The notes under the pieces are model-generated. The model was given only the letters and a program-made list of their open reading frames with translations, did no database searches and was not told the origin of the DNA. A stretch of DNA of 31,527 nt from a virus: IMG/VR virus record IMGVR_UViG_3300032236_000398, positions 1-31,527 of that record; one strand, written 5' to 3'. Each line of letters begins with the position of its first letter. Within the stretch, counting starts at the first letter, position 1. The position numbers and the translations under genes were made by a program. Positions 1-31,527 of this stretch are shown one piece after another.

Positions 1-2173
1 GCCCCTGTGGGCCTTCATAAGCCTTAGAAAGCGCCAAGGTGCGCCCGTTGCCGCTTTCGACAACATTGTCTGGGCCGACAATAGGTGCGCCAGAATTGGC
101 TTCTCTTGCCGGTCCAAGCATTTCCGGCTTCAGGTTTTTGGCGATGTCATCAATTTGCTGTTTCGACCCGGCCATCGTGCGATCACGAGGCTGCAATTCC
201 TGCGGGAATTGCGAATTGACCCTTAAATCACGATCATGCGACGTGACCAAAGACGGCAGATCCACCACTTCATAGCGTGCCTGCAACTGCCCGCCTGGGT
301 GGAAAATCGTGTAATTATTCAAGTCTTGCTGATAGGTTCCACCTTCTGGCTTTCCAGTCGGTAAGCCCTTAGATGTTGGAGTGCCTGGAAGTCCTTCGCC
401 AGCAAAGCGTTGTCCCATGCCCTCTTGAGGAACGCCGGTCTCGCCATTGGTTCCAGTTCTGACAGCACCCTCGCCACTAGCTGCGCCGGTGTTTCCTGCT
501 GGTTCCGCGCCATACGCCCTCAACCTAGCCGCAATCGTGTCTTCGGGGTCCAGTTTGCCCTGTTTAACCGCAGATTGTTCCCAAGCGTGCTGGTTATCAA
601 TGGCATTGTGAATATCGGACATAACAGCAGTTTTCAGGTCTTTCAACTGCTTATGGCCGACCCAATCACCGGCACGTTTTGCCTGCGCCATTTGGCCTGT
701 AATCGTCGAGTCCAGGTCGACAAGTTTATGATATGGCGTGACATCGCCAAGATTGGCCACCATGTCGATTACCGGGGCCGCGTGGCTGCTGGGTATTGTC
801 ACATTTGGATCAACACTGGATTGCAGGCTTCGGCCTGCTTCCTGCGCCCCCGTGGTAACAACAGACAGTTTTTTGTCTGGATCAACTTGTTTGTAAAGGT
901 TTGACCGTGCATCACGGGCGGCAATCATGGCCTGGTTGGTCATTTCACGGATTGCAGATCCGGTCGCTTCCGGTGCAGTGCCTGCTGGCATTTCATTGTG
1001 CAAATCTGCCGCATGTTCTGTAAGTGAATTGACCACCTGGTCATGCGCCTTGTCGATCATGCTGCCTTGTTCAGACAATGCCTTGCTGGGCATCATAAGA
1101 TCAGCATTATCTGGCGACATGCTCCGCAACGCTTCAACACGGGCGCGGTTTTGCTCATTCCGCACCGCATCCATGCGAACCTTGAAATCGGTGTTGACGT
1201 TTTCAGCGTTCTTTTGCGCCAGCAAAGCGCCGGGGTCCATTGCCAATTCACCGGTCGTGGCCGGTGAGCCGGTCAAAATGTCTTTATGGTTTTCCTTCAG
1301 GCGCTCATAAGCGGCCTTCGGGTCCGTAAACATTTGATAGAGCAGGCTGTCGGCCATGCCCTGCTGGTTCGCCCCGAACATTGGTTCCGTGAATTTTTTG
1401 ACAGGAGCCGCAGCAGCGTCAGCAAGTTTACCGCCGTAATGAGGCAGCACCATACCACCCACCAGGCCCGCCAAAGGATCGCCTGTGGCCTGCGTCACGG
1501 CTTCGCCGGTAGATCCTGCTGCAAAGTTAGCGGGAGCCATTTTAACGGCGTCTTTGAGGGTTTCTGTCAGTGCATTGTAAAAGCCTGGCTTGGCAAATGT
1601 GCCGACTTTAGCGCCCATTGCTGGACCCCAGCCACCGGCAACCATTTCAGTCCCGGCCATACCAACCTGGCCCAGCGTACTTTCCGGCTTATACTCGCCT
1701 GTCTTTTCAAAAATTGGTTTTGCCAATTCTTCGCCCGACGGGAGGACGTTTTGAGGCGCTATTTTAGCAGCCGCTTTCCCAATAGGGGTTGCATTTTTTT
1801 CATAGTCGGCCTGGCGCTCTTTATACTTTTTAAGAACGTCTTCGGTCGATTCCCCTGTGATTGCGCCATGTGCGCGAGCCAAAAGGTAATCCGCCATGTC
1901 GGACATGCCTTTGCCGCCCAACGCGCCAGGGATAGACGTAAGACCCTTAATCCCCGCCGTTGCCACCGCCTTCGGTAAAGCCTGCTCCGTCGGGGTTTCG
2001 CCCGACGGAGCATTGGACAAAAGTTTGCCTTGGTTGGCAAAATGTTCCAATTCCGCATCTGAATAGTGACTAAGATCTGTGGCCGGAGCCGGAGCAGAGG
2101 CAGCTTCCGGCTGACTGCCGGACGCGATTTTCTCAAGTTCGGCATCAGAGTATTGGCTGAGATCTGTAGGCAT
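1..2173 (-). CDS. Large phage protein, 3' truncated, with DdrB-like ParB domain at the visible C-terminal end
   Basis: The reading frame stays open from an ATG at 2173 to the left edge of the window (about 724 residues), so the C-terminus is missing. The start overlaps the stop of the upstream gene as TGATG and has an AAGGA-type ribosome site, which implies translational coupling. The N-terminus carries a tandem motif, TDLSQYSDAELE then TDLSHYSDAELE, separated by an Ala/Pro linker. A long, mostly helical middle follows. From about residue 632 the sequence resembles the ddrB-like ParB superfamily domain: a QPRDRT element, then GAPIVG and the signature ESGNGRT near the cut end. DdrB of phage P1 belongs to its Dar antirestriction system, whose proteins are packaged in the virion. 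Position behind the ejection/lysozyme gene suggests an internal virion protein delivered with the DNA, but this is inference. The domain call is from motif recall, not a search. Confidence 0.85.
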   Translation of the reverse strand, partial: MPTDLSQYSDAELEKIASGSQPEAASAPAPATDLSHYSDAELEHFANQGKLLSNAPSGETPTEQALPKAVATAGIKGLTSIPGALGGKGMSDMADYLLARAHGAITGESTEDVLKKYKERQADYEKNATPIGKAAAKIAPQNVLPSGEELAKPIFEKTGEYKPESTLGQVGMAGTEMVAGGWGPAMGAKVGTFAKPGFYNALTETLKDAVKMAPANFAAGSTGEAVTQATGDPLAGLVGGMVLPHYGGKLADAAAAPVKKFTEPMFGANQQGMADSLLYQMFTDPKAAYERLKENHKDILTGSPATTGELAMDPGALLAQKNAENVNTDFKVRMDAVRNEQNRARVEALRSMSPDNADLMMPSKALSEQGSMIDKAHDQVVNSLTEHAADLHNEMPAGTAPEATGSAIREMTNQAMIAARDARSNLYKQVDPDKKLSVVTTGAQEAGRSLQSSVDPNVTIPSSHAAPVIDMVANLGDVTPYHKLVDLDSTITGQMAQAKRAGDWVGHKQLKDLKTAVMSDIHNAIDNQHAWEQSAVKQGKLDPEDTIAARLRAYGAEPAGNTGAASGEGAVRTGTNGETGVPQEGMGQRFAGEGLPGTPTSKGLPTGKPEGGTYQQDLNNYTIFHPGGQLQARYEVVDLPSLVTSHDRDLRVNSQFPQELQPRDRTMAGSKQQIDDIAKNLKPEMLGPAREANSGAPIVGPDNVVESGNGRTLALSKAYEGPQG
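1983..2012. other. Perfect 12-bp inverted repeat inside a coding region
   Basis: Two 12-base arms (1983-1994 and 2001-2012) are exact reverse complements around a 6-base loop. The hairpin lies in codons about 54-64 of the partial DdrB-like gene. No T-run follows it in either direction, so it is not a standard intrinsic terminator. It could be an RNA structure affecting translation or mRNA decay, or chance in a GC-rich stretch. Confidence 0.6.
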
Positions 2174-5100
2174 CACTGGGTTCCTTTTGCGGCCCTACGA
2201 CGTGCAAGTTCTGCTGCGGCCACATCTGGGGCCGGAGGAGGTTTTGTCGCCTCTTGAGGTGTAGGTGTGTAATGATGCCAAGGATTTTCTTTGCGTGCCA
2301 GATAAATCTCTTTTTCGATGTTATCTTTTGCCGGGTCCATATCCATCACGCGCTCGTAAACAGCCTGCTGCGCTTTCGCTTTAGGCTCGATGGCGTTGTC
2401 AATGATCCACTTGATCGCGCCAGGCAGCATTTGAGCGCCTGGTGTCGCGTTCTGAACGTACTGGTTAAATTCACCAACACGAACCGGCGCACCGTTCAAT
2501 TCCATGCGAGCAAGTTCTGTCCCGGTCGACGTTTGCAGTTTTTTAACAGCGTCTGCATTGTTCGGATCGGTGTTCATGAGCTGCTTGATGAAATTGTCGC
2601 TGAACCCTGCCTGCTTGAACATGCCTGCGTACCTGTTGATCTTTTCACCCAAAGGGCCGGTGTTCACAAGCGGCTTGCCGTCTTTATCAAACAGCAGCGA
2701 CTTCATGGCAGATGTCTGAGACAGCAGGTCATTGGCATTGTCTGCCTCAACCGCCGCCTTCGAGCGTGCCGTGTTTTGTGTCGCAAAGTTCTTTTCGGTC
2801 GACATCTTTTTGGTTTCAAACGGTTCGGCTGTTTCCTTTTCAGCCTTTGTCACCATAGCCTTTTTGGCGGCTTCCGTTTCAGCAAAACCGGGGATTGCAA
2901 CAACCTGGTCATTCTTCATAACCTGGCCAGATGTTTTTACGCGATTGATGTCATTGGCAATCTTTTCTGCCAATGGCGTCAAACCTGAACCCATCGCAAT
3001 CTTAAAGTTTTTCTGCAAAAGCGGCAGGTTGTCGTTCGGATCAACACCCTTCCAGAAGTCGTCCGTCGGCTTCGGCATACCTTGCGATGCGTTTGCAACA
3101 GTTGTTTCGAGCTGTTTTGTTTTGTCAGTCGACGTGCCTGCGGGCGCACCACCGGCAGGAGGCTGCTGGCCCGGTTGACCTGCTACGGGCTGCTGTGTGC
3201 CGCCTGCTGGCTGCTGGGTTGTTGTTCCAGCAGTTTTGCCTGCACCTGTATCAGCAGGCAAAGGAGCATCTTTCAAAAGATCGCCTGCGCCAATCGATTT
3301 GAAAAACTCCGCAGTATCCAATGCAGGCAACCCAGCAATTTCACGACCGGCATTGAGCGTCCGCAATTGCTGCATAATTTCTGCAACTTTGGAAATGCGA
3401 GCCGTGTCCGCAGTCTTCTGCTGCACGCCAAGAGTACCGAACCCGATCTGGCTTTGCTCTTTTTCGCGCTGAATGTCGGCTTCCCGTTTATTCATAACGG
3501 ATTCTTGCGCCTTCATCTGCTGATAAGACTGTGCGCCAGCGCCAAGACCCTGCAAAATTGCAGATCCAAAATAACGGCTTGGCGAAGAAGCCATACCGGC
3601 CAGGCCAGAGAACAGCGGCACAAGGAATTTTTCGGACGTCAGTGTGTCCGTCCAATCCTTAGATTTGCCGTCGCTGCTGCCGCTGCTTTTGCTGGATGGA
3701 CCAACATCAGCAGATGGACGCGGAGGCATTTGGAAGTTTTTACCAGACGTAATTGCATCTGCTTCTGAAATCGCGTCATTGCCCGTCTGCTTCAGCAGAT
3801 TTGGGTTTGTCGGGAATACATAGGCAGGCAGTGTTTTGGTCAGTGGTGCATCTGGGTTAGAAAGCACGTTTTTAGCGCCTTCTGGACCAAAGTATTGCGC
3901 CAGACGATAGTTTGTCGGTGTCTTTTCGATGCCATTTGCATCAAAAAACTTGCCAGTGCTTTGAACAGTCCGCATGAAAGCGTCAATGTTCGCATCAGCG
4001 TTTTTCGGATCTTGGCCCTGGCCAACCTTGCTCCAGGTCGAAGGAATAAACTGAAACACGCCAGTGGCATTGCTTGCTTTGCCGTTTGAACCAACAGTGT
4101 CATTAACGCGGTTTGGATTAAGGCCGCTTTCATGCGTGGCATGGCGGATCATCCAAGTTGGATCGCCAAGGTTATATTCTGCGGCCTTGTCTGCGATCTT
4201 CTGGGCAATTGGATGGCTATAATCAATGCCTGAAGACGGTTTTGTCTGGGCTGGTGTTGTATCGGACTCTTCCGGCGTGATAGTCAAGCCAGAGCTGCCA
4301 TCGCCAACGACGTTGCCATCATTGCCAGCGTGATGTTCGCGTTTAATCAGTTTGTTGCTTTCGCCAACAAGACCCATCAAATACGACAAATCGGAATCCA
4401 CTTCGCCGCCGTCGGCGTAATGGGAATTGATAGCCCCACCGCGTTTTGCAAACAGCAAAAACGGAAGAATGTCGGCAATTCCTTCGCCAGCGGCAGCAGT
4501 TGTCGCCAATGCCTCGCCACCGGCCAACCCCGCTTCTGCAAGAGGAGCAGCCGCCGCAGCCGTTTCTGCAACAGGAGCCGCAGCGGCTGTTGCTTCAGCA
4601 ATAGGTGTCGCGGCAGCAGTTTCGGCCACAGGGGTTGTTGCCGCAGCAGCCTTTCCTGCGGCAGCAGGGGCTTCAGACATAAATGGACCAACCTGCGAAG
4701 CGTCAGTGATTGCTGCGCCATTGCTGGTCATGGGCGCAGAACCAACCTTGTCAATGCCAAACAGATCTTTGGCCTTATCAAGACCGGCAGTGCCAAGTTT
4801 TTGTGCGCTATATAGCTGAGAAACAGTACCGGCTGCATTTCCAAGCCCGCCCTGCGCGGAAGAGGGCATTTTGCCTTGGCGCTGCGCGTCTTGTTCGTTC
4901 TTCAGTTCCTGCGGGCTTGGCATTTGATAGTTAAGCGTACCCATGTAGCCTTTGGACTCATCTTGTCCCAGGCCATATGGCAACCCGCCACCTGGCGCAC
5001 GATGATGGCGAACGCTGCCGCCATAAGCCTTGTCATCGTCGCCAAACAGGTACTTTTTAGCCGTACTCAATGCGCCTTCTTCAGCAGGAGAACCGCCTTT

Positions 5101-6732
5101 TGCGTCCTTACCACCAAAAAATTCTTTACCGCTCTTCAGCATTTCGTAACCGGATGTTACGTCTTTGCCTGCCGAAACAGCGGCGTGAAGATCCGACCCA
5201 AGGCTTCCCTGGTTTTGTGGTGCGATGTTCTGGGCTGTTACCAACTTGGGTACAGGCATTTGCGAAACAGCCGCCGGGCTTGCACCGCCCAACCCTCCAC
5301 CGCCATAAATGCCTTTTGGGTTAAACGGCGCATACATGTTTTGATGAGCGCCCAACAAAGCAGACAAATCAGTAGCGTCGACAATGCTTGGCGAGCCGCC
5401 ACTTGCATAGTGGCCCCCGTGCGAAAACCCTTCCATCGCCCGGTTGAAATTGACGACGCCGCCTTCCGACGACGGGACAAGGCCACCCCTTTGGAAATGA
5501 CCTTTTTGCGCCGCATGATGTGTCGCTTTATCATAATCGACAGTTTTGTACCCGTGTGATTGACCAACCGCTTCGGGGTGATGCTTTTCGACGTCTTGTG
5601 CGATGAGGCCCATTCTTTTTGGGCCGTTTTCGCCTTTGTACCGGAACCGGATGATTTTCTGGCCATCGTATGTCTCACCGATATGCTCGATGTCCTGCTT
5701 CAGACGTTCGTCCGAAAATGCCGACGTCGGCGATGTTGTCTGCGTGGTCGATCCAGACAGTGCGCCAGTGCCTTCGGCAATCCCGGCCAAGAATTGAGCC
5801 ACCTGGAACGGATAACCCTGCTGCTGCTGGAATTGGTTATAGAGTGCCGACAGACCGGCCTGTTGCGTCTGCTGCGGAATCGTGCCTGCCTGCAATGCAG
5901 CCTGGCCACCAGTGATCGCGGCATTCTGTGCGCCACTGCCCAATTGGGCAAGCGTGTTGGCCCCGGTAACGCCCTGGTTATAGATCTGGTTGCCCAGGCC
6001 ACTTTGAGCGCCTGCTGCCCCTGTATATTGGTTAAAGAGCTGCTGCCCGGCCTGCCCTGCTGCGGCACGGTTTGCCTGCGCCGCACTGAGATCAACACCC
6101 TGCTGGCTGTTAAATTCATTCAGCGCCTGTCCGTAGCCTTGGTTCAAAAGACCACCGACAACATTGCCGGTCGCCATTTGCTGCTGGCCCATCAAAGCGG
6201 CCTGCGCCAATCCTGCACGATCACCGCCAAATGCACCCGCACCAATTGCGTTTCCGGTCAATTTGGCCTGATCTTGCTGTTGCTGCTGTTGCAGCGGAGC
6301 CAATGTCCCCTTGATGACATCGTTCATATAAGGGTTCATGTATTGATCAACGCCCTGCTGGCTAAACTGCCGGGCGTTAACAGGCATCGCGCTCTGCTGT
6401 GTCAGCGGGATCGCGCTTGAAAGAGCATTGTTGATATTGGAGCTGGCCATTTGGTTAAACGGCGAAGCATTTTGTGCGCCCTGAGCGAACGCACCACCTG
6501 CCTGCTGATACCAAGGCTGTGCAGAATTTTGGGCATTATAGATGTTGTTGATGCCGGAATTTTGCACTGCGTTTGTTTGTGCAACAAATGCGCTGGGATC
6601 TTGCGAATAGGCTTGAAAGGGCGTCTTTCCAATGTCTGCCGCAGTCGCGTTGACGGCGTTATACCGTGCAAGGACTTCTGGTGGAATGGTAACTGTGGAG
6701 GTAGTTGTGCCGCCCTTGCCGCCGCCGCCCAT
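2173..6732 (-). CDS. Giant internal virion/ejection protein with S74-like module and lytic transglycosylase domain
   Basis: This 1519-residue protein is led by a strong AGGAG site seven bases before ATG. Domains in order: a Gly-rich start and a Gln/Ala/Asn-rich helical region (1-335); an S74-like intramolecular chaperone module (about 338-408) with the SDERLK signature, Ser340 and Lys345 being the expected dyad, and MGLIAQDVE downstream; flexible Gly-rich linkers with RGG and HYADGG motifs; four APVAETAAA-type repeats (about 700-735); a soluble lytic transglycosylase domain (about 836-985) with catalytic Glu868 in HESGLNP, GVFQFIPSTW and LAQYFGP; a Ser/Gly linker; and a long helical tail with a Gln/Pro/Gly-rich segment near 1170-1200. 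Family knowledge: such lysozyme domains in podovirus ejection proteins open peptidoglycan during DNA entry. The internal placing of the S74 module is unusual. The lytic domain is very well supported; the exact virion role is inferred. Confidence 0.9.
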   Translation of the reverse strand: MGGGGKGGTTTSTVTIPPEVLARYNAVNATAADIGKTPFQAYSQDPSAFVAQTNAVQNSGINNIYNAQNSAQPWYQQAGGAFAQGAQNASPFNQMASSNINNALSSAIPLTQQSAMPVNARQFSQQGVDQYMNPYMNDVIKGTLAPLQQQQQQDQAKLTGNAIGAGAFGGDRAGLAQAALMGQQQMATGNVVGGLLNQGYGQALNEFNSQQGVDLSAAQANRAAAGQAGQQLFNQYTGAAGAQSGLGNQIYNQGVTGANTLAQLGSGAQNAAITGGQAALQAGTIPQQTQQAGLSALYNQFQQQQGYPFQVAQFLAGIAEGTGALSGSTTQTTSPTSAFSDERLKQDIEHIGETYDGQKIIRFRYKGENGPKRMGLIAQDVEKHHPEAVGQSHGYKTVDYDKATHHAAQKGHFQRGGLVPSSEGGVVNFNRAMEGFSHGGHYASGGSPSIVDATDLSALLGAHQNMYAPFNPKGIYGGGGLGGASPAAVSQMPVPKLVTAQNIAPQNQGSLGSDLHAAVSAGKDVTSGYEMLKSGKEFFGGKDAKGGSPAEEGALSTAKKYLFGDDDKAYGGSVRHHRAPGGGLPYGLGQDESKGYMGTLNYQMPSPQELKNEQDAQRQGKMPSSAQGGLGNAAGTVSQLYSAQKLGTAGLDKAKDLFGIDKVGSAPMTSNGAAITDASQVGPFMSEAPAAAGKAAAATTPVAETAAATPIAEATAAAAPVAETAAAAAPLAEAGLAGGEALATTAAAGEGIADILPFLLFAKRGGAINSHYADGGEVDSDLSYLMGLVGESNKLIKREHHAGNDGNVVGDGSSGLTITPEESDTTPAQTKPSSGIDYSHPIAQKIADKAAEYNLGDPTWMIRHATHESGLNPNRVNDTVGSNGKASNATGVFQFIPSTWSKVGQGQDPKNADANIDAFMRTVQSTGKFFDANGIEKTPTNYRLAQYFGPEGAKNVLSNPDAPLTKTLPAYVFPTNPNLLKQTGNDAISEADAITSGKNFQMPPRPSADVGPSSKSSGSSDGKSKDWTDTLTSEKFLVPLFSGLAGMASSPSRYFGSAILQGLGAGAQSYQQMKAQESVMNKREADIQREKEQSQIGFGTLGVQQKTADTARISKVAEIMQQLRTLNAGREIAGLPALDTAEFFKSIGAGDLLKDAPLPADTGAGKTAGTTTQQPAGGTQQPVAGQPGQQPPAGGAPAGTSTDKTKQLETTVANASQGMPKPTDDFWKGVDPNDNLPLLQKNFKIAMGSGLTPLAEKIANDINRVKTSGQVMKNDQVVAIPGFAETEAAKKAMVTKAEKETAEPFETKKMSTEKNFATQNTARSKAAVEADNANDLLSQTSAMKSLLFDKDGKPLVNTGPLGEKINRYAGMFKQAGFSDNFIKQLMNTDPNNADAVKKLQTSTGTELARMELNGAPVRVGEFNQYVQNATPGAQMLPGAIKWIIDNAIEPKAKAQQAVYERVMDMDPAKDNIEKEIYLARKENPWHHYTPTPQEATKPPPAPDVAAAELARRRAAKGTQ
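4528..4632 (-). repeat. Ala/Pro-rich tandem peptide repeats (APVAETAAA-type) in the ejection protein
   Basis: Four imperfect copies of a roughly 10-residue unit (P-[VIL]-A-E-[TA]-x-A-A-A-x) occupy residues about 701-735 of the 1519-residue protein. They form an extended or helical spacer between the S74-like part and the lytic transglycosylase domain. Copy number could vary by slippage. Confidence 0.75.
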
Positions 6733-6734
6733 TT

Positions 6735-7433
6735 TTATTCTCCTGCAACTTTCTTAGCCGTGTTCACCGACTTAACAATACGGTCCAAGTCGTTCTTGCT
6801 AATCCGCACTTTGCCGCCATGTGCAAAGCCTGCACCCTGGCCGCCGCCGTACTGCTGGTCACCTGGGGATGGCCCCTTGCCACCGGCGTTGCCAAACTGC
6901 TGCTGCTGCTGAAACGCGTTATAGCCAGAATTTGTAGGCTGCTGCCCGCCAGTCCGTTGTTGGTACTGCGGGTACGTTTCTCCGGGCATTGGCTGGCTAG
7001 TCGACCCCAAAGATCCATTTCCCTGCGCTATGTTTTGCTGCATTTGCTGCTGGCTAAAAGCCATGCCGGTGTCATCGGCTGGATTACCTTGCTGATTAGG
7101 GCCTGGCGGCAATGCACCATAAACCTTGCTGCCATCGCCTATTTGCTGGCGGATCATTTGGCCATTGTCTTGATGATAATTATAGCCACCCTGTTGTTGC
7201 TGCTGCTCCCAAGGCGAGCCTTGACCATTGTTAAAAAATGGCGGTGGCTGTTGGCCGTAACCTTGCGGCTGGCCATAACCATACCCCTGCATCTGGCCGT
7301 ACCCCTGCTGCGGGCCGTATTGGTTGTATCCTTGCGACGGACCATAACCTTGTGGTGTTGAATAGCCTTTGCCGCCACCGCTCATATTCTGTTGCTGTGG
7401 TGGCTGCTGTTGTTGTGGCCCGGTGCTGCCCAT
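6735..7433 (-). CDS. Gln/Gly/Tyr-rich low-complexity (prion-like) phage protein
   Basis: I place the start at 7433 (MGSTG), giving 232 residues, because a GGAG site lies seven bases upstream and overlaps the end of the preceding acetyltransferase gene, whose stop is four bases before this ATG. The first three quarters is low complexity: poly-Gln runs, and about eight QGYGQ/PQGYG units around residues 24-65. Only the last 35 residues look folded: a GFAHGGKV motif followed by a basic helix (ISKNDLDRIVKSVNTAKK). The same F-x-x-GG motif recurs in the two neighbouring large proteins, suggesting a shared partner or function. The composition resembles Tyr/Gly/Gln prion-like domains that phase-separate in eukaryotic RNA-binding proteins, but this is a resemblance of composition only. 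Function unknown; a virion or scaffold linker is a guess from its position. Confidence 0.8.
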   Translation of the reverse strand: MGSTGPQQQQPPQQQNMSGGGKGYSTPQGYGPSQGYNQYGPQQGYGQMQGYGYGQPQGYGQQPPPFFNNGQGSPWEQQQQQGGYNYHQDNGQMIRQQIGDGSKVYGALPPGPNQQGNPADDTGMAFSQQQMQQNIAQGNGSLGSTSQPMPGETYPQYQQRTGGQQPTNSGYNAFQQQQQFGNAGGKGPSPGDQQYGGGQGAGFAHGGKVRISKNDLDRIVKSVNTAKKVAGE

Positions 7434-7437
7434 TGTC

Positions 7438-7926
7438 TTACTCCGCTGCTTGGGCAACACTGCCCGTTCTGGCATTATAAAGGAAAAAAGCACCCGCCGG
7501 AGTGCCAAAAACCCGTTCGTAGAGTCTGATCTTCGCTTCGGTCCGATGGTTGGATAAAACGCCGATCATCAATGGTATTCCTAACCCGTCAGCCACCTGC
7601 TTGGAAAACTCGCATAACTTACGCGCTCTTCCGCCTTTGGCGTTCCTGTAGTCAGGATGAACGAAAATCGCCCGTTCTTCCAAAACTTCTTGGTCAGAAT
7701 ACCACATTGTTCCGGTCCTGAGAAGGACAGCGCCTTCTGCAATACCGTTCGGCTTGCCAATGATTCCAACCATCCCGTGATCGCGGTTCAAAGCAGGCCA
7801 AATCTCGTGTAAAATTTTTGTTGTGTTCGGGTTAACAAACCCATTGTCATCGCAAGCAAGCATAGACAGCGCCATCATCTCGTCGATGTCCTCCGGCGTG
7901 CCAATTCTAATTTGCAGATCAGTCAT
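7438..7926 (-). CDS. GNAT-family N-acetyltransferase
   Basis: The start is set at 7926 (MTDLQIRIG, 162 residues) because GAGGGG lies at good spacing before this ATG; the longer frame would need a TTG. The fold follows the GNAT order: the N-terminal strand IRIGTPEDIDEMM with its helix, the core strand EERAIFVHPDYR, then the acetyl-CoA loop RNAKGGRA (about residues 94-101) and its helix, and a C-terminal half with GIPLMIGVL and YERVFGTPAGAFFLYN. GNAT enzymes move an acetyl group from acetyl-CoA to an amine. The substrate cannot be read here. It sits inside the late virion block, between two low-complexity proteins, so possible targets are a virion protein or a host factor. It overlaps nothing and probably shares the late transcript. 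The family is confident, the role is not. Confidence 0.85.
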   Translation of the reverse strand: MTDLQIRIGTPEDIDEMMALSMLACDDNGFVNPNTTKILHEIWPALNRDHGMVGIIGKPNGIAEGAVLLRTGTMWYSDQEVLEERAIFVHPDYRNAKGGRARKLCEFSKQVADGLGIPLMIGVLSNHRTEAKIRLYERVFGTPAGAFFLYNARTGSVAQAAE

Positions 7927-7937
7927 TGAAAAACCCC

Positions 7938-9248
7938 TCAATCTTTCTTTGGACCTGGCAGATTTTGCAGCGTTTTCACAGTTTTGGCGCGTTGTTTTTT
8001 AACAAACGAATCCAAGATCCTGTGTCCGTTTTCCATATCTCCACCACCAATATGGGTAACGTCATCTGGGTGAATTACATATTCGCCCCCGGCAACAACA
8101 ACCGGGACAGCGCCGGTATGCCCACCATTTTTGAGGTGATCGCCGCCAGCCCCGTAAGGCAACGCGCCCTGGCCGTAAGGCATACCTGCCGGTTTGCTGA
8201 AGATTTTTTTTGCAGATCTAAACCCAGCCATCGTGTTGCCTTCGCCCATCGACGAAATAATGTCGGCAGGGATGACATAAGAGCCGGACGCAACGTGCAT
8301 TGGCAGATGATCCGTACGACCGGCAACCGGGCTGTGAATTGGTCCGTGAAACAGTTTTGGCATGTTTGGAGGTTTTGGGCCAAGTTTTGACATCCCTCCG
8401 CGTGCATAACCAGCGCCAGGAATTTCCATGTTCTCGCTTGGGTTCATGGGGTCTACGGGCTTTTTTTCATTAAAAATGTTCTTGTCGACCTGCGTGTCCA
8501 TTGGCCGGTCGCTTGGTCTCATGTCGACGTTTTTAGTTTGTGGAATGACAGGAGCAGGAGGAAGGTTAGATTGCGGGCGTGCTGCTGCCGGAGCCGATTG
8601 CGCCTGCGGCTTGCTGGCAAAAGCGCCTTTCAAATCAGAAAACAGTGATTTGGTCGGGGCCGGTGTGCCGAAAATATAACCGCCGCCCTGCTGCTGGCCT
8701 GCTTGCATACCCTTCGGCAACACGCCGCCCATTGGCGTCAAAGGACTGCCGTCGCCACGATCCATGTAATAAACCTGGTCGTGCTGGTGTTCCTGCGGCG
8801 CTTTCGCCATTGCCGCCGGTGAAATGCCCAAACTTTTTGGGCGCTGTGGATGCAACGGGGCAGACGCTGGAGCAGAAGAAGTCGGATAGTTCGCCTCAAA
8901 AGGATCTTCCGAACGGGGGACAGGCCCAACCATTGGCGAACGGCTTTGTTCTTGAGCGTCCAAATTGCGGCCCTGCTCAATCGCTGCGTTCATTTTCATT
9001 TTGGCGGCAATGTCTGCGGATTTTTTCCGCGTTTCTTCCAAATTATCCGTTTCGGGATTGTAGTTTGGGTACGACCAGGGTGGAGGCATCTTTGTTGCGT
9101 TCCACAAAGGGCCACCCGCATCGCGTTTTGCACGCCGCGCCACGTTTAGGGCTGCGGCAACAGCCTGGTCATGCGGGTGGCCCGAATGAACCATTTCGCT
9201 GATGTTGCTAGAAATTGTTTTTTGGGACTTACCTTTTTTAAGGGGCAT
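7938..9248 (-). CDS. Conserved phage protein with basic N-terminal motif and VVVAGGEYVI C-terminal domain
   Basis: This 436-residue protein starts after an AGGTG site. Residues 1-45 (MPLKKGKSQKTISSNI, then HDQAVAAALNVARR) match a short basic motif common at the start of phage and plasmid small proteins. The middle (50-290) is Pro/Gln/Ala-rich and probably disordered. The C-terminal third has two related GG-containing units: HVASGSYVIPADIISSMGEG and VVVAGGEYVIHPDDVTHIG, each followed by a Gly-Asn or Gly-Asp turn, plus GYARGG. The paired units look like an internal duplication of a small beta-alpha element. The gene ends just upstream of the acetyltransferase. Similar proteins are recalled from many podovirus-like contigs next to ejection genes, but I know of no assigned function. 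Confidence 0.8.
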   Translation of the reverse strand: MPLKKGKSQKTISSNISEMVHSGHPHDQAVAAALNVARRAKRDAGGPLWNATKMPPPWSYPNYNPETDNLEETRKKSADIAAKMKMNAAIEQGRNLDAQEQSRSPMVGPVPRSEDPFEANYPTSSAPASAPLHPQRPKSLGISPAAMAKAPQEHQHDQVYYMDRGDGSPLTPMGGVLPKGMQAGQQQGGGYIFGTPAPTKSLFSDLKGAFASKPQAQSAPAAARPQSNLPPAPVIPQTKNVDMRPSDRPMDTQVDKNIFNEKKPVDPMNPSENMEIPGAGYARGGMSKLGPKPPNMPKLFHGPIHSPVAGRTDHLPMHVASGSYVIPADIISSMGEGNTMAGFRSAKKIFSKPAGMPYGQGALPYGAGGDHLKNGGHTGAVPVVVAGGEYVIHPDDVTHIGGGDMENGHRILDSFVKKQRAKTVKTLQNLPGPKKD

Positions 9249-9255
9249 GTTTCAC

Positions 9256-10062
9256 CTATGAGGCCGTGTTAGAGATGAGAATACCCTCGACGCCGATACT
9301 GACAGAAGACGTGCCAGACGCAGGATTGCCAGAAATTTGCCATTGAATATCAGTTTTTTGCGTGTAAGCACGAGGAGCAACACGCATTGTTTGGTAAGAA
9401 ATTGCAAACGGTGCTTGCAATAAAATTTGTACCAATCCTGTAGATGATTGTGTATACACGCGATAGTTTGAATAATTAAGCGCTGTATTTCCAGTTAAAC
9501 TAGAATATGCGTTTGAACGTGTAAGATAAAAAGTATATCCATTTGGAACGGTATAAATTGTCATTTGACTTTTTCCGTACCCAACATCAATTTCAGCGTA
9601 TTTAATTGTTTTACCAGCGTTGCCAATATTAAGTATGCCAACAGCATTTACGCTGCCGGTAATTTGTATGCCGTTAATTCTCAAATAACTATTAACGGTT
9701 GTAACGCCCGTTGTTCCATTTGTTAAAACAAGCGTTTCAGAAATTTGATTATAACTTGCATCTAACCCGTTGATCAATACAGACACATTTGTGTCTGAAC
9801 CTGATGAACTCCACAACAACATTGTAGTTGCTGAAACAGGATATGTATACGCAGTTGTATTTTCCCAAACTGGATAATAAGTCGCGCCGCTTGAATTAGG
9901 CAACGCTAATTGATACCCGTAAATGTTTACGACAGATGCGCCTGTTACAAAACCGCGAGCGACTTGCATGTATGGCGGAAGTGCCAAAATGCTTTCATTG
10001 TTAGTAATGACATTGCTTGGATTTGTACTTGCACCATAAGGTGGATAAACGGTAATGGCCAT
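9256..10062 (-). CDS. Putative virion structural protein (beta-rich), AT-rich gene
   Basis: The protein has 268 residues, and its ATG overlaps the stop of the upstream gene as TAATG. It is rich in Ser, Thr, Asn, Tyr and Val with alternating hydrophobic residues, as in beta-sandwich virion proteins, and it has no cysteines or membrane segments. The DNA is clearly richer in A+T than its neighbours: 9421-9480 has only 18 G or C in 60 bases, and codons such as aat, att and tta prevail. That points to a different origin or more recent acquisition. It follows a smaller beta-rich protein gene and the nozzle-like gene, so a tail or tail-tip accessory role is likely. No specific family is recognised. 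Confidence 0.8.
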   Translation of the reverse strand: MAITVYPPYGASTNPSNVITNNESILALPPYMQVARGFVTGASVVNIYGYQLALPNSSGATYYPVWENTTAYTYPVSATTMLLWSSSGSDTNVSVLINGLDASYNQISETLVLTNGTTGVTTVNSYLRINGIQITGSVNAVGILNIGNAGKTIKYAEIDVGYGKSQMTIYTVPNGYTFYLTRSNAYSSLTGNTALNYSNYRVYTQSSTGLVQILLQAPFAISYQTMRVAPRAYTQKTDIQWQISGNPASGTSSVSIGVEGILISNTAS

Positions 10063-10472
10063 TATTGGGCGCTCCCCGATACCTTAATCGTGATTGTGGT
10101 AGCCGACGCCAGCGCCTGGACCGTGTAACCTGCGCCAAGCGACTGCTGGCCAGTCCATTGGACAGTCGTATAGCCATTGATCGGCGCTGCATAAAAAAGG
10201 GCATTTGACTGCGCCGCAGTACCCCCCGACGGCACGAGATAGATGTTAAACGTGCCTGCTGTCGCAACCGTATTGCAAATCTCAATATCAGTCAGAAGAA
10301 ATTGCGTATTGGCTGGCACGGTGTACAGGGTCGAAACCGAAGTTGTTGCGGCTGTCGGTGTGACCGGTGTGCCACGGAATATGTTGTACATATTGCCGAG
10401 GTACTGCTGCAAGGCGTTGATTGCGACAACGCCGTTCTTTTGGGTCGTTAAAATATCACCTAAACTAGCCAT
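10062..10472 (-). CDS. Small beta-rich putative virion protein
   Basis: A 136-residue protein whose start overlaps the nozzle-like gene's stop as TGATG and whose own stop overlaps the next start as TAATG, so the three are translationally coupled. The N-terminus (ASLGDILTTQKNGVVAINAL) is a short helix. The rest is a compact beta domain: STLYTVPANTQFLLTDIEI, then GTFNIYLVPSGG and ending in TITIKVSG. Its core element, VPANTQFLLTDIEICNT, resembles the VPNGYTFYLTRSNAY element of the next protein, which suggests the two are related modules. This type of small beta protein is common near phage tail genes. No function is assigned. Confidence 0.8.
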   Translation of the reverse strand: MASLGDILTTQKNGVVAINALQQYLGNMYNIFRGTPVTPTAATTSVSTLYTVPANTQFLLTDIEICNTVATAGTFNIYLVPSGGTAAQSNALFYAAPINGYTTVQWTGQQSLGAGYTVQALASATTITIKVSGSAQ

Positions 10473-12973
10473 CAGAACCGCCCATCAGGTTGGAACCTAT
10501 ACCGGATGTTCCCAAGCCGGAAAAACGTATTTGCTTCCGTGCTGGAGATCAAAATCGACACAAGACGCCCCCGCAGGCGTGGCGTGATATATTCCACGTT
10601 TTGCGTCATATTGTAAGGGCCATACTGGATTGGCGTATCACCAGGGTAATTTGTAGAGAACAGCGTGATCTGAACGGTCGCGTTGTTCGTACCGCCGTAC
10701 ACGCCCCACTTCATATCTGGCCAAATTTGATCCATAAAGATCAGGTTTTCGGCGTCCGTAATTTCAAAATAACCAGTTTGGAAACTGGATGTCATGGGCT
10801 GGGTATCGGCATTATAACCCTGCTCATGCTGGTAAATGTATTGCAGGTTTGGATCTGCGCCGATTGGAGACCCCAAGACAGACTGGTCGATCCAGGCGGT
10901 ACGGGACAAAGTGCCGTAATCCCACTGCTGAAGCTGGGTGTTATATTTGACGTAGCTGTCATTTTCCGTGCTGTTTGCAGACGGATAATACCAGGTCACT
11001 TCGTTGAATTGCGTGTTGGTCGCGCACCGGATCTTGTAGGCATAAGCCTTGTTATAGTTCTGGAAAACGACATCCCACACCGGGCATTGAATTGGCGCAG
11101 CGCCATTCTGGCCCAAAACAAAGAATTGGGTCAAAGACATCCAATAAGTCTGGTTGTGGAAGTTAGCCACCGCGCCGCGAGCAATCAGTCCGCAGTTGGT
11201 GTCGATTTTGTTGAACGCATAAACGTAGGGAGGACCAATGTATTGCATGGCCCAAACGTCAAGATCCGTCCAAATCAAACCCTGTTGATTCGCCTGGATG
11301 CCGCCGACGATCTTTGAGCCGGTCGGAATACGATATGAACCTGCCTGATTAACGACCGTGGCCGTCCAGGTTGTAAAGTCGTTCACGTCGGACCAGCGAA
11401 CCAAAAGAGGGTCGATGATGCTGGTAAAGGTCGACCCCCAGGCCACAACCTGGCGCTGAGGCATGGCAATGAACATGCCGTAATTAGCAATCGGCGCACT
11501 GGCGATGATCTGCGCGTTCTGCACAGTTCCGTCCGGTTGCCAATAATAGATCGGCCCGGCAGATGGATTGGCAAGAAGGATCTGCCCCCAGTTATCCAAT
11601 GACCAGTCGGTCGTCGTGATTGGCGTGCCTAAAGTTGTAGTTGTGCCACTGCCCGTACCAAAGCCACCGACGCCGTAACCCACGCCACCCGTGCCGTAGC
11701 CACTTCCTGCGGCCTGTGCAGGCACGCCATAGTAATAAACATACTGGACGTTGCCGTTGTTCTGATAGGCCGATGTCGAGGCTGCAAACGTGGCCGTATG
11801 GACGCCAGACTGCGACCCAGATGTGTTAATCGCGGTCCCGTATGGCGTGGCAGAAATGTTAAATGTCGTGCTGGACAGTTGCAGGACATAATAGGTCGTT
11901 GAAGCGGTAATCCCGGTCGGCAGTGCGCCGGTCGTGGTAAATGACACCGCAGAACCTGAAACAGGCACAGTCTGCGCCGTTATGACGGCAGGGGATGCAA
12001 TGGTTATCGTGGCCAATTGCGAAGATGCCGACGCAATGTTGGTCGACGAAATTGTAAAGTTATTGGCATCAACGATACTCGTGATCGTATAAGCCCCAAA
12101 AAGGGTCAGATTGCCGATCATTGTGCTGGTGGTGACGGTAAATGTCGATCCGACAGAATAACCGTGGTACGGCAACAGGACGTTGACCGTCGGAGAACCG
12201 TTAACCGTTGTGTAATACGGCACTTGCCCCAGGAACGTGGCCGTCAATGTGCCAGATCCGCCGCTCAGGCTGATTGCAGACCCGCCTGGCGTCAAGGATA
12301 TGCTGAACGTGCCGGAGGTCAGTTTCGTAACAAAATAATCAACGCCAAGCGTCAGACCTGAGGGCAAGCTGCCACTGCTGGTAAAGGTGACGGATGTTCC
12401 CGTGTTAGGTACAAATGAACCTGAAATCGTTGTCGTAACAAACGTAACAGTTTCGCTATTTGTATATGTTGCGGGCGAAGCCGACGTGACGTCGTATGTG
12501 TTGCCGTTAATGACGGGGTTTGTGTTGTACGCGCCATAAAGAACAATGCCGCCAATGCTTACCGGCGTGTTGATATAGACGTACGAATAGACATTCGTGG
12601 TATTTCCTGCGTCAGTGATGACGATGGTCGAGCTTCCGGTTGTGGTGACGATGTTTTCCGCCACATTGTCGGTTTTGGTCGATGGTGTCAGGGTTTTGTT
12701 CACGCCGTTGCTGATCGCCGACAAACTGCCTTCAGCGCCAACACCTAGATAAAGGTTCTGGTTCAGATCTTCCCAGGCTTTCAGGTTCCGAACAGGAGTT
12801 GCAATCGTGTTCGGGTAATATTTCACCCAGCCACCAAGTTTTTGCGGCAGGCCCATACCGGCACGATCCGGCAAAAACCGGATAAGTTGCGAATAGGTCA
12901 AAGCCGCCTCATTCAAGGCAGGTGTCTTTACCTGGTCAACGCCGGGGATCAGTTTGAGCGAAGCGTGCGGCAT
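10472..12973 (-). CDS. Nozzle / packaged-DNA-stabilisation-like tail protein with Ig-like inserts
   Basis: This 833-residue protein begins with SLKLIPGVD, TPALNEAALTYSQLIRFLPD and GMGLPQKLGGW. I associate that opening with podovirus tail proteins that close the head below the adaptor, as P22 gp10 and T7 gp12 do. The C-terminal half (about 450-833) has repeated WSLDNWGQILLA, QRQVVAWGS and VRWSDVNDFTTW elements, as in a beta-propeller. Between these lies an unusual block (about 150-400) with two copies of an Ig-like unit: GSLPSGLTLGVDYFVTKL at about 202-219 and GALPTGITASTTYYVLQL at about 349-366. A Gly/Tyr-rich linker (about 420-445) follows. The adaptor gene lies three bases upstream, fitting an adaptor-nozzle pair. 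The family is inferred from pattern memory; the inserts are seen directly. Confidence 0.8.
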   Translation of the reverse strand: MPHASLKLIPGVDQVKTPALNEAALTYSQLIRFLPDRAGMGLPQKLGGWVKYYPNTIATPVRNLKAWEDLNQNLYLGVGAEGSLSAISNGVNKTLTPSTKTDNVAENIVTTTGSSTIVITDAGNTTNVYSYVYINTPVSIGGIVLYGAYNTNPVINGNTYDVTSASPATYTNSETVTFVTTTISGSFVPNTGTSVTFTSSGSLPSGLTLGVDYFVTKLTSGTFSISLTPGGSAISLSGGSGTLTATFLGQVPYYTTVNGSPTVNVLLPYHGYSVGSTFTVTTSTMIGNLTLFGAYTITSIVDANNFTISSTNIASASSQLATITIASPAVITAQTVPVSGSAVSFTTTGALPTGITASTTYYVLQLSSTTFNISATPYGTAINTSGSQSGVHTATFAASTSAYQNNGNVQYVYYYGVPAQAAGSGYGTGGVGYGVGGFGTGSGTTTTLGTPITTTDWSLDNWGQILLANPSAGPIYYWQPDGTVQNAQIIASAPIANYGMFIAMPQRQVVAWGSTFTSIIDPLLVRWSDVNDFTTWTATVVNQAGSYRIPTGSKIVGGIQANQQGLIWTDLDVWAMQYIGPPYVYAFNKIDTNCGLIARGAVANFHNQTYWMSLTQFFVLGQNGAAPIQCPVWDVVFQNYNKAYAYKIRCATNTQFNEVTWYYPSANSTENDSYVKYNTQLQQWDYGTLSRTAWIDQSVLGSPIGADPNLQYIYQHEQGYNADTQPMTSSFQTGYFEITDAENLIFMDQIWPDMKWGVYGGTNNATVQITLFSTNYPGDTPIQYGPYNMTQNVEYITPRLRGRLVSILISSTEANTFFRLGNIRYRFQPDGRF

Positions 12974-12976
12974 ACA

Positions 12977-13693
12977 TTACCCCCTGGTCGGAGTTGCAGC
13001 AGCAGGCGGAGAGTAAGAAGCCCAGCCAGCAGACTGAAATTTCTTGCGAGCCTCTTCGATAAATGCGCTCTTCAATAAATTTGTATATTGGTTTTCATAA
13101 CTTTGCGCCATCTGCGGGTCATCCGATTGACGGCCAAAGTTGCGCTGGTACGCCGACACATAAATCATGCTTGCCATGATCAAAACGTCAGGCAGATAGG
13201 TGCTGATAAAAGTCGTGGTATTGGTCGCAGACAGGCTTGCCGGGCGTGCCGTACCGGTTACTTTCACCGTATAGTTTGCGTCAGGATAGGGACCAAACTG
13301 CAAATACTGGCTTGTGAGGCCCGTTGTCGCAGCGTCGCCTCCATAGACAGCAAAATACTGCGGAAGTCCTGTGGAGGCGCTATTGTTGTACACATTCTGC
13401 AAAAATTCTTTTGTCGTCGGCAAAAGAGCATTGTTAAACGTCGTTTGGGTCACGCCAACCGTTTGGATCGTGATAAAATCGCCGGTTGGGATCGTCAGTT
13501 GGTTGTTGCCAGCCGTCAACGTGTAGGTGTTGGAGATTTGCGTCGACAAAAAGTCGATGTCACGGCAGATCCGGTTTTCGGCATAAGTGATCATCTGCGG
13601 CAAAATGGCGACGAAATTTGTGTCGGTCGGTGACACGACCGCCATTGTGGCGATTTGGGTGACGTAGGTGGAATAGGTTAAACCCGTCGTCAT
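12977..13693 (-). CDS. Head-tail adaptor (SU10/T7 gp11-like)
   Basis: The 238-residue product shows the helix-rich start TYVTQIATMAVV, then FVAILPQMITYAENRICRDIDFL, a beta insertion that binds neighbouring subunits, and a C-terminal helix pair with MIYVSAYQRNFGRQSDDPQMA. This order matches the podovirus adaptor family, which forms a 12-fold ring between portal and nozzle. The gene precedes the nozzle-like gene by three bases, the expected pairing. A weak ribosome site is seen (GTGACACAAAATG). A second adaptor-like gene is at 22824-23744, so the division of labour between them is open. Confidence 0.8.
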   Translation of the reverse strand: MTTGLTYSTYVTQIATMAVVSPTDTNFVAILPQMITYAENRICRDIDFLSTQISNTYTLTAGNNQLTIPTGDFITIQTVGVTQTTFNNALLPTTKEFLQNVYNNSASTGLPQYFAVYGGDAATTGLTSQYLQFGPYPDANYTVKVTGTARPASLSATNTTTFISTYLPDVLIMASMIYVSAYQRNFGRQSDDPQMAQSYENQYTNLLKSAFIEEARKKFQSAGWASYSPPAAATPTRG

Positions 13694-13726
13694 TTTGTGT
13701 CACTCATGTTCAGGTTTGTCACCATA

Positions 13727-14320
13727 TCACGCAAACTTGGCGTACGCATCTGCCAATTTTGTGTCATATGCGTTCACAGCATACTGGGGGCCATTGTAGC
13801 CTTTAGCAAACCCGGCCCAATCTTTGCGCTGGATCTCGTCCAGCAGCCCAGCGGCCTTGATAAAATTCGCCATGTGCTGAAGCTGGTTTACTTCAGACTC
13901 CATAGCTTGTTCCACCATTTCTTGAGCGGATGAGCATCCAGCCAGTTTGTAATTATTGCCCATGATTTGGCCCAAACCCCACGACACAGATCGCAAAGCA
14001 GCATCCAGATCAAGATCAGCAGCGGCTGTAATTTCTGCGTAAACAGCGTCCGAGCCTTTTGGGTAAGGCTTTTCGCCCCACTTAGGGTAAGCGAGACCAG
14101 CGTCAACAGCGCGTTCGAGAACATCAGGTTTATCCTTCAGAAATTTATAGAAATAGTGGCGTTCAAACAAGGCTTTTGGGCGTTTTGCCTTGTCAAACCC
14201 AAACCCGCCAGTTTCAACAGATAGCACAGCCCGAAGAGCCGCAGACTCGACGCCAAGAGCAGCAGCCGTTTTGTCGATGTCGCCAACCTGCATAGGGGTG
14301 GCAGTGCCTACAAAGTTCAT
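13727..14320 (-). CDS. Endolysin, N-acetylmuramidase family
   Basis: The start is set at 14320 (MNFVGTATP, 197 residues), where ATGA overlaps the holin stop and GGGGAAAAGAA precedes the ATG; a longer frame has no such support. Motifs of the N-acetylmuramidase domain (Pfam N-acetylmuramidase, formerly DUF3380) are all present: LSVETGGFGF with Glu36 as the likely catalytic acid, ALFERHYFY at about 50-58, SWGLGQIMGNNY at about 113-124 and FAKGYNGPQY at about 171-180. The enzyme would cut the glycan backbone of the host cell wall at the end of infection. There is no signal peptide, so release depends on the holin encoded just upstream. The product is a single catalytic domain without an added binding module. 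Confidence 0.93.
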   Translation of the reverse strand: MNFVGTATPMQVGDIDKTAAALGVESAALRAVLSVETGGFGFDKAKRPKALFERHYFYKFLKDKPDVLERAVDAGLAYPKWGEKPYPKGSDAVYAEITAAADLDLDAALRSVSWGLGQIMGNNYKLAGCSSAQEMVEQAMESEVNQLQHMANFIKAAGLLDEIQRKDWAGFAKGYNGPQYAVNAYDTKLADAYAKFA

Positions 14321-14814
14321 TTCTTTTCCCCAACCAATGGATTGCTGCTGCCAAACCAAAATGACAGCACAAGCATCAATGCGCCGTCCAAAGTCCCTAA
14401 TACACGGGCAATCAGTTCCCGCATACTGGCCTCGATCACATGCGTGAACAGGAAATACTGAATGACCGCCCAGCAAACAACGATCACATAGGACATGACG
14501 GATGGCGTGAAAGAATGCGTGCCGATAGCCATGTCACGGGCAGAAGCCCGGTCACTGGCCGCGATCTTTACCAGGTCAATGTCCAGCGACTTCATCTGTA
14601 CTTTGAAGTCGGCGTCCACTTTGCGGATCGCTGCTATTTGATCAGGGGTTGCAGTTGCCAACGCATTTCTAATGTCGTCTTCAGACCCGTCACCATGACC
14701 CAGTAAAGCCGTAGACAACGCTTTGACGGCCATTCCGGCCACTGGCCCGCCAATGGCGGTTGCGATTGTTGGTGCAACATTTTCGATCAACTTTCCAAAG
14801 ATACCGAGATCCAT
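14317..14814 (-). CDS. Holin, GTA-type 3TM family
   Basis: The start at 14814 (MDLGIFGKLIEN) overlaps the upstream stop as TAATG and gives 165 residues; the longer frame is an artefact. An amphipathic N-terminus with a Gly/Ala-rich hydrophobic stretch (APTIATAIGGPVAGMAVKAL, about 14-33) is followed by a helical, charged segment, DPDQIAAI-like, with the conserved-looking ASDRASARDM. The C-terminal half has two clear membrane segments: about 106-126 (SVMSYVIVVCWAVIQYFLF) and about 138-155 (LDGALMLVLSFWFG). This layout fits the holin family 'Holin of 3TMs, for gene-transfer release', first described in alphaproteobacterial gene transfer agents. It is coupled to the endolysin, confirming a lysis cassette. 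It would form the inner-membrane lesion that releases the muramidase. Confidence 0.85.
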   Translation of the reverse strand: MDLGIFGKLIENVAPTIATAIGGPVAGMAVKALSTALLGHGDGSEDDIRNALATATPDQIAAIRKVDADFKVQMKSLDIDLVKIAASDRASARDMAIGTHSFTPSVMSYVIVVCWAVIQYFLFTHVIEASMRELIARVLGTLDGALMLVLSFWFGSSNPLVGEKK

Positions 14815-15287
14815 TAGTGCGACCCTTCTAACATAACCGCCCCGATGATGAACATAACGGCCAAAATGCCCAAAACGATGACAGTCACAGCGCCAACTTC
14901 CTGGATTTGTTCCATCCTGGCAGCAGCAGCCCGCTCTTCTTCCCACTTTTGGCGTTCAATTTCTTTACGAATGTTGATCACTTCGCGCTGAACCTGGTCC
15001 CAGGCAGCTAACCCATAAGTTCCAACGAACAAGTTCCGGGCTTTCAACGCCAGGTCGTGTGCTTCTGCTTTCGCGGCATATCGCTCAATGGCAATTTGCT
15101 CTGCGCTTTTGTCGTTAAAAAAAGTTTTTTTAGGCTCTTCTGCTGCGGCTTGGGTTAGTTTCGCAAGACTGCCCCACAATTCAGACAAATCAGCAGCCAT
15201 GCTTTGGATTTCTTTACCCGCAGCAATGCCAGCCTGTATGCCCGCATAAGCGGCTTGCGCCGCTGCCAATATTGTTAATGGGTCCAC
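14814..15287 (-). CDS. Lysis-cassette protein with C-terminal membrane anchor
   Basis: The protein has 157 residues and couples to the holin by TAATG. The N-terminal 30 residues are Ala-rich and moderately hydrophobic (LTILAAAQAAYAGIQAGIAA). A helical, charged middle (60-130) is likely coiled-coil, and one strong membrane span follows at about 132-152 (GAVTVIVLGILAVMFIIGAV) with a very short tail. Tail-anchored helical proteins next to holins can be spanin-like, antiholin-like or minor virion proteins. There is no lipobox, so it is not an outer-membrane spanin. I do not recognise the family; its position supports a role in lysis or its timing. Confidence 0.8.
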   Translation of the reverse strand: MDPLTILAAAQAAYAGIQAGIAAGKEIQSMAADLSELWGSLAKLTQAAAEEPKKTFFNDKSAEQIAIERYAAKAEAHDLALKARNLFVGTYGLAAWDQVQREVINIRKEIERQKWEEERAAAARMEQIQEVGAVTVIVLGILAVMFIIGAVMLEGSH

Positions 15288-15292
15288 GGCGC

Positions 15293-15475
15293 TTAATCCT
15301 TGTTTTTAAGGCCACGAACAAGAACCCAAAGGCGGTAGGCAATCAAAATTGACCCGCCAACCGCCATAAAAAGATGAAGCCATTCATTCAAACCGACCGC
15401 CCACAGGGGCATTGTTATAACTCCGCCAGCAATGGCGGAATCAACGACGAGATCCGTGTGGTGATCGGTTTGCAT
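15293..15475 (-). CDS. Small two-span membrane protein, possible second holin or antiholin
   Basis: This 60-residue protein sits six bases upstream of the tail-anchored gene. It has two hydrophobic segments (about 14-30 and 33-53: AIAGGVITMPLWAVG, then LFMAVGGSILIAYRLWVLV) and a basic C-terminus (RGLKNKD), the layout of small class II holins. It lies in the same cassette as the GTA-type holin and the muramidase. It could be the true pore former, an antiholin or a pinholin. The evidence is topology and context only. Confidence 0.75.
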   Translation of the reverse strand: MQTDHHTDLVVDSAIAGGVITMPLWAVGLNEWLHLFMAVGGSILIAYRLWVLVRGLKNKD

Positions 15476-15476
15476 G

Positions 15477-15671
15477 TTACACCGCGTTTTCTACTGCTGT
15501 TTCAACCTTGTCAGCGATGGTTTCCGCAGCAATTTTTGCATTGGCAATTTCACCGTCAACGTGATTCTGGATCTTCAAGATTAGTTCATGCACTTCGGCA
15601 AACGGACGAGCCGAAAGCGCGTTGACGATGAGCTGAAGTTCTTCAAGAGAATGTGGTACTGCAAAGTTCAT
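15477..15671 (-). CDS. Small helical phage protein of unknown function
   Basis: A 64-residue acidic protein, predicted almost wholly helical (SLEELQLIVNALSARPFAEV at 8-27, then repeated Ala/Glu/Lys heptad-like residues to the C-terminus). It has no cysteine and no membrane span. It starts one base after the stop of the S74 fibre gene and ends one base before the small membrane protein, so it shares their transcript. It could be a small fibre-associated or lysis-regulating protein. No family recognised. Confidence 0.75.
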   Translation of the reverse strand: MNFAVPHSLEELQLIVNALSARPFAEVHELILKIQNHVDGEIANAKIAAETIADKVETAVENAV

Positions 15672-15672
15672 T

Positions 15673-16839
15673 TTAGATCCCTCTCATTTTTAACCGGTCG
15701 ACTTCATCAGAAACATCCTTGATGGCTTCGACCAACAAGCCAACAAGGTTGCCATATGCCACAGACAGATATTCACCGTCCTGCACCGCCTGGGGCAATA
15801 CTCTCTGGACTTCCTGTGCAATCAGGCCGGTCCCTGGCTCGCCGGTATCAATTCGCGTGTATTCGACACCGCGAAGTTTTTTAACCTTGTCGAGCGCGTT
15901 TGTGATCATCATCACGTCTTTTTTCAAACGGGCGTCTGAATAGGCGGTGACGTTCCCGGTTGCCACCAAATTGCCGCCTGAATTGGTTACATACATGGTG
16001 GTAGTTCCTGAAGCATTCAGGAAAGACAAATTTGTGCCGTCACCATAAAAGAACCCAAGGGCTGTGCCAGATCCATTAAGTAGTCTTACAGAAGAGCTGG
16101 TTTGCCCACTTGCTGCTTGCACGTTGAGAACATTTGCTGTTGTGGTCACTATAAGGGGAGTAGTAACACTGGTTGTAACACTAAGCGTGCTGGACAGCGT
16201 TGCGGCGCCCGTAACACCAAGTGTGCCAGAAAAACTTGCGCTTGTGCCGCTCAATGCGCCGGTCAGTGTGCCACCGGCCAGGGGTAGACCGCCAAGGTTA
16301 GTAAGCGCCTGGGTGAAGGTCGTTGCGCCTGTGCCGCCATTGGCAATCCCCAGCGTGCCTGCGACCGTTATGGCCCCGGTAGTTGTCGATGATGGCGTAA
16401 GGCCGGTCGACCCAAATGAAATAGACGAGACATATGAAGTCAGGCGGGTATCATCAGCGTAATAAATGTTTGTGCCGTCAGAGAACACAAATGCCCGCGT
16501 CAATTGGGTGACGGTAACGCTGGTTCCTCCACCAGATGAAGCAAGCGTAACCGTATAAGCGCCGGTTGTGCCGTTATAAACAATGTAAAAACCCGAAACG
16601 CCCGACGGAAAATTGATTGTGGCGTTAGAACCAAGTGTGCCGCTTACAGTGATGTAAACGGCCTGCACTTGCGCTTGTGTCAGGTTTGTAGCCCCGCCGG
16701 TCGTTGACACGCCAAACGAACCGCCGAAGCACTTGTCAATAATGTCCCAGTCGTTGTTGATAGGCGTGTTCCAAGAGTTAACGTAATCGTTATACCCTGG
16801 TTTTTCTATCGCCTTGTTCGTCGTATACGAGCTGGTCAT
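15673..16839 (-). CDS. Tail fibre/spike protein with C-terminal S74 chaperone domain (short paralogue)
   Basis: The 388-residue product opens with a conserved-looking anchor (IEKPGYNDYVNSWNTPINND) common in phage fibres that attach to a baseplate or tail. It continues with Gly/Thr/Ser-rich beta repeats (ANGGTGATTF type) typical of trimeric fibres. Residues about 300-384 form the peptidase S74 / intramolecular chaperone domain, with the SDARLK signature (Ser301, Lys306 as likely dyad), TGLIAQEVQ and a terminal helix. In this family the domain helps trimer assembly and then cuts itself off. A segment just before it (about 252-300) is nearly identical to the fibre at 19619-22084. The gene follows the radical SAM gene by 18 bases and has an AGGGA site. 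The fibre probably contacts the host surface. Confidence 0.9.
   Translation of the reverse strand: MTSSYTTNKAIEKPGYNDYVNSWNTPINNDWDIIDKCFGGSFGVSTTGGATNLTQAQVQAVYITVSGTLGSNATINFPSGVSGFYIVYNGTTGAYTVTLASSGGGTSVTVTQLTRAFVFSDGTNIYYADDTRLTSYVSSISFGSTGLTPSSTTTGAITVAGTLGIANGGTGATTFTQALTNLGGLPLAGGTLTGALSGTSASFSGTLGVTGAATLSSTLSVTTSVTTPLIVTTTANVLNVQAASGQTSSSVRLLNGSGTALGFFYGDGTNLSFLNASGTTTMYVTNSGGNLVATGNVTAYSDARLKKDVMMITNALDKVKKLRGVEYTRIDTGEPGTGLIAQEVQRVLPQAVQDGEYLSVAYGNLVGLLVEAIKDVSDEVDRLKMRGI
15938..16080 (+). repeat. 143-bp repeat, copy A (pair with 19920-20062)
   Basis: This stretch matches 19920-20062 with the same length and 137 of 143 identical bases (counted by eye), in the same orientation. It encodes the segment leading into the S74 domain of the short fibre. 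Weaker similarity continues to about 16170. The two copies flank the three-gene radical SAM cassette, so recombination between them could remove it. Confidence 0.9.
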
Positions 16840-16857
16840 TTCCCTGCGTCCTTCGGG

Positions 16858-18303
16858 TTATTCTGCCGTTAGGCTGGCCTTAGTGTAGACTTCCGTGCCT
16901 TCAACAACAATTTTGGCCTGGATAGCCGTAGCCAAAGCGACATCCTTTTGTGCAAATTCTTCGTGTTCAAGAATCGTACCCCAAATGTCTCTGCGCTCTG
17001 GAGGAAGATGATCCGCCTCGATGTAACTGGGAATATACCCTGTAATTTTATAAATTGACAGGGCGAACAGTGGGATCGCGTCGGAGAAGGCATTGTTGCA
17101 AGATGTTTCCCAGAAGTCGCCATCAAGGAACATGCAAGCGCCCTGGCAAATATGCAAAACAGGGCAGGCGGCACAATCAGGGCGATTGCGCCAATGTGTC
17201 GACGTCTTGATGGAAACAGCGTCCATATTGGCGACATTCCCGCCCATATGCTGCATACCGTTCATAGAAGTTGAAACAGCGCTAACATTCTGGCAGGTGA
17301 TCACATTGCCCCGGAGATCCACGGCCAACACGTTTTCATCGTCCATCCCGCATTTTTGAGCCAAATTTTGTGCGGATTGATGCGTCAAAACGGCATGGGT
17401 AAACCCATCAATTTTTTGAAGGATGCCTTGGAAACCAATGTCACCATCCCCTTCAAAAATGTCATTAAGTGCTGTTTGCCGAAATAAAAAATGATCTTTT
17501 TTTGTGCTGAGAGCGTTTTTAAGGCCGTCGGCATCATAGGCGTCAATAATACCACCTTCGCCAAGAACAACATTTTGGTCGCCCGTAAAATCGCGGAACC
17601 AATCTGATATTACTTTGCGACTCATATTGTTGACGTTTAGCATTGAATTGAAACTGATGCGCCCCTGCTTCTTCATACGGCGATAAAACCGAAGCACAGT
17701 ATCTTTTTTGTCGGGGTCAACAAACGGATCAGGACCGCGGACAGACTGGCCTGGACCATCATGGCTTATGGAAACAGCAAACTGGTTATTGTACAACCAA
17801 TCACAAATTTCATCTGTCAAAAGAGAACCATTTGTAATCATAGAAAATTGTGGTTTTTCTTCCCACTTGATAAATTTCTTTTGTAAAGCCTCGACCAATG
17901 GAAAAATGGTTTTGATGTAAACCAGTGGCTCTCCGCCCCATATTTCAATTTTAAGGCCGGTCTTTTCATTGAATTCAAGGGATTCGATCTTTTTTATAAA
18001 AGCGTCGACATCTTTTTTGCTGGTTTCATCTGCACGTTCGACAAACCGCTGCGAACAATAATTGCAGCTATAATTGCAAGATAAGCCAAGCTGGATCTTC
18101 AAAACACGAACCAGTTTTGACTTTTTCAGGCCCGTATATTTGTCAAACGGAACAGACACGGACCCTTGGCCAATGCTTGCTTTGATCCTGTCATTGTCTT
18201 CAAAAACAAAACCGTTGTCCGAAGAAAGCGTGTTTGTCTCATTATCGTACATAAAAACCCTGCGTTCGCCCGCAGGGCTTTCAGCCAAAAACTTGAATTG
18301 CAT
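16858..18303 (-). CDS. Radical SAM / SPASM-domain peptide-modifying enzyme
   Basis: The 481-residue start is set by AGGAGGG (18309-18315), five bases before ATG. Residues 76-83 hold the CX3CX2C motif (Cys76, 80, 83) that binds the SAM-cleaving 4Fe-4S cluster, with WGGEP at 122-126 for SAM contact. The C-terminal region has a full SPASM pattern: Cys318-X13-Gly-X4-Cys337, then Cys377-X2-Cys380-X5-Cys386-X3-Cys390 and Cys402, able to hold two more clusters. Residues 1-65 are an extra N-terminal region. SPASM enzymes (PqqE, anSME, sactisynthases, ranthipeptide and QhpD-type thioether synthases) mostly modify peptide or protein side chains. The Cys-rich virion-like protein two genes upstream is the obvious candidate substrate. 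Local G+C is low (17821-17880 has 17 of 60), hinting at acquisition. Family is certain; the reaction is inferred. Confidence 0.95.
   Translation of the reverse strand: MQFKFLAESPAGERRVFMYDNETNTLSSDNGFVFEDNDRIKASIGQGSVSVPFDKYTGLKKSKLVRVLKIQLGLSCNYSCNYCSQRFVERADETSKKDVDAFIKKIESLEFNEKTGLKIEIWGGEPLVYIKTIFPLVEALQKKFIKWEEKPQFSMITNGSLLTDEICDWLYNNQFAVSISHDGPGQSVRGPDPFVDPDKKDTVLRFYRRMKKQGRISFNSMLNVNNMSRKVISDWFRDFTGDQNVVLGEGGIIDAYDADGLKNALSTKKDHFLFRQTALNDIFEGDGDIGFQGILQKIDGFTHAVLTHQSAQNLAQKCGMDDENVLAVDLRGNVITCQNVSAVSTSMNGMQHMGGNVANMDAVSIKTSTHWRNRPDCAACPVLHICQGACMFLDGDFWETSCNNAFSDAIPLFALSIYKITGYIPSYIEADHLPPERRDIWGTILEHEEFAQKDVALATAIQAKIVVEGTEVYTKASLTAE
18253..18277 (-). terminator. Terminator-like hairpin inside the radical SAM gene (codons 9-17)
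   Basis: Read on the minus strand, CCCTGCG and CGCAGGG form a perfect 7-bp GC-rich stem (18277-18271 and 18264-18258) around the loop GGCGAA, followed directly by TTTTT and then an in-frame ATG (codon 18). This is the layout of an intrinsic terminator, but it lies within the coding sequence. It may act as an attenuator limiting the enzyme's expression, relieved by translating ribosomes, or may be a fossil of an older terminator. Confidence 0.55.
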
Positions 18304-18308
18304 GATAA

Positions 18309-18315
18309 CCCTCCT
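18309..18315 (-). promoter_or_regulatory. Strong Shine-Dalgarno site for the radical SAM gene
   Basis: AGGAGGG lies five bases before the ATG at 18303, one of the strongest ribosome sites in the window. It fixes the start and places the terminator-like hairpin inside the translated region. Confidence 0.85.
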
Positions 18316-18327
18316 GTTGGTTGCAAA

Positions 18328-19215
18328 TTAAACGACTGGAATAAGAGCCTCTCCAAGCCCCGGCACATAGCGCCATCCAGCCTTCACACGAATAGTATCT
18401 CCCGCGTCAAGCCCCATAGAGCTGATACGGAAGCTGCCGACGCCGTTTACCAGCGTCACACGAGTCTTTGGCAACACACCAACGACAGGTTCTAAAAACA
18501 CTTCAGAATTGCAATCTGCCCGCAAATCGCCAGACGGCATACGGCATTCGACGTTTACAGTTGCCATTGCATCTGGTGACATCGACGATGGAGCAGACAA
18601 CACCAAAGTTGGATATGTATTGGCCATATCGTTATCGTCAGGGAATGCAGGTGGCGATACTTCACCTTGCCCTTCGACATAAACCTTATACCCGCACGCA
18701 GCATTCATTTTGACAACGATAGTCGCTTTATCCCATTCTTGGCCCGCGAAATCAGTCCGAACAGACAATGCGCTTCCAGTTACAAAATCGGTATAAATTG
18801 CGTTTTTGTGCAACCGACCCGGCATTGTATCAACGGTGCGATTTGATGGACGGAACAACCTGCCCATTTTGTCCATACGCATGATCAAAACACACTGATC
18901 GGTGTTTGGGCTATGGCCAAGATATTCAGATGTCCGAGAAATGCTAAGAGCGCATTCAAGCCTGAACGGGAACCCCGCTAGAGTTTCACTAAACACACTG
19001 CCATCAAACCAGCGGTAAGGCGGCTGGGCATAAGTGACCTTATCGGGGGCATGTGTCGTAAACAGTTCTGCCAATTCAGCGTCAGTGTACTGTTCACCTT
19101 TTTGGTCGTCAGTAAATTGCTGAAAAGTGCGGACGCTAATGCAGTCTTTGCCGATCACATAAGACGTCGGAAAAACAAAATTGCCTTCATAGTGGAAAAC
19201 ATTGAAGTCGGTCAT
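18328..19215 (-). CDS. Unknown protein with C-terminal Ig-like (Big-type) domain, in the radical SAM cassette
   Basis: This 295-residue protein has a GAGGAC site overlapping the stop of the Cys-rich gene. Residues 1-195 are a mixed region with aromatic-rich segments (FHYEGNFVFPTSYVIG, then AQPPYRWFDG) of no recognised family. Residues about 203-295 look like a bacterial Ig-like domain: PTLVLSAPSSMSPDAMATV, then FLEPVVGVLPKTRVTLVNGV, a GVGSF turn, and DAGDTIRVKAGWRYVPG. Such domains decorate virion surfaces and bind cell-surface sugars weakly. It sits between the Cys-rich protein and the radical SAM enzyme. It could be a fibre partner, an adaptor for the modified protein, or a second substrate. 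It contains several scattered cysteines but no Cys-rich block. Confidence 0.8.
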   Translation of the reverse strand: MTDFNVFHYEGNFVFPTSYVIGKDCISVRTFQQFTDDQKGEQYTDAELAELFTTHAPDKVTYAQPPYRWFDGSVFSETLAGFPFRLECALSISRTSEYLGHSPNTDQCVLIMRMDKMGRLFRPSNRTVDTMPGRLHKNAIYTDFVTGSALSVRTDFAGQEWDKATIVVKMNAACGYKVYVEGQGEVSPPAFPDDNDMANTYPTLVLSAPSSMSPDAMATVNVECRMPSGDLRADCNSEVFLEPVVGVLPKTRVTLVNGVGSFRISSMGLDAGDTIRVKAGWRYVPGLGEALIPVV

Positions 19216-19224
19216 TGGATGTCC

Positions 19225-19608
19225 TCAGCAGTTTGAGCAGTCGCATGTGGTGCAGTTTGGCTGTGTCCACATGTTCTGAGTGCAGTTATAAGTGCAGGCA
19301 CAGTTGCAGTTAGTTTGAATGTAGGATTGAGCATCGCAATTTGCGCAGTTAATGGCGGTGTTATAGCAATTAACACAATTGTACGCTCCGCAATCGCAGT
19401 TCCCCGTGGCACAATTTCCATTGTTGCAATTTCCCGCCGTGTTTTGTTTGTAATAGGCTTTGCTGTAATATGCGTTCATAGCATACGACTGCTGGCCTGT
19501 TTTTGTCTTAGAATACACGAAAGACATGGAGTTATTAGCGGTCGAGGCCAGCCCCAGTTCGGTGCTGAAGTTCGACATCGCAATCGTGCCTGATGCTGGA
19601 AGTGTCAT
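19225..19608 (-). CDS. Virion-type protein with Asn-Cys-rich C-terminal tail; candidate radical SAM substrate
   Basis: I set the start at 19608 (MTLPASGTIAMSN, 127 residues), because GAGGGAG lies at good spacing and because the LPxSGxIxMxxxxxELG opening is a recurrent start of phage virion proteins; the longer frame adds seven residues overlapping the fibre gene. Residues 1-60 have no cysteine. Residues 61-127 hold 16 cysteines (61, 66, 71, 73, 78, 81, 88, 91, 101, 103, 105, 109, 119, 122, 124, 127), 12 of them preceded by Asn, with Gly, Thr, Ala and Tyr between, and Cys as the last residue. The sharp two-part design, a leader-like or anchor half and a Cys-rich core, is like a radical-SAM RiPP precursor, yet the first half looks virion-anchoring. 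Disulfide bonding or metal binding are alternatives to enzymatic modification. Confidence 0.88.
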   Translation of the reverse strand: MTLPASGTIAMSNFSTELGLASTANNSMSFVYSKTKTGQQSYAMNAYYSKAYYKQNTAGNCNNGNCATGNCDCGAYNCVNCYNTAINCANCDAQSYIQTNCNCACTYNCTQNMWTQPNCTTCDCSNC

Positions 19609-19618
19609 GTAATCTCCC

Positions 19619-22084
19619 TCAATCCCCACAACGGCATGGTGGCTGGCCTTTTAATTGCCTGATTTCTTCGCGCATAGCAACGATCTCTTTGCAAAGCTCG
19701 ATCACGCCGACCATAGCGGCATTGCCGTATGACACGGACAATCTGCCTTCTGTATCCTCCAAAACAGCGTCAGGAAGCACTTCGCGCAAAGATTGAGCCG
19801 ATACCCCGACTTGTGTCATTTCTTGGTCTGTACGGTCAAAAATTCCGCTTTTAACCCGCGCCAAACTGGCAATGGTGTCCGAAGAAAGATCACGCCAGTT
19901 GGTCTTGACCCGTTCATCCGAATAGGCGGTGATGTTCCCGGTTGCCACCAAATTGCCGCCTGAATTGCTTACATACATGGTGGCAGTTCCTGAAGCATTC
20001 AGGAAAGACAAATTTGTGCCGTCGCCATAAAAGAATCCAAGGGCTGTGCCAGAACCATTAAGAATTTTTACGGCAGAGGTAGTTTGCCCACTTGCTGCCT
20101 GCACGCTCAGGACATTTGCTGCTGTGGTCACTATTGTCGGGGTGGTAACAGTTGTAAACGAACCCGCCGCTGCTGTCGTCCCACCAATCGCAGGAGGAGA
20201 AGCAAGGTAGGTGCTAAACCCTGTGCCGGACACGGTGCTGGAAGCAGATAGTGTAGTGAATGCGCCTGTTGATGCGGTTGTCGCACCAACAGTTCCGTTC
20301 CAAGCACCAGTTGTAATTGTGCCAACAGTGGTAAGAGACGAAAGAGACGTTACTGCGCTTGTAACAAGACCCCCCGCCGTATTCACCGCATTGGCAATAG
20401 CCGTCAAAACACCAGTGCCGGTGCTAACCGTCGAAGGCGCAACACCTGCGCCGCCACCAACAACAATGGCATTTGACGTCAAAACCCCGGACGTCGCCCA
20501 TGTCGATGCGCTACTAAAGTACGGGATACCGCCAGATGTGCCTGCAACAGTGAAAGCGGGGGTCGTGGTGGCCGTGGCCACAGAGATGATGCCACCGGTG
20601 AACCCAACGCTTGTAACCGTGCCTGTAGCGGCCCAAGTGCCGTCACCACGCAAATATGTGGTCGAAGACGGCGTGCCGGACACAGGATTGGTGAAGCTGG
20701 TTGCGGAGCTGATGACGTAACCGCTTGTCGGCAATGTCAGGCTGGTGGAAGCAGTGACAGCCAGGGTTGTCGGGAATGCACCGGAAAGGGTCAAATTGCC
20801 GCCCAGCGTGATCGTGCTTGAGCCATTATTGACGCCTGTGCCGCCATATGTCGAGCCGATAACAGTGCCGTTCCAAGTGCCGGACGTGATCGTTCCGACC
20901 GTTGTCAAAGATGCAAGCGTTGCAAGAGAAGTTGCCGACGTCAGCGAGTTCAACGTGGTCACGGCGCTGGTGGCCAAGCCGCCCGAAGTGTTCACCGCGT
21001 TGCCAATAGCCGTCAAAACGCCAGTGCCGGTTGTTGTCGTGGCAGGTGTTGCACCGGTCCCACCGCCGATGACAATGGCATTTGCGGCCAAAACGGCAGA
21101 AGAAGCCCAGGTCGACGCAGAGCTGAAATAAGGAATGCCGCCAGATGTGCCAGCGACCGTCAAAGCCAACGTGCCTGCACCCGTAACAGGCGACCCCGAA
21201 ACAGAGATTAAACCGCCGGTAAACGTCTGGCCGACACTTGTGACCGTACCGGCCCCGGCCACAGTTGCCCAGGTTCCATCCCCGCGAAGAAATGTCCCGG
21301 AATTTGGCGTGCCGGTCACAGGGTTGGTAAAATTAGTTGCAGACGTAATCACATACCCGGAAGCAGGCAGTGTTACGTTTGTCGATGCACCCGCCGTTAA
21401 AGTGACAGAATAAGCCCCGGAGGTGGCAAGAGTAGAACCGTTCGCCAATGTTAGCGTGCCGGTAGTTGTGGTGATTGTCGCCCCGTTTATGCTGGTTGCA
21501 GTGGCAACGCCAAGGACCGGAGTAACCAGCGTCGGCGTGGTGCTAAGAACAACAGAACCTGTGCCTGTTTTGGTTGTTACACCTGTACCACCGGCCAGCA
21601 CAGGCAATGTGCCTGCGGTTAAAACAGAAGCAGACGTCGAATAAATGGCATTGTTGGCTGCGGTAAACGTGGAAAGAGCCGTACCGCCATTGGCCGTCGG
21701 CAACACACCCGTAATGGACGAAGCAGGAAGCCCGGTGGCATTTGCCAGGTTAATAGCCGACGGCGTGCCTAAGTCCGGTGTGACCAAAGCAGGTGAATTG
21801 CTAAGAACAACAGAACCAGAACCCGTGCTACTTGTAACGCCTGTTCCACCATTGGCAACATTTAACGTACCTGCAACAGTGATCGCACCAGACGTGCCAG
21901 AAATTGGCGTCAAACCCGTCGTGCCGAAGCTAATAGACGAAACGTAGGTCAAAAGGCTGTTGGAATAAGCCGCGATCTGCGCTGTGGTAACTTTAACGGA
22001 CGCATTAGACTGGACACCCAGGATAAGTTCCGCACCCGACAATGACGATACCGCAGGAAGATTTGGGATGACGATATTGGACAT
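19619..22084 (-). CDS. Large tail fibre with repeated beta modules and C-terminal S74 chaperone domain
   Basis: The 821-residue protein starts with a TAATG overlap and an opening (NLPAVSSLSGAELILGVQSN) seen in phage fibres. Its shaft is Gly/Thr/Ser-rich with ANGGTG and GGTGVTS motifs and two long internal copies (residues about 239-408 and 450-599). Residues about 720-812 are the S74 intramolecular chaperone domain: SDERVK (Ser722, Lys727), VGVSAQSLREVLPDAV and SVSYGNAAMVGV, then a coiled-coil helix. The domain would trimerise the shaft and then be released by self-cleavage. The protein ends in an odd short tail, QPPCRCGD, with two cysteines, just before the Cys-rich gene. It shares a near-identical segment with the short fibre. 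It is likely the main receptor-binding fibre. Confidence 0.92.
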   Translation of the reverse strand: MSNIVIPNLPAVSSLSGAELILGVQSNASVKVTTAQIAAYSNSLLTYVSSISFGTTGLTPISGTSGAITVAGTLNVANGGTGVTSSTGSGSVVLSNSPALVTPDLGTPSAINLANATGLPASSITGVLPTANGGTALSTFTAANNAIYSTSASVLTAGTLPVLAGGTGVTTKTGTGSVVLSTTPTLVTPVLGVATATSINGATITTTTGTLTLANGSTLATSGAYSVTLTAGASTNVTLPASGYVITSATNFTNPVTGTPNSGTFLRGDGTWATVAGAGTVTSVGQTFTGGLISVSGSPVTGAGTLALTVAGTSGGIPYFSSASTWASSAVLAANAIVIGGGTGATPATTTTGTGVLTAIGNAVNTSGGLATSAVTTLNSLTSATSLATLASLTTVGTITSGTWNGTVIGSTYGGTGVNNGSSTITLGGNLTLSGAFPTTLAVTASTSLTLPTSGYVISSATSFTNPVSGTPSSTTYLRGDGTWAATGTVTSVGFTGGIISVATATTTPAFTVAGTSGGIPYFSSASTWATSGVLTSNAIVVGGGAGVAPSTVSTGTGVLTAIANAVNTAGGLVTSAVTSLSSLTTVGTITTGAWNGTVGATTASTGAFTTLSASSTVSGTGFSTYLASPPAIGGTTAAAGSFTTVTTPTIVTTAANVLSVQAASGQTTSAVKILNGSGTALGFFYGDGTNLSFLNASGTATMYVSNSGGNLVATGNITAYSDERVKTNWRDLSSDTIASLARVKSGIFDRTDQEMTQVGVSAQSLREVLPDAVLEDTEGRLSVSYGNAAMVGVIELCKEIVAMREEIRQLKGQPPCRCGD
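19920..20062 (+). repeat. 143-bp repeat, copy B (pair with 15938-16080)
   Basis: This is the second copy of the near-identical repeat, in the same orientation, encoding residues about 675-722 of the long fibre, just before the S74 domain. Differences from copy A are single scattered bases, mostly synonymous, as expected from conversion or duplication followed by drift. Confidence 0.9.
20288..21370 (-). repeat. Two long internal repeats of the fibre shaft
   Basis: Two copies of a 150-170 residue module lie at about 20861-21370 and 20288-20737. Shared landmarks are SGYVI-SAT-FTNPV, LRGDGTW, AGTSGGIPYFSSASTWA, TGTGVLTAI and the TSGTWNGTV-type end. The copies differ at many bases, so the duplication is old. 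Such shafts change length by recombination. Confidence 0.85.
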
Positions 22085-22818
22085 TATGGCCCCACTTGCG
22101 GAATTTGATCATAGTCGTAAGGCAAACCAACCAAAGCCGTAACCATGTTGGTCGTACCCTGTAAAAGAGCTGCTGAAGGTATAGCATTATTTGTTTGATA
22201 GGTGAAGGCCGTGGCCGTTGTCACCGTCACGCTATAAAACCCGTTAGCATTGTTGTTTGCCAAGCCTTCGACCGAGATCTGGCTGTTCGTCACCATGCCA
22301 TGCGCTTTAGAACAGGTCACAGTGATGATCTGCGTGCCGTTTGACGTCACCGAAAGCGGAAACAGGTTCACATTGTACGCAGTTTTTTGGAACAGCGGCA
22401 TAACAGCGCCTTGTTCAAGCCCCGTCGGCACGCCAATCGGCTGCGTTGCATAGTTCTGGCCCGATTCCGACACGATGTTCGTGCTTGAAGGCACAGGAAT
22501 GCCCGTTATGGGGTCAAAAACAGTCGGTTGCGACGTCGTGATATAGTCGCTTTCGGCTTCTGCCCAGGCTTCAACACGCGGATTAAGAATTGGAACAGGA
22601 TCTTGCGGCAAAACAATCGCCCGAAGCTGCTCTTGCGGCGTATCCATGCAAGGAGTGCATACCAAAATGCGCTTGTTGATCAGTCCTGCGCCAGCATAAT
22701 CAAACTGCCAGGCCAAATCGACATGGTTATAGGTAAATCCGCACCGGTCACAGATCCCAAAAGCCTGCGGGCTAGTTGAGCTTGTCCTGGCTCTGCCTGC
22801 TTTTGACGCATAAGCCAT
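22084..22818 (-). CDS. Conserved phage protein with N-terminal zinc-ribbon and Ig-like segment
   Basis: The 244-residue protein has a treble CxxC arrangement: Cys23-X2-Cys26 (FGICDRCGFTY) and Cys54-X2-Cys57 (VCTPCMD), the spacing of a small zinc ribbon. LPQDPVPILNPR follows, a conserved-looking stretch that I recall in related phage proteins beside adaptor genes. From about residue 152 a beta unit (IITVTCSKAHGMVTNSQISV, then NGFYSVTVTT and FTYQT) matches the Ig-like inserts of other virion proteins here. It starts five bases after the adaptor-like gene and its stop overlaps the long fibre start. Role unknown; a minor structural protein at the neck or fibre base is plausible. Confidence 0.85.
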   Translation of the reverse strand: MAYASKAGRARTSSTSPQAFGICDRCGFTYNHVDLAWQFDYAGAGLINKRILVCTPCMDTPQEQLRAIVLPQDPVPILNPRVEAWAEAESDYITTSQPTVFDPITGIPVPSSTNIVSESGQNYATQPIGVPTGLEQGAVMPLFQKTAYNVNLFPLSVTSNGTQIITVTCSKAHGMVTNSQISVEGLANNNANGFYSVTVTTATAFTYQTNNAIPSAALLQGTTNMVTALVGLPYDYDQIPQVGP

Positions 22819-22823
22819 TGGGT

Positions 22824-23744
22824 TTACCTATAATAGCCGGAAGTCTGCGGGGAAATGTACTGGTTGGCCGTTTCAACATTCTGATCTGCCGCAATCGTGT
22901 AGGCTTCGTCGGCAATCGGCTTCAAACCCGACACCAGCGGAGGGTTCCACTGCATAGCAAGCCGATAAGCAAGCCCGGAAGCAAAAGCATCCAGCCACAA
23001 ATACGGAATTTCTACATTTTGGCCGTCTGAAAGAGCAGAGTCTTGGATTTGGCGGACGCGATAGTATTTCAACGACACTTCGTTGCCGTCTGGCGCTGGC
23101 CAAAGCGAAACTGTCGGTGAAAGCAGGCGATCAAACCAGAAAATAGTCGGGAAACCGGTCTGTTGCTTGTTTGGATACGACGCATATTCTGTGCGCGAAA
23201 CCGGCAAGATAATGCGGTCGATTTCAGTCGACGTCCCGGTCGTGCCGGTCGTGATATAGGCGTCCAAAATCACAACAGTGTTTGGGTTAACGCTATATGT
23301 CGGCGCTGGTGTCGGTGATGTAATCGTTCCGGCAACAGTCATCGTGCCGGTCGTTGTGCTGGCAAACGACACAGTGCCTGGGCCAGAGGCCGTAACGGTG
23401 TAAGTGTTGTTATAGGCGGTCGGCGTGACGCCAAGCACTGTGATGGAGCTTCCGACAGTGTAAATCGGCGTGTCCGGTGTTGCATATGTCAGCGTAACCG
23501 TCGATCCGGTCGCAGTCAGCGTCAAAATTGTCGGTGTTTGCGTCAAAGATACCGTGATCAGATCCACCGCCCACAGATTGACGCCCCTGTTGGCCCAATT
23601 GGCCAGCATAAGGTTTGACGCCATACGCGCCGACTCAAAATGTTCTTGAGCCAGCGCCGTATTGCGAACGCCAATCATGTTAAACGCATAGAGCGTCAGT
23701 TCACCAAGCGATGGATTGAAAGCATACGTCCCAGAGGTAGCCAT
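22824..23744 (-). CDS. Head-tail adaptor-like protein (P22 gp4-type) with Ig-like insert
   Basis: The 306-residue protein has the helical start LGELTLYAFNMIGVRNTALA and EHFESARMASNLMLANWANR. Its C-terminal part includes RTEYASYPNKQQTGFPTIFW, FDRLLSPTVSLWPAPDG, YYRVRQIQD and the helix WLDAFASGLAYRLAMQW. I recognise this set from podovirus adaptors of the P22 gp4 kind that dock to the portal. A foreign-looking beta unit (about 70-148: ITVLGVTPTAYNNTYTVTAS) interrupts the region between VDLITVSL and SVNPNTVVILDAY, where related proteins are continuous in my memory. The gene lies upstream of the zinc-ribbon gene. With the adaptor at 12977-13693, the phage encodes two adaptor-like proteins. Confidence 0.82.
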   Translation of the reverse strand: MATSGTYAFNPSLGELTLYAFNMIGVRNTALAQEHFESARMASNLMLANWANRGVNLWAVDLITVSLTQTPTILTLTATGSTVTLTYATPDTPIYTVGSSITVLGVTPTAYNNTYTVTASGPGTVSFASTTTGTMTVAGTITSPTPAPTYSVNPNTVVILDAYITTGTTGTSTEIDRIILPVSRTEYASYPNKQQTGFPTIFWFDRLLSPTVSLWPAPDGNEVSLKYYRVRQIQDSALSDGQNVEIPYLWLDAFASGLAYRLAMQWNPPLVSGLKPIADEAYTIAADQNVETANQYISPQTSGYYR

Positions 23745-23756
23745 AAAAACCCCCTA

Positions 23757-25772
23757 TTAGGACATTGCTTCCTGAGAAATCACAGATGCACCAACCGTGT
23801 TCGTCCCAAAGGTCGAAGACGTTGTAATGGCGATGGTCAGCAAGTCAGGAATGTTGCCCTGAATGTTGGTATAAAGCGGGAAGAACGTGGTCAGGTCAAA
23901 ATTTTGCAGACCGCCCGCTGGAAGCGGGGTGTTATACACCACTTCACCGCCGGAAACGGCTGTTGCCGACACGTCGCGTTCCACAAAGCTGTTCAGCGAA
24001 CCAAGAGAATACATGGTATTAAACGTCGCACCGGTCAAAGCAATCGGCGAATAGTAGGTCGACGCGATCAATTCCAATGTGCAGTTTGCTGAAGAGTAGA
24101 TGTTAAGAGTTTCAGGCAGCACCTGGCCGCGATCAATCACGCCGATGATGTAATTGCCGCTTGCCGCAGGCGTGTTGGCCATTGGGTACGGCAAAGCAGC
24201 GCTGCCAAGCACGTTGTCAACGACAGTCAAGGTCGTTGTTGTGTTAGCAATGACGCGGCCCATAGCACCCGTGCCAGAAGCGTACACAAGCGTACCGCCA
24301 GGCGTGCCGGAGCCACTTGCAACAGGATAAGTAAACGTCAAAGGCCCGGTGACAGTGATCTGATATGTGCCGTTTGGCGACCCGGTGGTCAGTGTGCCGC
24401 CGGAGAAAGTCAAATATCGGCCTGTTGTCAAAAAGTGAGGCGCCGATGTCGTCACCGTCACGACGTTTGCAGCAGCGGTAAAGCTGGCGGCAGTTGTCGA
24501 AGATCCACGCGACCAAACATATTTGCCAACCCACTGGTTCGCAGTCCAAGTTGCCGACGATGCCGTGATCACAGTGCCTGCGGTCATATACAAGGTGGTC
24601 GAAGACACGGTTTGGTTGACGCTAACCGTCCAAGTCGAACCAGCACCAGACCCGGAAAGGTTTGCCGTGATAACCGTACCAGCCGAAACACCGACACCGG
24701 TCACATATTGGCCGACAGCAACAGTGCCGGACGTTACAGTGCCGACGGTCAGGGTCGTGCCGGAGATGGTCGAAGTCGCCACCTGAGCAGCCAGGTTCGA
24801 TGACGCCGTGATCGCAGCGCCACCAGTAGGCAGCGTGCCGTTTGCACCGGAATAGCTGGTATCAACGCCATATTCGAGCGTACCCATCGCACGATAGCGA
24901 AACGACAGCAGCGGGAACCGGGTTGCAGATGCACCTGGCTGTCTTGCAGGAGTACCAGCAGCCTGGCCGTAGCCGTAAGTAAAGCCTCGCTGGGTGTCGA
25001 TCTTGCCTTCTGCAAGCACAGACACGCCATAATGGTACATTGAGCCTGCGGTAGACGTGCCGATGTTGCGAAGTTCATAACGAACAGGCAGGTTGCCGGT
25101 GCGCGACCAAGGGTTAGTTTGACCTGGCAAATTGGCAATACCGATCTGATGCAACACATAAGGCTCGCCGTTCAGCACAACGCCCCAGCGCAGCAGGCCA
25201 GCACCGTACCAGGCGTATTCAATGTAATACATCTGAATGTTGTTGAAATTCAGCAGGTTTTTAATGTTGTACGGGTCGGTCCAGTTTGGATAGGTAACAA
25301 TCGTATTGGTAATCGTTCCACCCACGTCAGAACGGTAAACAACGGACATGCCGTTCGGATTGGCCGATGTCGGATCGCTTTGTTCAAAGAAAATGCCGTT
25401 TGCATCGTCAAAGAAACCGACGCGCTGGCGCTGGTTGGTAACAGCCGCACCAAACACAAATCCGGTCGACATATAGATGGTTTTGCCTGGCTGATAGCGG
25501 ATATAGGGGCGCGTTTGACGGATAGCAGTATCACCAGCAGCAGACGTTACGCTCATTTGAATACCGCCCTGCGACGATACCTGCTGAATTGTTGCGCCGC
25601 CGGACACATACTGCTCCCAGCGCATTGGCTGGGTTCCGTATTCAAAATCTGCTTCAAACAAGTTTTGGCTTTCAGAAACCTTCTGCTTGCCAAGATTGTC
25701 ACGCAAACGCTGAGGGAGTTCAGAAAGTAGTGCCTGATCTGCCGCCGAAGAGCCTAAACTCAATCCAGACAT
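23757..25772 (-). CDS. Large virion structural protein with Ig-like inserts
   Basis: The 671-residue protein has a distinctive first part (SELPQRLRDNLGKQKVSESQ, then FEADFEYGTQPMRWEQYV and GFFDDANGIFFEQSD) that seems a large beta domain, possibly concanavalin-like, with RYELRNIGT and FPLLSFRYRAMGT near its end. Residues about 335-398 and 434-498 contain two inserted beta units (STISGTTLTVGTVTSGTVAV and VVTVTTSAPHFLTTGRYLTF with NGTYQITV). The C-terminal quarter returns to the original style. It lies between the beta-rich protein gene (25785) and the adaptor-like gene. It may be a minor capsid, collar or spike protein. No named family is certain. Confidence 0.82.
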   Translation of the reverse strand: MSGLSLGSSAADQALLSELPQRLRDNLGKQKVSESQNLFEADFEYGTQPMRWEQYVSGGATIQQVSSQGGIQMSVTSAAGDTAIRQTRPYIRYQPGKTIYMSTGFVFGAAVTNQRQRVGFFDDANGIFFEQSDPTSANPNGMSVVYRSDVGGTITNTIVTYPNWTDPYNIKNLLNFNNIQMYYIEYAWYGAGLLRWGVVLNGEPYVLHQIGIANLPGQTNPWSRTGNLPVRYELRNIGTSTAGSMYHYGVSVLAEGKIDTQRGFTYGYGQAAGTPARQPGASATRFPLLSFRYRAMGTLEYGVDTSYSGANGTLPTGGAAITASSNLAAQVATSTISGTTLTVGTVTSGTVAVGQYVTGVGVSAGTVITANLSGSGAGSTWTVSVNQTVSSTTLYMTAGTVITASSATWTANQWVGKYVWSRGSSTTAASFTAAANVVTVTTSAPHFLTTGRYLTFSGGTLTTGSPNGTYQITVTGPLTFTYPVASGSGTPGGTLVYASGTGAMGRVIANTTTTLTVVDNVLGSAALPYPMANTPAASGNYIIGVIDRGQVLPETLNIYSSANCTLELIASTYYSPIALTGATFNTMYSLGSLNSFVERDVSATAVSGGEVVYNTPLPAGGLQNFDLTTFFPLYTNIQGNIPDLLTIAITTSSTFGTNTVGASVISQEAMS

Positions 25773-25784
25773 AGTTAACCCCTA

Positions 25785-26477
25785 TTAGTATGGCGCAACG
25801 CCAAATTGCGTGAATGTCGCGGTAACAGAACCAGTCCCGTTTGTGATTGTCACTTTAGCATAAGCAGGGGAATACTGGTAGCTGCTCTGGACGTTGGTTG
25901 TAGCGGCAACGGCCTGGGCGTCCGACGTGTTAAGCCAGTTAACCAGGTAAGGCGCAACAGGGTTTGTCGGGCTGTTTGGATCTTGCAGCGTCTGCTGGAT
26001 GGTATAGGTGACTGTGCCGGACACAGTTGCCTGAATTGCCACCTGCGACAGCGTATAATCATCAAACCGAACCCAGCCGGAAGAGGCAGTGTTGTTGGTT
26101 CCAACCGTCAAAGACCCGGCAGCGGCAGCACTGATGGTGATGCTGGTGACGGTTTTGAAGTCGATGTTTGACACAGCCGTGCTGATATTGGGGCCGGTGA
26201 TCAATTCAGTGACCGGAGATCCGCTGTAATCAGTGCCAATAATTGTAAACGTCTTGGCGCTTTCGTTTGCAGTCGTTGTGATGACAACGCGCCGGGGATT
26301 ATCCAGCACAGCAGTGGTCGATGTGGTTGTAGCACCGGCCAATGACACGCCGGTGTTTACGGTCACAGCCGTCGCACCATTGAGCGTCAGAGCGCCAACA
26401 GCAGGGGTCTGAGAAAGGCAAATTGCGTTGAGGCTTGCCGAGGCAAGAGGGCCAACCGTTACTGTTACAGGGCGCAT
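25785..26477 (-). CDS. Beta-rich putative virion protein
   Basis: The start is set at 26477 (MRPVTVTVGPLASA, 230 residues) where GAGGT lies at good spacing and the upstream gene's stop ends two bases before; the longer frame reads into that gene. The protein is rich in Thr, Ala, Val and Ser, with strands such as PRRVVITTTANESAKTFTII and a GTDYSGSPVTELITGPN turn, which I recall from phage virion proteins that follow the capsid genes. No cysteine or membrane span. Its place just after the two small basic proteins suggests a capsid-surface or neck protein. Function inferred only. Confidence 0.8.
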   Translation of the reverse strand: MRPVTVTVGPLASASLNAICLSQTPAVGALTLNGATAVTVNTGVSLAGATTTSTTAVLDNPRRVVITTTANESAKTFTIIGTDYSGSPVTELITGPNISTAVSNIDFKTVTSITISAAAAGSLTVGTNNTASSGWVRFDDYTLSQVAIQATVSGTVTYTIQQTLQDPNSPTNPVAPYLVNWLNTSDAQAVAATTNVQSSYQYSPAYAKVTITNGTGSVTATFTQFGVAPY

Positions 26478-26478
26478 A

Positions 26479-26649
26479 TCATTTACCTCGTTTGTGTCCG
26501 GCTCTAGCAGCCGCAGCATTGTCTATCAAATTCGGATATGGCCTGCCAGCAGCGCGTGCGCGAGCCTTCGCCGACTGCACCTGTTTTTTGTCCAAATGCT
26601 TGTGTTCGTGGCCTTTAGAAAGTTTTTTGTCCCAAAATGGCTTTTCCAT
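26479..26649 (-). CDS. Small basic phage protein (KARARAAGRPYPNL motif)
   Basis: I set the start at 26649 (MEKPFWDKKLSKG, 56 residues) because it forms a TGATG overlap with the preceding stop; starts at 26658 or 26664 are possible. The protein is very basic and ends with SAKARARAAGRPYPNLIDNA and HKRGK. The AGRPYPNL element is one I recall from small proteins beside phage head genes. Its charge suggests DNA or RNA contact, perhaps as an internal head protein. Function unknown. Confidence 0.7.
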   Translation of the reverse strand: MEKPFWDKKLSKGHEHKHLDKKQVQSAKARARAAGRPYPNLIDNAAAARAGHKRGK

Positions 26650-26894
26650 CAGTGACATCCCCACTTTCTAAGAGATTTGTTGATCCGGCTGTCGGGATCA
26701 GCAGCGGCAGCAGATCCGGTGAGCTTGCGCTTCATTCCGGTCATACGCTCGCAAAAAGATTTGTGCCGGGAGTTATCAGCGTCTTTGGTAGGCGCTTTCA
26801 AATTGTGACCTTCAGCACGGGCGGAAGCCCGGCCTTTAGCGTTCAGTCCACCAGAAGGGTTTTTGCCTTCTTTACGCGTCCAAGCTGCTGTCAT
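26649..26894 (-). CDS. Small phage protein, DUF6321-like
   Basis: This 81-residue protein starts at 26894 with GAGGG five bases upstream, right behind the terminator at 26905-26935. The N-terminal half, AWTRKEGKNPSGGLNAKGRA then AEGHNLKAPTKDADNSRHKS, fits the DUF6321-type family of small phage proteins by recall. The middle has a charged FCERMTGMKRKL helix, and the end is SLRKWG. It has two cysteines. It is coupled by TGATG to the next small gene. The family is recurrent in phage late regions but has no known role. Confidence 0.8.
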   Translation of the reverse strand: MTAAWTRKEGKNPSGGLNAKGRASARAEGHNLKAPTKDADNSRHKSFCERMTGMKRKLTGSAAAADPDSRINKSLRKWGCH

Positions 26895-26904
26895 AACACC
26901 CTCA

Positions 26905-26935
26905 TTAAAGAAACGGGGGCTTTTACACCCCCGTT
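26905..26935 (-). terminator. Intrinsic terminator after the capsid block
   Basis: On the minus strand AACGGGGG and CCCCCGTT form a perfect 8-bp stem (26935-26928 and 26919-26912) with loop TGTAAAAG, followed by TTCTTT. It lies in the 57-base gap after the His-rich gene. It should reduce transcription of everything downstream relative to the capsid genes. Confidence 0.85.
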
Positions 26936-26951
26936 ACTCGCTGCAATGGGA

Positions 26952-27386
26952 TTAACCCATTGTTTCCATTTCAACCTTGTGACCTTTAGGGGTCGTGCCG
27001 TGACGGGCCGACGTAAAGGGGTTGTTTTCAGCAGCAGCACGACCACCGGACTTGCGTGGCTTGCGGCCAGCGTGGTGATGGGCGTGTTCGCCATGCACTT
27101 TACCAACATGCTTGTGGGCGTGATGGGCATGTGCCTTGCCGCCGTGCTTGCGCTTTGCGCGGCCACCGTGCTTGGCGTGCAGAGCCTCGGCTTCCTTCTC
27201 AGGATTGCCGTGGTTGTACTCCATAGGCTTGGACTTCAGGTCCATTTCGGCTTCGTCGACGCCCTTTTTGGCGGACTCGACTTTGCCACCGGCCTTACGG
27301 TGCTTTTTGGCGTGGTGAGCGTGATGTTCAGCGGTGTGGTGCGCCATACCGCCATGCTCGTGGTGATGTGCCTTATGACCTTTCAT
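26952..27386 (-). CDS. Histidine-rich basic phage protein
   Basis: The 144-residue product has about 28 histidines (near 19%), grouped in HHH, HH and HAHH clusters at residues 4-29 and about 85-115, mixed with Lys, Arg, Gly and Ala. The C-terminus is a distinct GRKPRKSGGRAAAENNPFTS element with a PKGHKVEME end that I recall from phage proteins lying just after the capsid gene. His clusters bind Ni, Zn or Cu, and the high charge suggests contact with packaged DNA. It lies between a virion protein gene and the terminator, so it is made at capsid-gene levels. Possible roles are DNA condensation, metal storage or pH-dependent ejection. None is proven. Confidence 0.85.
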   Translation of the reverse strand: MKGHKAHHHEHGGMAHHTAEHHAHHAKKHRKAGGKVESAKKGVDEAEMDLKSKPMEYNHGNPEKEAEALHAKHGGRAKRKHGGKAHAHHAHKHVGKVHGEHAHHHAGRKPRKSGGRAAAENNPFTSARHGTTPKGHKVEMETMG

Positions 27387-27397
27387 CGGTCTACTCC

Positions 27398-28669
27398 TTA
27401 GAAGTTGGCATACTGGGTGTTGCCAAACAGGCCAGCGGAAGAGCTGACGTTGTAAGGCTGGGGCGATTGACGAACCACATAACGATTGGTCCCGGTCGAT
27501 GGAGTCAAATTGACACCTGTCCCGTTTGACAGATCAATTGTCCCGCGAACGTCGCCAGTCGTGGCAGTCGGGTAGGTATTGTCAGCAGCAGTAAAGCCGG
27601 TGAAGTTGGTCACAGGCTGCAAGAGCGTCTTCGATGCCCCCGCCGCTGCCGTAAGTTCGCCCGACGAATCGGCGCGAATTGGCAACCCAACCAGGGCGCT
27701 TGTGCCTACGGAATAAGCGTGGGTCGTATCAGCCGTGCCGCCCGACAGGGTGACAGACTTGATATACTTGAACGCTTTTTTACCGGTGACGGTGCTGCCA
27801 GCCGAGAGAGTGGCAGTTTCAGTCATCGGGAAACCGTAAACATCATAACCAGCGCAGGTGATTGTGGTGTACGTCCCAGCAGTTGCGGCAGTATACGTCA
27901 AAGCGCGACCCAATACGGCCTGTGGGTTCCACAGGTTAAGCGTTCCAGCCTGCCCCTGGGGGATGGCGTTGGAAAGAACCGCATCAATAGCGTTATTCAA
28001 CGATGCCGTAACCGTGATCTGCGAACCGCTGGTCCCGGCTGTGAACGAATTACCGCTAACAGTGTAAGAACCAGTGAACCCAGTACCAGCGCCACCGTTA
28101 GAAAGGGTAGCACCAACAGTTGGACCAAAACCGGTGATGGTTGTGCCAGAAGGAATACCCGTGCCGCTGATAACCATGCCAATCGCCAGGGGGCCGTTAC
28201 CAGCCGTCGAAACGATCAGAGTGTTACCGGCAACGCCGGATGTTCCGTTAGAAACGTAACCGGTCACTGTGGCATAAGCATCAAGTGCCACAAAACCAGC
28301 GCCGCCATTGGTATCGACCGCGCCGGTGTCGGCACGAACGATCTGGCTTACAATCGAAACACCGGTTGTCGCCGAAGCGGAAGACACAAGCGTCAGGGTC
28401 GCCGACGTTGGGTTTGCCGAGGCAACAATCGCAGCAGAAGACACGGTGTAAGGAACAATGTTCAGGGTCGTGATGTTATCAAAACCGTAAAACATGCCCG
28501 TAAACGCGCCGAAATTCTGCCCGGCGATGTAGGTATAAGGGAGACGGGGATCAAGAATCCCCGCACCAGCGTAGAAAGCCGACGGCCCCAGCTCTGGATT
28601 GTACTCCAAAGGGTTGTACGGACTTTGCCCAAACGTAAGAAGGGGGCCGGAGAAAGTTGTGATAGCCAT
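27398..28669 (-). CDS. Putative virion structural protein with Ig-like insert
   Basis: The 423-residue protein begins with TFSGPLLTFGQSPYNPLEYN and contains PYTYIAGQNFGAFTGMFYGF, then beta-rich sequence. An insert-like unit (about 137-222: ISGTGIPSGTTITGFGPTVG, then GSYTVSG) resembles the modules in other virion proteins of this phage. The C-terminal part includes ALTYTAATAGTYTTITCAGY and VTGKKAFKYIKSVTLSGGT, and ends with YVVRQSPQPYNVSSSAGLF. It directly follows the major capsid gene, so it should be abundant; a second decoration or head-vertex protein is a fair guess. No Pfam-level identity is claimed. Confidence 0.82.
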   Translation of the reverse strand: MAITTFSGPLLTFGQSPYNPLEYNPELGPSAFYAGAGILDPRLPYTYIAGQNFGAFTGMFYGFDNITTLNIVPYTVSSAAIVASANPTSATLTLVSSASATTGVSIVSQIVRADTGAVDTNGGAGFVALDAYATVTGYVSNGTSGVAGNTLIVSTAGNGPLAIGMVISGTGIPSGTTITGFGPTVGATLSNGGAGTGFTGSYTVSGNSFTAGTSGSQITVTASLNNAIDAVLSNAIPQGQAGTLNLWNPQAVLGRALTYTAATAGTYTTITCAGYDVYGFPMTETATLSAGSTVTGKKAFKYIKSVTLSGGTADTTHAYSVGTSALVGLPIRADSSGELTAAAGASKTLLQPVTNFTGFTAADNTYPTATTGDVRGTIDLSNGTGVNLTPSTGTNRYVVRQSPQPYNVSSSAGLFGNTQYANF

Positions 28670-28684
28670 AGTCTATCTCCGATC

Positions 28685-29599
28685 TTAGAAGGTTGGGAAG
28701 CTGCCGAAAATGGAGCGCCAGTTGTAATAACCGAAAGAGTAACGCTCGTAGCCCTTAACCAGCAGGTTGTCCGTCACGAAGTCGACTTGCATGTCTGTTT
28801 CAAACTTAACGCGTTCCATATAGGACAGGCCGTCAATGTTTGTGAGCAGGAACCAAGCATACTGCGAGGTCAAGAAGTCGTTTGTCATATAGCCTTCGGA
28901 CAAGCCACCGGCTGTCGTGAGCAACGCGTTGACGTCATTATCTGCTGTGCCGGGACGCAGTTCAGTCTTGGTCAGACGAATTGCAACTGGCTCCAACTGA
29001 GGCGGAACGATCAGCTTCTTGGCGCGTGCGAACACCTTCAGACCGGCCTGGTCCTTGAACGCTGTACGGATCTGAATCATTGCGTTAAGCAAAGTCGATT
29101 CGTTCAGGTCAACCTGGGTGGTTGGGGTGTTGGCAACAGTGCCGCCGTCAATAGGATGCGAAGCAGAGCAAAGAGCCACGCCGTCACCGCCAACAGAATT
29201 GTTGTAGGTGGTTGCGTTGTTCAGGATGCTTGCACCGTAGATTTCTTTGGTCTGCTGGAACGCTTCCACCAGGCCAAGGTTCGACGGATGAAACTGGGTT
29301 TTGTAGACGTTATCGTCGATGGCTTTACGGGTGATGGCATAACCAAGACCGAGTTCGGTATGTTCCTGGTTGTACACATAACGCTCGCCAGCGCCGTTAT
29401 CAAAAGCAGTCTGACCGCCTTCAGTCTTCAACTGGGCCAGGCCCAAGAAGCGCAGTTCAGCGGTACGTTCCAAGGCCAGCTTGGACTCATGCTTCGTGAA
29501 GATCTTGTCGTACTGGGACGGGATCATCTCGTACTTGCCTTCGATACCACGAAGACCGGGCAGGAGAAGATCTTTAATCGCCGAAAGATTGACAGCCAT
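28685..29599 (-). CDS. Major capsid protein (HK97-fold, Mu gpT-like group)
   Basis: The 304-residue product shows an N-terminal helix region (LLLPGLRGIEGKYEMIPSQY), an E-loop-like stretch (FLGLAQLKTEGGQTAFD), and the spine helix VEAFQQTKEIYGASILNNAT. It then has CSASHPIDGGTVANT, the pair FKDQAGLKVFARAKKLIVPP and LEPVAIRLTKTELRPG, and an A-domain-like C-terminus ending in YNWRSIFGSFPTF. This order is that of the Mu gpT-like major head subunits. The size (33 kDa) is normal, with no long N-terminal scaffold domain visible, so scaffolding should come from another gene. The AGGGAG site precedes the ATG. It lies after a decoration-like gene in the block between the two terminators, fitting high expression. 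It would form the icosahedral shell. Confidence 0.85.
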   Translation of the reverse strand: MAVNLSAIKDLLLPGLRGIEGKYEMIPSQYDKIFTKHESKLALERTAELRFLGLAQLKTEGGQTAFDNGAGERYVYNQEHTELGLGYAITRKAIDDNVYKTQFHPSNLGLVEAFQQTKEIYGASILNNATTYNNSVGGDGVALCSASHPIDGGTVANTPTTQVDLNESTLLNAMIQIRTAFKDQAGLKVFARAKKLIVPPQLEPVAIRLTKTELRPGTADNDVNALLTTAGGLSEGYMTNDFLTSQYAWFLLTNIDGLSYMERVKFETDMQVDFVTDNLLVKGYERYSFGYYNWRSIFGSFPTF

Positions 29600-29613
29600 T
29601 TTACCTTACTCCC

Positions 29614-30585
29614 TTAGATGCCAGCAAGAGACTTCATCATGGAGTTGTTAAACCCAACGACGATCTTGTTGTAAGCGGTTGTGCTATCGTTTCCGTTGAT
29701 GGAAACCAGCGGGCTAGTCGCGCCAGGGACATAGTTGGCAAGACTGATGATGCGGAATGGCAGGAAGTTGTTGGCAACCGCACCCGCGTTCGAGTTTGCA
29801 ATCAGCGAGTACTGATCAGCGAAGTAGGTCGACAGGCCGTTCGCGGTGTTACCGAGAGTTTCACCGGTTGCGGTCGAGTCATTGTAGTTGAAGCCAATGT
29901 TCTGACCGACCGAAGCCAAACCAACCGCTGTTGCAGTGGTGTTGGAGTTCGCCGTCTGCACGATAAACTGTGCGTTCGGATCGGTGATAACATAAGCCTG
30001 CACGTCGCCGTTTGCGTCAGCGCCGGGCCAATAGTTGGACCAAACGGTGCGCTTCTGCGAGGTCGACAGGTACTTACAACCAACAAACACACCAGCAATC
30101 GGGGTATACAGGGTGACAACACCCGAAGCCGTCGAAGTTGCGTTGATCGTTGCACCGGCATTGGCGCAAACGATGGTGGTCGAAGTTGCGGAAGTGACCT
30201 GGTAAGTGCCGTTCAGGTTGCCCGAAGACATAGTTGAGCCGACGATGGTGATGTAGGAACCAATCGGGGCTGTGAAAGCGTTCGGGGAAGAAGGCAGGTT
30301 GCCAGAGGTTGAGGTGGTTGGAGCCGTAATAGTTACGGTCAACGCGCCGGTCGTGGAGTTGGTGGTGATGGCAGTCGCGCCAACAGTCAACGTGATAGGG
30401 CCATAAGCCTGGTTGATGTAGCCAGTGCCGACACCGGTTGTACCGGCGGACATCACTACGGGATCACCAAAGAAAATCGGAGTGGTATTGCCCGAAGCAA
30501 TAGCCATTGTGGTCTGTTCGTACGATGGAGTCGTACCAGTGCCTTGATACTGCTGAAAACCGTTTGGCGCAAAGGTATTTGCCAT
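29614..30585 (-). CDS. Capsid decoration-like virion protein with Ig-like insert
   Basis: The 323-residue protein opens with NTFAPNGFQQYQGTGTTPSY and EQTTMAIASGNTTPIFFGDPVV, which I recall from phage proteins encoded just upstream of the capsid gene. It ends with a beta domain (VGCKYLSTSQKRTVWSNYWP, then YVITDPNAQFIVQ and VGQNIGFNYND). Between them, residues about 62-162 contain a Thr/Gly/Ser-rich unit with YITIVGSTMSSGNLNGTYQV, a likely inserted Ig-like module. AAGGAG lies eight bases before the start. It is the first gene after the candidate promoter, so it should be made in large amounts along with the capsid protein. A shell-stabilising or decorating role is inferred. Confidence 0.82.
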   Translation of the reverse strand: MANTFAPNGFQQYQGTGTTPSYEQTTMAIASGNTTPIFFGDPVVMSAGTTGVGTGYINQAYGPITLTVGATAITTNSTTGALTVTITAPTTSTSGNLPSSPNAFTAPIGSYITIVGSTMSSGNLNGTYQVTSATSTTIVCANAGATINATSTASGVVTLYTPIAGVFVGCKYLSTSQKRTVWSNYWPGADANGDVQAYVITDPNAQFIVQTANSNTTATAVGLASVGQNIGFNYNDSTATGETLGNTANGLSTYFADQYSLIANSNAGAVANNFLPFRIISLANYVPGATSPLVSINGNDSTTAYNKIVVGFNNSMMKSLAGI

Positions 30586-30593
30586 GACGGGTT

Positions 30594-30609
30594 CTCCTTT
30601 TTACAGGAG
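30594..30609 (-). promoter_or_regulatory. Hairpin masking the ribosome site of the decoration-like gene
   Basis: On the minus strand CTCCT (30609-30605) can pair with the AGGAG ribosome site (30598-30594) across a six-base loop. A five-pair stem is weak but could reduce initiation when ribosomes are scarce. Confidence 0.35.
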
Positions 30610-30622
30610 GTTCCAATCATCG

Positions 30623-30671
30623 CACACCGAGGCGACTAGAAACCGGAAAGGGCTAACTCTTCACACCGAGG
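30623..30671 (-). repeat. Two direct copies of CCTCGGTGTG in the leader
   Basis: On the minus strand CCTCGGTGTG occurs at 30671-30662 and 30632-30623, 39 bases apart, in the leader between the candidate promoter and the decoration-like gene. It could be a protein or RNA-binding site, but two copies of ten bases could also be chance. Confidence 0.4.
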
Positions 30672-30698
30672 AAGAGACTTCACATGGAAGCATTGCAG

Positions 30699-30727
30699 AA
30701 AATAGACGGGTTCGTACATAAAGTAAA
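30699..30727 (-). promoter_or_regulatory. Candidate sigma70-type promoter for the capsid block
   Basis: On the minus strand TTTACT (30727-30722) and TATTTT (30704-30699) match the -35 and -10 consensus at four of six positions each with the ideal 17-base spacing. The -35 overlaps the tail of the terminator. The predicted transcript would start near 30692 and carry a leader of about 107 bases. Confidence 0.35.
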
Positions 30728-30747
30728 GCCCCCCATCTCTGGGGGGC
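30722..30747 (-). terminator. Intrinsic terminator before the capsid block
   Basis: On the minus strand GCCCCCC (30747-30741) and GGGGGGC (30734-30728) form a seven-pair GC stem with loop AGAGAT, followed by TTTACTTT. It lies just after the stop of the 202-residue gene. The 169-base intergenic gap 30586-30754 holds this terminator, the candidate promoter, the leader repeat and the ribosome-site hairpin. Confidence 0.85.
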
Positions 30748-30754
30748 CATATTC

Positions 30755-31363
30755 TCAATCTTCAGGCATAGCCATTGGCTCATAGTTCTTGCTAAGTGTC
30801 GATTTGCTCCGGTCAAAACTGCCAAATTGAGCGTCAGCAAGTTGCTGTTCACGGCTCTTGACCTGGTTCATCGCACGCGCACGATCCTGCCGTTTGGCCT
30901 CGTCCGTGATTTCCTTCGGACGTTCCATCAAAATCATGCCTTTGCGTTCAATGGTGTTGTAATGACCTTCAGGCATCAAGGTGCGATGACGCGAAGCGGG
31001 GACAGGTTCCCAACCGCGTGCTTCCTGGCTCATCATATACGACGAATCCTCCTGGCCAAACACACTCTTGCGCTTCCATTCATATGTCCACCCTTCGGGG
31101 ATCAAATGTGCCGGGATCGCAAATTCATCCGAGGTGTCATCCGATGTCGTCAGATGCCCTTTGATCTCGGCGGCACGACGTTTAGCGCGTTCAAGCGGAC
31201 TTTCTTCGCGCAGATCAGGACGTGATGGCGCACGAAGCGAAGGAGCTTCGGCAGCAGCCTGATTTACTGGATCTGCTGGCGAAGATTTTTCCGCGATCTT
31301 TGCAAAACGCGAAGTTTTGGCACGGGCGCGACCCGGCACTGCCTTGATAGGTTCCATTTCCAT
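30755..31363 (-). CDS. Conserved phage protein upstream of the capsid block
   Basis: The 202-residue protein has a basic Ala/Pro-rich N-terminus (PIKAVPGRARAKTSRF), a middle motif IPEGWTYEWKRKSVFGQED, then ARGWEPVPASRHRTLMPEGH, IERKGMILMERPKEITDEA and a charged helical end with MNQVKSREQQLADAQFG and NYEPMAMP. I recall this motif string from proteins encoded just before capsid genes in many podovirus-like phages, but without a known role. Its stop is eight bases before the terminator. It starts five bases after the previous gene's stop. A head-assembly accessory role is inferred from position alone. No cysteine and no membrane span. Confidence 0.85.
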   Translation of the reverse strand: MEMEPIKAVPGRARAKTSRFAKIAEKSSPADPVNQAAAEAPSLRAPSRPDLREESPLERAKRRAAEIKGHLTTSDDTSDEFAIPAHLIPEGWTYEWKRKSVFGQEDSSYMMSQEARGWEPVPASRHRTLMPEGHYNTIERKGMILMERPKEITDEAKRQDRARAMNQVKSREQQLADAQFGSFDRSKSTLSKNYEPMAMPED

Positions 31364-31368
31364 AATCC

Positions 31369-31527
31369 TTAATTCAGTTTGCCTTCGCGCTGAAGCGCGA
31401 TTTTGTTCAGAGCATATTCACGATCCGACATGCCCATCATTTGTGCCATTTCTCGTTCATCGGCAGTCAACCGAACCACATTTGTGGACGATCCCGTGCC
31501 GTTGCTGCTGCGAGAAACAGGAGCAGA
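31369..31527 (-). CDS. C-terminal end of a phage head-assembly-type protein (5' truncated)
   Basis: The minus-strand frame is open from the right edge to a TAA at 31369, giving 52 visible residues. A Ser/Gly-rich linker (SRSSNGTGSSTNVV) precedes the end motif RLTADEREMAQMMGMSDREY, ALNKIALQREGKLN. I recall the LTxxExxxAxxMGMSxxEYA pattern as a common C-terminus of phage scaffold-like or internal head proteins, where a short helix binds the shell. The start lies outside the window. The position upstream of the capsid block fits a scaffold. Confidence is moderate because only the tail is visible. Confidence 0.75.
   Translation of the reverse strand, partial: SAPVSRSSNGTGSSTNVVRLTADEREMAQMMGMSDREYALNKIALQREGKLN

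Follow-up and report, generated by a model that had tools for sequence, protein, structure and literature searches.

A phage-encoded radical SAM/SPASM enzyme and a neighbouring Asn-Cys-rich tail-fibre-type protein: a candidate ranthipeptide-like system for thioether cross-linking of fibre tips

Why would a phage carry a peptide-modifying type of radical enzyme in the middle of its tail fibre genes? The question is raised by a 31.5 kb viral contig (IMG/VR record IMGVR_UViG_3300032236_000398), analysed over its full 31,527 nucleotides, which we refer to as the window. All genes of the locus are on the minus strand. A tail fibre gene with an S74 (endosialidase-chaperone) domain (19619..22084) lies immediately upstream of the gene for P0003, a protein rich in Asn-Cys pairs (19225..19608, 127 aa). 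It is followed by P0002 (18328..19215, 295 aa) and by the enzyme, P0001 (16858..18303, 481 aa); a second S74 tail fibre gene (15673..16839) is found immediately downstream of P0001. The gaps between P0003, P0002 and P0001 are 9 to 24 bases. Further downstream of this cassette are an endolysin-type gene and a tail/virion gene, while the gene for the major head protein is upstream. The latter is surrounded by two long ORFs without a PHROG match (27398-28669 and 29614-30585). The window also codes for a 1519 aa protein (2173-6732), which matches virion structural and DNA ejection families and has similarity to S74-bearing fibres in its first 400 residues. We know of no described case of virion proteins being modified by radical enzymes. 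A search covering the open-access literature found no account in which a virion protein is the substrate of a radical SAM enzyme.

P0001 belongs to the radical SAM/SPASM enzymes, and none of the ten cluster cysteines is missing. The motif CNYSCNYC (CX3CX2C; residues 76-83, 18055..18078), the site of the SAM-binding [4Fe-4S] cluster, is located in a radical SAM domain (PF04055, 39 bits with a cut-off of 29.5), and a WGGEP motif follows at residues 122-126 (17926..17940). The SPASM region (residues 318-402, 17098..17352) has cysteines 318, 337, 377, 380, 386, 390 and 402. They are arranged as CX13GX4C...CX2CX5CX3C...C, the last being C402, which conforms to the SPASM consensus (CX9-15GX4C-gap-CX2CX5CX3C-gap-C). 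The earlier note had read all three motifs from the DNA, and they are confirmed. The ten cysteines are invariant in an alignment of 45 non-redundant homologues. P0001 belongs to phrog_1802 (6e-63). When compared to curated named maturase families, it misses all cut-offs by far. The best two NCBIfam matches are PapB (1e-23) and QhpD (5e-23), the best score being 83.9 bits as compared to the 340 that are required for PapB.

Which reaction such an enzyme may catalyze can be approached via its fold and its cluster ligands. An AF2 model computed from 43 sequences is of high confidence (pLDDT 86.8, pTM 0.87). The closest solved structure is that of CteB (Z 22.0, rmsd 4.1, 345 aligned residues). This alignment covers residues 1-422 of P0001; the N-terminal part, where ranthipeptide maturases have an RRE (peptide-binding) domain, was compared within the whole chain. 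Further fold matches are ChlB (Z 18.9), anSMEcpe (17.6) and TigE (17.3), and profile matches were obtained to TigE (2e-17), CteB (2e-15) and anSME (7e-10). In anSME, an extra cysteine is a ligand of the first auxiliary cluster (AuxI), and an Asp after the second SPASM cysteine is the catalytic base. In alignments of the stretch between the first two SPASM cysteines, anSMEcpe has extra cysteines and the subsequent Asp, while CteB has no extra cysteine. An extra cysteine between the first two SPASM cysteines was seen in 0/45 aligned homologues and in 0/73 others in which the motif was found. Directly behind the second SPASM cysteine, 112 of these 118 homologues have Gln, five have His, one has Pro and none has Asp (Gln follows C337 in P0001 itself). 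As judged from the sequence alignment, AuxI of P0001 would keep three cysteines, as in CteB. Since it lacks the extra AuxI cysteine and the Asp and is CteB-like, P0001 is more readily seen as a thioether synthase than as a formylglycine-forming enzyme, and its modelled structure and predicted cluster ligation appear closer to CteB than to anSME. For CteB, one auxiliary cluster has been described as openly coordinated (PMC8326336).

These data bear on the possibility that the Asn-Cys-rich protein is modified by a different radical reaction, such as conversion of Cys to formylglycine (anSME-like), formation of alpha-carbon thioethers (sactipeptide-like), desaturation, epimerisation or C-C bond formation. 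Enzymes of the anSME type are among the nearest structures (Z 17.6), one record of phage JWF (see below) names the homologue an anaerobic sulfatase-maturating enzyme, and two of the residues found before the cysteines of the proposed substrate, Ala and Gln, are not classic thioether acceptors. Against this, CteB is the best fold match, and no CXPSR-type motif was seen in P0003. Formylglycine chemistry in particular is disfavoured by the absence of the extra AuxI cysteine and the Asp from all 118 homologues. Overall, we consider another radical reaction rather unlikely.

The proposed substrate, P0003, has a virion-type N-terminal domain (MTLPASGTIAMSNFSTELG...), which is followed by a Cys-rich C-terminus. 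A count confirmed what the earlier note had reported: the last 67 residues (61-127; 19228..19428) contain 16 cysteines, 12 of which are preceded by Asn. For this Asn-Cys-rich (NC) region, AF2 confidence is mostly low. A fold search of P0003 against the PDB matched no chain, and a search in BFVD retrieved a single good match, which is an unnamed protein from an uncultured phage. Sequence identity to the NC proteins of the viral loci described below is 33-57% in most loci.

The residue preceding each cysteine is strictly constrained. In 52 NC regions with 881 cysteines, this residue is Asn (68%), Ala (16%), Asp (8%) or Gln (6%). Together, these account for 857/881 cysteines, as compared to 52% (maximum 55.5%) when the non-Cys residues are permuted inside each NC region; the count overstates the number of events, as homologous positions are not independent. 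The residue after the cysteine is free. The spacing of the cysteines is irregular, there is no fixed Asn at position -3, and some cysteines occur in ACACAC or CC runs without an adjacent Asn. Distant prophage NC tails follow a looser rule (122/148), with CC and GC. Asn, Ala, Asp and Gln have an unbranched beta-carbon in common. We hypothesize that this reflects either radical chemistry at the beta-carbon of the preceding residue or a rule of recognition. In three relatives (L033:407-898, L035 and L056), the C-termini of the NC proteins have grown into long (V)DCACAC repeats with up to 31 cysteines, which suggests repeat growth and loss.

The pairing of the enzyme with an NC gene is firm. Relatives of the enzyme were found in viral contigs (433) and in bacterial genomes (129). 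The best 80 of the 433 viral relatives were examined. An NC-rich gene on the same strand, no more than about 3.1 kb away, accompanies 79 of them, and the remaining locus (L027) has a remnant of one at the contig edge. The reverse search relied on a DNA pattern for NCNCACTYNC alone. It retrieved 76 stretches, of which 69 have the enzyme within 2.6 kb of the motif on the same strand. Six of the seven others are cut off on one side, about 530 bases or less from the motif; the seventh (L168) is a 1.2 kb piece of the L008 contig, and L008 has the enzyme. The earlier note had named a lack of co-occurrence in relatives as one refuting outcome; this check was passed in both directions (80/80 viral loci when the remnant is counted). 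Single-sequence searches for relatives in viral contigs found none, and the NC alignment was too variable for a scan. Bacterial-genome loci have an upstream NC-type gene on the same strand in 64/80 cases (59 detected by script and five by eye), mostly with the NC-type module as a terminal NCNC tail. Of the 16 loci that lack such a partner, nine have no more than about 2 kb of upstream sequence before the cut. No NC partner is found at seven genome loci with ample upstream sequence (L092, L127, L148, L149, L155, L160 and L162), L162 having a partial match to one. The enzyme relatives from L092, L127, L148, L155 and L160 are possible orphans or may have another substrate. Radical SAM genes from Campylobacter phages were considered but rejected; they match only the core, and the one that was inspected has no annotated tail-fibre gene next to it.

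The position of the NC gene varies: it may be the next gene upstream or downstream of the enzyme gene, or lie at a distance of one or two genes. The neighbours of the pair change as well, with the next commonest neighbour family occurring in 56 loci. For loci with a distant NC gene, a second enzyme copy was considered and rejected; in four of them, the intervening genes are desaturase-like (family F25). Distance matrices of the enzyme and of the N-terminal domain of the NC protein are correlated (r 0.51, p 2e-4), while the correlation with the NC core is weak (r 0.25, p 0.004); such correlations are also expected from mere gene linkage.

A conserved neighbourhood can indeed persist through linkage alone. 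The NC segment might then act without any modification, by binding a metal or an Fe-S cluster or by forming a disulfide knot, with the target of the enzyme elsewhere, and metal binding is common in Cys-rich segments. However, the co-occurrence holds in both directions despite changed gene orders, fibre types and hosts, the cysteines are irregularly spaced, and the constraint on the preceding residue matches no metal-site rule known to us. We thus regard an unmodified NC segment as improbable, and infer that the enzyme acts on the NC protein.

The setting in tail fibres, which the earlier note had proposed for the Cys-rich protein, is just as firm. P0003 is predicted to be a virion protein of the tail-fibre kind, as its gene is placed among tail fibre genes and its relatives carry S74 or Hint domains or collagen-like or fibre shafts. 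In its relatives, the NC module is terminal or precedes a processing domain. It is the natural C-terminus in some proteins (...CFVCACACW). In others, an S74 domain follows directly (L012 ...CACFWS|DDTLK, L043 ...CDCFWS|DDTLK, L005 ...CACACS|DKSLK), and the natural ends agree with these boundaries (...CACFWS|DD). In a third class, a Hint domain follows directly, starting at residue 308 in P0005, at 306 in P0009 and at 157 in L015. S74 and Hint domains cut themselves off. The mature fibre would therefore end in an NC tip. A fourth class has a C-terminal domain of about 180 residues after the NC module. This domain (SKIICTKLY...ADQ.YG...) is present in L008:8468-9373 and about 30 relatives. It has no Pfam match and resembles part of a protein of cyanophage SynMITS9220M01 that adjoins a fibre gene.

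The pair also occurs in cultivated phages. The Achromobacter phages JWF, a temperate siphovirus (PMC3899368), and 2-1 code for the enzyme at 42-44% identity, with a tail-fibre protein two genes upstream in which the NC run leads into a Hint domain (...NCNCDCNCNCSC-FPAGT). The bacterial-genome loci are from Limnohabitans, Polynucleobacter, other Burkholderiales, Rhodobacterales, Magnetospirillum and others. Here, collagen-like and tail-fibre shafts run into the NC module; a fibre-like example is MQNFTDIPSSRS..., which is related to JWF gp028 (5e-17), and a collagen-like one is GPQGPQGPAGNCNCACDCGNN. In the loci tested, prophage neighbours include the central tail fibre J, the tape measure protein, S74/collagen fibres and an integrase.

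P0003 is small and has the look of a leader plus a Cys-rich core, and many rSAM/SPASM enzymes make RiPPs. It might be a released RiPP that the phage carries as a peptide weapon or signal, instead of a virion part. RiPP precursors are short, cleaved and exported leader-core peptides. The relatives of P0003, however, have about 115-480 aa, the NC modules end long fibre proteins or precede S74/Hint processing domains, and several relatives have fibre shafts. Moreover, no exporter or peptidase family is found among the annotated recurrent neighbours. We consider a released peptide very improbable.

One gene, that for P0002, separates the substrate candidate from the enzyme, so that the enzyme is two genes away from the Cys-rich protein, as originally noted. 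P0002 is a recurrent accessory protein with a C-terminal Ig-like domain of the Big_1/invasin type (about residues 200-295, 18331..18618, limits approximate). P0002 alone matches no family; the Ig-like assignment of the earlier note holds at the family level, up to 4/26 members matching Big_1 or Invasin_D3 (best E-value about 1e-4). A first view that P0002 is not conserved, based on the absence of relatives in BLAST, was withdrawn when an iterative profile retrieved relatives in 63 loci, 57 of them from bacterial genomes. In the inspected loci, these are encoded between the NC-tailed fibre gene and the enzyme. A partner role for the Ig-like protein, which the earlier note had suggested, has partial support: the family recurs, but the profile search did not detect it in most of the closest viral loci, where the enzyme and NC genes are adjacent. 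JWF-type loci carry the P0006 family instead (seven loci). P0006 was rejected as a P0002 homolog, as the two are separate families in profile searches.

Genes for other modifying enzymes are found near the pair in many relatives (L004-L083; families F2, F4, F5, F20, F21 and F25). They code for 2OG-Fe(II) oxygenases (also in prophage loci L108 and L129), an Asp/Asn beta-hydroxylase (F5, 40 loci), a tryptophan-halogenase-like protein (F20, 17 loci) and paired fatty-acid-desaturase-like proteins (F25). A second radical SAM protein, of the B12-binding type, is encoded near the cassette in 19 loci (F18, including L069:7178-8695). The oxygenase-, hydroxylase-, halogenase- and desaturase-like neighbours may form a wider tip-modification cluster or may just be common phage genes. 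It is tempting to speculate, though we give this less than even chances, that there is a widespread tip-maturation cassette in tailed phages. It would be built around the radical SAM/SPASM enzyme, to which an Ig-like partner is often added, along with nearby 2OG-Fe(II) oxygenases, tryptophan-halogenase-like enzymes or Asp/Asn hydroxylases in many relatives. It would make a multiply thioether-linked (X-Cys)n knob, perhaps with each Cys bridged to the preceding residue, as a chemically new receptor-binding surface at the fibre end.

Our preferred reading, which we hold to be reasonably probable, is a phage-encoded, ranthipeptide-like thioether cross-linking of tail-fibre tips, with P0001 acting on the Asn-Cys segment of P0003. 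Modification of the NC tip by the enzyme is likely, and we have considerable confidence in this part. If the tip is modified, beta- or gamma-thioethers are our best guess among the radical reactions, with a fair margin of doubt; the thioether idea fits the predicted CteB-like fold and cluster ligation. P0003 would be a tail-fibre-associated (tip) protein and P0001 its peptide maturase. During virion assembly in the infected cell, P0001 would bind a substrate cysteine at a presumed open iron site of AuxI and would abstract a hydrogen. The likeliest source of this hydrogen is a beta-carbon, either that of an Asn close by or that of the residue preceding the cysteine. Cys-S-C thioether bridges would form, and the reaction would be repeated across many cysteines. 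There are precedents for parts of this scheme: in NxxcA, a Cys is linked to the beta-carbon of Asn (PMC8326336), and PapB accepts even adjacent Cys and Asp, though inefficiently (PMC9413430). The bridged cysteines would give the exposed fibre end a compact knob with non-reducible cross-links, of use in receptor contact and for durability outside the cell. Hardening as the purpose of the cross-links is speculation.

The occurrence of the pair in many uncultured phages, in prophages and in two cultivated Achromobacter phages suggests that phages chemically cross-link those fibre tips that touch the host. If this is true, part of the phage adhesion tip is built by chemistry that is invisible to sequence reading or standard modelling, which bears on the evolution of host recognition. 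The viral and genome relatives (433 and 129) would then be a rich family of iterative thioether-forming enzymes, and the cultivated phages JWF and 2-1 would make the proposal directly testable.

Several known systems share features with this locus. The self-cleaving S74 and Hint domains of phage tail fibres end the fibres at the NC tip in some relatives, and we know of no link of these domains to a radical SAM enzyme. With anSME, P0001 has the SPASM fold in common (Z about 17.5) but lacks two features of anSME, the additional AuxI cysteine and the Asp that follows SPASM cysteine number two. PapB and QhpD (the quinohemoprotein amine dehydrogenase maturase), the best NCBIfam matches although far below the family cut-offs, form multiple thioethers from Cys to acidic residues, and the substrate of QhpD is a protein subunit; the substrate proposed here is Asn-Cys rich and virion-linked. 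A direct precedent for a beta-thioether from Cys to Asn is NxxcB/NxxcA (PMC8326336). NxxcA is, however, a streptococcal peptide with a single i to i-3 bridge, whereas the NC regions have no fixed Asn at -3. The closest system is that of CteB, the SCIFF maturase and a ranthipeptide synthase (PDB 5WHY, 5WGG). It has 17% sequence identity to P0001 and a similar predicted fold (Z 22 over residues 1-422), and both lack the extra AuxI cysteine. A Cys-rich substrate is common to both systems, the thioether chemistry being a proposal for the phage enzyme. In Clostridia, the substrate CteA is a short free peptide, whereas the phage counterpart is a virion-type protein with up to 31 cysteines.
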